Assembly (NCBI RefSeq): GCF_009690625.1
Contig: NZ_CP033878.1
Span: 1,178,001-1,242,000, forward strand
Direction: 5' to 3'
Length of the DNA: 64,000 bases
Origin: Halorhabdus sp. CBA1104
Lineage (GTDB): Archaea > Halobacteriota > Halobacteria > Halobacteriales > Haloarculaceae
This document shows positions 1 through 64,000 of the stretch, one piece after another; within the stretch, counting starts at the first letter, position 1; each line of letters starts with the position of its first letter. The notes under the pieces were generated by a model. The model had not been told where the DNA came from, ran no database searches, and saw nothing but the letters and a program-made list of their open reading frames with translations. Made by a program: the position numbers and the translations under genes.

Positions 1-264
1 TCGCGAACAGCCGTCAAAGAAGCGACGGAGACGGCACGATCCGCAGGCGTTTCGGATATCTCGACAGCCGTCGTAACGGGCCGGTCGATCCCCGAGACGA
101 TCCGGTCGTACGTCTCAGACCAACACAGTGATCTGGTCGTGCTTGGCACCCACGGTCGGACCGGATTGGACCGATATCTCTTCGGGAGTACCACAGAGGC
201 ACTGGTCCGCACAGCGACGGTTCCAGTGATGACTGTGCGTCCGCCAGACAAGTGGAGTGGCTGA
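1..264 (+). CDS. Universal stress protein (UspA family), C-terminal part
   Basis: The frame is open from the first base and stops with TGA at 262-264, so only the last 87 residues are present. The end carries the classic UspA nucleotide-binding signature: GTHGRTGLDRYLFGSTTE, in which the G-x2-G-x9-G-(S/T) loop binds ATP phosphates, followed by the final beta strand VPVMTV. Such proteins are small cytoplasmic alpha/beta ATP-binding proteins linked to stress survival; the physiological role of this copy cannot be read from sequence. The start and any N-terminal partner domain lie outside the window. Confidence 0.9.
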   Translation, partial: SRTAVKEATETARSAGVSDISTAVVTGRSIPETIRSYVSDQHSDLVVLGTHGRTGLDRYLFGSTTEALVRTATVPVMTVRPPDKWSG

Positions 265-603
265 CTATGCGTGTCAGTGGGCCTTCCAAATCGACCGCCA
301 TGTCGAGATATCGACGCGGTGCCCTATCGAATCTGGAGCTGTGCGATCCCGATACCGTCTGTCGATCACGCGCGCAAAATCACTCGTGATAATCTGGCCG
401 ACAACCTTTTTACCGAAATCACCCACGCTGGATATGTGGCACCGCAAGGTGCCCACTTTCCCCCCACCCCCACCCCCCACCCCACTTTACTTTCCGCTCG
501 CTCTGTACTGACTGGGCTGGTAGTCTGTCAGAGCCAGACCAGTCGCTCAGTGTCCGGCTCAGCGGAGAACGAACCAAACAGCGCCGGTCGACAGTACCTC
601 GGG
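265..603. other. Intergenic region between usp and sdhA ends
   Basis: This stretch separates the usp stop from the convergent sdhA stop. It holds a hairpin at 438-453 (GGCACC, loop GCAA, GGTGCC) followed at once by the C-rich tract at 460-483 described separately. A 25-codon frame starting at 434 would encode a proline run because it reads through the C tract; I do not regard it as a gene. Nothing else recognisable is present. Confidence 0.6.
460..483 (-). other. G-quadruplex-type tract downstream of the sdh operon
   Basis: On the minus strand four G runs of 4, 6, 5 and 6 bases are separated by single T residues. This is the pattern expected of a very stable parallel G-quadruplex with one-base loops. 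It lies about 120 bases beyond the sdhA stop in the direction of sdh transcription, so it would be in the 3' untranslated RNA if transcripts reach it. A 16-base hairpin (438-453) follows in the same direction. A role in termination or RNA stability is inference. Confidence 0.55.
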
Positions 604-2445
604 TCAGTAACTTCGATCGACCGGTTCGTAGGATTTGCTCTCACCGTCGAGGATAACCGGCACGTAATACAGATCCAGGTCGCCGTCGTTCCAGGCGATC
701 ATCGTGTGTTTGAGCCACTCGTCGTCTTTGCGGGTCTGGTGTTCGGCCCGCCAATGAGCCCCGCGGAACTCAGTTCGAGCGAGTGCTCCCAGCGCGATCG
801 TCTCGGCGAGGTCGATGATATTGCGCGTCTCTAAGGTGTGAATGAGGTCGGTGTTGAACGTCCGGGACGGATCCTCGACGGCCACGTCTTGGTAGTCCCG
901 CCGGGCATCCTGTAAGTCTTCGAGGGCCGTTTCGAGGCCCTCTTCGGTCCGGAAGACGTTGACGTTTGCTGTCATCGTCTCTTGGACCGCTGCCCGGATA
1001 TCGGCGTGGTTTGTCCCATCGTCTTCGAGCAGGGCCTCGATCCGCTCGCGTTGGGTCTTGACTTCGTGCTCGACGACAGCCGTCGGATCGGCGAGCGAAC
1101 CGCCATCGGCAACCGCGTCCTCGTCGGCCCCGTCGATCGGCGTGTCGACTGCACCAGGCTCGACCGCTGGACTCACGTCACCGGCCTCGCTCCGGGCCGA
1201 GTGGCCGGTCGGGATCTCTGCCGTCTTCATGTCTCGGCCGGCGGCGTGATAGCCCGCGCGCTTCCCGAAGACGAACAGTTCGGGCAGGGCGTTGCCACCT
1301 AACCGATTCGCACCGTGAACCGAGACGCAGGCACACTCACCGGCGGCGTACAGCCCGTCGATGCACGTCTCGCCGTTCTCGTCGGTCTCGATGCCGCCCA
1401 TCTGGTAGTGCTGGCCGGGTTTGACCGGCATGGGCTCTTCTAAACCATCGACGCCCTCGAAGTCCGCCGCGAGGTGGAGGATGTTCTCTAAGCGATCCAT
1501 GATCCGCTCTTCACCCAGATGGCGCATGTCGAGGTGGACGTATTCGTCCTCGACACCGCGACCCTCGTTGATCTCGGTGAGTTCTGCCCGCGAAACCACG
1601 TCACGCGAGGCGAGTTCACCCTCGTTGTTGGCGTAACCGCGCTCGAACATGAATCGTTCACCCTCCGAATTGTAGAGGATCCCACCCTCCCCGCGGACGG
1701 CCTCGGAGATGAGGACGCCCGTCGACGGGAGAGATGTGGGATGGAACTGCACGAATTCCATGTCTTCTAAGGGCACGCCGGCACGGTAGGCCATCGCCTG
1801 GCCGTCGCCAGTGTTGGCGACGGCGTTGGTCGTGTGGTCGAACACCTGCCCGAGTCCACCGGTCGCCAGGATGACGCCATCGCGAGCACGGAATCCCTCG
1901 ACTGCGCCGGTCTTGATATCGTAGGCGGCGACACCGTGACAGGTCCGGTCCTCGGGATCGTCTTCGTCAGTCACCGCGAGATCGGTGACGTACCACTCCT
2001 CGTAGACCTCGATCCCGCGCTTTACCACCTGCTCGTACATCGTGTGCAGCAGGTGATGGCCCGTCTCCGCACCGGCGTAGGTCGTCCGTGGATACGAGAG
2101 GCCACCGAACGGACGCTGTGAGACCGTCCCATCCTCCTCGCGGGAAAAGGGCATCCCCCAGTGTTCGAGTTGGATCACGTCCTCCCGGGCGTCTTTCGTC
2201 AGGGTCTCGATCGCCGGGGCGTCCCCCAGGAAGTCAGACCCTTTCATGGTGTCGTAGGCGTGATCCTGCCAGGAGTCCTCGTCCTGGAGAGCGGCGTTGA
2301 TCCCACCCTCGGCCGCGCCTGTGTGGCTGCGGACTGGGTGGAGTTTCGTCACGATGGCTACGTCAGCCCCTTCCTCTCTGGCCGCGATCGCTGCTCGTAA
2401 CCCCGCGCCGCCCGCACCGACGACGATGACGTCGTGTTCATGCAT
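604..2445 (-). CDS. sdhA: Succinate dehydrogenase flavoprotein subunit
   Basis: 613-residue catalytic subunit of complex II; it oxidises succinate to fumarate and passes electrons to the SdhB iron-sulfur clusters. The start chosen is MHEHDVIVVGAGGAG at 2445, because the Rossmann FAD motif GAGGAG then sits at residues 10-15 as in the family; the frame stays open upstream but that part overlaps sdhB. The covalent-flavin histidine is seen as RSHTGAAEGG (H41), and substrate-site motifs HPTSLP and HGANRLGGNAL are present. Last gene of sdhCDBA, 5 bases after the sdhB stop. Confidence 0.96.
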   Translation of the reverse strand: MHEHDVIVVGAGGAGLRAAIAAREEGADVAIVTKLHPVRSHTGAAEGGINAALQDEDSWQDHAYDTMKGSDFLGDAPAIETLTKDAREDVIQLEHWGMPFSREEDGTVSQRPFGGLSYPRTTYAGAETGHHLLHTMYEQVVKRGIEVYEEWYVTDLAVTDEDDPEDRTCHGVAAYDIKTGAVEGFRARDGVILATGGLGQVFDHTTNAVANTGDGQAMAYRAGVPLEDMEFVQFHPTSLPSTGVLISEAVRGEGGILYNSEGERFMFERGYANNEGELASRDVVSRAELTEINEGRGVEDEYVHLDMRHLGEERIMDRLENILHLAADFEGVDGLEEPMPVKPGQHYQMGGIETDENGETCIDGLYAAGECACVSVHGANRLGGNALPELFVFGKRAGYHAAGRDMKTAEIPTGHSARSEAGDVSPAVEPGAVDTPIDGADEDAVADGGSLADPTAVVEHEVKTQRERIEALLEDDGTNHADIRAAVQETMTANVNVFRTEEGLETALEDLQDARRDYQDVAVEDPSRTFNTDLIHTLETRNIIDLAETIALGALARTEFRGAHWRAEHQTRKDDEWLKHTMIAWNDGDLDLYYVPVILDGESKSYEPVDRSY

Positions 2446-2450
2446 TGTAA

Positions 2451-3380
2451 TCACCAGAATTTGATGTCTTCTTTGATCGCTTCGCGTTTCAGTTCCTGAA
2501 TGTGCTCGGTCAGGGGGATGTCCTTCGGACAGACCTCCGTACAGGAGAACTGGGTCTGACACCGCCAGACGCCGTGTTCCTGTTCGACGATCTCGAGTCG
2601 CTCTTTGCGTCGGTCCTCGCCCTCGCGGTTGTCCATGACGAACCGGTAGGCCTTGTTGATCGCCGCCGGGCCGAGATACTGGTTGTCGCCCGCAGCGACG
2701 TTACACGACGAGGTACACGCGCCACACTGGATACACCGTGTCGAGAGTTTGATCTTCTCGCGGTTCTCTCTGGTCTGTCGCTGTTCGTCGAGGGCGTCTT
2801 CGGGTTCCTCGTCGGGGTCGAAATACGGCTCGACAGCGTCCATCTGCTCGTAGAAGTGCTGCATGTCAACCACGAGGTCCTTGACGACTTCCTGATGGGG
2901 CAGCGGTTCGATCTGGACCGGCACATCGAGGTCGGAAATCTGGGTCTGACACCCGAGCCGTTGGGAACCGTTGACGAACAGCGCGTCCGATCCACAGACA
3001 CCCTGCCGACAGGAGTGACGGAAGGTGAGACTCGAATCGAACTCGTCGCGGGCGTAGATCAACGCATCGAGCACCGTCATGCCTTCTTCGAGAGGCACGT
3101 GGAAAGCATCAAAGCGTGGCGTCGTCTTGCCTTCGACCTCTGGATCGTACCGGTAGACCAGGATCTCGACCGTCTCGACATCTTCGGCCGCCGCGTCCGC
3201 CGCTTGCTCCTCGCGGGCGGTCGCCCGTTGGCCTTTCTCTCGGAGCCGTCGCTCCTGGTGAGATTTTTCTCCCGTGTCTGGCACCGACGGTTCCGGGTCG
3301 GTATCGGTGGCCGGTGGCGTCTCTGTCTCTACGTCGGCCGCTGCTTGTGGGTCCGGTTCGGCGTCACTGTCGGTACTCAT
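2451..3380 (-). CDS. sdhB: Succinate dehydrogenase iron-sulfur subunit
   Basis: 309 residues. The ferredoxin-like domain has the [2Fe-2S] cysteines in CRQGVCGSD, and the helical domain has CIQCGACTSSC and CTEVCPKDIP for the [4Fe-4S] and [3Fe-4S] clusters. It relays electrons from SdhA to the membrane anchors. The first ~75 residues are a low-complexity, acidic, Ala/Glu/Asp-rich extension before the conserved start of the domain (VEILVYRYDP), which is longer than in bacterial SdhB. The ATG overlaps the sdhD stop by 4 bases, pointing to coupled translation. Confidence 0.95.
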   Translation of the reverse strand: MSTDSDAEPDPQAAADVETETPPATDTDPEPSVPDTGEKSHQERRLREKGQRATAREEQAADAAAEDVETVEILVYRYDPEVEGKTTPRFDAFHVPLEEGMTVLDALIYARDEFDSSLTFRHSCRQGVCGSDALFVNGSQRLGCQTQISDLDVPVQIEPLPHQEVVKDLVVDMQHFYEQMDAVEPYFDPDEEPEDALDEQRQTRENREKIKLSTRCIQCGACTSSCNVAAGDNQYLGPAAINKAYRFVMDNREGEDRRKERLEIVEQEHGVWRCQTQFSCTEVCPKDIPLTEHIQELKREAIKEDIKFW

Positions 3381-3745
3381 AGGCTAATCCCCGCCATTGC
3401 GATTGCCACGCGGAATCCCTGGACGATCAACAGCAGACCAGCAAGCGAGAGGCCAAAGCGGGCGACGCGCTTTTGTGTTCCCGAGATGCCCTGGTTGACC
3501 AGCGCGTTGTACACGCCATTGACGCCGTGGAACGTCGCAGTGATGAGAAACACGATCATCGTCAGGAAGTACCCGAACTGACTCATCCGGGCTTGGGTAC
3601 CTGCAAGCGTGATCTCGGCAGCGTGGTTGACGAAGTGCAACAGGAAGAAGTGAAAGGCAAGCGTGCCGATCAAGACGACAGCCGTGATCCGTTGGAGGAA
3701 CCAACTCCACCCACCGGATTCGAACGAAGAGTAGTATTCCGCCAT
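3377..3745 (-). CDS. sdhD: Succinate dehydrogenase membrane anchor subunit D
   Basis: 122-residue integral membrane protein with three predicted membrane helices (about 18-40, 56-76 and 92-116). Lies between sdhC and sdhB in the usual haloarchaeal order. It carries His residues in helices (HFFLLHF, TATFHGVNGVYN) that could serve heme b or quinone. Function as SdhD is based mainly on position and topology, since these anchors diverge quickly. ATGA overlap with sdhB downstream; 3 bases after the sdhC stop. Confidence 0.88.
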   Translation of the reverse strand: MAEYYSSFESGGWSWFLQRITAVVLIGTLAFHFFLLHFVNHAAEITLAGTQARMSQFGYFLTMIVFLITATFHGVNGVYNALVNQGISGTQKRVARFGLSLAGLLLIVQGFRVAIAMAGISL

Positions 3746-3748
3746 CGA

Positions 3749-4156
3749 TCACACCCCCGCAAGGAACGTTGGGACACTGGCGACGGCGATTGCACCCGTG
3801 ACGATCAACGAGACGTAGAAGCTCAGATCCTGGCGCTCGAGTCCGAGCCCCAAGTCGATGAACAAGAGTCGAATGCCGTTGAGCATGTGAAAGACCGCAA
3901 CGGCGAGCAACCCGACTTCGAGCAGTCGCACGATCAAGAGGTCTTCGAGCCCCGAGAGCGTCGTGGTGTACAGATCCTGGGGCGCGGCAGCCGGGTCAGC
4001 GCCGATAGCAGTACTCAACACGGCGATGTGTGTAAACAGGTAGCCGACGAGCACCCAGCCGGTGAACTTGTGGAGGACCCACGCCCACATCCCGGCGGAA
4101 AACTCCCGCCAGCGACCGACGTCCTCGACGGCCCCACGGTCGTACGTTTGTGCCAT
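3749..4156 (-). CDS. sdhC: Succinate dehydrogenase cytochrome b subunit
   Basis: 135 residues from MAQTYDRG at 4156; a further in-frame ATG upstream (4225) would add 23 residues lacking hydrophobic character and would span the promoter, so the shorter start is preferred. Three membrane helices; the first contains the typical [15 protein letters not shown] pattern of cytochrome b556, and the third-helix region has [13 protein letters not shown], the conserved His-Asn-Gly-Arg seen in SdhC. Anchors SdhAB and probably holds heme and quinone. First gene of the operon. Confidence 0.9.
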
Positions 4157-4180
4157 ACGCACAAGCGACGGACCGGACCA

Positions 4181-4188
4181 TGATAGTT
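4181..4188 (-). promoter_or_regulatory. Probable TATA box of sdhC
   Basis: On the minus strand AACTATCA is centred about 28 bases before the sdhC ATG, the spacing expected for a leaderless haloarchaeal transcript. The match to a TATA consensus is only fair. Confidence 0.4.
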
Positions 4189-4300
4189 GTTGTCCCCAGG
4201 TAACGCTTCGCCGGTTCTCAGGCACAGACAGCGTTCCATTTCGTCCGTTTCTTGGCCAGGAGTTCAGAATGGGGGCAAAAGCCGCTCGTCCCAGGAGCGA

Positions 4301-6526
4301 TTATTCGACGATCGTCGAGTCCGCGACAGTGATCGTCTCGGTGGCGACGATATTTCGTGAAGATCTACCGATAGATACCGTGTACTCGCCATCGTCGACC
4401 GTCCAGGCCGCGCCGTCTTCGTCGTAGTAAGCGACATCCCGCTGATCGATGTCGAGCGTGACAGTCGTTTCTTCGCCAGCGGCGAGTTCGACCGACTCGA
4501 AGGCCGCGAGTTCCTTGGGCGGCCGCTCGACGGAGGGATCGTCCTGGCCGAGATACGCCTGGACGACCTCGTAGCCGTCCCGATCGCCGACGTTCTCGAC
4601 GGTCACCTGGACGCTGGCTTCGGGGCCATCGCCCGACTCGACGGACACGTCCGTGTATTCGAAGTCGGTGTAACTCAGGCCGTGGCCGAACGGAAACAGC
4701 GGCTCGATGTCCGCGTTGTCGAAGTGTCGGTAACCGACGAACACGCCTTCGGAGTACTCCGCCTCGAAGTCGATGCCGGGGTACTGAGCCTCCGTGCTCG
4801 CTGGGTAGTGGTCGGTCCGGCGGGCGAAGGTGACCGGCAGGCGGCCGCTGGGATCGACGTCGCCGAACAAGACCGAGGCCGTGACGTGGCCGTCCTCCTG
4901 GCCGGGGTACCAGGTCTCGACGATCGCGTCGACCGCACCGGCCCAGGGCATCCGGACCGGGCCAGCCGTGTTGCAGACGACGACCGTCTTCTCGGCCACG
5001 TCGGCCACAGCGGCCACTAGTCGATCTTGCTCGTTTGGGAGCCACAGCGAGCGGTCCTCGCTTTCGGAAGCGTTGTCCTGGACGACGACCACGGCGACGT
5101 CGGCAGACCCAGCAGCGCGAGCCGCCGCGTCGATCGACGGCTCCTCGTCGTCACCCGACAGTGCATCGTCGATCGCGTCTGGAACCGAAAACCCGAGGGC
5201 CCCGTCGTCTTCGTCGTGGGGCTCCTCGATCCGTTCGACGCCACGCTCGAAGGTGACGGTCGTCCCGCTGTCGGTGCGCTCACGGATCCCATCGAGCGGG
5301 CTGATGGCAGCAGTGGGATCGACCTCGGAGCTCCCACCGCCACCGATCTTGGCCGTCTCGGCGTTCGGTCCGAGGACAGCGATCGAATCGAGGTCCTCGT
5401 CTAGGGGCAGGACGCCGTCGTTCTGGAGGAGGACTGTCCCACGCTGGGCGACGCGACGAGCGATCGTCTCGTGGGCAGGGTCGTTGACCGAGCCCGCTGG
5501 TTGCTCGTCGTCGAACATACCAAAGCGGTCCATCTGGGAGAGCGTGCGGGCGATCTTCTCGTCTATGGCGGTTTCGGGGACTTTGCCGCCCTCGATGGCT
5601 TCTCGGAGCGGGTCCTCGAAGACGCTGCCCTCGAAGAGATTCGGGTTTGCCCCGTCGGGAAGCCACGGTTTCGCAGCGAGTTCGGCGAGTGTCCCTTTTG
5701 GTGCGGCATCCGGCAACGCACCGATCGCCTCGTGGATCCGACTCTCGCTTTCCTGCCACTCGTGGACCGGCACGCCGGGCATGTCCAGATCCAGTCCGCC
5801 GTGAGCAGCCGCCACGGCGTCGGTCGTCGCCCACCAGTCCGAGACGACGAAACCGTCGAAGCCCCACTCGTCTTTGAGGATATCCGTGAGTAATCGTTCG
5901 TGTTCGGTGGCGTAGGTACCGTTGATCCGGTTGTACGATGCCATCACCGAGGCGACGTCGGCTTCTTTGACTGCGGCTTCGAAAGCCGGGAGATAGATCT
6001 CTCGCAGCGTCCGCTCGTCGATCTCGGCGCTGACAGCGTGTCGCTGACGTTCCTGATTGTTGGCCACGTAGTGTTTCGCCGTCGCCATCGCGCCGGCCGA
6101 CTGGACGCTCTCGATGGTCGCGACAGCGAGTCGACTCGAAAGGTGTGGGTCCTCACTGTAGTACTCGAAGGCACGACCGCACTCGGGAACCCGAATGATG
6201 TTGCACCCGGGAGCCAACAGGACGTCCTGATCGGCCCCGCGGACTTCCGTGCCGAGGGCCTCGCCCTGCTCGCGAGCCAGATCAGTATCCCAGGCGGCTG
6301 CCAGTGCGATCGAGGCGGGGAACGCCGTCGCGGTGACCGCCCGGACGCCCATCGGGCCGTCGACCAACGAGAGCGACGGAATCCCGACGCGATCGTTGGC
6401 TGGCAGGTAGCCCGTCGCCAACTCGGCCGGGTCGCGGTCGCCGTGCACGAGGTCGATTTTCTCCTGTAGAGTGAGCTTCTCGATCAGCGAAGCGATCCGG
6501 CCGTCGGGTGAATCCGTTTCAGTCAT
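4301..6526 (-). CDS. Glycoside hydrolase family 3 beta-glucosidase-like enzyme
   Basis: 741 residues from MTETDSPDGR. The three domains of the long GH3 form are visible: N-terminal barrel (about 1-300) with KHYVANNQE and the nucleophile loop GFDGFVVSDWWAT (Asp230), the alpha/beta sandwich domain (about 350-590), and a C-terminal fibronectin-III-like domain (about 640-720, starting near the SYTDFEYTDV segment). No signal peptide or Tat motif is present, so it should act in the cytoplasm, hydrolysing beta-linked glucosides or related oligosaccharides that have been imported. Substrate preference (glucose versus xylose linkages) cannot be set from sequence. It stands alone, with no transporter adjacent. 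Confidence 0.9.
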   Translation of the reverse strand: MTETDSPDGRIASLIEKLTLQEKIDLVHGDRDPAELATGYLPANDRVGIPSLSLVDGPMGVRAVTATAFPASIALAAAWDTDLAREQGEALGTEVRGADQDVLLAPGCNIIRVPECGRAFEYYSEDPHLSSRLAVATIESVQSAGAMATAKHYVANNQERQRHAVSAEIDERTLREIYLPAFEAAVKEADVASVMASYNRINGTYATEHERLLTDILKDEWGFDGFVVSDWWATTDAVAAAHGGLDLDMPGVPVHEWQESESRIHEAIGALPDAAPKGTLAELAAKPWLPDGANPNLFEGSVFEDPLREAIEGGKVPETAIDEKIARTLSQMDRFGMFDDEQPAGSVNDPAHETIARRVAQRGTVLLQNDGVLPLDEDLDSIAVLGPNAETAKIGGGGSSEVDPTAAISPLDGIRERTDSGTTVTFERGVERIEEPHDEDDGALGFSVPDAIDDALSGDDEEPSIDAAARAAGSADVAVVVVQDNASESEDRSLWLPNEQDRLVAAVADVAEKTVVVCNTAGPVRMPWAGAVDAIVETWYPGQEDGHVTASVLFGDVDPSGRLPVTFARRTDHYPASTEAQYPGIDFEAEYSEGVFVGYRHFDNADIEPLFPFGHGLSYTDFEYTDVSVESGDGPEASVQVTVENVGDRDGYEVVQAYLGQDDPSVERPPKELAAFESVELAAGEETTVTLDIDQRDVAYYDEDGAAWTVDDGEYTVSIGRSSRNIVATETITVADSTIVE

Positions 6527-6770
6527 GGATGAGCTCTGGTCGGGCGTCGGGCCGGCCCACCGAAATAGCGTGACCGTGCTGGAATCGCAACGACCACTGG
6601 CGATCAGGCTGACGCCCCTTCGTGTTTCTGCTTCACTCTCCGGGACCTTAGTAATTAGTGAAATCGTTCTTCTAGTATTTAGCACAACACGGGTACGCAG
6701 ATGCACGGTCACAAATTGCCTCGATCACGGTACTGCTGTACTGCGGTGTCCACCGCACTGAAGCTGTCGA

Positions 6771-6778
6771 ATTAATAC
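6771..6778 (+). promoter_or_regulatory. TATA box of the HD-domain gene
   Basis: ATTAATAC followed by ATTTAAG lies 33-40 bases before the ATG at 6811; an AT-rich island in GC-rich DNA at the right distance for a short-leader transcript. Confidence 0.5.
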
Positions 6779-6810
6779 ATTTAAGACCGCACCAGCCATC
6801 GAACGCGTAA

Positions 6811-7353
6811 ATGAGAGACCGGCAAGAAGACACGGATATTGAGCGGGCAATCGTCTATCTGGTCACGTCTTTCGAAGCGTCTGGAGCGAATCCAAAGCCC
6901 GTTGTCCTGCACAGCGTTCGCGTTGGCATGGATCTCTACAACCGGGGGTACGAAAAACAGATCGTGATCGCTGGCTTCCTCCACGATCTGATCGAAGACA
7001 CCGACGTGACGAGAGACGATATTGCGGCCCATTTCGGGGCGGAAGTCGCAGCGATCGTAGCCGCAACGAGCTTCGACAGAGCGATCGAGGACTACACAGA
7101 GAGATACCGAGACACGTTCGACAGGTGCGTCGAGATGGGGCGCCCACCAGTACTCGTGAAAGCGGCGGATACCCTCGATAATAGTTCCTACTACCACCTC
7201 GCCGACTCGAAGGAATCGAGAGCGAATCTCGTCGAGAAGCTGGCGTCTTTCATCGATCGGTCCGAGCCTTATATTGGCGAGGAACGCCTTCACGAGGAGC
7301 TACAGGACAGCTATGCCGCGGTGGTAGCTGCGTGTGACAGCGTAGATGAGTGA
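6811..7353 (+). CDS. Stand-alone HD-domain phosphohydrolase, RelA/SpoT-hydrolase (MESH1)-like
   Basis: 180 residues, essentially one HD domain. The metal ligands are all present: H34 (VVLHSVRVG), H58-D59 (GFLHDLIEDT) and D120 (VKAADTLDNSSYY). The pair E62-D63 right after the HD dyad is the signature that separates (p)ppGpp hydrolases (RSH, MESH1) from many other HD enzymes, and the K-x-A-D-x-L-x-N motif matches theirs too. There is no synthetase or ACT domain. I infer hydrolysis of a phosphorylated nucleotide, possibly an alarmone or NADPH-like compound; in archaea the real substrate is open. Monocistronic, with its own promoter. Confidence 0.75.
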   Translation: MRDRQEDTDIERAIVYLVTSFEASGANPKPVVLHSVRVGMDLYNRGYEKQIVIAGFLHDLIEDTDVTRDDIAAHFGAEVAAIVAATSFDRAIEDYTERYRDTFDRCVEMGRPPVLVKAADTLDNSSYYHLADSKESRANLVEKLASFIDRSEPYIGEERLHEELQDSYAAVVAACDSVDE

Positions 7354-7494
7354 CTCAAGGCAATATTGATTTCATCGCCAGATAGATGAACGAAGGTGCG
7401 AGCTGTGTACGGCTGTGATGCTCGGCTACGTTCTCTCAGAAGTTTTGCGAGGGCAGATGCCCCCAAAGGGAGAATCCTCTTACACTGTTTGGGC

Positions 7495-7544
7495 GGGCCG
7501 CGTGGGCCCAGCAGTGCGAGGGATGCGATTTGAACGCATGGACC
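7495..7544. repeat. Left att-like direct repeat (tRNA-Leu 3' end copy)
   Basis: Identical over all 50 bases to 8954-9003, offset 1459. Contains the T arm, acceptor 3' strand and 20 downstream bases of tRNA-Leu(CAA). Confidence 0.85.
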
Positions 7545-7619
7545 ACCGGAAAACGATGACCTCACTCCGTTCGGTCTTGCGTCTTCCGAGCCCTCGTTCG
7601 TTCGCGATGCTCACTCACG

Positions 7620-7664
7620 AGGACCCTACGGGAGCGGATATTGCGTCCGCTGCCGTTTTCATGG
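7620..7664 (-). pseudogene. Diverged tRNA-Leu anticodon-arm fragment
   Basis: About 45 bases match the tRNA-Leu sequence at 8999-9043 with several changes and one deleted base. On the minus strand the loop reads CGCAATA in place of CTCAAGA, so the CAA anticodon survives but the near-invariant U33 is G. The 5' acceptor strand is missing and 75 bp separate it from the T-arm copy, so it cannot be a working tRNA. Probably left by an older integration event. Confidence 0.6.
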
Positions 7665-7822
7665 TGGATTATTTGAATTGGCGGAATTTTTGCTTCTCGA
7701 CGGTTCAAATTTTTAAAATACTGAAATCGGCATGCGAGGATACCGCACATATTTGCAAATCAATCTAATGGCATAGCCATGCCTCTTTAACCGTGTATCC
7801 TGAACTCCCATAATAAGTATCA

Positions 7823-8689
7823 ATGACGTTCAGTGAGAACTCTCGACTCAAATACCCAGACTCGGACACTCCTATCTGGAGGTACGTGGGTTATCCACAG
7901 TTCAACTGGATCCTCCAGACAAGACAGCTACACTTCCATCAAGCTGCTGACCAAAAGGATCCTTACGAAGGCGGCATCCCGAAAGCTGTAGAGGAAAAGT
8001 ACAGGGAGGCCGAGGAAACAAAGTTCTCGTTTGATGAATACAAGGAAGTTGCTGAACACTCAAGGGAAATTACCTTCCTCAACTGTTGGCATATCAACGA
8101 CGGCGAATCTGCTGGGATGTGGGATCTGTACGGACGGTCAAATCGTTCTATAGCGATTGAATCCACTGTCGGGAACCTTGATGAAGCTCTTGAAACAAGA
8201 ACTGCTTACCCGATAGGTGCAGGACACATCAGATATGCTGACTACGACTCTTCCTGGGAAGAATTGGACCAGTGGTCAAAGAAAGCGTTGAACGAAGTAG
8301 TTTTCCAAGACAGTATCAACTTCAAAGACCTATTTCACTTGAAGAGAGACAGTTTCAGGCACGAACGCGAGTTCAGGATATACGGATATTTTTCTGAATA
8401 TCTGGACAACGAACTCTTCGAAATGGAGCAGTTGCGTGACTACGAACCGCCTTTAGGAATTGAAGAATCAGATAATTATTCAATCTATGATACAGTGCCG
8501 GATGGCAATGGATTCAACGTCGACATTGATGTGGATCAAATGGTTGAGAAGGTCCATGTCGCCCCAGATGCACCCGGATGGGTCGTTGACTCAGTGAAGG
8601 CAACGCTATCGAACGCATACGACCTAAATATGAGCTGTTCGGACGTGCAATCCTCGGACCTATATGAGGATCCTTGGGAGAACCAGTAG
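7823..8689 (+). CDS. DUF2971-family protein
   Basis: 288 residues. The core reads like DUF2971: TFLNCWHINDGESAGMWDLY followed by SIAIESTVGNLDEAL, with the conserved Cys-Trp-His and Met-Trp pairs, and a later RHEREFRIYGYF segment (R-x-E-x-E-x-R). The molecular function of the family is not established; members are common in mobile DNA and next to defence genes of bacteria. Codon use is clearly AT-richer than neighbouring genes, and the gene is the only cargo between the two tRNA-Leu repeats, so recent acquisition is likely. ATG at 7823 has TTTAA at about 7786 upstream. No membrane segment or signal. Confidence 0.75.
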   Translation: MTFSENSRLKYPDSDTPIWRYVGYPQFNWILQTRQLHFHQAADQKDPYEGGIPKAVEEKYREAEETKFSFDEYKEVAEHSREITFLNCWHINDGESAGMWDLYGRSNRSIAIESTVGNLDEALETRTAYPIGAGHIRYADYDSSWEELDQWSKKALNEVVFQDSINFKDLFHLKRDSFRHEREFRIYGYFSEYLDNELFEMEQLRDYEPPLGIEESDNYSIYDTVPDGNGFNVDIDVDQMVEKVHVAPDAPGWVVDSVKATLSNAYDLNMSCSDVQSSDLYEDPWENQ

Positions 8690-8953
8690 CCGATTTCCCA
8701 AGTGTTGCCCTCTTCGAGGATCTTTACCTCTTTAGCAACAGTTTGCTGTATACACTATCTATATTTCACGAATATATTCTGGAGTTAAATAGGTATGTGA
8801 GCCAATATGACGGTGATATACCTGCTAGAATTGACTACCTAACCATGCTTTCAGAGAAGTTGTTGCGAGGGAAGACCGCTCCAGCTCACGGCGCGGCGCG
8901 CCGTTCGCTTCGAGGTCGCGTCGCGACCTCGCCGACCTTCCTGCACTTGCGAG

Positions 8954-9003
8954 GGGCCGCGTGGGCCCAGCAGTGCGAGGGATGCGATTTGAACGCATGG
9001 ACC
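8954..9003. repeat. Right att-like direct repeat within tRNA-Leu
   Basis: Overlaps the 3' half of the functional tRNA-Leu gene (8974-9057) and runs 20 bases beyond its 3' end; identical to 7495-7544. Confidence 0.85.
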
Positions 9004-9057
9004 CCTACGGGAGCGGATCTTGAGTCCGCCGCCGTTTCCAGGCTTGGCTACCCTCGC
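8974..9057 (-). tRNA. tRNA-Leu (anticodon CAA)
   Basis: 84-base class II tRNA read on the minus strand. The acceptor stem GCGAGGG pairs with CCCTCGC, discriminator A at 8974. The anticodon stem CGGA/TCCG encloses loop CTCAAGA, giving anticodon CAA; a long variable arm and a T loop TTCAAAT follow. The CCA end is not encoded. An AT-rich box (minus-strand GATTTAACC, near 9086-9094) lies about 30-35 bases before the 5' end. Serves UUG codons. It is the target of the integration described at 7495-9003. Confidence 0.93.
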
Positions 9058-9220
9058 ACGCATAGGAGAGAACTTCGTTCGTGGGGTTAAATCACGCGGT
9101 TTCGATCGGCGGCGAGAGGCAAACGTCGCACCGACCGCCAGCTACTTTTGTGGCCCCTGGGAGCAAAAACCCCGGACCGCAGTCACTATCTTCGACGGCA
9201 TCACGTACGGATTCCGATTG

Positions 9221-9433
9221 ATGGGCTCTATCCTCGGCGTGTTGGTGGTCGGCGTGACCATCATGGTCGTCGGATATGGCATCAAGACCCAGGCCGGTGG
9301 TGGGGCCTACAGCGACCCCTGCTGGGGGAACGGGAGATGGGAACCAGCAGCGGCAAGCCCACCCAAACCAGCGATCCCACCACCAGAGACAGCAACCGCA
9401 CCAGTCACAGCACCCCAACAATCCGCAAGGTAG
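9221..9433 (+). CDS. Small single-span membrane protein
   Basis: 70 residues from the ATG at 9221. Residues 3-22 (ILGVLVVGVTIMVVGYGI) form one hydrophobic helix, followed by a short Gly-rich linker and a Pro/Ala-rich tail with repeated PP motifs. The frame is open further upstream but overlaps tRNA-Leu there, which excludes the longer versions. No family recognised. The proline-rich tail could be a linker or interaction surface. Whether it is expressed cannot be told; 67 bases separate it from the DUF309 gene on the same strand. Confidence 0.5.
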   Translation: MGSILGVLVVGVTIMVVGYGIKTQAGGGAYSDPCWGNGRWEPAAASPPKPAIPPPETATAPVTAPQQSAR

Positions 9434-9500
9434 CGACCGGCGGCGGCAATAGTCACCCGCCACCGTGGACTTACCCGGCCTGGTCTCCTTTCTGGGCGTG

Positions 9501-9986
9501 ATGGACGAGCACACCCGCGATAACTCGGTCGAGCCGCCCCAACACGGCACACCCGCGGGCTGGGATCCCGATGGAGACCAGTGGACGCACGCGACCCTTC
9601 GGCGATCGGTCTGTCACGGCGTCGCCCTGTACAATTCGGGAGCGTATCACGAGTCTCACGACTGCTTCGAAGCCGAGTGGTACAATTACGGACGTGGCTC
9701 GACCGAGAGTGCGTTCCTCCACGGGATGGTGCAAGTCGCTGCCGGGGCGTACAAGTATCACGACTTCGACAACGACGCGGGGATGGCGAGCCTCTTCGAA
9801 ACGGCCCTGCAGTATCTCAGCGATGTCCCACGAGACTACTACGGCGTGGACGTCCTTGCAGTTCGGACCGTACTCACGCAGGCGCTGGATGCGCCAGCAT
9901 CGCTGGACGGATGGGCGATCTCTCTCGATGGCGGGCAACCAACTGCGAGCGAGGCCGATTACCGATTTGCCGAGTCACTGGAGTAA
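9501..9986 (+). CDS. DUF309-domain protein
   Basis: 161 residues from the ATG at 9501. The DUF309 signature is clear: an amphipathic helix with [17 protein letters not shown] (family pattern a-H-E-x-x-E-x-x-W) and a second helix [15 protein letters not shown] (Q-G-L/M-I/V-Q-x-A-A-G). These alpha-helical domains occur across bacteria and archaea with unproven function. An in-frame ATG 36 bases upstream is possible; the shorter start is chosen as it begins with a polar stretch typical of haloarchaeal N-termini. Confidence 0.75.
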
Positions 9987-10284
9987 ACGCCCAGCCCAAC
10001 ACCGTCATCGAGTGTCAGCCCATTCGAAAAAGACACGCGGTAGAGAGTGCTCCTCGAAGTCAGGAAAATCTGCGTTGGCTCTCTTTGCCGCCGGGTGTGT
10101 CCACTACGGCGTGGATGGGAAGACTGCCGTGTGGTCGATCGGCGAGGCGACACCTGAGTGGCGGAAGGATTCGTTCGGAAAAGAAACCCCAGACGTCGAG
10201 GGCTCAAAGGCCCAACGAGGCAGTCAGCAGGCACCCTTCGCGGAAAGCGGCAAGCCTTTGTGGGCCACGGGCGAGGATCGGAAC

Positions 10285-11562
<1,278 letters not shown>

Positions 11563-11571
11563 GACGGACAG

Positions 11572-11586
11572 TTTATTCGATTTTTT
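11572..11586 (+). terminator. T-rich terminator after icd
   Basis: TTTATTCGATTTTTT directly after the icd stop matches the T-run type of archaeal terminator; no hairpin is needed. It is the only such run between icd and the next gene. Confidence 0.4.
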
Positions 11587-11646
11587 CGCACTCGTGTAAA
11601 CGCAACGCCCTTTGCTGTCGATCGAGAATTCTCGCCAGTCACGACG

Positions 11647-12084
11647 ATGGACGATTCCGACTATCGCATCGAAGGTAGCGGCGACCGCGAGGACGCCTAC
11701 GAGGTTCGCTTTGCGGTCTTCGTCGAGGAGCAGGGCGTCGACCCCGATATCGAGGTCGACGAGCACGAAGACGAGGCGATCCACTTCGTGGCCTACGCGG
11801 ACGACGAGCCTGTCGGGGCCGCCCGACTGCGTGAACCCGAGGCCGGCGTCGGGAAGGTCGAACGCCTTGCCGTCCTGCAATCCCATCGGGGGAACGGACT
11901 GGGCAAAGCCCTCATGAACGCCGTCGAGCGCGAGGCCCGTGATCGTGCCCTCACGACGCTGACCCTCCATGGCCAATTGCGTGTCGCCGAATTCTACGAG
12001 TATCTGGGCTACGAGCGCGCCAGTGAGGAGTTCATGGAGGCCGGGATTCCCCACGTCGAGATGACGAAGTCACTCGAGGCGTAG
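11647..12084 (+). CDS. GNAT-family N-acetyltransferase (ElaA/YjdJ-like)
   Basis: 145 residues. The N-terminal motif RFAVFVEEQGVDPDIEVDE marks the ElaA-like GNAT branch, and the acetyl-CoA loop is seen as VLQSHRGNGLGKALM (Q/R-x-x-G-x-G/A pattern). The tail AEFYEYLGYERAS is the usual GNAT C-terminal helix and strand. Transfers an acetyl group to an unknown small molecule or protein in the cytoplasm. Stands between icd and the zinc-ribbon gene on the same strand. Confidence 0.85.
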   Translation: MDDSDYRIEGSGDREDAYEVRFAVFVEEQGVDPDIEVDEHEDEAIHFVAYADDEPVGAARLREPEAGVGKVERLAVLQSHRGNGLGKALMNAVEREARDRALTTLTLHGQLRVAEFYEYLGYERASEEFMEAGIPHVEMTKSLEA

Positions 12085-12121
12085 CCAGAGCGTTCAAGTC
12101 GCTCCCAAGACAGGGGCGTGT

Positions 12122-12646
12122 ATGTACGCGGTCGTCGGGTGTTCGGCTTGCAGTGCACTGTGGGTGGTCGAAGGACGCCCCGAGACGACACAGTGTCCGC
12201 GCTGTGGGAAACGACGGCAATTCGACAGGCTCAAGAAGTTCGTCGAGACAGCAGAGGCCGATGCAGCCAGAGAGGTCAGGGCGGCGATGCTCGCCGAGCG
12301 CCAGGACCTGGGTGATGCCTTCGATGGACTGGATTCGTACGCGGAGATGGACGACCGCGTCCACGAGGACGTGATCGACGACGAGACGTATCTCGAATCG
12401 AAAGGGGTCGATAGCGAGCAGGTAAACGCGGCTGCCGACCGGGCGAGTGCGGGAGCGACGACGGGCCCAAGCCGCCGGGAGGTCGTCGTGGAAGCGCTCG
12501 AACGTCTCGACGAACCGGACGAAGATAGGGTGTGTCGGTACGCGAGCGAGCACGGCGTGTCAGAATCGTACGTGCGACAGGCACTCCAGTCGCTGGTCAG
12601 GTCGGGCCAGGTGACCGAAGAACGCGGGACGTACCGGCTACTGTGA
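12122..12646 (+). CDS. Zinc-ribbon and winged-helix protein (haloarchaeal DUF5817-like)
   Basis: 174 residues. The N-terminus has a zinc ribbon with CSAC and CPRCGKRRQF; the middle is a charged helical stretch (about 35-105); the C-terminus (about 115-174) is a winged helix (VVVEALERLDEPDEDRVCRY, then recognition helix and RSGQVTEERGTYRLL wing). This layout is widespread in Halobacteria. I infer nucleic-acid binding, perhaps a transcription or RNA-processing factor; no experimental role is known to me. Confidence 0.7.
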   Translation: MYAVVGCSACSALWVVEGRPETTQCPRCGKRRQFDRLKKFVETAEADAAREVRAAMLAERQDLGDAFDGLDSYAEMDDRVHEDVIDDETYLESKGVDSEQVNAAADRASAGATTGPSRREVVVEALERLDEPDEDRVCRYASEHGVSESYVRQALQSLVRSGQVTEERGTYRLL

Positions 12647-12805
12647 CGGCCGACAGGCGAGTCCGGCTGCCCACAATCGCACGGCTGTCACCACACGAAC
12701 ACTCCGGCCACAGCGCGGGCTGAGTGAAAGTGCCGTGAGCGATCCCGGCATAGCCGTCCCGTGTATCGCACAGTTTGAAGGGGGACGAGAGCAAACTCTG
12801 GAAGC

Positions 12806-13236
12806 GTGACCCAAGGAGACCTCGACGATTCGACCGTCTCGGTGCCGATCGTCGCTGGCCTCGGTCTCGTGGCGACCAGCGTCGTCTTTGCCGGCCGGAC
12901 GGCTGCCGGCGTGACCGTTCGAATCAGCGGCTACGACGTGATCGCCCTCACAGCAGGCACACTGGCAGTCGGTCTCGGTGTCTGGGGCTTGCTCGCTGCG
13001 ACTCGGGGGCCTACAGACGGGGTGTGGGCGCACTGTCGGGGTCGGCGGGCATGGCGATGGTCTTTCTGGCTCCACAGGCCCGCTCTGGCCCCCTGTTCGT
13101 CGGGACTGGCGCCATGATACTGGTTCTCAGTGGACTGTTTATGATCGCGGAAGGGCTTGGATACGAACTCGTCGCGGTCGACGATGACGAGGATGGTGAA
13201 TCGAGTACAGCCCAAGAGTCAGAGATGGACGCCTGA
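12806..13236 (+). pseudogene. Membrane protein gene with a -1 frameshift
   Basis: A GTG start at 12806 opens a frame with two membrane helices (VPIVAGLGLVATSVVFAG; VIALTAGTLAVGLGVWGLL). At the G run 13005-13009 the frame fails, and the continuation (RRGVGALSGSAGMAMVFLAP, a third and fourth helix, acidic tail ending DA) is in another frame stopping at 13236. Adding one G to the run restores a single protein of about 143 residues with four helices. Either a sequencing indel in a homopolymer or a recent inactivation. Function unknown; its stop abuts the hmgA stop. Confidence 0.7.
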
Positions 13237-14448
13237 TTAGCGGCCGAGTTCTTCGTGGGCACTCGAAAGGTGTCGGGAGGCGAGTGCACCCAGCAGAGAC
13301 AGTTCACCCGCAAGCGACGCGGCGGCAATGACCTCGGCGAGTTCGTCGGCGTTCGAACCGACCGGATCGCCACCACCCGCGACGCCGAGGATCGACAACG
13401 CTTCGGACTGGGTTGGCAGTGCGGTCCCACCACCGACGGTCCCCACTTCGAGCGACGCCAGCGTCACGCTGGCGTACAACCCGTCCTCACGGGCTTCCAG
13501 ACTCGTAATCGCGTTCGATCCCTCGACTACTTGCGCTTCGTCTTGGCCCAGCGCGAGGAACGCGGCCCCGACGATGTTCGCCACGTGGGCGTTAAAGCCC
13601 AGACTGCCGGCTTTGGCACTCCCAACGAGGTTTTTCCGGGTGTTGACCGCCGCGATATCTTCGCTGGTCGCGTGAAAGCGGTCCGCGACGACCGCGTCCG
13701 GAATGAAGACGTCCGCACCGACCGTGTATCCCCGGCCCTCGACAGCATTGATAGCCGCGGGTTTCTTGTCCGAACAGAGGTTGCCCGACAGCGCCACTAG
13801 CTCTGCCGGTGTCTCGTCTTCGACGAGTTCACTCGCTGCGCGGCTCGCGATCGTGACCATGTTCATCCCCATCGCGTCACCCGTATCGTAGCGGAATCGG
13901 AGAAACACCGAGTCACCGACGACGTACGGCGTCACGTCCTCGAAGGCAATGTGGGGGTCGGTCTCCTCGGCGACGGATTCGATCTCGGCCTCGTGGTCGC
14001 GGACCCAGTCAGCGACCGCGGTAGCCTCGGCAACGTTGTCGACGGTAAATACCGGCGCGCGGGTAATTCCCGACTTCGCGATCGACGTCGTCGCACCACC
14101 CGCCTCTCGGATCGCAGTCATACCACGGTTGACACTCGCCACGAGCGCACCTTCGGTCGTCGCCAACGGGACCCGATAGTCGTCGTCGGCTACGTCGCCA
14201 TCGACCGGGAGCGGTCCCGCAACGCCGAGTGGTACCTGGATCGCGCCGATCATGTTCTCGATATTGGGCTCGGCGTCGGCAGCATCGATCGAATACGAGC
14301 CGACCGTCTCCAAATCCGCCTCCGTCTCGGATTCGATGTAGGCTCTACGTGCACTCGCTGCCTCGTCGGCAGGCGCGTACTCGTCGAGTTCGTGCAGACG
14401 AAGTTCACCGCTCCGGAGACGCTCGAGGAGGTCAGTCGCGTCAGCCAT
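13237..14448 (-). CDS. hmgA: HMG-CoA reductase (class I)
   Basis: 403 residues. Reduces HMG-CoA to mevalonate with NADPH, the committed step of isoprenoid and archaeal lipid synthesis, and the target of statins. Catalytic residues are visible: Glu in ATTEGALVAS, Lys in SGNLCSDKKP, Asp in DTGDAMGMNM, and the C-terminal His in LASRHLSSAHEEL. Start at MADATDLLER (14448); a longer open frame adds 17 residues with no family support. No membrane anchor domain, as in other archaea. Convergent with the frameshifted gene. Confidence 0.96.
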   Translation of the reverse strand: MADATDLLERLRSGELRLHELDEYAPADEAASARRAYIESETEADLETVGSYSIDAADAEPNIENMIGAIQVPLGVAGPLPVDGDVADDDYRVPLATTEGALVASVNRGMTAIREAGGATTSIAKSGITRAPVFTVDNVAEATAVADWVRDHEAEIESVAEETDPHIAFEDVTPYVVGDSVFLRFRYDTGDAMGMNMVTIASRAASELVEDETPAELVALSGNLCSDKKPAAINAVEGRGYTVGADVFIPDAVVADRFHATSEDIAAVNTRKNLVGSAKAGSLGFNAHVANIVGAAFLALGQDEAQVVEGSNAITSLEAREDGLYASVTLASLEVGTVGGGTALPTQSEALSILGVAGGGDPVGSNADELAEVIAAASLAGELSLLGALASRHLSSAHEELGR

Positions 14449-14820
14449 ACGCGTACACTCGACGGCTGGCCTCCTAACAGTTTGCGTTCCGGACGGCAAT
14501 ACCGAAGCGCCTCGAATCCGGAAACCAGTAGCTTGAAGGATCCTATCGTGCCAATTCCCGACGGAATAAGCTCAAACGAGTAGACTGCCATCTAGCGGAC
14601 TGGAAGTCGCCTCCAATCGCGCCCGGGACATCAACAGTGGCCCTGGAACGGCAAGCCCGGGAAATGTAGAGACTCCCATCATAATGGTGGCGAGAATTCC
14701 AGTATATGCTGGAAAGATATCATCTACTAAATTTTCGACGGATATACACCAAAAGTGTGTTAATGCGATGGGTTTTGGCGAGGATACAGAATCTGATATG
14801 TGGTAATGGGATGTTGATAG
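14449..14820. other. Divergent intergenic region between hmgA and a winged-helix gene
   Basis: No gene seen. The hmgA side is GC-rich; from about 14690 the DNA is AT-rich. A palindrome TTCCAGTATATGCTGGAA occupies 14697-14714 (6-base arms around TATATG) and may be an operator. A TATA-like GATATGT near 14790 would serve the winged-helix gene starting at 14821. Confidence 0.5.
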
Positions 14821-15165
14821 ATGTCGAATGAATGGCAACCGGCTAATATATACGAGGTGTTGTCAGATGATCGTGCGCGTCAGATCCTCGTCGCGACCAA
14901 CGACGCCCAACGATCGGCCCAAGATATCTCCGATATCTGCGATGGAAGTCTCTCCTCGATCTATCGCCGTCTCGATATTCTGTCCGAATATGACTTGCTC
15001 GAAAAGGAGATCCGGATCGACCAAGACGGACACCATCACAGCGTCTACGAGCCGGATTTCGAAGCGATCGAAGTCCAACTCGACGACGACGTTATCGAAG
15101 TCACCGTCGACCGTGGTGGAGAGACAAACACGCACGTCGAAGAGTGGCAGTCACTCGATTTTTGA
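14821..15165 (+). CDS. Winged-helix (ArsR-like) transcriptional regulator
   Basis: 114 residues. Residues 5-65 form an HTH: LSDDRARQILVATND, then SAQDISDICDGSLSSIYRRL (helix-turn-helix with the recognition helix SLSSIYRRLDIL) and an acidic wing. The pattern is that of the small haloarchaeal ArsR/HTH_20-like regulators. The C-terminal 45 residues form a beta-rich tail of charged residues. No metal-binding cysteines, so it is not a metal sensor. The target is unknown; no co-directional partner follows. Confidence 0.75.
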   Translation: MSNEWQPANIYEVLSDDRARQILVATNDAQRSAQDISDICDGSLSSIYRRLDILSEYDLLEKEIRIDQDGHHHSVYEPDFEAIEVQLDDDVIEVTVDRGGETNTHVEEWQSLDF

Positions 15166-15223
15166 GGGTTTGGCGGCCGACTGCCCGGGCAACCAACGTG
15201 ATCAGAATGGCCGTCGAGTGTGT

Positions 15224-15466
15224 TCAGTGAGTCAATACGAGTAGTTTGTCGTCAGCCCTGACGAGGCAAAACGGACCTGGCGGCGAGTTGAACGTGTGTG
15301 TCTGTTTCTCAGAGATGAGGAGTTTCTCGAAGGGCTTCGAACAGGCCGGGCAAGCAAACCCTTCGCGGTTGGCCAGATACATGGTTTCTCGGTCCTCGCT
15401 CAGCAGTTTCAGTCCGTGTCGATACTCGTGGACGTCGAAGCCGCCGTTCACGTCCAGCTGTTCCAT
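15224..15466 (-). CDS. Small single-CxxC haloarchaeal protein
   Basis: 80 residues from MEQLDVNGGF (15466). One FACPACSKPF motif in the middle, then FEKLLISEKQTHTF and a conserved-looking end PFCLVRADDKLLVLTH. Resembles a small Halobacteria-only family (I recall DUF7385) of unknown function; the single CPAC plus Cys in PFC could bind zinc with a partner. The open frame upstream overlaps coxC's end and is ignored. 40 bases downstream of the coxC stop and in the same orientation. Confidence 0.6.
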   Translation of the reverse strand: MEQLDVNGGFDVHEYRHGLKLLSEDRETMYLANREGFACPACSKPFEKLLISEKQTHTFNSPPGPFCLVRADDKLLVLTH

Positions 15467-15506
15467 ACGTGCTGTAGGAAAACGAGCGCCTTCAATCCAG
15501 TCGTCC

Positions 15507-16358
15507 TCAGGCTGCCGCGCCGACGTACAGCGCGACGACCAAGAAGATCCAGACGGCATCGACGAAGTGCCAGTACATAGAGACTGTGCTCACGGACGTG
15601 TGACGGTGCTCGGTGTACTGGCCAGCGAGGCCGCGAGCGTAGATAATTCCCAACAGAATGGCCCCGAGCGTCACGTGGGCACCGTGGAGGCCTGTCAACC
15701 CGTAGAAGGCGCTCCCGAACGTCCCTTCAGTGATCGAAAAGCCCTCGCCGATGATGAACTCGTAGTACTCGTAGGCTTGGCCGGCGATGAATACGACTCC
15801 CAGGGCCAACGTCACGCCGAGCAACTGCATGAAGCGTTTGCGATTCCCTCGGCGGAGATAGACGTGGGCGAAGTGTAGCGTCACACTGCTGGCGATCAGG
15901 ATTGTAGTGTTGATCAAGACGAGACTGCCAAGCAGGTGGGGCAGTTCCTGGGGCGGCCACGCGCCAGCCCGAATGAAAAAGTAATAGACGAACCCGGCGC
16001 CGAAGGTGGCGATCTCCGAACCCAGGAACAGCAACATCCCAAACCGGAGCGCACTGGATGAACGCGTCGCGGTCCCTCGCTCCCAGAAGTCGGCGACGAA
16101 GGCGTGATACAACCAGCCGTACATCCCGACCAACAACAGCAGGACGCTGCCTGCGATCGTCGCCGGCCCGACGATCGAGCCAACCAGCGCGTCTTCGCCC
16201 ATGCCGAGTACCCACAACGCGACCCCGACGTAGAAGCCCGCCCCGCCGACAGCGGTGATGAAGGGCCACCAGCTGGCCTCGCCGAACCCGCGGGGCCAGT
16301 CCTCCTCGGCGGGGAGGTGATGGCCGTCGTGTCCGTCTGAATCCTCTACGATGCTCAT
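15507..16358 (-). CDS. coxC: Heme-copper oxidase subunit III
   Basis: 283 residues, seven predicted membrane helices. Typical subunit III features: FGMLLFLGSEIATFGAGFVYYF (written here only to its 20-residue limit: FGMLLFLGSEIATFGAGFVY), the conserved Glu in helix III, and GLHGAHVTLGAI near the end with the C-terminal YWHFVDAVWIFLV motif. It binds the catalytic subunit I of a terminal oxidase and stabilises it. Start MSIVEDSDGH at 16358. Subunits I and II are not nearby in this window. Confidence 0.92.
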   Translation of the reverse strand: MSIVEDSDGHDGHHLPAEEDWPRGFGEASWWPFITAVGGAGFYVGVALWVLGMGEDALVGSIVGPATIAGSVLLLLVGMYGWLYHAFVADFWERGTATRSSSALRFGMLLFLGSEIATFGAGFVYYFFIRAGAWPPQELPHLLGSLVLINTTILIASSVTLHFAHVYLRRGNRKRFMQLLGVTLALGVVFIAGQAYEYYEFIIGEGFSITEGTFGSAFYGLTGLHGAHVTLGAILLGIIYARGLAGQYTEHRHTSVSTVSMYWHFVDAVWIFLVVALYVGAAA

Positions 16359-16490
16359 GGGAACTGCTACCCAACCGACGGCTAAAAAGCCACCTTCGGG
16401 GGACCCTTTTGCCGGCGTCCGGCCTGTGAGGGCGCTCCCGGACGCCACCGTTCGGAACTTACAGGTCCCCGACCGCCGTAGGCGCTGGCA

Positions 16491-17915
16491 ATGGACTGGC
16501 GCCCTGGACGTGTGCTGGCCCGATCAGCGTCGGCAGGTGGGTGGGTCGTCGCGTTCCTCGTCGTCACTGGATCGGGGCGCGCTCACGGCGGCAGCCTGGG
16601 GGCGGCCGCACGGGAGTCAGTCACCGTCCCGACGTGGCTGTTTTTGCTCACCGGCGGGGCGGCCGTCGGGGCGTCGTTCTTGTTGGCCTCGTTCGTCACC
16701 GACCGACGCCTGATCGATGCGCTGCACGACTGGCAAGTGGCGATCCCGGTTCCCCGCTCAGGCTTGCCCATTGCCCTGGTCCGCATCGTGGGCGTCCTGG
16801 GCCTCGTTGGCATCGTGGCGATCGGCTACCTGGGACCGACCCAGGGACTGGGTAATCTCGCCGTCCTCGCCGTCTGGGTCGGCTGGTGGGCGGGCTATAC
16901 GGCCACGACATACCTGCTGGGTGGCACCTGGCACGTTCTCAACCCCTGGCGGACGATCGCGACCTGGCTGCCGTCCCTCGATCGATCGCTGCCGAACGTG
17001 GGGGCCTGGCCGAGCGTCGTCGGCCTCCTCACGCTCATCTGGATCGAAGTAGTGAGTCCGCTTGCGGACGCGCCCGCGTTGCTCTCGACCGTGGTCTTGG
17101 GATACTCCGCCGTGACACTTGGCGGGGCTGTCGTCTTTAGCTCTGAAACGTGGTTCGAGCGTGTCGACCCGGTGACCCGCGTGTTCCACTACTACGGCCA
17201 CGTCGCGCCGATCGCGACCGGGCAGACGGCAACGGCCACTGATCGAGCGACCCTTGAGGGGGGCCGGCTCTCGGTCCGGGGGCCAGGCATCGGGCTGACG
17301 CGAGCCAACCTGGTCGGGGACACCAGTGAGGTCGCCTTCGTCGTCGCGCTACTGTGGTCGACGACCTACGACGGGTTCGTGACGACGCCCGCCTGGCGGG
17401 CGATGGCGCGTCCACTGGTCGAGGTGGGTATCCCGGCTCACCTCTTGTATCCGCTCGTCCTCGTCGCAGGGTTCGTGTTCTTCCTTGCAATCTACCGCCT
17501 CGCCGCCCAATACGCCCGGCAGACCGGCGAGACGTACACGTCCGCGCGAACTCTTGCCAGGCGATTTGCTCCGCCGCTGGTCGCGATCGCGGCCGGGTAC
17601 CATCTCGCCCACTACCTGGGCTACTTCCTCTCACTGGTGCCCGTGCTGGTGACGGTCCTCGGTTCGCCGCTATCGGCCCCCGCGACCGTGCCCGTCCTCT
17701 CGCTGCCGGGGTGGTTCGGCGCGGTCCCGGTCGCGAGCGTCCTTGCGGGCCACCTGCTTGCGATCTGGATCGCCCACGCGACCGCCTTCGAGTTATTCCC
17801 GGGCCGCTTGCAGGCGATCCGAAGCCAGTACCCCTTCATCGCGGTGATGGTGCTGTATACGATGACCAGCCTCTGGATCGTCACCCAACCGTCCATCCAG
17901 CCGCCGTTCCTCTGA
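16491..17915 (+). CDS. Haloarchaeal polytopic membrane protein
   Basis: 474 residues with about 11 predicted helices and a possible cleavable N-terminal signal-like segment (GGWVVAFLVVTGSGRAHGG). Motifs such as GGTWHVLNPWRTIATWLP and AAGYHLAHYLGYFLSLVP stand out; conserved His and Trp at membrane edges would suit metal or cofactor transport or a chaperone role for an oxidase, but this is inference from its place beside coxC. I do not recognise a named family. Followed after 2 bases by a small C2H2 zinc-finger gene, so the two are surely co-transcribed. Confidence 0.75.
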   Translation: MDWRPGRVLARSASAGGWVVAFLVVTGSGRAHGGSLGAAARESVTVPTWLFLLTGGAAVGASFLLASFVTDRRLIDALHDWQVAIPVPRSGLPIALVRIVGVLGLVGIVAIGYLGPTQGLGNLAVLAVWVGWWAGYTATTYLLGGTWHVLNPWRTIATWLPSLDRSLPNVGAWPSVVGLLTLIWIEVVSPLADAPALLSTVVLGYSAVTLGGAVVFSSETWFERVDPVTRVFHYYGHVAPIATGQTATATDRATLEGGRLSVRGPGIGLTRANLVGDTSEVAFVVALLWSTTYDGFVTTPAWRAMARPLVEVGIPAHLLYPLVLVAGFVFFLAIYRLAAQYARQTGETYTSARTLARRFAPPLVAIAAGYHLAHYLGYFLSLVPVLVTVLGSPLSAPATVPVLSLPGWFGAVPVASVLAGHLLAIWIAHATAFELFPGRLQAIRSQYPFIAVMVLYTMTSLWIVTQPSIQPPFL

Positions 17916-17917
17916 TC

Positions 17918-18193
17918 ATGTCCACCACCAATATCGACGAGATAGCGTTCGACGTGCCCGAAGACGCTGAGGCCCACCGGTGTCCAGAGTGTGGCCGCCC
18001 GTTCGTCCGCGAGGAGTTGTTGGCCCTCCATCGCGGCTACGAGCATCCAGACGCTCTGGAAGAAACAGCAACAGCGGCCTTCGAGGAAGCCTACGAATCC
18101 GAGAACGACCAGCTTGCGGTCTTCCGTCTCGAGGCCTTGCTCGCGCTGATCGTCCTCTACTTCCTGTTGTTGATGACCTACGCGCTGGTTTGA
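17918..18193 (+). CDS. Small C2H2 zinc-finger protein with a C-terminal membrane helix
   Basis: 91 residues. The finger CPECGRPFVREELLALHRGY is C-x2-C-x12-H-x4-H (completed by EH). Residues 68-89 (LEALLALIVLYFLLLMTYAL) form one helix, so the finger faces the cytoplasm or the cell surface from a membrane anchor. Starts 2 bases after the stop of the polytopic membrane protein, so they likely work together, for example in assembly of an oxidase or another membrane complex. Such small finger-plus-helix proteins are common in Halobacteria. Confidence 0.75.
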   Translation: MSTTNIDEIAFDVPEDAEAHRCPECGRPFVREELLALHRGYEHPDALEETATAAFEEAYESENDQLAVFRLEALLALIVLYFLLLMTYALV

Positions 18194-18227
18194 CCGACCG
18201 CGGGACAGCTCGGTGACCGACCACTCG

Positions 18228-19127
18228 TTATTGGTCGCGATCGCCGATCGACACCCCGGCCACCTGCTCGAAGAACTTCACGACCGCAGCCATGTCTTGG
18301 CCGCCGTGGCCCATCCCGCTCGCGGCGCTGAACGTTTCGCGGGCGGCAGCGGTCTGTGGCAGGGGAACACCACTCTCGTTGGCTTCATCGACGGCGTATC
18401 GGAGATCTTTGAACTGGAGGTCGATCGGGAACCGGGGCTCGAAATCGTCCGCAGCGATGTTTTCACCCTTGATCGAGAACAGCGGCGAATCGACGGCTCC
18501 TGCTTCGACGACGGTCAGCATGTCGTCGTAGGCGAGTCCCTGGGCAGTCCCAAAGGCCAGGGCTTCCGCGAACGCACTCATCATGTCCCCGAGCAGGAGA
18601 TTGACGAACAGTTTCATACGGGTTCCGTCTCCGACCGCGCCACAGTCGACGACAGGCTCGCCGATAGCTGAGAGAATACCCTCGACCTCCGCGATGAGGG
18701 TATCAGGACCGGCAGCGAGGACGGTAAGCGTCCCTTTTTTGGCCGGGCCGACCGTCCCCGAAACCGGTGCGTCGACGTAGCGGCCGCCGACGTTGTGGAC
18801 AGCTTCGGCCGCGGCTGCAGTCGCTGCCGGGGTAACGGTACTCATCTGGAGGACGATCGTTCCATCTGTTAAGCCGTCGAGAACGCCGTCTTCTCCCTCC
18901 AGAACGGCCTCTAAGGCCTCGTCGTCAGTAACCATCACGATCACGACGTCGGCTCGTTGGGCGACTTCGGCGGGGGAATCAGCCACGTCGTGGCCGGCAT
19001 CGGCGAACGGTTCGGTCCGCTCGCGCGTCCGATTGTACACGCACAGCGGATAGCCAGCGTCGCTAACGTTCTGGGCCATCGGCGCGCCCATCGCACCGAG
19101 ACCGATGACTCCGACTGTTTGGGTCAT
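18228..19127 (-). CDS. 3-hydroxyisobutyrate dehydrogenase-like NAD(P)-dependent oxidoreductase
   Basis: 299 residues. The Rossmann start GVIGLGAMGAPMAQN is the signature of the beta-hydroxyacid dehydrogenase family; substrate loop DAPVSGTVGPAKKGTLTVL and the catalytic lysine in GTRMKLFVNLLLG are present. Substrates of close relatives are 3-hydroxyisobutyrate, tartronate semialdehyde or glyoxylate; which applies here cannot be decided. Start MTQTVGVIG at 19127. Single gene, divergent from the DUF5799 gene. Confidence 0.88.
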   Translation of the reverse strand: MTQTVGVIGLGAMGAPMAQNVSDAGYPLCVYNRTRERTEPFADAGHDVADSPAEVAQRADVVIVMVTDDEALEAVLEGEDGVLDGLTDGTIVLQMSTVTPAATAAAAEAVHNVGGRYVDAPVSGTVGPAKKGTLTVLAAGPDTLIAEVEGILSAIGEPVVDCGAVGDGTRMKLFVNLLLGDMMSAFAEALAFGTAQGLAYDDMLTVVEAGAVDSPLFSIKGENIAADDFEPRFPIDLQFKDLRYAVDEANESGVPLPQTAAARETFSAASGMGHGGQDMAAVVKFFEQVAGVSIGDRDQ

Positions 19128-19218
19128 GCTGATGACGGTTGCTGTCCCAGCGATAGAAACGTAACGAAGGAGGTGTCGAGCGACAACGCTGATAGTGGTC
19201 GGGTGAGAACGGGGCCAC

Positions 19219-19668
19219 ATGAGCGAGAACGCTTGGGTCGACCAGATTGCCGCCGAACGGATGCAAACCGACCAGGAATTCACGGAAGAAGTGGCAACAT
19301 CGCCGCTGTCCAGCCAGCAGTGGGGCCTCGTCATGACTGCTGTCGAGTTTCAGATCGATGGGGCGGCACAACCAGAGACAGCCCAACTCGTTGCCGACAC
19401 GGGGAAACTTTCGAGCGTAATGCCGGAACTCCGGCGAATGGAAGATCGTGGGGGCGGCGGGATTTCGGCCGACAACGCTGGCACAGCGGCCAGTAGCGGC
19501 GGGCTGCTCGACGGTATCAAAGGTGCTCTCGGGCTCGGAGGCGGCCAATCCGACGCACTTCAGGCGGCAGCCGAGGAGTTGGTCGGAAAGTACACCGACC
19601 GGTTACAGTCACGTCTCGATGAGCGCGGTCGATGGGCAGAGGTCTGTGAGCAGGCCCAAGAATCTTAA
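19219..19668 (+). CDS. DUF5799-like haloarchaeal protein
   Basis: 149 residues. An acidic helical N-terminus (MSENAWVDQIAAERMQTDQ, SSQQWGLVMTAVEFQI), a low-complexity Gly/Ser/Ala middle (about 75-112) and a final helix rich in Arg and Glu. Looks like the DUF5799 family found only in Halobacteria, with no known role. No membrane segment. Its stop codon overlaps the stop of a convergent 49-residue gene. Confidence 0.65.
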   Translation: MSENAWVDQIAAERMQTDQEFTEEVATSPLSSQQWGLVMTAVEFQIDGAAQPETAQLVADTGKLSSVMPELRRMEDRGGGGISADNAGTAASSGGLLDGIKGALGLGGGQSDALQAAAEELVGKYTDRLQSRLDERGRWAEVCEQAQES

Positions 19669-19814
19669 CCCTCGTCTCCGGCGCGAAACAAGGGTAGCTC
19701 CTCGGCCTCGTAAATAGTAAGCAACTCGGTGACCAGTCCGTCGGAAGACTTCCCGTCTACCCGGAGCCCGTCGAGACGCGCGATGGGCTCCTCGTCGAGT
19801 TCGACGGTTGGCAC
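19665..19814 (-). CDS. 49-residue antitoxin-like protein
   Basis: Read from GTG at 19814: MPTVELDEEPIARLDGLRVD, then SSDGLVTELLTIYEAEEL and an acidic end. The pattern strand-helix-helix with D-E-E-x-I-x-R-L-D resembles small haloarchaeal VapB-like or ribbon-helix-helix proteins (I recall DUF7557). No toxin gene is adjacent. A TTAAG box lies about 25-30 bases before the GTG, which supports a leaderless GTG start. The stop overlaps the convergent DUF5799 stop by 3 bases. Function unknown. Confidence 0.6.
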   Translation of the reverse strand: MPTVELDEEPIARLDGLRVDGKSSDGLVTELLTIYEAEELPLFRAGDEG

Positions 19815-19931
19815 ACAGGTCGTATTTTTGACGGCAATCGTCTTAAGCGAGGGAGCAGTACGAACGTGCTGAATGGCAACAAGTAGCGAGGGACGCGTAC
19901 GACAGCAGAGAACGAGCCGAGGTGACCGCTG

Positions 19932-20588
19932 GTGACCGGTCCACACCAGGGACAGCCACTCGAAACCGCCGGGACGTCTATCGATGCGGCGGCTGCCGCG
20001 GTCGTCCTCGTCCACGGCCGGGGCGCGACAGCGGGGAGCATCTTGCAAATGACCACCGAGTTGCCGACCGACGGTGTGGCGTATCTCGCCCCACAAGCGG
20101 CCCGAAGCACCTGGTATCCCAACCCGTTCACCGCGCCGGTCGATACTAACGAGCCGGGACGGACCTCGGGCCTGCAAGCGATCCGAGCAGCGATCGACAG
20201 GGCTGCAAACGCGGAGATCCCACGGAGCGCGATCGCTCTCGTGGGCTTCTCACAGGGCGCGTGTCTCGCCAGTGAATTCGTCGCACGCGAACCACGACGG
20301 TACGGGGGCCTCGCGGCACTCAGCGGCGGGCTCATCGGCGAAACCATCGAGCCCGAAAGCTACGAGGGCGATCTAGATGGGACGCCGGTCTTTCTGGGCT
20401 GTAGTGACGTCGATCCACACATCCCCGCCGAGCGCGTCCACGAGACGGCGACGGTCTTTGAACGACTGGATGGTGACGTGACCAAGCGGCTCTACGAGGG
20501 CATGGGCCACGGAATCAACGAAGACGAACGGGCGTTCGTCGCCGACATGATTGCCGAACTATCCGCAGGCAACGAACGGGAAACGTAA
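19932..20588 (+). CDS. Alpha/beta-hydrolase, phospholipase/carboxylesterase type
   Basis: 218 residues with GTG start. The fold and triad of the small carboxylesterase (YpfH/EstB) group are visible: strand and oxyanion motif VVLVHGRGATAGS, nucleophile GFSQGACLASE, acid in GCSDVDPHIP, and histidine GMGHGIN. Cytoplasmic; expected to cleave short-chain esters or lysophospholipids. Another GTG 10 bases upstream is in a different frame. Single gene, convergent with fba. Confidence 0.85.
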   Translation: MTGPHQGQPLETAGTSIDAAAAAVVLVHGRGATAGSILQMTTELPTDGVAYLAPQAARSTWYPNPFTAPVDTNEPGRTSGLQAIRAAIDRAANAEIPRSAIALVGFSQGACLASEFVAREPRRYGGLAALSGGLIGETIEPESYEGDLDGTPVFLGCSDVDPHIPAERVHETATVFERLDGDVTKRLYEGMGHGINEDERAFVADMIAELSAGNERET

Positions 20589-20613
20589 CCGACCGACGAA
20601 AAGGCGACGGTCG

Positions 20614-21606
20614 TTACTTATAAAGGCTCTGTCCGGCACTGCCGGCGACGTCAGCCAGGCCGGCGTAGACCTCGGCGATGCGCTCGCGGACGTCACGACC
20701 GCCGACGCGCGGGTCGAAGCGGTCCTTGTTCGGCGACCACTCGACGTCGTTGAAGAACGAATCGCGCTGGTCTTCGACGCCCTCCGGCGGGACAATATCG
20801 TTCGCTTCCTCCCGGTAGAGGTCGAACAGCGTTCGCGTGTACTCGTACTGGTAGCGTGTGTCCTTGTTCACCTTACAGATGCCACGGTTCATGAAGTCCG
20901 ACAGCTGGTCGGGCTGGAGACCCGAGGAACCGTGCAGGACCAGCGGCGTCTCAAGACCGTGATCGGCGAGTGTCTCGTGGATCTCGGTCGCGAGGTCGGG
21001 CTTGAGATCGAGGTCTTTGCCCTTGGCGACGCCGTGCTGGGTGCCCACGGAGATCGCCAGCAGGTCCGTGCCGGTCCGGTCGACGAACTCGACGGCCTGC
21101 TCGGGATCGGTATAGAAGGCTTCCTCGGCGACGATCTCGTCTTCGACGCCTTTGATCTGGCCGAGTTCGGCCTCGACGAGGATCTCTTCGTCGGCCTGCT
21201 CGGTCTTTTCGACGACTGCTTTCGAGCGGGCGATGTTCTCCTCGAAGTCCTCGTGGGAAGCGTCGATCATGATCGAGGACGGAATGGCCGTCTCGACTTG
21301 CATGTCGATGAAGTCCATATCCGTCTGGTGGTCCATGTTGAGGAACACGCCGACGTCGTACTGTTGGGCGATGACGTCGATGTAGTTCCCCATCGCGCGT
21401 AGCCCCGCCTCGGCGTCGCCGTTGCCGGCAAACCGGCACGCGCCGGCGCTCATCTGGATGAGGAGGTCGGAGTCGGCCTGTTCGGCCCCCTCCATGAGTC
21501 CCATCATCGTGTTCGGTTCCGCGACGTTACTTGCGACGAGTCCGAACCCTCCGTCTAGGGCCTCGTCGTACACGTCCGCGAGTTCGTCTCCGCCGTAAAA
21601 CGCCAT
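20614..21606 (-). CDS. fba: Fructose-bisphosphate aldolase, class II
   Basis: 330 residues. Zinc-dependent aldolase that splits fructose-1,6-bisphosphate (reverse in gluconeogenesis). Seen: [12 protein letters not shown] (catalytic Asp and zinc His), [23 protein letters not shown], and the phosphate loops SVGTQHGV and [10 protein letters not shown]. Works directly after 1-phosphofructokinase (pfkB), whose gene lies 96 bases upstream on the same strand; together they turn fructose-1-phosphate into trioses. A separate AT-rich box (minus-strand TGTTTTAACG at 21641-21650) suggests its own promoter. Confidence 0.93.
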
Positions 21607-21702
21607 CAGTAGGTCACCATCGAGACCTTTCGCTGCCGGCGTTAAAACATATGCGAAAATCGCCGCGACCGTGGGTTCAAATCGGGATGCGTGAGACAGG
21701 AG

Positions 21703-22614
21703 TTACCCGCGCATCGACCACACGCGAACGTCGTCCATCAGTGCTTCCGGATCGAGTTCCCGGATACTCGGCCCCTTGACTTGCACGAGGTGGGCGGAGG
21801 TTGCGACGCCCGAACGCAGGGCATCTTCGTCGTCCCAGCCCTGTTCGTAGGCCCACAGCGCACCGGCGAACATCGAGTCCCCAGCTCCGACCGTATCGAC
21901 GACATCGACGTCTAAGGAGGGCGCATACAGCGTCTCCTCGGGCGTGACGAGGACGGCCCCTTCGGCCCCCATCGATGCGAGCACGCGCTCGTAGCCCCAC
22001 GACTGGAGTTCCTGGGCGGCTTCCGCACAGTCGTCGATCGTCTCGATCTCGATGCCGGTCGCGTTTGCCAGCTCCTCCCGGTTTGGCTTACAGTATTCGT
22101 AGGTGTGTTCCAGCTCGGGCATCAACTCGCCGTGGATGTCTAAGGCCGTCTCCCAGTCGCCGGCTTCGGCGAGTCGATCGACGTCTTCGGCATCCATGCC
22201 TGGCGGCAGACTCCCACCGACGTTGATCAGCGACGGATCGTGTTCTTTGAGTGTTTCGATCAACTCGTCGACTTTCGCTTCTGGGACTTCCGGCCCGGAC
22301 TGGTTGAGCTTGTACTCGTTCTCGGGCGGGAGAACCGTCGTGTTCATCCGGGTCGGATCCTCGACGTCGACGAAGTCCGTCGGGACGTCGTAGGTCTCGA
22401 GGTCCTGTTCGATGAAATAACCGGTGAATCCACCGACGATACCCGTCGCGACCGTCTCGGAGTCCAGTGCCCGGAGGAACTGTGAAACGTTGATGCCGTT
22501 GCCCCCCGAGTCGAACTGGGCATCACTCGAGCGTTGTACCGTGTTCGCTTCGAGTGCTTCGTCGATAACGATCGTCTGGTCGACCGCCGGATTCGGTGTA
22601 ACTGTCAGTATCAT
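21703..22614 (-). CDS. pfkB: 1-phosphofructokinase (PfkB family)
   Basis: 303 residues. N-terminal start MILTVTPNPAVDQTI is the 1-PFK/tagatose-6-P kinase hallmark; SGGNGINVSQFLRALD is the first PfkB signature, and DTVGAGDSMFAGAL the second, with the catalytic Asp and anion hole. Phosphorylates fructose-1-phosphate, probably formed by a fructose phosphotransferase system elsewhere. Upstream of fba. A strong inverted repeat (22631-22655) sits over the expected start of transcription, pointing to repression, by analogy with GlpR control of pfkB in Haloferax. Confidence 0.92.
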   Translation of the reverse strand: MILTVTPNPAVDQTIVIDEALEANTVQRSSDAQFDSGGNGINVSQFLRALDSETVATGIVGGFTGYFIEQDLETYDVPTDFVDVEDPTRMNTTVLPPENEYKLNQSGPEVPEAKVDELIETLKEHDPSLINVGGSLPPGMDAEDVDRLAEAGDWETALDIHGELMPELEHTYEYCKPNREELANATGIEIETIDDCAEAAQELQSWGYERVLASMGAEGAVLVTPEETLYAPSLDVDVVDTVGAGDSMFAGALWAYEQGWDDEDALRSGVATSAHLVQVKGPSIRELDPEALMDDVRVWSMRG

Positions 22615-22630
22615 GGTTCGTTCGTCTCCG

Positions 22631-22655
22631 AAACGTCGGTCTCGGCCCGACGTTT
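22631..22655 (-). promoter_or_regulatory. Operator-like inverted repeat before pfkB
   Basis: AAACGTCGG and CCGACGTTT form perfect 9-base arms around 7 bases. It lies 16 bases before the pfkB ATG, and the AT-rich element GTAATTTTT (minus strand, 22667-22675) is just upstream, so a bound protein would cover the transcription start. A DeoR-type repressor such as GlpR is a reasonable candidate; no regulator gene is nearby. Confidence 0.6.
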
Positions 22656-22758
22656 CCTGTCCCTCGAAAAATTACGCTACTGTCCCTTAAGACAGTCGGT
22701 CTTTCCGAGCGCCCCAGAACCGTCCGACGAACGCGGGAGAGGAACTGATCGAGACAGC

Positions 22759-23739
22759 TTACAGCCGATCGAGTACAGCCTCGGTGAATTCCGTCGTCGA
22801 GGCCTCCCCGCCGAGATCAGCGGTTCGTGGCCCGCCTTCGAGCGTCTCCAGCACTGCCTGTCGGACCCGAGCCGCGTCGGCGTCGTACTCGAAGTACTCC
22901 AGCATCATTGCCGCAGAGAGGATCATCGCGCTGGGGTTGGCGACGCCCTCGCCAGCGATGTCCGGTGCCGAGCCGTGGACCGGTTCGAACAGCGCGTTGT
23001 CCTCGCCAATGTTGGCGCTTGGGAGCATGCCAAGCCCACCGACGAGGCCGGCAGCGAGATCCGAGAGCACGTCGCCGGCGAGGTTCGGCGTGATGATCAC
23101 GTCGTAGTCCTCGGGGTGCATCACCAAGTGCATCGCCAGGGCGTCGATGAGTGCCTCGTCGTACTCGGCGTCCATCTCCTCGGCAACCTCTGTGGCAGTG
23201 TCGACGAACAGCCCGTCGGTCTTGCGCATGACGTTTGCTTTGTGGGCGAGCGTCACGTGATCGGCATCGTGTTCGTCGGCATACTCGAAGCCGTACTCGG
23301 CGATCTTTTCCGAGGCGTCTTCCGTGATGAGGCGGGTCAGCGTCGCCACGTCGTCGGTGAGATCCGATTCGATACCGGCGTAGACACCCTGAGTGTTTTC
23401 CCGGATGAACACGAGGTCGGTTTCGGGCTTGACGGCGTCGACGCCAGGGTAGGCCCGGGCGGGACGAACGTTCGCGAACGAGCCGACATCCTCGCGCAAG
23501 GGGAGGATGATGTCGGCAGCGAGTTCGCCCGCCGCGCCGAACAGTGTCGCGTCGGCCTCGCGGGCCAGTTCGCGTGTCTCCTCGGGCAGGGGCGTCCCCT
23601 CTCGTTCGTAGACTGCGTTGCCGGCCCGACCTTCCACGAACTCGAAGTCTCGATCGAGCGCCTTCAGAACGTCCAATGCGGCCGGCAGCACTTCCTGTCC
23701 GATGCCGTCGCCAGGGATGGCAGCGATCTCTTTCGTCAT
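22759..23739 (-). CDS. leuB: 3-isopropylmalate dehydrogenase
   Basis: 326 residues. Oxidatively decarboxylates 3-isopropylmalate to 2-oxoisocaproate in leucine synthesis. Start [17 protein letters not shown] (family start PGDGIG). Further motifs: [36 protein letters not shown], and the metal/NAD block [19 protein letters not shown]. It stands apart from the leuA-ilvBNC-leuCD operon 30 kb away; in many haloarchaea it directly follows leuD. The homologous icd lies 11 kb away. Specificity rests on sequence resemblance; it could act on other beta-decarboxylating substrates. Confidence 0.88.
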
Positions 23740-23876
23740 GGCGATACCTCTCAGTGGGGACGAAAAGAGGGTGTCGATCCGTCGCACGATCCGCCCGGGA
23801 GAACTACACGAGCCGCAAAATCAGGACCCGAGCACAGGACGCTCATCGAGCGTTCCGTCGTTGCGTGGTTGGGCAA

Positions 23877-25256
23877 TCAGGTTTCGTCGGCCAACTCCGC
23901 ACCCAGCCCCGTGTAGGCGGCCGGCGTCAGCGCGGCCAGTTCTTCTGCGACAGCGGGATCGATATCCAACTCCGCGAACAACGCCCGGAAGTCCGCGAGC
24001 GTGACGTCCTCGCCGCGAGTGAGCGCCTTGACCTGTTCGTAGGCGTCACCGTGGCCCTCCCGACGGAGGATCGTCTGGACGGCCTCGCCGATGACTGCCG
24101 GCGTTGCCTCGAGTTCGTCTCGCATCACCTGCTCGTTGGGAACGACCTTGCCCAGGCCGCTTTCGAGTTTGCGATAGCCGATCAGGCAGTGGGCCAGGGC
24201 GACGCCCATGTTCCGCTTGACCGTCGAGTCCGAGAGGTCCCGCTGGAGCCGGGAGTTGGTGACGTAGCCGGCCAGGAAGTCGAGGTCGCTGTTGGCCTTC
24301 GAGAGGTTGCCCTCGCTGTTCTCGAAGTCGATCGGGTTGACTTTGTGGGGCATCGTCGAAGAGCCCGTCTCGCCATCGGCCGATTGCTGGCCAAGGTAGC
24401 GATCGGAGACGTACAGCCAGGCATCCAAGTCGAGGTCGAGCAGGACACGATTGGCTCCCTGTAGGGCGTCGAACAGCGCCGCGAGGTCGTCACACGGGTT
24501 AACCTGCGTCGTGAGGGGTTCGTGTTCGAGGCCCAGCGACTTGACGAACGACTCGGCGAAGCTCGGCCAATCGACATCGGGGTAGGCAACGTGGTGGGCT
24601 GCGTACGTGCCGGACGCGCCGGCGAGTTTGCCCGCGAGGTCGTCACTGGCTTCGATCCGGCCGATCGCACGCCCCAATCGAGACGCGTAGACGGCCATCT
24701 CCTTGCCAAAGGTGGTCGGCGTGGCCGGTTGGCCGTGCGTGCGAGCCAGCATTGGCGTCTCGCGGTACTCCTGTGCGAGCTCGACCAGTGCGTCCCGGAC
24801 GTCCCGCAATGCGGGCAAGAGGACCGCCTCGACGGCCGGTTTGAGGAGCAATCGGTGGGCGAGATTGTTCACGTCCTCGCTGGTGAGACCGAAATGCAGC
24901 CACTGATCGGCCTCGAGGCCCGCCGGCTGGCGTTCTCGAAGGAAGTACTCGACGGCCTTGACGTCGTGATTGGTGGCGTCGTAGGTTTCGGTGCCCGCCG
25001 TCTCGATCTGTTTGACGAACGCTGCATCCTCATCGTTGAAATCCTCGTAGATGGCCCGGAGCGCCTCGCGCTGGTCGGCGTCGATTTCGAGTGGCGTTGC
25101 GTCCAGGTCCGCGAGGGCGATCAGGTACTCGACTTCGACGCGGACGCGAGCGCGGATGAGCGCGGACTCGCTGGCGTAGGGAACCAACGGTTCCGTGTAG
25201 CGTGCATACCGGCCATCGAGTGGCGAGACGGCCGAGAGGGGGTCGCGGTCGGTCAT
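23877..25256 (-). CDS. purB: Adenylosuccinate lyase
   Basis: 459 residues. Cleaves SAICAR and adenylosuccinate, two steps of purine synthesis. The fumarase-superfamily signature GSSTMPHKVNPIDFEN is complete; THGQPATPTTFGKE and the N-terminal SPLDGRYARYTEPL with TNHDVKAVEYFLRE are typical of PurB. A minus-strand TATA-like CCTTAAT about 28 bases before the ATG indicates a leaderless monocistronic gene. tRNA-Ser lies upstream on the other strand. Confidence 0.96.
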   Translation of the reverse strand: MTDRDPLSAVSPLDGRYARYTEPLVPYASESALIRARVRVEVEYLIALADLDATPLEIDADQREALRAIYEDFNDEDAAFVKQIETAGTETYDATNHDVKAVEYFLRERQPAGLEADQWLHFGLTSEDVNNLAHRLLLKPAVEAVLLPALRDVRDALVELAQEYRETPMLARTHGQPATPTTFGKEMAVYASRLGRAIGRIEASDDLAGKLAGASGTYAAHHVAYPDVDWPSFAESFVKSLGLEHEPLTTQVNPCDDLAALFDALQGANRVLLDLDLDAWLYVSDRYLGQQSADGETGSSTMPHKVNPIDFENSEGNLSKANSDLDFLAGYVTNSRLQRDLSDSTVKRNMGVALAHCLIGYRKLESGLGKVVPNEQVMRDELEATPAVIGEAVQTILRREGHGDAYEQVKALTRGEDVTLADFRALFAELDIDPAVAEELAALTPAAYTGLGAELADET

Positions 25257-25349
25257 AGCTCAGGGTGTGGCCAGTGGGCGATTAAGGTTGCCGGTCCGGA
25301 GTTTCGATCGACAGGATTTACTGCACCCACTGAAAACGACCTGATGCCC

Positions 25350-25433
25350 GGTGGGGTGGCAGAGCGGCCTATTGCGCCTGCCTTGAAAGCAGGTATCCTC
25401 ACGGATTCCTGGGTTCAAATCCCAGCCCCACCG
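25350..25433 (+). tRNA. tRNA-Ser (anticodon UGA)
   Basis: 84-base class II tRNA. Acceptor GGTGGGG pairs with CCCCACC, discriminator G at 25433; anticodon stem CCTGC/GCAGG with loop CTTGAAA gives UGA; long variable arm; T arm CTGGG-TTCAAAT-CCCAG. No encoded CCA. Reads UCA codons. Its 3' end is repeated several times downstream, so the gene has served as an integration target. Confidence 0.93.
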
Positions 25434-25474
25434 CTTGTGAGGCAACGAACGTGACTGAACAGCGGTGCAACTGG
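25412..25474. repeat. tRNA-Ser 3'-end repeat, copy 1
   Basis: 63 bases beginning in the T arm (GGTTCAAATCCCAGCCCC) and extending about 40 bases past the tRNA. Copy 2 at 25548-25610 matches with four mismatches. Confidence 0.75.
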
Positions 25475-25547
25475 GGTTGCGCCCTGCCAGTCGCAGTCCC
25501 GGAACGGCCGAGCAACGCGAGGCCGCATGCCCGGAACGTCTGGCTCC

Positions 25548-25610
25548 GGTTCAAATCCCAGCCCCACCGCTTGTGTGGGAACGAACGTGACCGAACAGGG
25601 GTGCAACTGG
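25548..25610. repeat. tRNA-Ser 3'-end repeat, copy 2
   Basis: Offset 136 bases from copy 1, with four mismatches in 63. Starts in the T loop, so it lacks the rest of the tRNA and cannot be functional. Confidence 0.75.
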
Positions 25611-25662
25611 ATTTGAAGTAGAGAAGGTGGAGCGTGAGCGTAGCGAACGACCACCTTCGCGT

Positions 25663-25684
25663 GGTTCAAATCCCAGCCCCACCG
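25663..25684. repeat. tRNA-Ser 3'-end repeat, copy 3 (short)
   Basis: 22 bases identical to the T arm and acceptor end of tRNA-Ser, then the sequence diverges. Confidence 0.65.
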
Positions 25685-25999
25685 TCAGACTGCTCTCGTC
25701 GTCTGACGAGTCCTGCCTCGCAAGGCTCGCCAGGACACCGTATTTTGACGCGAGCAATCCGCGAGCGTCAAATCCGTCAACTGGGATTTGAAGTACGGCA
25801 GACGCGCCTAACGAAGTGAGCACGTTTGCCATCGGGTTCAAGTCTTGATCGACTTGTTACTCTCGTCGCTCGAAGATTGCCTCGCTATGCTCGGCAAGAT
25901 GCCGTTTTTGACGTGAGCTGACCCGGAGTGCCACAGACAGCAACCGAGTCAACGATAGCAAGAACTTTGTAGTGCGTGAACAAACACCATGAGTTAGGG

Positions 26000-26152
26000 A
26001 TGTCTCCCGAAACCTGTGCCGTCTGTGGCGGGACAGTCCCGTTCGACAGCACGGTACATCTGCTCGTCCATACTCACGACGAGGGGGGAGCGATCGATTA
26101 CTACGTCTGTCAGTCCTGTTACGAGGAAGATGTCGCGCCCCTGGTAGCCTGA
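26000..26152 (+). CDS. 50-residue zinc-finger microprotein
   Basis: ATG at 26000 to TGA at 26152. Two CxxC pairs, CAVCGG near the start and CQSCYEE near the end, separated by about 30 residues, give a treble-clef or zinc-ribbon style site; the middle is HLLVHTHDEG with a His-rich turn. Small CPxCG-type proteins are abundant in Halobacteria and often regulatory, but no target is known for this one. High GC at third positions and acidic composition support real coding. An ATG 11 bases upstream (25989) runs into a stop at once. Confidence 0.65.
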   Translation: MSPETCAVCGGTVPFDSTVHLLVHTHDEGGAIDYYVCQSCYEEDVAPLVA

Positions 26153-26234
26153 ATTTCTTGATTGTACACCCAGTGGTCGTGGTATCACGGCTCTCGGAAG
26201 GGTTATCCGCCTATCAGCCCTACAATTGTTTGCA

Positions 26235-26429
26235 ATGGCAGACGGAAAGGTGGATTTCTTCCACGACACTGGCGGTTACGGTTTCATTACGACTGAGGAC
26301 GCCGAGGATGACGTTTTCTTCCACATGGAGGACGTTGGCGGCCCGGACCTCGAAGAAGGACAATCGATTGAGTTCGATATCGAACAGGCCCCCAAAGGGC
26401 CCCGCGCGACGAACGTCGTCCGCGCATAA
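26235..26429 (+). CDS. cspA: Cold-shock protein
   Basis: 64 residues, a single cold-shock domain. RNP-1-like GGYGFITTED and RNP-2-like DDVFFHMEDV motifs are present, and the start MADGKVDFFHDTGGYGF is typical of haloarchaeal CspA. Binds single-stranded RNA or DNA. An upstream ATG at 26226 would add three residues (MFA); the inner ATG matches the family. A TTATCCG box about 30 bases upstream suggests a leaderless transcript. Confidence 0.93.
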   Translation: MADGKVDFFHDTGGYGFITTEDAEDDVFFHMEDVGGPDLEEGQSIEFDIEQAPKGPRATNVVRA

Positions 26430-26562
26430 CTCATCACGCCGCTGCCTGATGGCAGCACTGTGATTGCGATCCATTACTTCAGAAAGACTACGTAGCGAGC
26501 GACAGCCTCGTGGTGGGATGTTGAGACGGCAACCGATCAGTGGACGCTTCCGTGACAATTAA

Positions 26563-26576
26563 GTTGTGTATACAAC
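26563..26576 (+). promoter_or_regulatory. Operator-like palindrome before the MarR gene
   Basis: GTTGTGTATACAAC is a 14-base palindrome with one mismatch, 11 bases before the ATG and directly after the AT-rich element CAATTAAG (26557-26564) that should be the TATA box. A MarR dimer bound here would block initiation, so autoregulation is likely. Confidence 0.55.
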
Positions 26577-26586
26577 TATTTTGGCC

Positions 26587-27030
26587 ATGTCCGATCGTGA
26601 GTTCATCGCCTGGCACGTGTCCCTGGCGGGGCGAGCCCTCAGCCGGACGATCGAAGACGAACTGTCGGCATACGATCTGGGCCGCGGCGAGTACCGCGTC
26701 CTGTTCGCGCTCACCGAGCGCGAGGGAGTTACGCAGACAGATCTCGTCGAGAAACACCATCTGGAGAAGAGTTCGATCGCCCGGGTCGTCGCCCAACTCG
26801 AGTCGAAGGGCTACGTCGAGACACGGCCGGACCCCGAGGATCGTCGCCGAAAGCGACTCTACCTGACAGAAGCCGGCCGTGATCTTCGCGAGGAGGTCAC
26901 GGCGGTGAAGGATCGCGTCGACTCACAGCTAACCGACGGGCTGTCGCCGACTGAAGAAACCAGGCTCGTCGAGTACCTGCGGACGGTGTGTCGGAATCTG
27001 GACGTAGCGTTGCCGGAGGATGAATCGTGA
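26587..27030 (+). CDS. MarR-family transcriptional regulator
   Basis: 147 residues from MSDREFIAWH. The winged helix is clear: GRGEYRVLFALTEREGVTQT, DLVEKHHLEKSSIARVVAQL as recognition helix, and the wing TRPDPEDRRRKRLYLTEAGR, the MarR hallmark DxRxxR. Overlaps the MFS gene by 4 bases (GTGA), the classical regulator-pump pair; it probably represses both genes and is released by the transported compound. A palindrome sits just upstream. Confidence 0.9.
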   Translation: MSDREFIAWHVSLAGRALSRTIEDELSAYDLGRGEYRVLFALTEREGVTQTDLVEKHHLEKSSIARVVAQLESKGYVETRPDPEDRRRKRLYLTEAGRDLREEVTAVKDRVDSQLTDGLSPTEETRLVEYLRTVCRNLDVALPEDES

Positions 27031-28238
27031 CCACGAAATCCATACGGCGTCGTCTCCGGGACCGCATCTCGCTGTCGCCCTCGGCAGGCGCTGCGCTCTG
27101 GGTGATCGTCGCCTCGGGGACGCTGACGGTGATGGCGGGGGCGATCCTCGGCCCGGTGGTCAACCAAATCCAGTCCGGGCTTGGCGTCAGTCAGTCCCTG
27201 GCCGGGCTCATCATCACGACCCACGGGCTGTTTATCGTCCTCACGAGTCCGATCGCCGGCGTCCTCATCGATCGATACGGTCCGCGAAAACCGTACATCC
27301 TCGGGCTGATCGTCTACGCCGTCGCCGGCGGTGCCGGACTCGTCGTCACATCGTTCCCTGTCTTGCTCGTCACGCGGGCAGCCTTGGGCGTCGCCGTCGC
27401 CTTCGTCTACACGGGCGTGACCGTTCTCATCTACAATCTCTACGAGGGGAGACGGAAAGACCGCGCGATGGGGCTTCGCGCGAGTGCCAACAGCGTCGGC
27501 GCGTCGGTCTGGCCGCTCGTCGGCGGGATCCTCGGGACGCTCTCCTGGCAAGTACCCTTCGGCGTCTATCTCATCGGCCTGCCACTCGGCGTGTTAGCGT
27601 TCCTCTTCGTCCCCGAGCCGGCGATGGCGTCGACCAGTTCGGAAACGGACGAGTCAAGCAGTAGTCTCGGAGCGCTCGTGGACGTGATCACGGGGACGCC
27701 GCTGCTCGTTTTCGTGTACCTGCTGTACTTCCTGGCGAACGTCCTGCTGTATTCGATCATCGTGTTCTATCCGGGCGTCCTGGCGACCTTCGGCATCGAG
27801 TCGTCCTTCCAGATCAGCCTGTATCTCTCGGCGATGGGCGTCGCCGGCGGCGTCAGTGCCGCGCTGTACGATCGGGTCCGGCAACGGTTCTCATACGGGC
27901 AATTGGCGCGAATCGCGCTGGTCCTCTGGACGATCGGCTTTGCGATCGTGCCGATCGCGGAATCACCACTCGTCGCTATTCTCCCGGTCGTCCTGTTCGG
28001 ACTCGGCCAGGGACTGGTCTTTCCGACGGCGATGCTCTGGGTTGAAGAACTGGTCCCACCCGACCGGAAGGGGCAGTTCAGCTCCTACATCGCCATGTTC
28101 GGCTACGTGGGACAGTTCCTCTCGCCGGTACTGTTCGGTCCCGTCGCCGCCGGTTTTGGAGTCGCTGCGGTCTTCGGCGTGGCTGCCGGCGTGGTCGCCA
28201 CGCTTCTTGTCGGAACGACCGTCTGGTATCTAGCCTGA
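27027..28238 (+). CDS. Major facilitator superfamily transporter
   Basis: 403 residues, 12 predicted helices with a central loop rich in Ser/Thr/Asp around 195-215. MFS motif A appears as GVLIDRYGPRKPYI between helices 2 and 3, with a second copy weaker after helix 8 (ALYDRVRQRFSYG). GTG start, translationally coupled to the MarR gene. Drug or metabolite efflux is the likely role given the partner, but the substrate is unknown. Its stop touches the stop of the convergent phosphoesterase. Confidence 0.9.
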   Translation: MTTKSIRRRLRDRISLSPSAGAALWVIVASGTLTVMAGAILGPVVNQIQSGLGVSQSLAGLIITTHGLFIVLTSPIAGVLIDRYGPRKPYILGLIVYAVAGGAGLVVTSFPVLLVTRAALGVAVAFVYTGVTVLIYNLYEGRRKDRAMGLRASANSVGASVWPLVGGILGTLSWQVPFGVYLIGLPLGVLAFLFVPEPAMASTSSETDESSSSLGALVDVITGTPLLVFVYLLYFLANVLLYSIIVFYPGVLATFGIESSFQISLYLSAMGVAGGVSAALYDRVRQRFSYGQLARIALVLWTIGFAIVPIAESPLVAILPVVLFGLGQGLVFPTAMLWVEELVPPDRKGQFSSYIAMFGYVGQFLSPVLFGPVAAGFGVAAVFGVAAGVVATLLVGTTVWYLA

Positions 28239-29567
28239 TCAAGTGTCGTTCGCTGGCCCGTTGTCCGTCGAGGACTCACCGACAACGACTCGATCAGGGA
28301 TGTCGGGATCGGGCTCGCGGCCGACGGTCAGCAATCGCTCGGTGAGGGTCAGATCTGCCTTTGCGGGGTCTGGTTTCTCCATCGTCTCGTACTCGACAGC
28401 TATCCCCTCCTCGGTCGAAGCGAAGCGAGCGATACTCAACCGGAACGACGGGTGAAACACCGGCGGGAGCAGCCCCGCAATGACGGGACGGCGATGGAAG
28501 CGTTTGAGCCACGAACCAGTGTTGACGATCGCCCGGCCGTCGACCGTCTCGACCGAGGGTCGATGGGTGTGCCCGTAGCAGAAGACCGCGATCTCCGGGT
28601 TTGCCTCGAAGAGGTCAGTCGCCGCGTCGACGTAGGGCTCGCTCGGGTCGACGGTGAACTCCGTCTCGACGAGGCCAAACCGGTCGATCGTCCGCTTGAA
28701 GTCCTGAAGGATGAACCGCGAGGGAATCCAAACGAGAACCAACACGCCCACGATAGCCACGTTGATGGCCAGCACGGCGAGTGCGAGCGTTCCGGCCGAC
28801 CCCAAGCGGCCGAAGGTACCCTCGATCGTCTGGGTCGGTAGCGACCAGACGCCGACCAGATCGAGGCCGGCGGCGATCGCGACCAGCGCGCTCAAGTTGA
28901 ACAACAAGAGAAAGGGGACAGCAGCGTACCGGAGGAGGGGATGCATCTCGTTGTAGAAGTACTTCGAGAGGAACCAGACCGGGACGCGCTCGGTCGGGGT
29001 CACTGCCTGGATATCTTTCAGCCAGTTGCCTCGTCCGCGGTCGGACACCTGCCCGGCACGACTTGTCACCAGCGTGTTGTAATAGTAGCCTAAGGGCTTC
29101 TCGTGGGGATTGCCAAAGTCTTCGAATCGGTTGTTCGGGTCGCGTTGGTTGCCGTGTTCGAAGTATAGCAGGCGGTCATCGATCGAGCGCGTGAGGGACT
29201 GGTCCTGGGCGAGATCGACGTTGTAGGCGGCAAATCGCTCGACGTAGGCGTCGTAAGCGGCGAGTTCGTGATCGTGGTTGCCCGGCAGGAGCGTGATTTG
29301 AATGTTTTCGCCCGTCGCGCGCAGTTGTTCGAACAGCTCCGGATACCGCTCGACCAGGGCGTCGAACTTCTCGATACCCTCGATCGTGGTGAACTCCCAG
29401 AGCCCGAAGGCGTCCCCGTTGATGAGTAATTCGGCGTTCTCGTCGGTCTCTTCTAAGCGTTCGAGGAAGGCGAGCAGCTCGTCGAGAAACTCGACGTGTT
29501 CTAACTGTTCGTCGCCACCGATATGGAGGTCGCTGATCGCATAGTAGACCGGTTCGGCGTCGGCCAT
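28239..29567 (-). CDS. Calcineurin-like metallophosphoesterase with membrane segments
   Basis: 442 residues from MADAEPVYYA. The five metal motifs are seen: AISDLHIGG (D13, H15), INGDAFGLW, LLPGNHDHE, and C-terminal CYGHTHRPSVE. Between them is a long insert (about 215-300) with two hydrophobic helices (AVPFLLLFNLSALVAIAAGL; LALAVLAINVAIVGVLVLVW), so the enzyme is membrane-bound with the catalytic halves joined across it. Related enzymes hydrolyse phospho- or pyrophosphate esters such as UDP-sugars or lipids; substrate unknown. Divergent from purN-purH. Confidence 0.82.
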   Translation of the reverse strand: MADAEPVYYAISDLHIGGDEQLEHVEFLDELLAFLERLEETDENAELLINGDAFGLWEFTTIEGIEKFDALVERYPELFEQLRATGENIQITLLPGNHDHELAAYDAYVERFAAYNVDLAQDQSLTRSIDDRLLYFEHGNQRDPNNRFEDFGNPHEKPLGYYYNTLVTSRAGQVSDRGRGNWLKDIQAVTPTERVPVWFLSKYFYNEMHPLLRYAAVPFLLLFNLSALVAIAAGLDLVGVWSLPTQTIEGTFGRLGSAGTLALAVLAINVAIVGVLVLVWIPSRFILQDFKRTIDRFGLVETEFTVDPSEPYVDAATDLFEANPEIAVFCYGHTHRPSVETVDGRAIVNTGSWLKRFHRRPVIAGLLPPVFHPSFRLSIARFASTEEGIAVEYETMEKPDPAKADLTLTERLLTVGREPDPDIPDRVVVGESSTDNGPANDT

Positions 29568-29658
29568 CGTCTGAGCGTGCGCGCCCAGCCCCAAAACATC
29601 TCGGGAGTGGCCTTGGCGATTCGCAACTACTTTGCTGGCGGCCCGCGCCCCATCGCAC

Positions 29659-31239
29659 ATGAAGCTCGCCGGAATGGCCTCGAACAGGGGGCGCAACCTG
29701 CTGAATATCGCCGACTGCGCGCCGGGTGGAGCGGAGTTCGCCGTCATCCTGACCAACGATGCCGACGCGCCGGTCCTGGAGGAAGCCGCCGACCGTGGTA
29801 TCCCGACCGAAGTCGTCGAACAGGGCGAGGACGAAAGTCGGGCGGACCACGAACAGCGCGTTCTGGATGCGCTGGCCGACTACGAGTTCGATCTCGTGGC
29901 CCTGGACGGCTACATGCGCATCCTCAGCGAGACATTCCTTGAGGGCGCGCCGACGACGTTGAACGTCCACCCCGCACTCTTGCCGGCATTCAAGGGCATG
30001 AGTCCCCACGAGGACGTCCTCGATGCGGGCGTCAAGACGACCGGCTGTACCGTCCACGTCGTGGACGATTCTGTCGACGATGGCCCAATCGTCACCCAGG
30101 AACCCGTGCCCGTCCACGAGGGCGACTCCGTCGACGATCTCAAGAACCGAGTCCTCTATGAGGCCGAGTTCAAAGCCTATCCGCGCGTGATCGAGTGGTT
30201 CGCCGAGGATCGCGTCGAGATCGACTGGGATGCAGGCACGGTCGCCGTCGAGGGCGACGACGGCGGGGCCTATCCCACACGGCGGCTCGATAGCGACGAC
30301 CGCGTCCGTCAGCTCCGGTACGGCGAGAACCCCCACCAGAACGCCGCCCTCTACGCTGATCGCACCTGCGACGAGGCCAGTGTCGTCCACGCCCCCCAGC
30401 GCAACGAGGGCGCCAAGGGCATGGGCTATAACAACTACAACGACGCCGACGCCGCGCTGAACATCGTCAAGGAGTTCGACGAGCCGGCCTGTGCGGTCAT
30501 CAAACACACCAACCCGGCGGGTTGTGCGGTCGCCGACTCGATCAGCCAAGCCTACGCCGACGCCCTTTCGACCGACCCCAAGAGCGCCTTTGGCGGGATC
30601 GTCGCCCTGAATCGGGAGTGTGACGCGGCGACGGCCGAGCAGATCATCGACTCGTTCAAGGAAGTCGTCGTCGCGCCTGGCTACACTGACGATGCACTGG
30701 ACGTTCTCTTCGAGAAGGACAACCTCCGAGTCCTGGACGTCACAGAGCAGTTCGACCCCACCGAAGCCCTGACCGAGAAGCCGATCGTGGGCGGGCGGCT
30801 CGTCCAGGATCGGGACCTGCAGACGGTCACCGCGGACGATCTGGAGGTTGTCACCGAGCGCGAGCCGACCGACGAGCAGATCGAGTCGCTCCGCTTTGCC
30901 TGGCAGACCATCAAACACGTCAAATCGAACGCGATCCTCTTCGCGAAAGGCACCGAGACAGTCGGCGTCGGCGCGGGCCAGGTCTCGCGGGTCGATGCGG
31001 TCGAAATCGCGAAGATGAAAGCCGACAGCGACGCCGAAGGCAAGGACGCCGAGGGTGCCGTGATGGCCTCCGATGCCTTCTTCCCGTTCCCGGACGGGAT
31101 CGAGGCGGCCGCCGAGGCAGGTATCGAGGCGATCATCCAACCCGGCGGGAGCGTCAACGACGACGACGTGATCGCGAAAGCCGACGAACTCGATATGGCA
31201 ATGGTGTTTACGGGATCGCGCGCCTTCCGCCACGATTGA
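29659..31239 (+). CDS. purNH: Fused GAR transformylase / AICAR transformylase
   Basis: 526 residues. Residues 1-~190 are PurN: formyl-folate site with NVHPALLPAFKG (catalytic Asn-His) and DDSVDDGPIV (Asp). Residues ~210-526 are the AICAR formyltransferase half of PurH: LRYGENPHQNAAL, KHTNPAGCAVA, FGGIVALN and IIQPGGSVNDD. The IMP cyclohydrolase (MGS-like) half of bacterial PurH is absent, so a separate IMP cyclohydrolase must exist, as known in archaea. Both formyl transfers of purine synthesis are thus in one polypeptide, a haloarchaeal arrangement. Start at MKLAGMASNRG. Confidence 0.93.
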   Translation: MKLAGMASNRGRNLLNIADCAPGGAEFAVILTNDADAPVLEEAADRGIPTEVVEQGEDESRADHEQRVLDALADYEFDLVALDGYMRILSETFLEGAPTTLNVHPALLPAFKGMSPHEDVLDAGVKTTGCTVHVVDDSVDDGPIVTQEPVPVHEGDSVDDLKNRVLYEAEFKAYPRVIEWFAEDRVEIDWDAGTVAVEGDDGGAYPTRRLDSDDRVRQLRYGENPHQNAALYADRTCDEASVVHAPQRNEGAKGMGYNNYNDADAALNIVKEFDEPACAVIKHTNPAGCAVADSISQAYADALSTDPKSAFGGIVALNRECDAATAEQIIDSFKEVVVAPGYTDDALDVLFEKDNLRVLDVTEQFDPTEALTEKPIVGGRLVQDRDLQTVTADDLEVVTEREPTDEQIESLRFAWQTIKHVKSNAILFAKGTETVGVGAGQVSRVDAVEIAKMKADSDAEGKDAEGAVMASDAFFPFPDGIEAAAEAGIEAIIQPGGSVNDDDVIAKADELDMAMVFTGSRAFRHD

Positions 31240-31290
31240 GTCTCGGAACGGGACTGCCCCTCGCGCTGAGACGGCAGCAAAATGAAGTCG

Positions 31291-31316
31291 TTTTATATAA
31301 GCGGACGGAACCGCTT
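31291..31316 (+). promoter_or_regulatory. TATA box and inverted repeat before the first lipoprotein gene
   Basis: TTTTATATAA (31291-31300) is the best TATA match in this part, 26-35 bases before the ATG at 31326. It runs into AAGCGG-ACGGAA-CCGCTT (31299-31316 with the last A's shared), an inverted repeat that would overlie the start of transcription and may be an operator. Confidence 0.5.
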
Positions 31317-31325
31317 TACGCACGC

Positions 31326-32114
31326 ATGAGACGGAAATCGTTCGCCCTGATAGCCCTCGCAGGACTGTTACTTCTCGCGGGGTGTAGTAGTGGGGCTACG
31401 ACGACAGACACAGGGTCAGACCAGATAACGAAGGCGGACGTGCTGTCGGCGATGGAGTCGACCGAGACGTTCCACGTCGACTCCAATACGACGACGGAGA
31501 CGAACGCCAACGGGAGGACCCAGACCCAGACGGTCTTGCTTTCGGGGCAGTTGGATCGAGCCACCGAAGAATTGCAGATTAACCAGACAGTAGAGGCGAG
31601 GGGGGCGACTCAAAAGATCGGTATCTACCTGATTGACGGAACTCTCTACCAGCACGGCGCCGCCTACACCGCTCAGTACGGTTCCGAGTGGGTCCAGAGC
31701 AATCAGACCACTGGCGTCTTTTCCCAAATTGACTCGCTGAGCCGTCAGCGATCCCTGCTCGCGAACGCGACAGTTACCCGGAACGGCACTGAAACGGTCA
31801 AGGGAACCGAAACACACGTACTTGAGGCTGATGTCGACATTGACTCGGCCCAGGCGGCGTTGCAAGCCCAACTCCAACAGCAAGTGCCCGGAAACACCGA
31901 ACTAAACGTCAGTGACGTGACCCAGCGACTCTGGGTCAACCCGGAGACAAATCGACCGATCAAGACCGTCACAGAAATGGACTACACTGTGAGGATGGCC
32001 GGCCAGTCCATCAATCAGTCGATGCAGGCCACGATGACTTTCGACTACGAGCGTTCGGTCTCGATTACTCTACCAGACGGGGCTGAGGACGCAGTCGATA
32101 TCGCCAATCAGTAG
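31326..32114 (+). CDS. Lipoprotein, DUF6612/LolA-like fold candidate
   Basis: 262 residues. Signal peptide MRRKSFALIALAGLLLLAGC with lipobox LLAGC; the cysteine would carry lipid at the outer face. The mature part is Thr/Gln-rich with strands such as YLIDGTLYQHGAAYTAQYGS and LWVNPETNRPIKTV, much like Gram-positive LppX/LprG-type or DUF6612 lipoproteins with a hydrophobic pocket. Paralogous to the next gene (same YxxxxTLYQH and W/V-V-x-T-D/N-T-x-R-P-I/V pattern). Binding of a lipid or polymer is inference from fold resemblance. Confidence 0.75.
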   Translation: MRRKSFALIALAGLLLLAGCSSGATTTDTGSDQITKADVLSAMESTETFHVDSNTTTETNANGRTQTQTVLLSGQLDRATEELQINQTVEARGATQKIGIYLIDGTLYQHGAAYTAQYGSEWVQSNQTTGVFSQIDSLSRQRSLLANATVTRNGTETVKGTETHVLEADVDIDSAQAALQAQLQQQVPGNTELNVSDVTQRLWVNPETNRPIKTVTEMDYTVRMAGQSINQSMQATMTFDYERSVSITLPDGAEDAVDIANQ

Positions 32115-32209
32115 CTGACCGCGACCAGCGACTGAAATTGAGTTTATTTTCAAGCGAGGGTCGTCCACAGAGGGTGGCTCAGAGTTACCCGCGAACAGCC
32201 GCGTTTTTA

Positions 32210-32225
32210 TTCACGTAGCTGTGAA
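32210..32225 (+). promoter_or_regulatory. Inverted repeat at the second lipoprotein promoter
   Basis: TTCAC-GTAGCT-GTGAA directly follows the T-rich TATA-like GTTTTTATT (32202-32211) and ends 10 bases before the ATG at 32236. Possible operator; its sequence differs from that before the first lipoprotein. Confidence 0.4.
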
Positions 32226-32235
32226 TGCGACGACA

Positions 32236-33063
32236 ATGAGGAAGTCACGATGGGTGGGCCTCGCGGTGGCAGTGCTGGTCGTCCTCTCTGGTTGTGCCGG
32301 CAACTCCGCGACGACCGAGGGGCCACCAGTCACGGCCGAAAACGGGACAGTCCCCGCGGCGGGTGACGTACAGACAGCGGCCCTCTCCGCAATGAGTAGC
32401 GTCGATGGGTACACAGCCAACCAGACCACGACGATCGTCCGGCAAACGGACGGGGCAAATCAAACGACAACCGTGTCGGTCAGCTATGCCGTCAACCGGA
32501 GCGAGCAAGCCCTCGTTTCGAACCGGTCGACGACCGGCCCCGACGGAACAGCGACCGAAACTCGCTATCTGGTCGACGAAACACTCTACCAACACAGCGA
32601 GACATTCACTGCGGAGTACGGCACGGCCTGGATCAGTCGCGACCTTTCGGATAACCCGACTCGGTACTGGGAACTGTCCGATCAACTGTGGCGCTACCAG
32701 TTTACGATGGGCAACGCCACGCTCTCGAACGTCAGCACGGCGACCGTCGACGGGAGGGAGACGTACGTCGTCACGGCCAGCGTCGACACGGACGAGCTGA
32801 ACACCGCACTCAGAGAGTCACTCGATCTCCCGCCGGGAGTCGCGCTCACATCGGAGGGCAACGTGAGCCTCGAAGCGACGTTCTGGATCGATACGGATAC
32901 GTATCGGCCGGTCCAAGTCGAGCGAACACTCACTGAGACACGAACGAACGACGGGGAGACGGTTCGGGTCACGCGAGACGTAAAGACGAGCCTCGCCTAC
33001 GGCACTGTCTCCGTGTCGCTTCCTGATGCCGCCGAGAACGCCCAGGCGATCGGCGACCAGTGA
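32236..33063 (+). CDS. Lipoprotein paralogous to the preceding gene
   Basis: 275 residues from MRKSRWVGLA; signal peptide with lipobox VLSGC. Mature protein shares the pattern of its neighbour: YLVDETLYQHSETFTAEYGT near residue 125 and FWIDTDTYRPVQVE near 230. A GTG 15 bases upstream (32221) would add MNATT, but it lies inside the promoter palindrome. Tandem duplication followed by divergence explains the pair. Function unknown; surface location expected. Confidence 0.75.
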   Translation: MRKSRWVGLAVAVLVVLSGCAGNSATTEGPPVTAENGTVPAAGDVQTAALSAMSSVDGYTANQTTTIVRQTDGANQTTTVSVSYAVNRSEQALVSNRSTTGPDGTATETRYLVDETLYQHSETFTAEYGTAWISRDLSDNPTRYWELSDQLWRYQFTMGNATLSNVSTATVDGRETYVVTASVDTDELNTALRESLDLPPGVALTSEGNVSLEATFWIDTDTYRPVQVERTLTETRTNDGETVRVTRDVKTSLAYGTVSVSLPDAAENAQAIGDQ

Positions 33064-33179
33064 CCGGCAGTTGGCAGCACCTGAGGGCTGAATCGGGCGC
33101 ACCTGCGGCGTTCGTGCTTGCTGCCCACTAAAGCGCCTAATTTTATCAGCACGGGGGCAGTTCGAGCGAATACCCAGCG

Positions 33180-34421
33180 ATGACAGCCATTCGACTCGTC
33201 GTTGCCCTCCTGGCGGTCCTCGCGGTGGCCGGCTGTCAGGCGCCGATGGCCGAGCCACAACTGGATGGCTCGATTGCCATCGCGGGTGAGAACATCTCAG
33301 TGGCACCCGAATCGGTCTATGCCGGCGTTCGGGCTGTCGCAGACGCCGATGTCACGCCGCCAGCGCGCATCAGCGTTCTCCCGAACGCATCGGCGTTTCG
33401 ATCACTGCCGGGGTTCAGTGCTGGACGTCTCCCTCGGTTCTACGAGGTCGTTGGCTTCCACAACACAACGGTCCCCGATGGCTCGACGCTCGATCGAATG
33501 GAGAACGGTGCAACCTATAATACGGGACTGATCTACATCCTCCCAGCACCGGATGGCGATCCCGGGAGCACCGAGTGGGTGCTGGCCCACGAGTTCGGCC
33601 ACTACGTCAATCTGCAACTCGGTCGCGTGGGCGATCTCGGTGCCAAACTGGGGTCTTCGGCGGACGAAGCCTACGTCGCCAGGGCAATCAGAGAAGGGGC
33701 GACCGTCTTCACGACGGACACGTACCTGAAACGCTATGGTAACCGCACCGAGCCGACAGCCCCGATGTACGAACGGCTCATCGGGACCCTTCCGGCCGGA
33801 GAGTATGCCCGATTCGGTCTCAGCAAGTACGTCCACGGCTATCGATACGTGTCGAGTCGGGTCGAGGACCCGAGTGGACTCGATAACGTCTTCGAACAGC
33901 CGCCCACGACCAGCGAACAACTGCTACACGGGTATGCTCCCGGCGAGGAACCGCCCGCAGAATTGAACGTGACAGTCGAAGCGACTGAGACATGGGGCGT
34001 CAGTGGGACCGATCGCCTTGGCGAAGCCTTCGTCCGGTACGCCTTAGAGAACGGCGTGGACAGCCAACGGGCGGCCGATGCCGCGGCCGGGTGGGGCGTC
34101 GATCGGTTGTACTATCTCAGGCCCGCGAGCGGCGGCAATACGTCCTACGCTTGGACCTTCCGGTGGGACGACGCGGCCAATGCCAGTGCGTTCGAGCGCA
34201 CGGTCGAGGTGTATTTCGAGGAACGCGCCGACAGGCACGAAACGGGCTGGAAGCTCGCCAACACCTTCGCATCCGTCCGAGAACCGACCGATCGGACGAC
34301 GGTCCTCCTGTTCGGGAACCGGTCTCTCGTATCCGAAACGGAGAGTACCGCGACAGGACAGGGCCAGGTGCACATCGGCCTCCCGGAGAAACCGAGCGTT
34401 GATGGGGAAGCCAGTCAGTGA
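33180..34421 (+). CDS. Lipoprotein with zinc-metalloprotease motif
   Basis: 413 residues. Signal peptide with lipobox AVAGC at residues 15-19. Around residue 135 VLAHEFGHYVNLQL is an HExxH zinc site; Glu in AIREGATVFTTD downstream is a candidate third ligand (gluzincin style). The C-terminal half has acidic helices and no known domain. I infer an extracellular, membrane-tethered metallopeptidase of a haloarchaeal type. It follows the two lipoprotein genes but with its own intergenic gap of 116 bases. Confidence 0.72.
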   Translation: MTAIRLVVALLAVLAVAGCQAPMAEPQLDGSIAIAGENISVAPESVYAGVRAVADADVTPPARISVLPNASAFRSLPGFSAGRLPRFYEVVGFHNTTVPDGSTLDRMENGATYNTGLIYILPAPDGDPGSTEWVLAHEFGHYVNLQLGRVGDLGAKLGSSADEAYVARAIREGATVFTTDTYLKRYGNRTEPTAPMYERLIGTLPAGEYARFGLSKYVHGYRYVSSRVEDPSGLDNVFEQPPTTSEQLLHGYAPGEEPPAELNVTVEATETWGVSGTDRLGEAFVRYALENGVDSQRAADAAAGWGVDRLYYLRPASGGNTSYAWTFRWDDAANASAFERTVEVYFEERADRHETGWKLANTFASVREPTDRTTVLLFGNRSLVSETESTATGQGQVHIGLPEKPSVDGEASQ

Positions 34422-34501
34422 GCGGACAATCCGACGGACCCACGCGACGGCCGAGAGACGACTCCGATAGGCTAAAGCGCGCCCGGCCGATGCCAACAAG
34501 C

Positions 34502-36940
34502 ATGCCCTATCACGAAGCGGCGAACTTTCTTTTCGACCTTCGCCGGTTCTCGCCGCGGCCGGGGACCGAAGCGACTCGGGAGTTGCTCGCCCACCTGGGT
34601 GACCCCCAGGAGTCGCTGACTGCCGTCCAGATTGCTGGCTCGAACGGGAAAGGCTCTACTGCCCGGATGCTCGAATCGATCCTGCGCGAAGCTGGCCTCG
34701 ACGTGGGGCTCTACACGTCGCCACACCTCGAAGACGTTCGTGAGCGGATCACGGTCAACGGACGAAAGATCTCGACGGCAGCGATCAGTACGTTCGTCGA
34801 AGCCGTCGAGCCGTACGTGACCGAACACGCGGCGTCCGGCGACGCACCGACGTTCTTCGAGACGATGACAGCCCTGGCGGTGTGGGAGTTTAGCCGCCGG
34901 GACGTCGACGTTGCCATCTTAGAGGTCGGTATCGGCGGGCGTCACGACGCCACCAGCGTCGTCGATCCCGTCGGGAGTGCCCTCACCAGCGTCACGCTCG
35001 AACACACTGACTTCTTGGGCGAGACCATTCCCGAGATCGCCCGGGACAAGGCCGCCGTCGCCCCGGACGATGCGGCCCTCGTGACGGCCGCCACCGGCGA
35101 GGCACTGGCGACGATCGAAACCGAAGTCGACGACGTGTGTCGCGTCGGCAGGGACGACGACGCAGCGATCACAGTCGAGTACGATGGTCGTGAGGGACTC
35201 CGAAGCGTCGTCTCCCTGTCGGGACCGGACTGGTCGGTCGAGACGCGTCTCCCACTGCTGGGTGCCCATCAGGCCCAAAACGCCGGTGTCGCCGCAACGC
35301 TCGCCCGCCAGGTTGCCGACGTGACAGAGACAGCGTTGGCCGCTGGGCTCGGCCGTGCCACCTGGCCCGGTCGCTTCGAAGTACTCGGCCAGGAACCGCT
35401 GGTCGTCCTCGACGGCGCACACAATCCCGGCGGGTGTGAACGCGTCGCTGAAACCCTCGAGGACTTCGAGTACGACGATCTGCACCTCGTCGTCGGCGCG
35501 ATGTGTGAGAAAGACCACCGTGGAATGGCCACCGCGCTCCCAGCCGCCGATCAGGTGACGGCCTGTGAACCCGCGATCGATCGTGCGGAAGACGAGGCTG
35601 TCCTTGCGCGGGCCTTCAGTGAGCAGACAGACGCGACCGTCCGGACCCGGTCTGACGTGGCTGGAGCGCTCGACGACGCCATCGAGGGGGCCGACCCCGA
35701 CGACGCCGTCCTCGTCGTCGGCTCGCTGTACGCCGTCAGGGAGGCACGGACTCGCTGGACGCGCTCGACGATCCCAAAGCGGGTCGAATCGCTTTCGGCA
35801 GGGGCAAAGACCCTCGAAGACGCCCATGTCACCGAGGCAGGCGTCCGTCACATGCGCGGGAAGGCAGCCCATCGAGTGCTCAAGACGCGGGTCCAGCCCC
35901 GACAGGCCCAGTCTCTCAAGGAAGCGCTACTGGCCGTGGGCGGGGAGTGTGCGATTTCCGGCCTGGCCGAGCAGGAGCAAGAGCGTGCAGACGTTGTGAT
36001 GATGGGCACACTCGAACAGTTCCAGCGACTGACGGCGAGGCTGGCCGACCAGCCCGACGGGCTCGGGCCGCTTGCCGACCAGCTCCGGGACACGCTCGGG
36101 TTCGGCCCCGCGGACGACACCGCCGAGTATCCATGGAGTGACGGGACGGCAGTCATGGGGATTCTCAACGTCACGCCGGACAGCTTCCACGACGGCGGGG
36201 AGTACAACGCCGTCGAGGACGCACTGGCCCGCGCCGAGGAGATGATCGAGGCAGGCGTCGATATCGTCGACGTGGGCGGTGAGAGTACGCGTCCGGGGGC
36301 CGAGCCGGTCGCCGTCGAGACCGAGCGCGATCGCGTCGTCCCCGTGATCGAGGCGCTCGCCGAACGGGACGTGTCCGTCTCGGTCGATACCCGGAAAGTC
36401 GACGTCGCAGCGGCTGCCCTCGAAGCGGGGGCCGACATCCTCAACGACGTCTCCGGGCTGGACGATCCTGGCATGGCCGAGCTGGCTGCCGAACACGACG
36501 CGCCGGTGGTCGTGATGCACAGTATCGATACGCCGGTCGATCCGGACCACGAGGTCCATTACGACGACGTGGTCGAGGATGTGATCGACGAAGTGACCGA
36601 ACGCATCCTCCAAGCCGAGAGGGCGGGTCTGGATCGATCCCAGATCCTCGTCGATCCCGGGCTCGGGTTCGGCAAGACGCCCGCCGAGGACTTCGAAATC
36701 CTCGATCGGCTGGGAGAACTCGAGGCCCTGGGCTGTCCGATCCTAGTCGGGCACTCTCATAAGTCGATGTTCGGCCTCGTCGGCCGGGACGCCGACGAGC
36801 GGTACGATCCGACAGTCGCTGGGACGGCCGTCGCAACCGAGCGTGGCGCGGACGTGATCCGTGTCCACGACCCAGCAGCCGGGGTTGCTGCCGTCGACGT
36901 CGTCGAGGCTGCGGCCGATCCCGACGCGTTTTCGGAGTGA
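34502..36940 (+). CDS. folCP: Folylpolyglutamate synthase / dihydropteroate synthase fusion
   Basis: 812 residues. Residues 1-~430 are FolC (Mur ligase type): P-loop AGSNGKGSTARML (46-53 core), TSPHLEDVRERI, GIGGRHDATS and DGAHNPGG. Residues ~545-812 are FolP: MGILNVTPDSFHDGG (from 552), GGESTRPGAEPV, DILNDVSGL and GHSHKSMFG. The middle (~435-540) is a haloarchaeal insert. The enzyme makes dihydropteroate and adds glutamates; fusion is known in Haloferax. Start MPYHEAANF at 34502; an ATG 12 bases upstream (MPTSMPY) is possible. Confidence 0.93.
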   Translation: MPYHEAANFLFDLRRFSPRPGTEATRELLAHLGDPQESLTAVQIAGSNGKGSTARMLESILREAGLDVGLYTSPHLEDVRERITVNGRKISTAAISTFVEAVEPYVTEHAASGDAPTFFETMTALAVWEFSRRDVDVAILEVGIGGRHDATSVVDPVGSALTSVTLEHTDFLGETIPEIARDKAAVAPDDAALVTAATGEALATIETEVDDVCRVGRDDDAAITVEYDGREGLRSVVSLSGPDWSVETRLPLLGAHQAQNAGVAATLARQVADVTETALAAGLGRATWPGRFEVLGQEPLVVLDGAHNPGGCERVAETLEDFEYDDLHLVVGAMCEKDHRGMATALPAADQVTACEPAIDRAEDEAVLARAFSEQTDATVRTRSDVAGALDDAIEGADPDDAVLVVGSLYAVREARTRWTRSTIPKRVESLSAGAKTLEDAHVTEAGVRHMRGKAAHRVLKTRVQPRQAQSLKEALLAVGGECAISGLAEQEQERADVVMMGTLEQFQRLTARLADQPDGLGPLADQLRDTLGFGPADDTAEYPWSDGTAVMGILNVTPDSFHDGGEYNAVEDALARAEEMIEAGVDIVDVGGESTRPGAEPVAVETERDRVVPVIEALAERDVSVSVDTRKVDVAAAALEAGADILNDVSGLDDPGMAELAAEHDAPVVVMHSIDTPVDPDHEVHYDDVVEDVIDEVTERILQAERAGLDRSQILVDPGLGFGKTPAEDFEILDRLGELEALGCPILVGHSHKSMFGLVGRDADERYDPTVAGTAVATERGADVIRVHDPAAGVAAVDVVEAAADPDAFSE

Positions 36941-36962
36941 AAAGCGCCCTCTCCGTCGGCGC

Positions 36963-38021
36963 TCAAAACAAGCCGTGTGCGGCGATGACGTCGCGGTAGA
37001 CGTCGAGATACGCGTCGACGACAGCCGCGTGGTCGTAGGATGCAAACGAGTCGTCGAACGACCAGCGTTCGAGACTCCCCGACTCGACGATCGCGTCGGC
37101 CAGTTCCTGTGGGTCGGTCACCCGGAAGCTGCGGTGGTGGTTCTCGATGAGTTCGTGGGCGCTGGAGTTGGCCTGGTACTCGACGATGCCAACGGACCCG
37201 GCCCCAAGCGCCCAGAGCAACTCGGTGGCGAAGTACTCCCGGTAAGCAGTGTGGACGAAGGTGTGGGCTCCTCGATAGATCGCGACGCGTTCCTCCCGAG
37301 AGACCTCCCCGACGAAGGTGATCCGGTCGTCGATCCGCAGGTCTGTGGCCTGGCGCTCGTAGTCGTCCCGGAGCGGCCCGTCGCCGACGATCGTTGCCGA
37401 CCAGTCCCGGTCGCGCAACTCCGCTAAGGCCAACAAGAGACTGTCGACGTTGGCACTCTCGTCGAGCCGATGGGCGAAGGCGACTTCGACTGGCTCGGCT
37501 GGGTCGACCGATTGCACCAGCGAGAGGTCGATCCCGTTGGGGATCTGTTCGGTCCGGCCGTCGTCGATCCCGCGCTCACGGACCTGGGTCCGGACGAGTT
37601 CCGATGGCGTGATCACCGCTGCCGCTTCCCGGAGTGACTGAGTGACGGTCCGTGAGTCGGCCAGCCCCTCGTCGCCGTACCACTCGACGATCAGCGACGC
37701 ACGGGCGAGCGTCCCACCGGTCGAGGCCCCGAAGACCGCTGCTGGCGGGCGCGGGGCGACGTGGATCACGTCCGGGCGATGCCGAGCCAGCAATACTGGG
37801 AGCCGGGCCGCAAACGACGTCCGGGCCGGCGAGACCGTCACCCCGTGATAGGTCACGCCGTCGATCGTCCGCTGGTCGTCGTACTCGTCCCACCAGGCGG
37901 CACAATAGACGGTGACGTCGTGGCCGCGATCGGCCAGCTGGTGAGCGACGCGCTCGAGGCGACGTGTTCCCTCGGTGTCCCGATGACGGGTCGTCGTCAT
38001 CGACACGAAAGCGACCCGCAT
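36963..38021 (-). CDS. Glycosyltransferase family 4 enzyme
   Basis: 352 residues from MRVAFVSMTT. Two Rossmann domains of GT-B type: N-terminal segment with RRLERVAHQLADRGHDVTVY and DVIHVAPRP; C-terminal with IPNGIDLSLV, TIVGDGPLRDDYE, ITFVGEVSREE and ATELLWALGAGSVGIVE, where the conserved Glu (E-x7-E type) binds the sugar nucleotide phosphate. Transfers a sugar to lipid, protein or polysaccharide at the cytoplasmic face; acceptor unknown. Not within a glycan cluster. Confidence 0.85.
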   Translation of the reverse strand: MRVAFVSMTTTRHRDTEGTRRLERVAHQLADRGHDVTVYCAAWWDEYDDQRTIDGVTYHGVTVSPARTSFAARLPVLLARHRPDVIHVAPRPPAAVFGASTGGTLARASLIVEWYGDEGLADSRTVTQSLREAAAVITPSELVRTQVRERGIDDGRTEQIPNGIDLSLVQSVDPAEPVEVAFAHRLDESANVDSLLLALAELRDRDWSATIVGDGPLRDDYERQATDLRIDDRITFVGEVSREERVAIYRGAHTFVHTAYREYFATELLWALGAGSVGIVEYQANSSAHELIENHHRSFRVTDPQELADAIVESGSLERWSFDDSFASYDHAAVVDAYLDVYRDVIAAHGLF

Positions 38022-38167
38022 ACTCGCCGTGAGAACGCCGGCTCTCAAAAACCCCCCGTCTTCCCCACGGGCGAGGCGCTGTCAGGCCACTGGAGAGGAC
38101 ACACTGGTCAGTTTCACACTGTGAACATCGAGGGGAAGTATTTTCATCTCGACGGAGAGTTTCCGGT

Positions 38168-39142
38168 ATGACCGCCATCGAAATTGAAAATCTCACGAAA
38201 CGGTATGGATCGGAACCCGATGCCGTCCAAGCACTGGACGGACTGGACCTCACCGTCCGGGAAGGCGAAGTGTTTGGCTTTCTCGGCCCGAACGGGGCTG
38301 GAAAGTCCACGACCATCAACATTCTGCTGCACTTCATCGATGCGACGGACGGAACGGCGACCGTCTTCGGCCACGACGTCGGCGAGGAGTCCATGGCCGT
38401 TCGATCGAAGACCGGCGTCCTGCCGGAGGGATTCGAGGTGTTCGACCGGCTCACGGCTCGGGAACATCTGGAGTGGGTGATGGACGCCAAGGGTGTCGAG
38501 GACGACGCCGACGCAATTCTCGAAACGGTCGGGCTCAGCGATGCTGTCGATCGGCAGGCCGGTGGCTTCTCGAAGGGCATGGGCCAGCGGCTGGCCCTCG
38601 GGATGGCACTGGTCGGCGATCCAGATTTGCTAATTCTGGACGAACCGTCCTCGGGGCTGGATCCGACGGGGATGCAAGACGTTCGGAATATCATCCTCGA
38701 CCTCGCAGAGCAGGGGACGACCGTCTTCTTCTCGAGTCACATCCTCGCCGAAGTCGAGGCAGTCTGTGATCGCGTCGGCATCCTCAATCAGGGCGAACTC
38801 GTCGCTCTGGATACGATCGAAGCCCTCCAAGAGCGTGACAGCGGCGTCGAAACGATCGAAGTGACGGTCGAAACGGTCCCGGAGACGGAAGGGATAGACG
38901 AGTTCGACGGCGTACAGCGCGTCAACACCGATGGGGACACCGTGATCGCAGTCTGTGCGGACACGACAGCCAAAGTCGACGTCGTGCGCTGGCTGGACGA
39001 ACGGACAACGGTGACGGACATCATCTCCGAGGACACGTCTCTGGAAGAACTCTTCCACCGGTATACCGGGGAGGATCCCACGAACGAGCAGCCAGCAAAG
39101 ACGCCGGAGACGCCGGCCGAGGCCACGGGGGCAAGCCAATGA
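38168..39142 (+). CDS. ABC transporter ATP-binding protein
   Basis: 324 residues. Walker A GPNGAGKSTT, Q-loop region GVLPEGFEVF, signature FSKGMGQRLALG (degenerate LSGGQ), Walker B LLILDEPSSGLDP, H-loop SSHILAEV. C-terminal ~80 residues form the regulatory extension common to ABC-2 type exporters, ending in a Thr/Glu/Pro tail. Overlaps the permease gene by 4 bases. Energises export or membrane-protein assembly; substrate unknown. Confidence 0.93.
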   Translation: MTAIEIENLTKRYGSEPDAVQALDGLDLTVREGEVFGFLGPNGAGKSTTINILLHFIDATDGTATVFGHDVGEESMAVRSKTGVLPEGFEVFDRLTAREHLEWVMDAKGVEDDADAILETVGLSDAVDRQAGGFSKGMGQRLALGMALVGDPDLLILDEPSSGLDPTGMQDVRNIILDLAEQGTTVFFSSHILAEVEAVCDRVGILNQGELVALDTIEALQERDSGVETIEVTVETVPETEGIDEFDGVQRVNTDGDTVIAVCADTTAKVDVVRWLDERTTVTDIISEDTSLEELFHRYTGEDPTNEQPAKTPETPAEATGASQ

Positions 39143-39981
39143 GTCTCCTCGCCGTCGCGCGACGGGACTTCCTTGACGTCCGACGGGCCAAACTCGTCTG
39201 GGCCCCGGTCGCGCTGTACACCGCGTTCATGCTGCTGTTCTTCTGGGGCCAGAGTACCTCCGCTGACCCGGACTTTTATCCGATTATCTGGGGCCTCGTC
39301 GGTCTCGGTGGCGTCCTGCTCGTGCCATTGATCGCGCTGGTCGCCGCGTACCTCTCGATCGCTGGGGAACGGGAGTCCGGGCGGATCAAGTTCACGCTCG
39401 GCGTTCCCGTCAGTCGGACGGCGGTCATCGGGGGGAAGCTGCTGGCCCGTGGGGCCGTCGTCTTGCTCGGGCTCGCTGTCTCGCTGGCGCTGGTCGTGCC
39501 GATCGCGATGGTCTTCGTTCCCGAGATGACGATCGAATACGGCGATTATCTGGTCTTTGCAGCCATGACACTCGCGTACGCGCTGGCGTACGTCTCGGTG
39601 GCCGTCGGAATCTCGGCGGTCACGGCCAGTCGATCGCGGGCGATGGCCGCCGGGATCGGGTTCTTCTTCGTGTTCAACATCGGCTGGAACTTCCTCCCGG
39701 TCAACCCGATGCAGATGATCGAGTTCGTCCTCGATCAGTTCGGGATGACGGCACCCGAGGAAGTGCTCGAACTGGTCTTCAGCCTCAGCCCGACCGGGGC
39801 CTACCTGAACGCGACCAAGCTCTACATGCCAAACCGGTTCCTCGAAGGGGTCGGCAACGTCGTACTCAGTGACCCGCCGTTTTACATCCAGGGCTGGTTC
39901 ATGGTCGTCATTCTGGCCGCCTGGATCGTCGTCCCCCTCGTACTGGCCAACTGGCGGTTTTCGAGGGCTCAGCTCGGGTAG
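39139..39981 (+). CDS. ABC-2 type transporter permease
   Basis: 280 residues with six predicted helices. Domain features: IAGERESGRIKFTLGVPVSR after helix 2 (the ABC-2/NosY coupling segment ERExGT-like), and large Gly/Ala-rich helices after it. ATGA overlap with its ATPase gene shows one complex. NosY/DrrB-like exporters move copper-site precursors, lipids or drugs; nothing here distinguishes among them. Confidence 0.9.
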   Translation: MSLLAVARRDFLDVRRAKLVWAPVALYTAFMLLFFWGQSTSADPDFYPIIWGLVGLGGVLLVPLIALVAAYLSIAGERESGRIKFTLGVPVSRTAVIGGKLLARGAVVLLGLAVSLALVVPIAMVFVPEMTIEYGDYLVFAAMTLAYALAYVSVAVGISAVTASRSRAMAAGIGFFFVFNIGWNFLPVNPMQMIEFVLDQFGMTAPEEVLELVFSLSPTGAYLNATKLYMPNRFLEGVGNVVLSDPPFYIQGWFMVVILAAWIVVPLVLANWRFSRAQLG

Positions 39982-40023
39982 TTTCGGGGCCGAGATCGGA
40001 GCCCGGACAGACTGGCGCTCCGC

Positions 40024-41109
40024 TCAGATAACGCCGGTCACTTCGGCGGCTTCCCGTGCAGCGGGCTCGCTCATCCCGTTCCCGAGGATCGTATAGCGGT
40101 CACGGATCTCGTGGGCGGTGGTCAACGCCTCGATGACCGTCGCGTCGTCGATACCCAATTCTGCGGCAGTCGTCGGCGCACCGATGTGGACCAGTGCATC
40201 CCGAATGTCCCGCCATTCTCCATGCTCGCCGCTGTGGAGGTATTCGACCATGATCGAGCCGACGCCGACCTGATGGCCGTGCAAGGCCGCGTCTGGAACG
40301 AGGCGGTCAAGCTGGTGAGAGAACAGGTGTTCGGCCCCCGATGCCGGCCGGGAGCTACCCGCGATGGACATCGCAACCCCTGAGGAGACTAAGGCCTTGA
40401 GGACCACCCAGGCGGATTCTTCGAGACCCTGTTTGATCGAACCGGCTTGATCGACCAGTAGCTCGGCAGTCATCCGGGAGAGAGCACCGGAGTACTCCGA
40501 ATAGGTTACGTTCTGGAGGCGTTGGGCGAGTTGCCAGTCCTTGACGGCCGTGTAATTAGAGATGATGTCGGCACAGCCGGCCGTCGTGAGACGCCAGGGG
40601 GCATCCGCGAGAATACCGGTATCAGCCACGACAGCGACTGGGGGATTCGCTGCGACACTGTGGCGCGTCCCATCTTCCGGAACCGAGGCGCGGCCGCTGA
40701 CGATGCCATCGTGGCTGGCTGCAGTGGGCACTGAAACGAAGCCCGTTCCGAGTTCGTCGGCAGCCATCTTCGTGATGTCGATCGGCTTGCCCCCGCCGAC
40801 GCCGATCAGGTAATCGGCCTCGGCGTCTTCGGCAGCGTCGATGACTCGCTGGACGGCCTCGAAACTCGCCTCCTCGATGATCGTCACTGCGGGGTCGTGA
40901 CCTCGCTGTTCGAACTGTTTGCGGACCGTCTGACCGGCGACTTCGTTGGGAATCTCGCCGGTCACGATCAGCGGCCGACCGGAGAGGTGAAGCTCCTCGA
41001 CAGCTTCTGCGGTCCGTCCGAGGACGTCGTGACCCACGAGGACGTTCCGGGGCAGGCGAATCCAGATCGACTTCTCGAACATGTCCCGACCGTCGCCGCC
41101 GGTGCTCAT
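40024..41109 (-). CDS. egsA: Glycerol-1-phosphate dehydrogenase [NAD(P)+]
   Basis: 361 residues. Makes sn-glycerol-1-phosphate from dihydroxyacetone phosphate, setting the archaeal lipid stereochemistry. Seen: GVGGGKPIDITKMAAD (NAD loop and Asp ligand), TAASHDGIVSGRAS (zinc/substrate), HLFSHQLDRLVPDAALHGHQ (two His ligands, here 20 residues). Two starts are possible: 41109 (MSTGGDGRDMFEKS) and 41082 (MFEKS); relatives begin near MFEKS, so the longer form is an N-terminal addition of nine residues. Single gene, convergent with the ABC permease. Confidence 0.94.
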   Translation of the reverse strand: MSTGGDGRDMFEKSIWIRLPRNVLVGHDVLGRTAEAVEELHLSGRPLIVTGEIPNEVAGQTVRKQFEQRGHDPAVTIIEEASFEAVQRVIDAAEDAEADYLIGVGGGKPIDITKMAADELGTGFVSVPTAASHDGIVSGRASVPEDGTRHSVAANPPVAVVADTGILADAPWRLTTAGCADIISNYTAVKDWQLAQRLQNVTYSEYSGALSRMTAELLVDQAGSIKQGLEESAWVVLKALVSSGVAMSIAGSSRPASGAEHLFSHQLDRLVPDAALHGHQVGVGSIMVEYLHSGEHGEWRDIRDALVHIGAPTTAAELGIDDATVIEALTTAHEIRDRYTILGNGMSEPAAREAAEVTGVI

Positions 41110-41330
41110 AATCCTTTGCCGTCACGAGACGATCCGGCCCGGACTGTCACTTGGCCACGTCGGCCCGCTCGGTCATCGTGTCGAGCGCTCTCTGCGCCCA
41201 GTCATCCCAGGCGAACCCACGATCGGCCATGCACGTCTCCGGGAGACTGGAGGACAAAAGCCAGCCGACGTACCTTATGCTATCACGGGGCGTCCGTCGC
41301 GTGGACGGGTTTTCGGTCGCTCGCGATCAC

Positions 41331-42311
41331 TCATCGAGAGCCGATGACCATCTCGATGGATTCGCGATCCGGACCCTCGGCCTGTCCCGTTCGATCGCTC
41401 TCGCGGTGCTCGGCGACGGTCGCCGCAAGCGCCTGCTCGTGTGGCGTCGACTCCCACCCCAGAGCCTGAAGTTTTGCCGTCGAGAGCAGATGTGGCTGGT
41501 CGCGATACAGTGGGAAGTCCTCGGGGGCGACCATTCCCGCGGCGAGTTCGTTCCCGCTCACGCCGACCGGGCGGGCGTTGCGGTCCATCGCATCGGCGAT
41601 CAACTCGACCCACTGACCCAGCGTCGGAGCGTGGCGATCACCGACGTTGTAAGCCTCGCCCGCCTCGCCGCGTTCGGCGACGATCCGGAGTGCGCTTGCG
41701 ACGTCCTCGACGTAGGCGAACTGCCAGAGACTGAGGCCATCGCCCGGCACGGCGACCCGATCGTAGGAATCGACGCGATGCAACCAGTAGTCGAATCGCT
41801 CGGTATAATCGTACGGCCCGTAGACGACCGTCGGGCGGACGCTCAGTGCCCTGACGCCATCCTCGGCGGCAGCGAAAACCGCACGGTCGCCCTCGGCTTT
41901 GCGGTTGCCGTAGGTGCGTGCGGAGTCGTCGGTCGCCTGCTCGTCGGTACACGGCGAAAGGGGCGTCTCGGCTTCCCGTTTCGGGACCCGCTCTTGGCCG
42001 TAGGCCGACCCACTGGAGACGTAGACGTAGGCTTTGGCGTCGGCGAAGACGTCGGTCGCGACGCGGACGTCTCGCGGGTGGTAGGCCACGCAGTCGATGA
42101 CGACGTCGGGATCGATCTGTTCTCGGGCGGCTTCGAGGGCGTCGTCGTCGGTCCGATCGCCCTGGACGTGCCTGACGCGATCGTCCCCCTCGAAGGGGTT
42201 CGCGTGGCTCCCCCGGTTGAACAGCGTCACGTCGTAATCGTGATCGAGAAATTCCGTGACGGTATGGCGGCCGATAAATCGCGTGCCACCGATGACGAGT
42301 ACGTCGTCCAT
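41331..42311 (-). CDS. NAD-dependent epimerase/dehydratase (extended SDR)
   Basis: 326 residues. The N-terminal Rossmann motif is [10 protein letters not shown] (variant of GxxGxxG, as in the CSP41/atypical SDR branch). The catalytic Ser and Tyr-x3-Lys are seen in YVSSGSAYG and [11 protein letters not shown] (Y-G-N-R-K), with substrate loops [12 protein letters not shown] and [10 protein letters not shown]. Probable sugar-nucleotide or RNA-binding-type reductase; product unknown. Followed at 76 bases by gltD's end on the same strand but likely separate. Confidence 0.82.
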
Positions 42312-42386
42312 GGCTCACTGCTGGGCCGGGCCAGACAAACCCGTGTCGTTCCCCTCACCAGCGGGACCGCGATTGGACCACTGCCC

Positions 42387-43868
42387 TCACATCGAGACGA
42401 TGGGTTCGTTCGATGTCTCCAGACTCGGAGGCAAGTCGGTCTCACCGGTCAGATGCAGGTCGACGTGGCGGGCGACGTCTCGCCCGCTGCCGATCGCCCA
42501 GACGATCAGGGATGGGCCCATCTCGGCGTCACCGGCCGCGAAGACACCATCGACGTTGGTCATCATCGTCTCGTCAGTTGCGAGCGTGCCGTCGTCGTTG
42601 ATAGCCACGCCGAGCGGTTCGAACGGGCTAGATTCGGGGGCTTCGAACCCGACTGCCAGCACGACGAGATCGGCGTCGATCTGGACGTTTGACTGCGTGA
42701 CAGTCTTCTGTGGCGGGCCGGCCCCGCCTTCTTCCCACATGATGCGGTCGGCGAGGATCGCATCGACGCTTCCATCGCCGTCCTGATCGACGAACTCGTT
42801 GGTATCGACGCAGTACTCTTCGACGGCACCCTCTTGTTGGGCGTAGGTCTTCTTGTAGGTCTGGGGCTGGTCCGGCCAGGGGTTGTCAGGCGGCCGCTCG
42901 ACTGGCGGTTTGGGCAGCAGTTCGATCTGGACAACCTGCTTGGCACCCTGTCGGTGGGCGGTCGCAACACAGTCGGCACCAGTGTCGCCACCGCCGAGCA
43001 CGACGACGTTTTTCCCCTCGGCGTCGATGTCCGGACCCGGCACGTCTTTCCGGGCGTTGCGGCGGTTCTGCTGGGTCAAGTAGTCCATCGCGAAGTGGAT
43101 CCCGTCCAGATCCCGGCCCGGCAGGTCGAGATCGATCGGTTTCTGAGAGCCGACGGCGACGACCGAAGCGTCGAAGTCGTCTTCCAAACGCTCGACCGGC
43201 ACGTTCCCGCCGACCTCGGCGTTCGTCTCGAAGGTGATCCCTTCCGCACGAAGTTGGTCGACACGGCGCTGTACGCGGTGTTTTTCGAACTTCTGGTCGG
43301 GGATACCGTAGCGCATCAACCCACCGACTTCGTCGGCACGCTCGAAGACCGTCACGTGATGGCCCGCACGGTTGAGTTGCTGGGCGGCCGAGAGACCGGC
43401 CGGACCGCTCCCCACGACCGCGACCGCGTAGTCGCTCCGAGTCTGGGGCGGTTCGGGTTCGATCCAGCCTTCCTCCCAGCCTCGATCGACGATCGCCCGC
43501 TCGATGGACTTGATCGTCACCGGGTCGTCGTTGTACGCGAGCACGCAGGAGTTCTCACACGGTGCCGGACAGTTGTAGCCCGTAAACTCCGGGAAGTTGT
43601 TGGTCGCGTGCAGGCGTTCGAGTGCTTCCTTCCAATCCGAGCGGTGGACGAGGTCGTTCCAGTCGGGAATGATGTTCCCGATCGGACAGCCACTCATACA
43701 GGTCGGCGTCCCGCAGTCCATGCAGCGTTCGCCCTGCTCTTTGAGGTGGTCTTCGTCCCACTCCGATTCCCACACTTCCTCGTAGTCCTGCTTGCGTTCC
43801 TCGGGGTCGCGCTTGCCGATCGGTTGGCGACGGTGGCGACGGTACCCGCCGGGATGGCGTTCGGCCAT
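42387..43868 (-). CDS. gltD: Glutamate synthase small subunit
   Basis: 493 residues. Provides electrons from NADPH to GltB. N-terminal iron-sulfur part: [17 protein letters not shown] and [17 protein letters not shown] site [15 protein letters not shown] and NADPH site [16 protein letters not shown], with FAD C-terminal [18 protein letters not shown]. Start overlaps the gltB stop by one base (TGATG), a coupled pair. Converts 2-oxoglutarate and glutamine to glutamate together with GltB. Confidence 0.95.
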
Positions 43869-46800
43869 CAGTCATCACCCTCCGTTGGGAACGAAGGGGT
43901 CGATGGTTTCGGCGGCGGCGACGCCCGCACGTCCTCGCCGTCTTCGAGCTGTTCCTCGACGACGGCGGCGAAGGCGTCGGGCATTACCTTCACGAACTGG
44001 GAGACGTAGGTGTCCCAGTCGGCCAAGATCTCCTCGGCGCGCTCGCTGTCGGTGTAGCGGGCGTGATTTTCGACCAGCCGCCGAACCATCTGGCGGTCGC
44101 GCTCGTCTAGTTCCGCAAGGTGGACCATATCGTGATTGACGCGTTGGTCGAAGTCACCAGCCTCGTCTAAGACGTAAGCCTCGCCGCCGGACATCCCGGC
44201 CCCGAAGTTCTTGCCCGTCTCGCCGAGGATCACGGCGACGCCGCCGGTCATGTACTCACAACCGTGATCGCCGACACCCTCGACGACGGTCTTGACGCCG
44301 GAGTTGCGGACGGCAAAGCGCTCGCCGGCCTGGCCGTTGAAGTAAGCCTCGCCGTCGGTTGCGCCGTACAGCGCAACGTTGCCGGCGAGAATGTTCTCAC
44401 TGGCCGCGTAGCCGGCTTCGGCCGGCGTCTCGACGATCAGTTTCCCGCCCGAGAGCCCCTTCCCGGCGTAGTCGTTGACGTCTCCCGTCATATCGATCGT
44501 CACGCCGGGGGCCAAGAACGCGCCGAACGATTGGCCACCGGTGCCGTCGAGATCGAGCCTGACGGTATCGTCTTCCAGTCCGTCTTCGCCGTGGGCCTTC
44601 GAGAGTTCGGCACTCAACATCGTACCGACGGTGCGATCCTCGTTGGTGACACGCGCCTCGATGTCGACGTCGTCGCCACGCTTGACGGCCGGCTGTGCCT
44701 GGGCGATGAAGTCGTTGTCGATCTTGTCGGCGAGCTTGTGATTTTGCCCCCGCGTCTTCCGGCGGTCGTCCTCGCTGTCGGGTCGCCAGAGCAGTTCCGA
44801 GAGGTCGACGTGCTGGGCGCGCGGGTGATCGACGTCTTTCTGTTGAAGGAAGTCGGTCTGACCGATCAACTCGTCCATCGTCTCGACACCGAGTTCGGCC
44901 ATGATCTCCCGCACTTCCCGGGCGATAAAGCGCATGTAGTTGGCGACGAATTCGGGGTCACCCGGGAAGTTGTCTCGCAGCTCCTCGTCCTGGGTCGCGA
45001 CGCCGACCGAGCAGGTGTTGCAGTGGCACTTCCGGAGCATCACACAGCCACAGGTGATCAGCGGTGCCGTCCCGAAGCCGTACTCCTCGGCCCCGAGCAG
45101 TGCCGCAATCGCGACATCGCGGCCGGTCTTGAGCCCGCCGTCGACCCGGACGCGGATACGCGACCGAAGGTCGTTGTCCAGCAGGATCTGGTTGGCCTCG
45201 GCGATGCCAAGTTCCCAGGGGAGGCCGGCGTTCTTGATCGAGGTCTTTGGCGAAGCCCCGGTCCCGCCCGACTGGCCCGAAATCAGAACGGCGTCAGCCT
45301 TGCCTTTGGCGACGCCCGCGGCGATGATCCCCACACCGGCCTCACTGACGAGCTTGACGTGGACGTCCGCGTCGCGATTCGCGCACTTCAGGTCGTGGAT
45401 GAGCTGGGCGAGATCTTCGATCGAGTAGATATCGTGATGGGGCGGCGGCGAGATGAGCGGGACGCCGGGCGTCGTCGAGCGTGTCTCGGCGATCAACTCG
45501 CTGACCTTCTCGCCGGGTAGGTGGCCGCCCTCGCCGGGCTTTGAGCCCTGGGCCATCTTGATCTCTAAGTGCTCGGCGTTGACGAGGTAGTTCGAGTCGA
45601 CACCAAAGCGGCCGGAAGCGACTTGCTTGTCCGCACACTCGCGTTCGGTCCCGAACCGGTCGGTCGGTTCCCCGCCCTCGCCCGTCGAGGCGAACCCGCC
45701 GACGCGGTTCATGCCCGCGGCGAGGGTCTCGTGGGCCTCCGGGCTGATCGACCCGAAGGACATCGAGGAACTGAAAAACCGTTGGGTGATCTCCTCGACG
45801 GGTTCGACGTCTTCGATCGGGATCGACTCCCGGTGGTCGGTGTCAAAGTCGAGCAAGCCCCGCAGGGTCTGGAGGCGCTCGTTTTGCTCGTTGATCATCC
45901 CCGCAAACTCCTGGTAGGCCTCGTAGTCGCCGTGATTGGTGGCGTACTGGAGTTTGCCGATCGTGTTGGGGTTCCACTGGTGGAACTCCCCGTCCCGTCG
46001 CCAGTACAGTTCCCCACCCTGCTCGAGTTCGAGATTGCCAGCCACCGACGCCTCGAAGCCGTTCTGGTGGCGTTCGAGGACGTCTGCTTCCAGTTGTTCG
46101 AGGCCGATACCGTCGGTCCGATTTTCCGTTCCCTCGAAGTATTCGGCGACGAAATCGCTGTCCAGGCCGACAGCTTCGAAGATTTGGGCACCCTTGTAAC
46201 TCTCCAGGGTCGAAATGCCCATCTTGGCCATGACCTTCTGGATACCGTCTTCGATGGCGTGGCGGTACTGCGCTAAGGCCGTCTCTCGGTCGACCTCGAG
46301 CGTGCCGTCGTAGACGAGTTCCGCGATCGATTCGTAGGCCAGGTACGGCGTCACGGCGTCGGCACCGTATCCCACCAGCGTCGCAAAGTGGTGGACGGCG
46401 TTTGGTTGGCCGCTTTCGAGGACGATGCCAGCGTGCGTTCGGAGCCCCTCACGGACCAGGTGGTGGTGGACGCCGCCGACCGCGAGCAGGCTCGGGATCG
46501 GGACCCGATCCGGGCCGGTCGCTGCGTCCGAGAGGATGACGATTTCGGCCCCGTCTTCGATCGCCTCGCGAGCGGCGGTGCGGACATCTTCGACGGCCGC
46601 TTGCAAGTCAGTCTCGTCGGGATCGTAGGTGATGTCGACCGATTCGGACCGGATACCGTTTGCCTCGATGTCGGCGATTTTGGCGTGTTCGTCCCGTGAG
46701 AGAATCGGCGAATCCAACGCCAGCTGCCGGCAGTGCTCGGGTGTCTCGGCGAGCAGGTTGTTCTGGCGGCCAATGTGTTGTTGGAGCGAGGTGACCGTCT

Positions 46801-48400
46801 CCTCGCGGATGTAGTCGATCGGCGGGTTCGACACCTGGGCGAACAGTTGCTTGAAGTACGTAAAGAGGGTCTTGTTCCGACTCGAAAGGACCGACAGCGG
46901 GGTGTCGTTACCCATCGCGCCGATCGGGTCTTTGCCTTCGGCAGCCATCGGCTCGATCAAGCGCTCGACGTGATCGAGCGTGTACCCGAAGGCACGCTGG
47001 TAGGTGGTAATGTCTTCCTCGACGTAGCTTGGCGGCTCGACGTCGCCGGGGTCGACGTCCGCGAGCGTGACGCGGTTCGCTTCGAGCCAGTCGCCGTATC
47101 GGTCGTCGGTCAAGCGATCGAAGATCTCGTCGTCGGGGACGATCCGCCCTTCCTCGGTGTCGGCGTAGAACATCTGACCCGGTTCGAGGCGATCTTTGCG
47201 CTCGACCCGCGAGGGGTCGACCTCGATCGCACCGGTCTCGCTGGACATAACCAGCCGATCGTCCTCGGTGACGAGGTACCGACAGGGACGCAGGCCGTTC
47301 CGATCGAGAATCGCACCGACGTTTTGCCCGTCGGTAACGGCCACGAGCGCGGGGCCGTCCCAGGGCTCGTTGATGGTCGAGTGATACTGATAGAAGTCTT
47401 CGCGGTCGGCCGCGAGTGTCGGCGACTCCTCCCAGGCCTCGGGTACGAGCATCCGCAAGGCGTGGGGCAGCGACCGGCCACCTTCGACGAGCAATTCGAG
47501 AACGTTGTCGAGGACGGCCGTGTCACTCTGGCCCTCTTCAGTAATCGGTTTGAGCTTCTCGATGTCGTCGCCAAACACCGGGCTTTCCAGATCGGCTTCC
47601 CGAGCCTGCATCCAGTTGAGGTTCCCGCGAAGGGTGTTGATCTCGCCGTTGTGGATGATGTTCCGATAGGGATGGGCGAGCTCCCAGGCACCCAGGGTGT
47701 TCGTCGAAAACCGCGAGTGGACGAAGACGAGGCTGGTCTCGACGCGCTCATCGGAGAGATCTTCGTAGTAGGTCCGAACCTGCGCGTTGGTCAACAGCCC
47801 CTTGTAGACGAGCTTCTGGCGATCGAGCGAGCAGATATAGAACCGGTCGTGGCCGGCAGGTTCGGTCGATTCGACCCGGTTCTCGATGACGTTCCGGAGC
47901 ACGTACAGCGCCGTATCGAGTTCCTCAGTGGAGAGATTCGCTTGCGGTCGAACGAAAAACTGCTGGACGTCTGGTTCACTGTCCAGCGCTGTTTCCCCGA
48001 GTCCTTCGTTGTCGGTCGGCACCGAGCGCCAGGCGACGACCTCGAACCCCTCGTCGACGACGGCAGCCTCGATGGTCGCTCGGAGCTCGTCGGTCGAACG
48101 GTCCTTGGGAAAGAACACCTGCCCGACACCGTAGTCGTCGAAGTCGCCGAGCCCATCGATCTCCTCAGCGAAGAAGCCATGTGGCTTTTGAATCATGATC
48201 CCGGCCCCGTCACCGGTGTTTTCCTCTGCCCCCCGTGCGCCCCGGTGGTCGAGGTTCTCCAGCAGCGAGAGGCCATCCGAGATGATTTCGTGTTCCTTCT
48301 CACCTGAGAGGTTGAGGAGGACGCCGACGCCACAGTTTGCCTTCTGGGCGGTGGCGTCGGCAAGCCCCCGCTCGGAGACAGATGCGTTTGGATCGCTCAT
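43868..48400 (-). CDS. gltB: Glutamate synthase large subunit
   Basis: 1510 residues from MSDPNASVSE. The class II glutamine amidotransferase starts at Cys23 in KANCGVGVLLNLSG, so a 22-residue propeptide should be removed. Further domains: central domain (~430-770), FMN-binding synthase barrel with [3Fe-4S] cysteines CGCVMLRKCHCNTCSVG, and C-terminal GXGXG beta helix (GGEAYVLDEAGDF). Ammonia released from glutamine travels to the FMN site. First gene of gltBD. A TATA box sits 27 bases before the ATG. Confidence 0.96.
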   Translation of the reverse strand: MSDPNASVSERGLADATAQKANCGVGVLLNLSGEKEHEIISDGLSLLENLDHRGARGAEENTGDGAGIMIQKPHGFFAEEIDGLGDFDDYGVGQVFFPKDRSTDELRATIEAAVVDEGFEVVAWRSVPTDNEGLGETALDSEPDVQQFFVRPQANLSTEELDTALYVLRNVIENRVESTEPAGHDRFYICSLDRQKLVYKGLLTNAQVRTYYEDLSDERVETSLVFVHSRFSTNTLGAWELAHPYRNIIHNGEINTLRGNLNWMQAREADLESPVFGDDIEKLKPITEEGQSDTAVLDNVLELLVEGGRSLPHALRMLVPEAWEESPTLAADREDFYQYHSTINEPWDGPALVAVTDGQNVGAILDRNGLRPCRYLVTEDDRLVMSSETGAIEVDPSRVERKDRLEPGQMFYADTEEGRIVPDDEIFDRLTDDRYGDWLEANRVTLADVDPGDVEPPSYVEEDITTYQRAFGYTLDHVERLIEPMAAEGKDPIGAMGNDTPLSVLSSRNKTLFTYFKQLFAQVSNPPIDYIREETVTSLQQHIGRQNNLLAETPEHCRQLALDSPILSRDEHAKIADIEANGIRSESVDITYDPDETDLQAAVEDVRTAAREAIEDGAEIVILSDAATGPDRVPIPSLLAVGGVHHHLVREGLRTHAGIVLESGQPNAVHHFATLVGYGADAVTPYLAYESIAELVYDGTLEVDRETALAQYRHAIEDGIQKVMAKMGISTLESYKGAQIFEAVGLDSDFVAEYFEGTENRTDGIGLEQLEADVLERHQNGFEASVAGNLELEQGGELYWRRDGEFHQWNPNTIGKLQYATNHGDYEAYQEFAGMINEQNERLQTLRGLLDFDTDHRESIPIEDVEPVEEITQRFFSSSMSFGSISPEAHETLAAGMNRVGGFASTGEGGEPTDRFGTERECADKQVASGRFGVDSNYLVNAEHLEIKMAQGSKPGEGGHLPGEKVSELIAETRSTTPGVPLISPPPHHDIYSIEDLAQLIHDLKCANRDADVHVKLVSEAGVGIIAAGVAKGKADAVLISGQSGGTGASPKTSIKNAGLPWELGIAEANQILLDNDLRSRIRVRVDGGLKTGRDVAIAALLGAEEYGFGTAPLITCGCVMLRKCHCNTCSVGVATQDEELRDNFPGDPEFVANYMRFIAREVREIMAELGVETMDELIGQTDFLQQKDVDHPRAQHVDLSELLWRPDSEDDRRKTRGQNHKLADKIDNDFIAQAQPAVKRGDDVDIEARVTNEDRTVGTMLSAELSKAHGEDGLEDDTVRLDLDGTGGQSFGAFLAPGVTIDMTGDVNDYAGKGLSGGKLIVETPAEAGYAASENILAGNVALYGATDGEAYFNGQAGERFAVRNSGVKTVVEGVGDHGCEYMTGGVAVILGETGKNFGAGMSGGEAYVLDEAGDFDQRVNHDMVHLAELDERDRQMVRRLVENHARYTDSERAEEILADWDTYVSQFVKVMPDAFAAVVEEQLEDGEDVRASPPPKPSTPSFPTEGDD

Positions 48401-48423
48401 TGTGGACCTAGTTCGTGGATATA

Positions 48424-48430
48424 CGCATAA
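48424..48430 (-). promoter_or_regulatory. TATA box of gltBD
   Basis: Minus-strand GTTTATG centred about 27 bases before the gltB ATG: a leaderless-type promoter. Confidence 0.5.
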
Positions 48431-48613
48431 ACAATCGGGTTGCGTGCAGGAATTGCGCGCCCATCTCACGTACTCGGACGTGTGCCCTAGTTTCTCGTCG
48501 GGAGTCCACCGATCGTCCCGTTTCGATCGTGGCTCTCGCTGGATTGTCCAGAAACATTCTCGCTGCGGAGAAAACAGCATTATCAACCGGGAAAATCCCC
48601 AACACTCGGCCAC

Positions 48614-49078
48614 TCAACGGTCCAGTGATTTCGTCATCGTCTCGGCAGGCAGGCCGCGCCACTCCGTGGCCGATGAGTGTTCGTAGCCGTTCGCTTCGAA
48701 GAACTCGAAGGCAATCGTCGGTACTGCAGCCCGAACGGACTGGGCGCCAGCCTGCCCCATCTGCGCTTCGATCCGCTGCAGGAGGACGGTCCCGAAGCCT
48801 TCGCGCTCGTACTCGGGGCTCGTGAAGATCCCCCGAACGACCCCCGCATCGGCGGAGAAGACGGCGTAGCTCACTGGCGTGATGGGCGTCTCAGCGACGA
48901 GCACTGTCGTCGCGTCTTCGTCGATCCAGGCCTCGAGGGGGTCGTCGGTCCCAACGACTAAATCAGCGTAGACGTCACGATCGTAGACGTCGCTACAGCT
49001 GGCCTCGATTGCCTGACTGCGAAGGATCCGAAGTCCGGGCACGTCCCCACGCTCGGCCGCTCGTACGGTGACATCCAT
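48614..49078 (-). CDS. GNAT-family N-acetyltransferase
   Basis: 154 residues. Acetyl-CoA loop EYEREGFGTVLLQRIE (R/Q-x-x-G-x-G/A variant) after strand GIFTSPEY; start VRAAERGDVPGLRILR is a typical GNAT opening and FFEANGYEHSSATEWRG the closing region. Substrate unknown. 213 bases upstream of gltB on the same strand, with no sign of co-transcription since the gltB TATA box lies between. Confidence 0.85.
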   Translation of the reverse strand: MDVTVRAAERGDVPGLRILRSQAIEASCSDVYDRDVYADLVVGTDDPLEAWIDEDATTVLVAETPITPVSYAVFSADAGVVRGIFTSPEYEREGFGTVLLQRIEAQMGQAGAQSVRAAVPTIAFEFFEANGYEHSSATEWRGLPAETMTKSLDR

Positions 49079-49425
49079 TCGTCTGTCCCACCAGTAGCCA
49101 CCCGAAACGTAAAATCACCATGCCGGCAGCGACGACCCGCTCGTGGCCACGAGGGAGACGACTCACCGCCGGACATTCGTCTCCAGTCTGCCGATTGTCC
49201 GACCCAAGTCTGACGGTGATTTATATGCAGTCCACAGCGACGATGTGACGGGGGCACCCGAAACGTCACACGCTCCCCTTCCCTTCGTTCTGAGACCGTG
49301 CCGATCGACGAAACTCACCGTCGCTGCGTTCAGCCGTGCGAAGAGTAAGGGAACGCTTTTGATTGCTCTTGTCGAACAGTGTTCCAGATTACGGCCCTCG
49401 AAGCCAGTTGTGCCCTCCAGAAAGC
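49079..49425. other. Divergent region between GNAT and CHAT genes
   Basis: No gene seen. A TATA-like TTATAT at 49221-49226 is followed by an inverted repeat TGTGACG (49244-49250) / CGTCACA (49264-49270). From there to the CHAT ATG are more than 150 bases, so either the CHAT mRNA has a long leader or another start is used closer to the gene. The repeat arms resemble an operator. Confidence 0.45.
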
Positions 49426-51555
49426 ATGGACGCCGACGCATCGTTGCCACAGCCGCGATACGAATTGCTCGACGGACCCCCGGGTATCCGATTCGTCGAT
49501 CCGATCGATGGCGGCCAGTTCTCACTGTTTACCCAAGCGCCGTGTGAGCCAGTCGAGCGATCGACGGACGCCCTCCCGATACCGATCGACACAGCCATCG
49601 AGATCGGTACACCGACGCTTCAGACGCCGTATCTCGTCGGCGTCTGGGTTCGGGACAGTGAGTTTACGCTCGTCGATCAGTGTACGGGTGGTGAGACCGT
49701 TTCCCTGGAGCACGGGGAGTATATCGTCGAGTTCTCGGCCGTCCAGTTGAAGGTGTATCTCGGGGTCGAGGGTCCCTTCGAGATCGATGCGACCGGCGAG
49801 GCAGTGACGTTTTCGTTCGAGCAGGCGTCTGAGGTGGTTCTGGGCGTTCGCTCGTATCACGAGCAGCCAGCCCGTACGATCACGACGACAACGGATCCGC
49901 GTGACCTGATGCACGCAATCTCGCAATTTCGTGCGTCGTTGCTGACCAGGAGTCCCGAACGTTCGTTCCCGACCTTACGTGGGCACCCACCGTTGCTCGA
50001 ACTCGGCGAAGAACTATCCATCCCGGCCGGTTCGGCCCTCTCGGAGCCATCGGCCTTTATCGAAGTACCAGTCAGATGGGATCGCATATTGCCCGTCACG
50101 TCGCTGGCGTATTATTTGGATGGGGCAGTAGTTCCCGGCCGGGAGCCGCGACTGGTTGTCGATGGTGAGACGTTTCCCCTCAGTGGTCCGGCGGGATTCG
50201 AACAACGCGTCGAAGCCATTCTCAAACACGTCTTCGCGCTCGATTGCATCACGCGCACCGAAGGTCTGTACGACGTCGAGTTGCACGAACGCTCACTCAT
50301 CGAAGACCGGGTTACCCTCGACTTTGCCGAACTGTACGACGCCCCGATCGCCGACCGAATCTCGGCGTACATGGACGTTCCCTTCGACGTCGTTGCACCG
50401 GCAGTCCCCGAGTGGAAACTGACAGCCGATGTCGAGCCCGATCCAGACAATATCCCGGTATTGCCGTTCCTGGCCTCTGATCTCGCCGTTATCCGAGTGC
50501 CAGAAAGCGACGACATCGAATCTCGCACCATCGAAGACACGTCGCCGGACATCGAGACGTTCTTCCGGGAAGATCCAGTCTTGGTCCGTGGACAGACGAG
50601 TGTCGACCGCTCGAGCGCCACGCCCGAGGGCGCGTCAATCTCGGATCGGGTGTTCCACCCGGAGCCCACCGACAGCCTGATACAGACGTTCGTCGGTGAG
50701 GGGATCCCGGTGGGCGCGACGAAGATGACCCCCACGGCGTTTCGCCGACGGCTGGCGTACGAACCAGCCGAACCTGGGCGGATCCAGATCGACGTCGTGA
50801 ACAACGAGACAGCGATGAGCGAGGAGTCGGCCGTCTCTGACGTTTACGGGACCCGCGAGTGGATCGACTTCGACATTTCTGTCCACACGGAACTGACGAA
50901 AGCGGAACTCACCGAGGTCCTCGAAACCGAGACGGACTTCTTCCACTACATCGGTCACGTCGAGGACGAGGGCTTTCGCTGTGCGGACGGCCACTTGGAT
51001 GCGGAAACGCTGTCCGACATAGACGTCGGGGCGTTCCTGCTCAACGCCTGCAGGTCCTACGACCAGGGACGGGCGCTCGTCGACGCCGGCGCGCTCGGCG
51101 GCATCGTCACGCTGGCGAACGTGCCCAACCCCACGGCCACCGAGATCGGAAAGAACCTGGCGCGGTTGTTGAATACTGGGTTCTCGATCGCGAATGCGCG
51201 TTCAGTACTGGGGGAAGATGAAAAGTTAGCAAACCGATATTTAGTAATAGGTGACGGAAATGCGAATATCGTGAAGAGTAAGATTGGAAGTCCTGTTCTT
51301 ATGCAGATTACTGCAACATCGGATGAAACGATCAATTACGATATCAGGGGGTTTCCATCTCCCAACCACTCGGTGGGTGGATTAAGAACCTGGAATGTTG
51401 ATCTCCCCGTTGGAAATTGTATCAGCCCGATGTATATTACGGATATTGAGATTACAAAAGAGAAATTTAGACGTATCTGCGAAAAAAATGATTCTCCACT
51501 AATTTTTGACAGTGAATTGGTGTGGAGTACCGAGTTCCTAAACGGTCGAATTTAA
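49426..51555 (+). CDS. CHAT-domain (caspase-like) cysteine protease, haloarchaeal type
   Basis: 709 residues. The C-terminal half is a CHAT domain: catalytic His511 in FFHYIGHVEDEGFRC and Cys542 in FLLNACRSYDQGRALVDAGA, followed by GGIVTLANVPNPTATEIG, spacing 31 residues as in caspase-like enzymes. The N-terminal ~480 residues are beta-rich, without TPR repeats and without a recognised domain; they may sense a signal. No signal peptide or membrane helix. The last ~115 residues are encoded by DNA near 40% GC while the rest is near 60%, a sharp break inside the gene. The stop overlaps the convergent 46-residue membrane-protein gene. Confidence 0.78.
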   Translation: MDADASLPQPRYELLDGPPGIRFVDPIDGGQFSLFTQAPCEPVERSTDALPIPIDTAIEIGTPTLQTPYLVGVWVRDSEFTLVDQCTGGETVSLEHGEYIVEFSAVQLKVYLGVEGPFEIDATGEAVTFSFEQASEVVLGVRSYHEQPARTITTTTDPRDLMHAISQFRASLLTRSPERSFPTLRGHPPLLELGEELSIPAGSALSEPSAFIEVPVRWDRILPVTSLAYYLDGAVVPGREPRLVVDGETFPLSGPAGFEQRVEAILKHVFALDCITRTEGLYDVELHERSLIEDRVTLDFAELYDAPIADRISAYMDVPFDVVAPAVPEWKLTADVEPDPDNIPVLPFLASDLAVIRVPESDDIESRTIEDTSPDIETFFREDPVLVRGQTSVDRSSATPEGASISDRVFHPEPTDSLIQTFVGEGIPVGATKMTPTAFRRRLAYEPAEPGRIQIDVVNNETAMSEESAVSDVYGTREWIDFDISVHTELTKAELTEVLETETDFFHYIGHVEDEGFRCADGHLDAETLSDIDVGAFLLNACRSYDQGRALVDAGALGGIVTLANVPNPTATEIGKNLARLLNTGFSIANARSVLGEDEKLANRYLVIGDGNANIVKSKIGSPVLMQITATSDETINYDIRGFPSPNHSVGGLRTWNVDLPVGNCISPMYITDIEITKEKFRRICEKNDSPLIFDSELVWSTEFLNGRI

Positions 51556-51692
51556 GGGCCTAAAGTAACATCTGCGAAGTCGGCCGAGGCCGCGCCCATC
51601 TGTGTCAACAACACGAGCAGCATGAACAGGACGCCGATTAGTCGCGGGTGCTTTGCCAGGAAGGCCGTTTCCGCCGATTCTGATTGGCTCAT
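51552..51692 (-). CDS. 46-residue single-span membrane protein (DUF7503-like)
   Basis: Start MSQSESAETAFLAKHPRLIG, then the helix VLFMLLVLLTQMGAASA and a short acidic end DFADVTLGP. I recall very similar tiny haloarchaeal proteins catalogued as DUF7503 (pattern K/E-x-P-x-h-I-G-V-L-F..h..L.Q.G.A.A). The gene is convergent with the CHAT protease and the two stop codons overlap. It is too short for automatic gene calling in many pipelines. Role unknown; a substrate, sensor or membrane-active partner of the protease is possible. Confidence 0.65.
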   Translation of the reverse strand: MSQSESAETAFLAKHPRLIGVLFMLLVLLTQMGAASADFADVTLGP

Positions 51693-51944
51693 GGCCGCCT
51701 ACGGGTTTTTCCAAAAGTCATAGTGTATTTCTAAAGGTATTTAATACTAATATAATTAATATAAATGCAAGATTCGTATAGGATATCCAGCTAATCCACC
51801 CAATGTGACAGTATCCCTACTATTTTCAATTATATAAGAGCGAAATGGGGGGTGCCGAAAGGTTCTTAATTGTTAGTAATGTAATCGATCGCAAGGACCA
51901 GGGATGACCGAAAAACGCGCAATTCGAAGACGAGAGGGGCACAC

Positions 51945-52535
51945 GTGAGCGACGATCACGCGCCGAAGGGTGGCGACGGGACGGCAGCAAATGTGCTCTG
52001 TGCGTGCCCAGCCATCGGGAACGCGAAATCCGATCACTGCCGGGACTTGCTGACGCGGTCCGGACAGCCAGGGACAATTCTTGGCGTGACGATCGCCTCC
52101 TCACCCGGGGAGCGCATGAGTGAGTGGAGTGGCGTGATCGATCCCGTGCAAACCGACCTCTCGTTTATCAACGTCTCCGATGGCGGCCGGTCGGCAGCCA
52201 TGTCGGCTGACGGATTTGGCGGCCAGCACGGCGCGATGGTCAACATGGTCGAAATCGACAGCGTTGACCTCCAGCAGCTCGGGACCCAGATCACAACGCA
52301 GCTCGATGAAGCAACAACCGAGCCGGTGGTGCTCTGTCTGGACTCGCTGACGGATCTGTTACAGTTCGGATCCGAGCAGACGATCCATCGCTTCCTCAAC
52401 GTCATCACGACGCGGGTTGGAGAGGCCGACGCGATCGCCCACTACCATATCGATTCAGAAGGCCACCCCGCCGCGACGATCGAGACGCTGACGCCGCTGT
52501 TCGACACCACAATCCAGGGAAACGAATCGCTGTAA
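51945..52535 (+). CDS. KaiC/RecA-like protein without P-loop (DUF7504-like)
   Basis: 196 residues, GTG start at 51945; a 14-codon frame from ATG 51904 ends across this start. Walker-B-like strand VVLCLDSLTDLLQFGSEQ and the following RFLNVITTRVGEADAIAHYH match the KaiC/RecA fold, but the N-terminal P-loop is replaced by CACPAIGNAKSDHC, which lacks GKT/S. So it probably binds rather than hydrolyses nucleotides. Similar haloarchaeal proteins (recalled as DUF7504) sit next to sensory and HalX genes, as here. Confidence 0.65.
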   Translation: MSDDHAPKGGDGTAANVLCACPAIGNAKSDHCRDLLTRSGQPGTILGVTIASSPGERMSEWSGVIDPVQTDLSFINVSDGGRSAAMSADGFGGQHGAMVNMVEIDSVDLQQLGTQITTQLDEATTEPVVLCLDSLTDLLQFGSEQTIHRFLNVITTRVGEADAIAHYHIDSEGHPAATIETLTPLFDTTIQGNESL

Positions 52536-52624
52536 GTCACAGTCAAGAGAGGACGTTTCTGTCACACGCACGCAGATCGAAGTGCCCGATCATTTTTGTC
52601 CTCGCCAGGGTATGCTTCGGTACG

Positions 52625-53155
52625 ATGGCCGCGCCGCCCGACGTCGTGTTGGTATACGCACCCGACGAGACGAAGCGTCGATCGATCACGACGGCCCTTC
52701 GAGACCGCTGGTCGGTCCGAACTGCCACAACGCCAGAGGCAGCCGCCAGCAGTCTCGACGAGACGATCGCCGTGGTCGTCGGGACCGACGGCACCAGTAT
52801 CGAAGACCCCCGCACGAACAGCCCCAGCGAGTGCGATCACATACAATTACTGTGGCTCGCCAGCAGCGAGGCCGAGGTCCCAGCCAGCGGCGGCAACGTG
52901 CTTGCTGACGATGTTTCAGCGGATGCGCTTCGACAGACCGTCGCTCGACTCCATCGACGCGCGCGGTACGATCGACTGCTCACGACGTGTTACGAATTGT
53001 CCCGTGCGCGAAGCGAAGCGAAAGCGGATGAGTCGGCGTCGGCGGAAGATATCGCGGCGGGCGATCGTGAACTCGAATCGGTACAGCGCGACCTGGACGA
53101 ACTCACAGCGGAGTTAAACGACGTCGAGGCGTTCGACGTGGCACTCGACGAGTAA
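52625..53155 (+). CDS. Degenerate receiver with HalX domain
   Basis: 176 residues. N-terminal ~105 residues have a receiver-like strand-helix rhythm (VVLVYAPDETKRRSITTAL, IAVVVGTDG, HIQLLWLASS) but the acidic pair and the phosphorylated Asp are not in place. After it ARYDRLLTTCYELSRARSEA is the HalX core (R-Y-D-x2-L-x7-L), then a charged coiled-coil-like helix ending DE. HalX domains are found only in haloarchaeal response-regulator-like proteins. Probably a phosphorylation-independent adaptor. 89 bases after the KaiC-like gene on the same strand. Confidence 0.7.
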   Translation: MAAPPDVVLVYAPDETKRRSITTALRDRWSVRTATTPEAAASSLDETIAVVVGTDGTSIEDPRTNSPSECDHIQLLWLASSEAEVPASGGNVLADDVSADALRQTVARLHRRARYDRLLTTCYELSRARSEAKADESASAEDIAAGDRELESVQRDLDELTAELNDVEAFDVALDE

Positions 53156-53206
53156 CCAGTCGTTGAGAAGTCAAACGGCCCGAATCCGACTGCGACGACG
53201 GGCCTC

Positions 53207-53865
53207 TTATTCCAGGTATGGCAACGTGTCGGCCGTCGCCGCAATCTCGTTTCGTTTGCACTCATCAACGCGGTGGTGTCCCAGATACCCTCGACTAACG
53301 CCTGTCGCTGGGCGTCATCGACGCTGACCTCGACGGTCTGATCGCCGTAGGTAACGGTCTCGCTTGCAACGTCGATGTCGATATCGCCGTCGGGGTTCTC
53401 CTCGACCCACTCCTGTAAGTCGGCGATCGTCTCGTGGTCGGCCGTCACGGTGGGCATGCCCAGCGCGAGGCAGTTGCCCGCGAAGATTTCGGCGAAGGAC
53501 TCGCCGATGAACGCGTCGATCCCCCAGCGCATCAACGCCTGGGGGGCGTGCTCCCGTGAGGAGCCACACCCGAAGTTGTCGTTGACGACCATGACTGAGG
53601 CGTCCCGGAACTGGTCCTCGTTCATCGGGTGCTCTTTCTGGTTGTCCACTTCGACGGCTCCGCCGTCTCCGTCTCGCGACTCAGCTGGAGTCGCGCTGTC
53701 GTACCGAACGTCGAAAAAGGCGAACTGCCCCAGGCCATCGAAGGTGACGACCTTCATGAACCGCGCGGGGATGATCTGGTCGGTGTCGATGTCGTTGCCC
53801 CGGATCGGCACGCCGGTGCCGTTCACTGCCCGGACTTCGGGGATGTCGGCGTCGAAGTCGCTCAT
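53207..53865 (-). CDS. leuD: 3-isopropylmalate dehydratase small subunit (with a 1-base deletion near the end)
   Basis: Swivel subunit of isopropylmalate isomerase: RGNDIDTDQIIPARF, NFGCGSSREHAPQAL and ALVEGIWDTTALMSAN are typical. After SAN the reading frame leaves the family: it continues for some 85 residues of basic nonsense to 52990, antisense to the HalX gene. Inserting one base around 53252-53254 gives the expected end (NEIAATADTLPYLE, stop at 53207-53209), about 219 residues. So a sequencing indel or recent lesion is likely. ATGA overlap with leuC. Confidence 0.88.
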
Positions 53866-55283
53866 GCGGGGGTCACCTCCGGCAGTTCGCGCACGTCAGT
53901 CACTTCCCCGGTGATCGCCGCGGCGGCGACCATCTGGGGATTCATCAGCACCGTCCGCCCGTCTTTGCTGCCCTGCCGGCCGACGAAGTTCCGGTTCGAG
54001 GAGGATGCGGAGGCCTCGTCACCCTCCAGCTGATCCTCGTTCATGCCCAGACACATCGAACAGCCGGCGTTGCGCCACTCGAAGCCGGCCTCCCGGAAGG
54101 TCTCGGCCAGGCCTTCCTCCTCGGCGGCCTGCTGGACGCGCTGGCTCCCGGGGACAACCATCGCCCGGACGCTGTCGTCGACTTCCCGGCCCTCGATGAT
54201 GTCTGCGGCTCGACGCAGGTCGGGCAGGCGCGCGTTCGTACACGAGCCCAGGAAGACGACATCGATGTCGTAGCCCGCCATCGTCTCGCCGGGCTCGACG
54301 CGCATGTGTTCCTGGGCGCGCCGGGCGGTCTCCTGCTTGTCTTCTTTCAGGTCCTCGGGCGCAGGAATCGGATCGGTGATGCCGATGCCCTGACCGGGGG
54401 TCGTGCCCCAGGTGACGACCGGTTCGAGTTCGCTCGCGTCGATGTGAACCACGTCGTCGTACTCGGCCATCTCGTCGCTCCGGATGGACTCCCAGTAGGG
54501 TTTCAGTTCGTCGAAGGCCTCGGGATTCTCCTGGAAGTAGTCCGTCTCTTTCAGCCATTCGTAGGTGGTCTCATCGGGGTTGACGTAGCCCGCGCGAGCG
54601 CCACCCTCGATGGACATGTTACAGATGCTCATCCGGCCTTCCATGTCCAGGTTCTCGATGGCCTCGCCGGCGTACTCGTAGACGTAGCCGACGCCGCCGT
54701 CGGTGCCCAGTCGGCGGATGATCTCTAAGATGATGTCCTTGGCCTCGACGCCCGGACCCAGTTCACCGTCGACTTCGATTTTGCGGACCTTCTGTTTCTC
54801 CATGGCGATGCACTGGGTCGCCAGCACGTCCCGAATCTGGGAGGTGCCGATGCCGAAGGCCAGTGCGCCGAAGGCGCCGTGGGTCGAGGTGTGGCTGTCG
54901 CCACAGACGATCGTCTTCCCGGGCTGGGTGATGCCCTGCTCCGGGCCGATGACGTGGACGATACCCTGATCGCCCGTCGTCGGGTCCGAAAAGTCGATAC
55001 CCGCATCGCGGACGTTTGCCTCCAACTCGCCCATCATTTCCTCGGCCGCGTCGTCGCTGTAGGGCCGGGACTGATCGCTCGTCGGGACGATGTGATCGAC
55101 GGTCGCGTGAGTCAGATCCGGTCGGGCAACCTCGATATCGCGCTCGCGAAGCATGCCGAAGGCCTGTGGGCTGGTAACCTCGTGGATGAGGTGGAGTCCG
55201 ACGAATAGCTGATCCTGCCCGTTGGGTAGGGTCGTTACCTTGTGGCGATCCCACACCTTGTCGTACAGCGTTCCCTGACTCAT
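53862..55283 (-). CDS. leuC: 3-isopropylmalate dehydratase large subunit
   Basis: 473 residues of the aconitase family. Iron-sulfur cluster cysteines are in FLGSCTNARLPDL and GCSMCLGMNED; further marks are HLIHEVTSPQAF, GDSHTSTHGAFGALAFGIG and the R-rich end NRNFVGRQGSKDGRT. Isomerises 2- to 3-isopropylmalate with LeuD. Overlaps leuD by 4 bases. A 14-residue mini-frame ends across its start. Confidence 0.95.
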   Translation of the reverse strand: MSQGTLYDKVWDRHKVTTLPNGQDQLFVGLHLIHEVTSPQAFGMLRERDIEVARPDLTHATVDHIVPTSDQSRPYSDDAAEEMMGELEANVRDAGIDFSDPTTGDQGIVHVIGPEQGITQPGKTIVCGDSHTSTHGAFGALAFGIGTSQIRDVLATQCIAMEKQKVRKIEVDGELGPGVEAKDIILEIIRRLGTDGGVGYVYEYAGEAIENLDMEGRMSICNMSIEGGARAGYVNPDETTYEWLKETDYFQENPEAFDELKPYWESIRSDEMAEYDDVVHIDASELEPVVTWGTTPGQGIGITDPIPAPEDLKEDKQETARRAQEHMRVEPGETMAGYDIDVVFLGSCTNARLPDLRRAADIIEGREVDDSVRAMVVPGSQRVQQAAEEEGLAETFREAGFEWRNAGCSMCLGMNEDQLEGDEASASSSNRNFVGRQGSKDGRTVLMNPQMVAAAAITGEVTDVRELPEVTPA

Positions 55284-55324
55284 ACTCGTCCGTCCGTTGT
55301 CTGCGTTCGATAGCGTGCGTTCAT
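55280..55324 (-). CDS. 14-residue upstream mini-ORF coupled to leuC
   Basis: MNARYRTQTTDGRV followed by TGA overlapping the leuC ATG as ATGA. It fills the 54-base gap between ilvC and leuC. It has no Leu, Ile or Val except one final Val, so it is not an attenuator peptide of the classical kind. It may only couple ribosome flow to leuC. Could equally be a chance frame. Confidence 0.3.
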   Translation of the reverse strand: MNARYRTQTTDGRV

Positions 55325-55337
55325 TGTGTCGCGTCGA

Positions 55338-56348
55338 TCACTCCGCCTGCTCGTCCCAGGAGAACAGGTCCCGCAGGGACTCGCCGACGTTTTCGATGTC
55401 GTGATTCTGTTCTGCGTCTCGCAACTGCTTGTAGCTCGGCCGGTTGGTCTGGTTCTCGGCGATCCACTCCTTGGCGAACTCGCCGTTCTGGACCTCTTCG
55501 AGGATCTGCTCCATCCCCTCGCGGGCCGAATCGTCGATGACGTACTCCCCGCGGGTGAGGCCACCGTACTCGGCGGTATCGGAGACGGAGTTCCACATCT
55601 CCATCAGCCCGCCCTCGTAGATCAGATCGACGATCAGCTTCATCTCGTTCATGACCTCGAAGTAGGCCATCTCCGGGCTGTATCCGGCGTCGACCAGCGT
55701 TTCGTAGCCGACCTTCATCATCTCGGTGACGCCGCCACAGAGGACGGCCTGCTCGCCAAAGAGGTCGGTCTCGGTTTCCTCGCGGAAGGTCGTCTCGATG
55801 ACGCCAGCTCGCGTACAGCCGATCGCCTTCGCGTACGCGAGGGCCGCCTCCTTGGCCTGGCCGCTCTCGTCCTGGTAGACCGCGACCAGACCGGGCGTGC
55901 CCTCGCCGCGCTGGTAGGTCCGCCGGACCAGGTGGCCCGGGGACTTCGGGGCGACCATCGTCACGTCGACGCCCTCCGGCGGTTCGATCTGGCCGTAGTG
56001 GATGTTAAAGCCGTGAGCGAACTGGAGGGTGTCCCCCGGCTCCAGGCTGTCCTCGATGTCGTCGTAGACGGCCGGCTGGACCGTATCGGGGACGAGCATC
56101 ACGACGATGTCGCCGTCCGCTGCGGCGTCAGCCGGCGTCTTGACCGTCAGACCGGCGTCTTCGGCGACCGGGCGATCCTCGTTGCCCTCCGGCAGGCCAA
56201 CGACCACGTCGACGCCGCTGTCGTCGAGGTTCTGGGCGTGAGCGTGGCCCTGGCTGCCAAAGCCAAGGACCGCTACCGTCGTGTCTGCGAGATACGATTC
56301 GTCTGCGTCGTCGTCGTAGTATACTGTCGCGTTGAATTCCTCGGTCAT
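55338..56348 (-). CDS. ilvC: Ketol-acid reductoisomerase (class I)
   Basis: 336 residues. Converts acetolactate or acetohydroxybutyrate to the dihydroxy acids of valine and isoleucine synthesis. Rossmann [18 protein letters not shown]; knotted C-terminal domain with the metal site: [30 protein letters not shown] and [20 protein letters not shown] (20 residues), [12 protein letters not shown]. Fits class I (short) length. Follows ilvN with a 72-base gap. Confidence 0.95.
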
Positions 56349-56420
56349 GGTTGTCGTCTCCGTGTCTGCGTTGCGTGGGTGTCAATCTATCGTGTCGTCA
56401 TGGCCAGGCGAGCGGTGGCG

Positions 56421-57038
56421 TTACTCACCGCTCGCGTACCCGTTTGCGTCCATCGTCTCCGCGCCGCGTTCGAGGGCTGCTGCACCAGTGCGGACGACTT
56501 CCTCGACCTCGAACTGTTCGAAGGCCTCGACGGCGGCGTCGATCTTCTGTTTGCTGCCCGTGATCTCGACGGTCACGGCGTTGGGCGAGGCGTCGACCGC
56601 CTGGCCGTTGTACATCTCCGCGACCGACTGGACGTCGTCGGGCTTTTGGCCCCGAACTTTCACGAGGGCGAGTTCCCGCCGCATCGCCTCGGGCTCGAGT
56701 TCCTCGACGGCGATCGTCGGGATGAGTTTCCGGAGCTGTTTTTTGGCCTGCTCGACGCCAGGCTCGGGTTCCTCGATGACGATCGTCATCCGGGCAACGC
56801 CGTCGTCGGTCGTCGGCCCGACAGTGAGGCTCTCGATGTTGAACTGCCGGCGGCTAAAGAGCCCGGACACTTCAGCGAGGACGCCGGGCTCGTGTTTGAC
56901 CAGCGCCGACAGCACCGCGTGGCGGGGCTGGTGGGTCGCTTCCGCTTTCGGGTCGATACGAATGCCTTGCTCGTTGCGCCGGCCCTCGGGTCGAATCCGT
57001 TCCTCGGGGGCTGGCCCAGGGAGTTCTCCACTGCTCAT
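56421..57038 (-). CDS. ilvN: Acetolactate synthase small (regulatory) subunit
   Basis: 205 residues. ACT domain at ~35-110 (HAVLSALVKHEPGVLAEVSG, RQFNIESLTVGP), followed by the second ACT-like domain (ELALVKVRGQKPDDV). Binds valine and adjusts IlvB activity. About 30 residues of charged N-terminal extension (PAPEERIRPEGRRNEQG). The ATG is 2 bases after the ilvB stop, so translation is coupled. A much longer open frame upstream lies inside ilvB and is ignored. Confidence 0.94.
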   Translation of the reverse strand: MSSGELPGPAPEERIRPEGRRNEQGIRIDPKAEATHQPRHAVLSALVKHEPGVLAEVSGLFSRRQFNIESLTVGPTTDDGVARMTIVIEEPEPGVEQAKKQLRKLIPTIAVEELEPEAMRRELALVKVRGQKPDDVQSVAEMYNGQAVDASPNAVTVEITGSKQKIDAAVEAFEQFEVEEVVRTGAAALERGAETMDANGYASGE

Positions 57039-57040
57039 TG

Positions 57041-58816
57041 TTAGAGGGAGTCCAGTTGGTCTTCCGAGAGGGCGAACTGTCCGTTGTCGCCGCCGCTCGG
57101 AACCATCGGGTAGACGTTCTCGCCGGGGTCGATGATCGCGTCGATGACGGCCGGCCCGTCGTACTCGCGAGCCTCCTGAATCACGTCGTCGACCTCGTCG
57201 TACTCTTCGAGCCGGAAGCCACGCGCGCCAAAGGATTCCGCCAGCAGGTCGAACTCGGGGATCCACGGGTACTCGCTTGCCATCCGCCGACCCTCGTAGA
57301 ACCCGTCCTGCCACTGGCGGACCATCCCGATCGCCTCGTTGTTGAGGATGACGTACGTGATGTCCAGATCTTCCCTGACCGCGACCGAGAGTTCCTGCAT
57401 CGTCATCAGGAACGACCCGTCGCCGTCGAAGGTGACGACCTCCCGATCTGGCGCACCCAGCTTCGCGCCGATGGCCGACGGGACGCCGTAGCCCATCGTT
57501 CCCAGCCCGTTGGAAGAGACCCACGTGCGGGGCTCGGTGTACGTCCAGAACTGGCAGGCCCACATCTGGTGTTGGCCGACGCCGGTGGTGACGATCGCAT
57601 CGTCGTCTGCCAGTTCGGCGAAGCGTTCGACGACGTACTGCGGTTTCAGCGGCTCGTCCTCGGGCGTCTCGTAGTCCAGCGGATATTCCGATTTCCAGGT
57701 CTGGCACTGTTGGCGCCACGTCTCGGCCTCTGGTGCGTCCGTCAGTTCGTCGTCGAGCTGTTCGAGGACGCGCTCTGCGTCGCCCAACAACGGGTAATCG
57801 GCGTAGATGTTCTTGTTGATCTCGGCGGGGTCGATCTCGACGTGGATGACCTCGGCGTCGGGCGCGAAGGTGTCGACGCCGCCAGTCAGGCGGTCGTCGA
57901 AACGCGTCCCGACACCCAACAACACGTCGCAGTTGGTGATCGCCATATTGGCCGCGCCGGTGCCGTGCATCCCGGCCATGCCAAGCGAGAGGGCGTCAGT
58001 CTCGGGGAACGTGCCCAGTCCAGGCATCGTCGTGATCACCGGGATCTCGTACTCCCGGGCGAACGCACGCAGTTCGTCGTGAGCTTCGCCCTTGATGACG
58101 CCCCCACCCGAGAGGATGGCCGGCCGATCGGCCGCTTCCAAGGCTTCGGCGGCCGCCTCGATGACTACCTCGTCTGCGGTCTCGGGCGGATGGTAGGTCT
58201 CTGGCGTTTCGGGGGAGACCGGCTGGACGTCAGTCTCGGCCTTGCTGGCGTCTTTGGGCAGATCGACCAGGGTCGGCCCTTGTCGGCCAGCATCGGCCAG
58301 TGCGAACGCCTCGCTGACGTCCTCGCCGAGGGTATCCGGGTCGCCGGCGAAGTAGTTCTGTTTGGTGATCGGTTGGGTAATGCCGACGGTATCGACCTCC
58401 TGAAAGGCGTCGTTGCCGACGAAATCCGTCGCGACCTGGCCCGTCAGCGCGATCATCGGATCCGAGTCCATCGAGGCGTCGGCGATGCCCGTCACGAGAT
58501 TCGTCGCGCCCGGCCCGGAGGTCGCCATCGCGACACCGGGATCACCCGAGACGATGCCGTAGGCGTCGGCAGCGTGGGCGGCACCCTGCTCGTGAGCCAT
58601 CGTGATGTGCTCGATGTCCGAGTCATAGAGGGCGTCGTAGACGGGCATGATCGCCCCGCCCTGGACGCCAAAGGCCATGTCGACGCCGGCCTCCTCTAAG
58701 GCGATGATCGCGGCTTCCGCGCCTGTCGTCACTTCACGGGCGTCGTCAGTGGCTTGCGCTTCGTCGTCAGCTGGCGGTTCGGGCTCTGGATCTTGATGGA
58801 ACGCGCGTTCGCTCAT
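57041..58816 (-). CDS. ilvB: Acetolactate synthase large (catalytic) subunit
   Basis: 591 residues. ThDP enzyme: the proton-relay Glu lies in MAHEQGAAHAADAYG, the ThDP/Mg motif is GDGSFLMTMQELSVA with NNEAIGMVRQW, and FAD region TMPGLGTFPETDALSLGMAG. First step of branched-chain synthesis. The first ~40 residues are a low-complexity acidic extension (PEPEPPADDEAQATDDA). GGAGGT lies 8 bases before the ATG, a clear Shine-Dalgarno. Preceded by a long leader with a hairpin and mini-ORF. Confidence 0.95.
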   Translation of the reverse strand: MSERAFHQDPEPEPPADDEAQATDDAREVTTGAEAAIIALEEAGVDMAFGVQGGAIMPVYDALYDSDIEHITMAHEQGAAHAADAYGIVSGDPGVAMATSGPGATNLVTGIADASMDSDPMIALTGQVATDFVGNDAFQEVDTVGITQPITKQNYFAGDPDTLGEDVSEAFALADAGRQGPTLVDLPKDASKAETDVQPVSPETPETYHPPETADEVVIEAAAEALEAADRPAILSGGGVIKGEAHDELRAFAREYEIPVITTMPGLGTFPETDALSLGMAGMHGTGAANMAITNCDVLLGVGTRFDDRLTGGVDTFAPDAEVIHVEIDPAEINKNIYADYPLLGDAERVLEQLDDELTDAPEAETWRQQCQTWKSEYPLDYETPEDEPLKPQYVVERFAELADDDAIVTTGVGQHQMWACQFWTYTEPRTWVSSNGLGTMGYGVPSAIGAKLGAPDREVVTFDGDGSFLMTMQELSVAVREDLDITYVILNNEAIGMVRQWQDGFYEGRRMASEYPWIPEFDLLAESFGARGFRLEEYDEVDDVIQEAREYDGPAVIDAIIDPGENVYPMVPSGGDNGQFALSEDQLDSL

Positions 58817-58896
58817 GGGCGATACCTCCGTGCTGTGGGTGCCGCTCGCGGACTGGCTGCCCGCGGATGCGGCGTCGGTGAATGCTGATGTGTCAT
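58813..58896 (-). CDS. 27-residue upstream ORF in the ilvB leader
   Basis: MTHQHSPTPHPRAASPRAAP, then TARRYRP, ending TGA that overlaps the ilvB ATG (ATGA). Rich in Pro, Ala, His and Arg, without Leu, Ile or Val. Its stop/start overlap and the GGAGGT inside its last codons mean ribosomes finishing it are placed on ilvB. Could be a leader peptide whose translation tunes ilvB; may also be incidental. Confidence 0.35.
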   Translation of the reverse strand: MTHQHSPTPHPRAASPRAAPTARRYRP

Positions 58897-58951
58897 GGCT
58901 GGCGTCTGCTCGCTGGTAGTCAACGCGCCGTACGATCGTCGTGAGAAGTGT

Positions 58952-58985
58952 GGTACTATCGGGGCTATAGTGCCCCTACAATACC
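58952..58985 (-). promoter_or_regulatory. Strong hairpin in the ilvB leader
   Basis: GGTATTGTAGGGGC, loop ACTATA, GCCCCGATAGTACC: 14 pairs with one A-G mismatch and two G-T wobbles, counted by hand. Because DNA of this form is also a palindrome it could bind a protein. It lies ~135-170 bases before the ilvB start. Confidence 0.6.
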
Positions 58986-59058
58986 GCTCAGAAGCAGGTC
59001 GGACGCGCCGCTGGCACCGGATCGCACTCCAGACGAGACCAGCGGGCACATCGGTACC

Positions 59059-59090
59059 GGAACGTCGTCGTCGTTCATTATAAACGTTCC
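59059..59090 (-). promoter_or_regulatory. ilvB promoter with inverted repeat around the TATA box
   Basis: Minus-strand TTTATAAT (59077-59084) is flanked by GGAACG (59059-59064) and CGTTCC (59085-59090), six-base arms 20 apart. Such repeats around a TATA element are typical of haloarchaeal operators for Lrp or winged-helix regulators. Confidence 0.5.
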
Positions 59091-59170
59091 GTGAGATGGA
59101 TCCACGAACGGTTGCCAAGACAGCAGACAGCGGTCGCTGGCCGGGCTGAGCGGGCGACGTGGACGTCATC

Positions 59171-60392
59171 TCAAGCACTGACCTCCTCACGTGCCTCGAC
59201 GCCCACGTCGCGGGCAAACCGTTCGAGGACGTCCATCGTGACGCGGTTGTCCTCGGCACCGAACGCCTTGACCCGGCGGGTGACCTCCCGTACCTCCGAA
59301 TCTGACGGCGCGAAGCCGGCATCGCGGAGTCGCTCGCGGACCGAGTGCTGGCCAGTGTGTTTGCCAAGCACCAGTTCGCGCTCGGCACCGACCATCTCGG
59401 GAGTCATGACGCCAGGCTCGAACGTCTCGCTGTTCTCGATGACGCCGGCGGCGTGGATGCCCGATTCGTGGGAGAAGGCGTTCTCGCCGACGACGGGCTT
59501 GTTACCCGGGGTATCGACACCACTTTTGTCCTCGATTAGCCGGGACAGCTCGGTGATACGAGTCGTATCGATACCCGTATCGACGTCGTACAGACTCTCG
59601 GCGGCCATGACAACTTCCTCGTAGGCGGCGTTGCCGGCCCGCTCCCCGATGCCGTTGACCGATACCTGGGCCTGAGCACCGCCGGCCTCGTAGCCCGCTA
59701 AGGCGTTGGCCGTCGCCAGCCCGAAGTCGTCGTGCGTGTGCACGTCGACGCGAGCGTCCGTGTGAGCGTCGACTTTCGCAACCATCTCCCGGAAGCGGCC
59801 GGGCGTCGCAACGCCCGTCGTGTCGGGAATGTTGATCCAGTCGGCTCCGGCCCCGGTAACGGCCTCGACGACGTCCAACAGGAACGCCTCGTCGGTCCGG
59901 GTGGCGTCCATGGGCGAGAACATGCACTCGACACCGGCCTCTGTGACGCGCTGGACTGACTCGACAGCCCGTCGTTTGGCGTCCTCACGGGTCGCATGCA
60001 TCGAGTCAGACAGTTGGACGTCACTGGTCGAGACGAACACGTGGACGAGTTCGACGCCCGACTCGAGGGCGGCTTCGATATCTGCGTCGACGACGCGAGC
60101 GAGTCCACAGGTGGTCGTCGTGGTACTTTCGGCGATATCCCGAACCGCCTCGAACTCCGCGTCGGAGTTGACGGGGAACCCAGCCTCGATGACGTGGGTG
60201 CCCATTTCGTCGAGTAGCGCCGCTATCTCTCGTTTGTCTTCGTAAGAAAACGAGGTGCGCGGCGTCTGTTCCCCGTCGCGAAGCGTCGTATCGAAAATCC
60301 GTGCGTCCGTGATTTCGGACGTACTATCGAGTGTGCCCTGGAAGAACTCGATCCGCCGGGGATTCCGACGCAACCTCGGATGTGTTAGACAT
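59171..60392 (-). CDS. leuA: 2-isopropylmalate synthase-family enzyme (with a 1-base insertion near the start)
   Basis: The HMGL-like barrel is intact: FDTTLRDGEQTPRTSFSYED, VIEAGFPVNSDAEF, HVFVSTSDVQL, NIPDTTGVATPGRF, VHTHDDFGLATANALAG and the second domain VNGIGERAGNAAYEEV. Around 400 residues, without the C-terminal LeuA regulatory domain, so isopropylmalate or citramalate synthase activity both remain possible. In the given sequence the frame opens only with TTG at 60373. An ATG at 60392, at the right distance from a TATA box, starts MSNTSEVASES in another frame; removing one C from the run at 60358-60361 joins it to RRIEFFQG. First gene of the leu/ilv operon. Confidence 0.87.
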
Positions 60393-60418
60393 TTGCGTTC
60401 GGAGGCACGGCGTCGGCG

Positions 60419-60427
60419 TATTTAAAT
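60419..60427 (-). promoter_or_regulatory. TATA box of leuA
   Basis: ATTTAAATA on the minus strand, 27-35 bases before the ATG at 60392. Strong match; it argues for 60392 as the real start of leuA. Confidence 0.65.
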
Positions 60428-60636
60428 CTTCTCGAAGCCACAGTCCAGATCGGGCAAACGTCAAGTCATCGCCCAGTCTGGCGTCCAAAGTCCCGCGATT
60501 GTTGCCTAATTGGGCGTGAGCGGTGCCAAACGGGACTCTGTCTCCTCTCGACGGGCGAACCCAGGCGGCCCACTCACCGAGAGTGACCTCTTCTATTGTG
60601 TTGGATGTGAATATTATCACTACTGATATCAGGAGG

Positions 60637-60666
60637 TACAGGCTTATACTTTCGAGTCTACCTGTA
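60637..60666 (+). promoter_or_regulatory. Promoter and operator-like repeat of the BMP lipoprotein gene
   Basis: TACAGG (60637-60642) and CCTGTA (60661-60666) are six-base inverted arms 18 apart that bracket the TATA-like TTATACT (60644-60650). The ATG is at 60685. The arrangement suggests regulation of binding-protein expression. It lies between this gene and divergent leuA. Confidence 0.5.
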
Positions 60667-60684
60667 TCGGATAGCTACCCATCA

Positions 60685-61794
60685 ATGCGCCCACAACGAT
60701 ACAGTAGACGGGAGTTGCTCGGTGCCACTGCTGGCATCAGCATTGCTGGACTCGCCGGTTGTCTCGGCGATGACAGTACAGACACCGAAACCGAAACAGA
60801 CCCCTCGACGGGCGAGCAGACAGGCGAAGACGCGACGCAGGTCGGCATGATCTACGCCCTCGCCGGCCTCGACGATCGGTCGTTCAACGATGCGGCCAAC
60901 AGGGGGATCCAGCGAGCACGACTCGACTACGGCATTTCGTTCTCGAACCACGAGCCGGACGCGGCCAAAGACATCGAGAGGCTACAACGAGAGCTTGCAC
61001 GCAGTGAGACACCGACGTACGATCTGCTCTGTTGTATCGGCTTCGTCCAGCAGGACTCACTTGGACAGATCGCGTCCGAATACCCGGAGCAGCAGTTCAT
61101 GATCGTCGATGCGACTGTCGATGCCGAGAACGTCGCCAGTTACGTCTTCAAGGAGCACGAAGGCTCGTTCCAGTCGGGCCATCTCGCGGGTGAGTTGACC
61201 AGTAGAGAGATTACGCTTGGAACCGGGACAACCAACCCCGATGAACGAATCGTCGGGTTCGTTGGTGGCGTCGAAAACGACCTGATCAAACGGTTCGAGG
61301 CGGGGTATCGGGCAGGAGTGAAGTACGCCGATTCCGAGGTGACCGTCCGTTCGTCGTACGTCGGAAACTTCGCGGACGTGCAGACGGCGTTCGATATGGC
61401 ACAGGGAATGTACGACGACGGGGCGGATATCGTCTATCACGCAGCCGGCGGGGCCGGGCTGGGCGTCTTTCAAGCGGCCCAGGCGGCGAATCGGTACGCG
61501 ATCGGCGTCGACGCAGACCAGTCTCGAAGTAATCCACGATACGCGGACGTCATCCTCGCAAGTATGGTCAAGCGTGTCGACAACGCTATCTACAGCGCTA
61601 CCAGCAACGTCGTCGAGGGAGGATTCCAGGGTGGGAGCGTCGTCCCACTCGGCCTTGAAGCGGACGGCGTCGATGTGGTCTACGGGACGTCACTCGAACC
61701 AGCGATACCGAACGACGTCAAGACAGCAATCCAGACGTCCAGAGAGGCCATCATCGCGGGAGATATTACGGTCCCGACAGAGGTCGAGGGGTGA
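60685..61794 (+). CDS. BMP-family substrate-binding lipoprotein
   Basis: 369 residues. The N-terminus has a twin-arginine motif SRRELLGATAG and lipobox LAGC (Cys26), so it is exported folded by Tat and lipid-anchored outside the membrane; then a Thr/Asp/Glu linker. The rest is a BMP (Med/PnrA) domain: GMIYALAGLDDRSFNDAANR, FKEHEGSFQSGHLAGELTS, GFVGGVENDLIKRFEAGYRA, VYHAAGGAGLGVFQAAQ, and IGVDADQSRSNP. Relatives bind purine nucleosides. Six bases upstream of an Htr gene and no ABC transporter genes in view, so it likely serves as receptor protein for that transducer, like BasB-BasT in Halobacterium. Confidence 0.88.
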   Translation: MRPQRYSRRELLGATAGISIAGLAGCLGDDSTDTETETDPSTGEQTGEDATQVGMIYALAGLDDRSFNDAANRGIQRARLDYGISFSNHEPDAAKDIERLQRELARSETPTYDLLCCIGFVQQDSLGQIASEYPEQQFMIVDATVDAENVASYVFKEHEGSFQSGHLAGELTSREITLGTGTTNPDERIVGFVGGVENDLIKRFEAGYRAGVKYADSEVTVRSSYVGNFADVQTAFDMAQGMYDDGADIVYHAAGGAGLGVFQAAQAANRYAIGVDADQSRSNPRYADVILASMVKRVDNAIYSATSNVVEGGFQGGSVVPLGLEADGVDVVYGTSLEPAIPNDVKTAIQTSREAIIAGDITVPTEVEG

Positions 61795-61800
61795 CCACGA

Positions 61801-64000
61801 ATGGCCGATAGTCTCAGGACGCGACTCGCACGGTTCGGGCGTCGCATCGTCCCCGATTTCGTCCGCCAGCGGTACGCCGCACAGTTCGCAATCGCGTTTC
61901 TCGCCGTCGTCCTCGTGATCGCGGGTGTCGGAGCCCTCACCTACGTACAGGCAGGGCAAACCGTCGAGTCGAGTACGACCCAGCAGTTAGAGGAAACCAG
62001 CAACCTGCAGGGCCAGTCGATTGGCTCGTGGGTCAAAGAGATGCGGACGAGTACCAGATCGGTCTCTAGCGGTGACGGACTCCAGACCGATCGCACAGCC
62101 GCCGCACATATTCTCCTCCAGGATCAGCTGCTCTCTGAAGACATCGTGAGCATGCACTATGTCAACACGAGCCAAAACGAAGTCATCGCGAGTACCGAAC
62201 TCCCGATCGAGGGGCGATCGCTCGATGAACTCTCAGCCCCCTGGACGGACGCCGAGGTGCCGGAAGGTCCCGGAGAGAACAGCCGCGTCTGGCAGTCCTC
62301 GCGATCCTATCGCTCGCCGGTTTTGAACGACCGGCCGGTCATGGCCTTTGCCAGCTCTGTCCCACAGCGGGCAAACTCCTATCTCGTGGTCGTGAGTCGG
62401 ATCCAGCCACAACTCGAGCGCGTCCAAGGGGAAAACACTGACCAGCGGACGACCATCGTCAACGACGCCGGCGAGACAGTCCTCGATATCGATCGAACGG
62501 TCTCGGCGACGACCCACGCCACACAGTTCGACACCATCCGTAACGGCTCAGCAAACGGAACGACCTCCCGGATCGGGGCCGATCAGGTCTTTGCCTACGC
62601 GTCGGTGCCGGGGACCGACTGGGTGGCCATGACCGATATCGAGAAGTCGACGGCCTTTGCTGTCCGTGACGACGTCGCCCAGTCAGTGCTGTTGTTGGTG
62701 GTGCTCGGACTGGTCTCGCTCGTCATCGTCGGGCTCGTCCTGGGCCAACGGACGATCAGGCCCTTGACACGGCTCCGGTCACGGGCCGAGCAGATGGAGG
62801 CGGGGGAACTCGACGTGGACTTAGAAACCAAACGCGAAGACGAGATCGGGCGCCTGTACGACAGTTTCGACGCGATGCGCAATTCCTTGCGGGAACGCAT
62901 CACCGAGGCCGAAGAGGCCCTCGAAGACGCAGAGAACGCCCGAAGCGAAGCTGAAGCGGCAAAACAAGAGGCTGAAGCGGTCAGCAGACAGCTCAAACAG
63001 CGTGCTGGGGCTTACAGCGACGTCATGCGTGCCGTTGCCGAAGGCGACCTCACCCGACGGATGGATCCCGACGCCGACCAGGAAGCGATGGCCGAGATCG
63101 CACGCGAGTTCAATGCGATGATCGACCAACTCGAAGAGACTGTCGGCGGCGTGATGGCCTTCGCCGAATCGGTCGCCACGGCAAGTGAAGAAGTCGCATC
63201 CGGTGCTGGCGAGATCGAGACGACGAGCCAGACGGTTGCGACCCGCGTCCAGCAGATCTCCGACGGTGCACTCCAGCAAAACGAGACACTGCAAGAAACC
63301 GCAGGCGAGATGAACGATCTCTCGGCGAGCATCGAAGAGATCGCGTCTGCGTCCGCATCAGTCGCCGAGACGGCAAACGAAACAGCCGAACGTGGCCGGG
63401 AAGGACGGCAGGCGGCCCAATCTGCCATCGACGACATGGCCGAAATCGAAACGCGCTCGGAGACGGCCGTCGAACAGATCCTCGAACTGCAATCCCAGAT
63501 GGACGAAATCGGGGAGGTCGTCGACTTCATTACCGACATCGCCGAACAGACGAACCTACTCGCCCTCAACGCGAACATCGAAGCGGCCCACGCCGACGAC
63601 AGCGGCGATGGGTTCGACGTCGTCGCAAACGAGGTCAAGAACCTCGCCGAGGAGACCAGAACGTCGGCCGAACAGATCGAAACCCAGATCGAACAACTCC
63701 AGGCAGCGACCGACGAGACAGTTTCGGACATCCGCACGACGAGCGAGCAGATCACCACCGGTGTCGAAACAGTCAGAGAAGTCTCGAACGCACTCGACGA
63801 AATCGTCGACGCTGTCGAAGACACCAATCAGGGCATTCAAGACATCAATACGACGACCGACGAGCAAGCCGAATCGACACAGCGTGTCGTCAGCCGTGTC
63901 GATGAAGTCTCCGACATCAGCCAGAACGTCACCGAAGACGCCGAGCAGGTGTCGGCTGCCGCAGAGGAACAAACGGCCTCCGTCACGGAAATTGCAAACA
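61801..64000 (+). CDS. Methyl-accepting chemotaxis transducer (Htr), partial
   Basis: 733 residues, open at the window edge. Order: N-terminal helix (about 28-52), an extracellular sensory domain (~53-295, Cache-like with [11 protein letters not shown] and [12 protein letters not shown] near its end), second helix (~298-320), HAMP region ([20 protein letters not shown]), a second HAMP-like segment, and the coiled-coil signalling domain with [20 protein letters not shown], then [16 protein letters not shown], where CheA/CheW dock. Gln/Glu pairs for methylation flank it. Likely co-transcribed with the preceding BMP lipoprotein. Confidence 0.93.

Follow-up and report, generated by a model that had tools for sequence, protein, structure and literature searches.

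A predicted CHAT protease and its convergently encoded Gly-Pro-ended miniprotein point to a widespread protease-peptide system in haloarchaea

Results

Gene organization and the CHAT protease

The window, i.e. the whole 64,000-nucleotide stretch of Halorhabdus sp. CBA1104 DNA that was analysed, carries a compact group of four genes, and their open reading frames are as the earlier note had described them. A predicted CHAT protease of 709 amino acids is encoded on the forward strand (49426..51555; ATG start, with the frame open further upstream from a TTG at 49363) and runs towards a 46-amino acid miniprotein on the reverse strand (51552..51692), such that the two genes are convergent and their stop codons share 4 nt. 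These are followed on the forward strand by genes for a KaiC-like protein (51945..52535; 196 amino acids, GTG start) and a degenerate receiver protein with a HalX-like C-terminus (52625..53155; 176 amino acids). In Halorhabdus, the CHAT gene occupies a conserved housekeeping site adjoining leuC/leuD.

The AF2 model of the CHAT protein (pLDDT 89.4, pTM 0.91) matched RgpB, SAVED-CHAT, separase, TPR-CHAT and DdvA using Foldseek and VIA-align, with VIA-align Z scores of 18.7, 15.7, 15.1 and 14.8 for the first four, respectively. As modelled, the protein is of the caspase/gingipain/separase-type CHAT fold (clan CD), with an N-terminal beta-rich region (residues ~10-155), a middle alpha/beta region, the caspase/gingipain-like region (~328-655) and a C-terminal extension. 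The predicted catalytic residues His511 (HYIGH motif; codon 50956..50958, forward strand) and Cys542 (LNACxSYxQG motif; codon 51049..51051, forward strand) are invariant in 109 of 109 aligned relatives, and His507, Gly510, Asn540 and Ser544 are likewise invariant. The note had placed the catalytic pair at exactly these residues, and the structure prediction that it proposed as a check bears out its CHAT assignment. Model and alignment together support the reading as a CHAT protease whose predicted catalytic residues are intact.

Sequence profiles were less informative. The Pfam CHAT profile (PF12770) did not match the window protein at gathering score, and a search of ten relatives gave one score of 12.9 bits (cut-off 24); CHAT membership hence rests on fold and motifs. 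A profile of the CHAT family had no match among PDB sequences, so a fold search was needed, and NCBIfam gave no match for the CHAT protein. We found nothing relevant in the literature on CHAT proteins in haloarchaea.

The miniprotein and its C-terminal Gly-Pro

The miniprotein belongs to Pfam DUF7503 (PF24335; E 4e-17, 61.9 bits vs gathering 27). Members usually consist of an HP[RK] plus hydrophobic-helix segment followed by a core. The window copy, which has a single core, has its helix after the HPR motif at residues 18-37 (51582..51641, reverse strand; alignment of 101 copies), and ends in the core DFADVTLGP (51555..51581, reverse strand), in which variable residues precede a near-invariant Gly-Pro-COOH. 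A signal-peptidase-I-like site lies between helix and tail in 100 of the 101 copies. The names DUF7503 and DUF7504 (the family of the KaiC-like protein, see below) appeared in no paper that we found, and both families are listed as being of unknown function.

The Gly-Pro terminus is present in 164 of 173 DUF7503 copies, where it follows a variable G/S/T/N-rich linker. It is encoded by all 16 GGN-CCN codon pairs, followed by any of the three stop codons, and this variety rules out a DNA-level or terminator origin. For the seven residues before Gly-Pro the pN/pS ratio is 0.67, compared to 0.21 for leader plus helix, while pN of the Gly-Pro itself is 0. As judged from codon use and substitution patterns, these comparisons show the terminal Gly-Pro to be under selection at the protein level.

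Haloplanus carries a second form, in which 2-14 soluble copies of the tail, arranged in tandem, stand in place of the membrane helix, e.g. MTADGNGSGISGP. The units differ mostly by synonymous changes (e.g. 67 synonymous/11 non-synonymous and 46 synonymous/3 non-synonymous), all of them end in Ser-Gly-Pro, and neither a secretion signal nor dibasic sites were detected in the repeats. As in tandem-core precursors, repeated cores stand behind a leader. The CHAT proteins that accompany repeat-type and helix-type partners are up to 89% identical. Judged by these sequences, the helix would be dispensable, and the Haloplanus swap amounts to a natural experiment revealing what matters in the partner. 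The repeat forms lack HPR, which rules out this motif as a universal cleavage site. Repeat and divergent forms are missed by the Pfam DUF7503 profile.

Gly-Pro-ended partners other than DUF7503

At CHAT loci without DUF7503, the convergent position is often taken by another short ORF whose product ends in Gly-Pro; in clade A, the loci lacking a Pfam-like DUF7503 have other short Gly-Pro-ended ORFs exactly at the CHAT stop. Near paralogous CHAT genes, 17 of 204 ORFs were Gly-Pro-ended, where the base rate is 0.8% (P ~2e-12), and one paralogue family has the ending '...[KR][RG][VI]S[ST]Y[GSR]GP' at all 11 sampled loci. The Gly-Pro-ended ORFs paired with these paralogous (clade B) CHATs are non-hydrophobic. 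Many clade B CHATs had no recognisable Gly-Pro partner nearby (e.g. loci L144-L146, L149, L169, L170, L173 and L175-L178), and no Gly-Pro-ended ORFs were seen in the short flanks examined of the other three DUF7504 copies in the same genome.

Distribution and linkage among haloarchaea

CHAT orthologues are present in 268 of 293 haloarchaeal genomes. DUF7503 was found in 249 of these 268 CHAT-bearing genomes and in none of the 25 that lack CHAT. Among 79 independently found (CHAT-seeded, named) loci, DUF7503 lies tail-to-tail with CHAT at 71, usually with the two stops -4 to +6 nt apart; the same pairing was observed for 98 of 109 CHAT genes in a set that was partly DUF7503-seeded. DUF7504 is encoded at most 4 kb from CHAT at 52 of the 79 loci, and receiver-HalX homologues are present at 25. 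Linkage of the four families across Halobacteria is thus far beyond chance, the outcome that the note had named as able to refute its proposal if absent, with the receiver-HalX protein being an occasional rather than a core member. Both DUF families are present in Hfx. volcanii, and Hbt. salinarum has the CHAT gene.

DUF7504 and the receiver-HalX protein

The KaiC-like protein is a member of Pfam DUF7504 (PF24336; E 7e-34, 118.4 bits vs gathering 27), and its AF2 model (pLDDT 86.5) matched PH0250, FlaH and KaiC in Foldseek. The P-loop (Walker A) is absent from the window protein and from the relatives inspected (part of an alignment of 63 homologues). The modelled structure agrees with the suggestion of a KaiC-like fold without P-loop; DUF7504 shares its fold with the KaiC/FlaH RecA-like ATPases, while lacking their P-loop, and is probably a regulator.

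The fourth protein had been read as a receiver without its Asp fused to HalX. The phospho-acceptor Asp is indeed missing, but the HalX match (PF08663) in the window copy is only 11.4 bits, below the cut-off of 23.2, and some receiver-HalX orthologues in other families have an intact receiver with the Asp (LLDRRMPD).

Discussion

CHAT proteases are caspase relatives, and their natural partners are known in few systems only. The data presented here suggest that a dedicated, convergently encoded miniprotein is the partner of a cytosolic CHAT cysteine protease, which would recognise it by the C-terminal core, i.e. some 7-9 flexible residues plus the obligatory Gly-Pro end. Once activated, the protease would most likely cleave the miniprotein and thereby release or destroy the tail, comparable to Craspase, which cuts Csx30 close to the C-terminus. 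In most species the HP[RK] plus hydrophobic-helix segment would tether the core at the membrane, whereas in Haloplanus the same leader would carry 2-14 soluble tandem cores instead. DUF7504, together with the receiver-HalX protein in some lineages, would pass on the input by which the protease is switched. Taken as a whole, we consider this explanation, in which the core is recognised and probably cut, to have slightly better than even chances; physical binding, cleavage and its site, the direction of control and the biological output are what we infer from the observations. The general proposal of the note, a protease acting on or gated by a miniprotein, is supported. A central role for the membrane nature of this partner is not supported, given the soluble Haloplanus repeats and the non-hydrophobic Gly-Pro-ended ORFs.

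Several observations count against this explanation. The various partner types share no conserved scissile residue, the helix and the signal-peptidase-like site could position the tail outside the cell and so out of reach of a cytosolic protease, and the tail variability could reflect a mere spacer. The many clade B CHATs without a Gly-Pro partner count in the same direction.

Among known systems, Craspase (TPR-CHAT/Csx29 with Csx30) is similar in that a CHAT-fold protease (VIA-align Z as above) has a dedicated partner. Csx30 is bound by its C-terminal part, and the site at which Craspase cuts it is not conserved between orthologues (PMC11106740); recognition of this kind fits a haloarchaeal partner whose end is invariant and whose adjacent residues vary. 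On the other hand, no TPR was recognised in the N-terminal half of the haloarchaeal CHAT, its partner is a peptide of 40-60 amino acids or a tandem-repeat peptide rather than a large protein, and its distribution is near-universal, not patchy. Neither gRAMP/Cas7-11 nor another RNA-guided effector was found among the named window neighbours or in two annotated loci. HetF of heterocyst-forming cyanobacteria is a CHAT protein with a developmental or cell-division role for which the active site is required (PMC8406250). Its pathway likewise includes a peptide gene, patS; HetF differs in having its own membrane segment and TPR, with no Gly-Pro partner known.

We regard it as somewhat unlikely that the miniprotein instead remains uncleaved and acts as an inhibitor or anchor in the manner of securin or a prodomain. 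Its tail would then fill the active site or a docking pocket of CHAT, and the protease would stay inactive at the membrane until freed for other targets by a DUF7504/HalX signal. An invariant C-terminal dipeptide behind a variable G/S/T/N-rich linker does resemble an anchored tail, separase and gingipain, which are related in fold, are restrained by securin or prodomains, tandem copies would raise the dose, and the lack of a common scissile residue is in keeping with such a role. However, convergent transcription provides no obvious dosage coupling, and the strict identity of the Haloplanus units exceeds what a spacer needs.

DUF7503 might also be a signal-peptide-like carrier of a species-variable, Gly-Pro-ended peptide of 8-9 residues, with CHAT as its maturation protease or intracellular receptor. 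A conserved leader with a hypervariable core (tail pN/pS roughly three times the leader value) and the signal-peptidase-I-like site before the tail would be expected of such a precursor. The Haloplanus tandem cores, near-identical and with mostly synonymous divergence, resemble Kex2-processed fungal repeat proteins and alpha-factor-type precursors (PMC7329392), but differ from these in lacking a secretion signal and dibasic sites, in ending each unit in Ser-Gly-Pro and in having CHAT as the candidate protease. The absence of an export signal from the repeat forms and the non-hydrophobic clade B partners argue against a signal precursor, which we judge unlikely. The sole characterised haloarchaeal density signal, that of Hfx. 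volcanii, is moreover a proteinase K-resistant small molecule (PMC12240190), and was discarded as a link since it is unrelated on present evidence.

In bacterial CHAT-gasdermin pairs, the protease gene lies beside the gene for a membrane-active partner, and bacterial CHAT proteases are known to trigger membrane permeabilisation by cutting it. The note had suggested a signalling or defence module, and a defence or suicide function in which signal-triggered CHAT cuts the miniprotein so that this permeabilises the membrane would agree with the hydrophobic helix of the usual partner and with some copies being plasmid-borne. Here the partner is no gasdermin but a 46-amino acid, single-helix DUF7503 protein whose helix can be lost entirely, as in Haloplanus. 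The presence of CHAT in 268 of 293 genomes, its leuC/leuD location within Halorhabdus, the absence of any PADLOC family for all four window proteins and the absence of the CHAT protein from phage records also disfavour the defence and membrane-pore readings, which appear very improbable. Finally, that the Gly-Pro-ended ORFs are non-functional by-products of chance or of a conserved convergent terminator, as could be suggested by their stops lying a few nt from that of CHAT, a place at which signals in the DNA itself might be conserved, can practically be dismissed in view of the varied Gly-Pro and stop codons, the low pN/pS of leader and helix, the ORF profile matching in 249 genomes and the synonymous variation between repeats.

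Conclusions

The conserved Gly-Pro end, the variable tail before it, the alternative Gly-Pro-ended ORFs and the Haloplanus repeats are new, and these sequence features point to a widespread, undescribed protease-peptide switch or signalling system. It is rather unlikely, though conceivable, that the system is a near-universal one in which CHAT matures or senses a species-variable, Gly-Pro-ended peptide of ~9 residues, the precursor being membrane-anchored with one core or, in Haloplanus, soluble with as many as 14 tandem cores; to our knowledge, no genetically identified archaeal peptide signal system of this kind is known. A CHAT protease with a partner defined by two near-invariant C-terminal residues is found in approximately nine-tenths of the haloarchaeal genomes sampled, including the tractable Hfx. 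volcanii and Hbt. salinarum. Four "hypothetical" genes thereby become a testable switch, which would open regulated proteolysis in archaea, and possibly peptide signalling, to genetics.

The CHAT protein and its neighbours

The four open reading frames that the earlier note had placed at 49426-53155 are real and lie at the positions it gave. For the first of these, the CHAT protein (709 residues; 49426..51555, plus strand), no noteworthy Pfam match was obtained and the Pfam CHAT profile misses it; the RefSeq names of its relatives are mostly 'hypothetical', now and then 'CHAT domain-containing' or 'caspase family'. The AlphaFold2 model, with 91 orthologues as input, was confident (pLDDT 89.4, pTM 0.91), and the fold matches detected using Foldseek and VIA-align are clan CD peptidases, with gingipain RgpB as the best match (Z 18.7, residues ~328-655) ahead of SAVED-CHAT and DdvA (Z 15.7), separase (Z 15.1) and the TPR-CHAT of Craspase (Z 14.8). 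Since the residues His507, Gly510, His511, Asn540, Cys542 and Ser544 are invariant in an alignment of 109 relatives, the protein is probably an active enzyme.

According to Pfam, the convergent 46-residue miniprotein (51552..51692, minus strand) is DUF7503, the KaiC-like protein (51945..52535, plus strand) is DUF7504, and the last protein (52625..53155, plus strand) has a HalX match under the cut-off. The DUF7504 model has a RecA/KaiC/FlaH-like fold with PH0250 as the best match, and the P-loop is missing from the window protein and from its relatives in the printed part of the alignment. The receiver of the window is degenerate; in other families, the homologues found at the equivalent loci retain an intact phospho-acceptor (LLDRRMPD) and carry a tail resembling HalX. 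The genome, a single contig of 2.63 Mb with Halorhabdus as close relatives, has three more DUF7504 copies distant from the CHAT locus (L277, L278 and L279), and no ORFs ending in Gly-Pro (GP) were present in their examined flanks.

Linkage across Halobacteria

In our Halobacteria-rich comparison samples, a CHAT homologue was found in 268 of 293 genomes of the order and DUF7503 in 249 of the same genomes. Comparison of the two tables gave DUF7503 in none of the 25 CHAT-less genomes, and those with CHAT and without DUF7503 are nearly all Haloplanus or carry a distant CHAT paralogue only; the genomes are not independent samples and therefore no P value is given for this co-occurrence. At 79 named loci, collected by CHAT sequence alone, DUF7503 is tail-to-tail with CHAT in 71 (stop spacing mostly -4 to +6 nt), DUF7504 lies <4 kb from CHAT in 52 (38 of these upstream on the same strand) and a HalX-like homologue is present in 25. 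Gene order is variable, which argues for functional coupling and not merely joint inheritance.

A DUF7503 copy at L120:7017-7193 (genome G223), with no CHAT homologue in the 14 kb examined, is an orphan partner or a remnant. At L069:10705-10845 DUF7503 is positioned ~2.7 kb downstream of CHAT, not at its stop, and an insertion may separate the pair. The CHAT copy at L065:5002-5784 is truncated, is accompanied by a DUF7503 of its own and adjoins a complete pair, which points to a duplication followed by decay. A GP-ended DUF7503-like ORF at the CHAT stop on the Halorussus salilacus plasmid NZ_CP099994.1 (L280:6258-6425) is absent from the gene table used; small CHAT partners may be under-annotated.

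The terminal Gly-Pro

In the 101 aligned DUF7503 proteins the leader is followed by H/N-P-R/K, whose Pro is invariant, and then by a hydrophobic helix, Ala and 7-9 residues ending with GP; GP constitutes the final two residues in 164/173 copies. Every one of the 16 GGN-CCN codon pairs occurs, as does each of the three stop codons, so selection on this ending acts at the protein level. Between close relatives pN/pS (simple counts, partly saturated, overlapping pairs) is 0.21 in leader and helix vs 0.67 in the seven residues preceding GP, and GP has zero amino-acid change although pS is 0.55.

We label the main CHAT clade A and the paralogous CHATs, used as control, clade B; in the tree, the clade with all main-type CHATs also holds eight sequences initially set aside as paralogues (support 0.986). 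At main-clade loci where no Pfam-like DUF7503 is present, a different short ORF, convergent and GP-ended, lies at stop distance 0, e.g. L199, L201, L218, L232, L060, L066 and L071. Near clade B CHAT stops, 17/204 ORFs are GP-ended (base rate 0.8%; P ~2e-12). One clade B family has, in 11/11 sampled loci, a convergent non-hydrophobic ORF, mostly 39-61 aa, ending with [KR][RG][VI]S[ST]Y[GSR]GP, and another has HPR, a helix and ...TGP in three loci. No convincing GP partner was found at the remaining clade B loci or at related CHATs elsewhere in the phylum. Among the latter, distant relatives in one family (L156-L159; G300, G309, G318, G327), likewise lacking a convincing partner, are a possible origin of the haloarchaeal family.

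Partner forms in Haloplanus

In the 12 Haloplanus genomes sampled, the site facing CHAT holds either a normal DUF7503 (L266, MSESDSGTVATYLKNNPRMMGVLFTMLLLLSQAGTVAAGNSGAISGP; L269; L272) or a soluble protein in which a similar leader precedes tandem copies of the tail (e.g. MTADGNGSGISGP and YTADGNGGGISGP), numbering 2 (L275), 4 (L267), 6 (L270), 7 (L264, L271), 10 (L273), 13 (L265) or 14 (L274) units. Differences between neighbouring units are mostly synonymous (67 synonymous/11 non-synonymous, 46/3 and 23/2, being counts between neighbours and not independent events). Identity between CHATs that face a helix-type partner and those that face repeats reaches 89% (L269/L267 89%, L272/L275 88%), so that more than one switch of partner form seems to have occurred. 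In the genome sequence used, the middle of the repeat precursor at L268:3564-4286 is masked with N, and other long tandem cores may likewise be mis-assembled.

Possible function

The simplest account is that CHAT would recognise its own partner by the GP-ended core and, as the first-ranked outcome, cleave that partner; we give this account as a whole slightly better than even chances. Ranked second, and rather unlikely, is that the partner inhibits or anchors CHAT. That the partner is a peptide signal precursor ranks third and is less probable still. As to topology, no export signal is evident in the CHAT sequence, whereas the helix and the small residues behind it resemble a signal peptide in 100/101 DUF7503 copies and could place the tail outside the cell. 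A pore-forming or defence role, the latter suggested in the earlier note, is disfavoured because the CHAT gene is near-universal, adjoins leuC/leuD in Halorhabdus relatives and has no match in phage records or PADLOC, and because the helix can be lost.

The proposed recognition of the partner's C-terminal part by CHAT has a direct precedent in Craspase, which depends on the C-terminal part of Csx30, the cut sites varying between orthologues (PMC11106740). Since the helix is replaced by tandem tail copies in Haloplanus, we conclude that the helix is dispensable and that the core, i.e. the variable residues and terminal GP, is the functional part of the partner.
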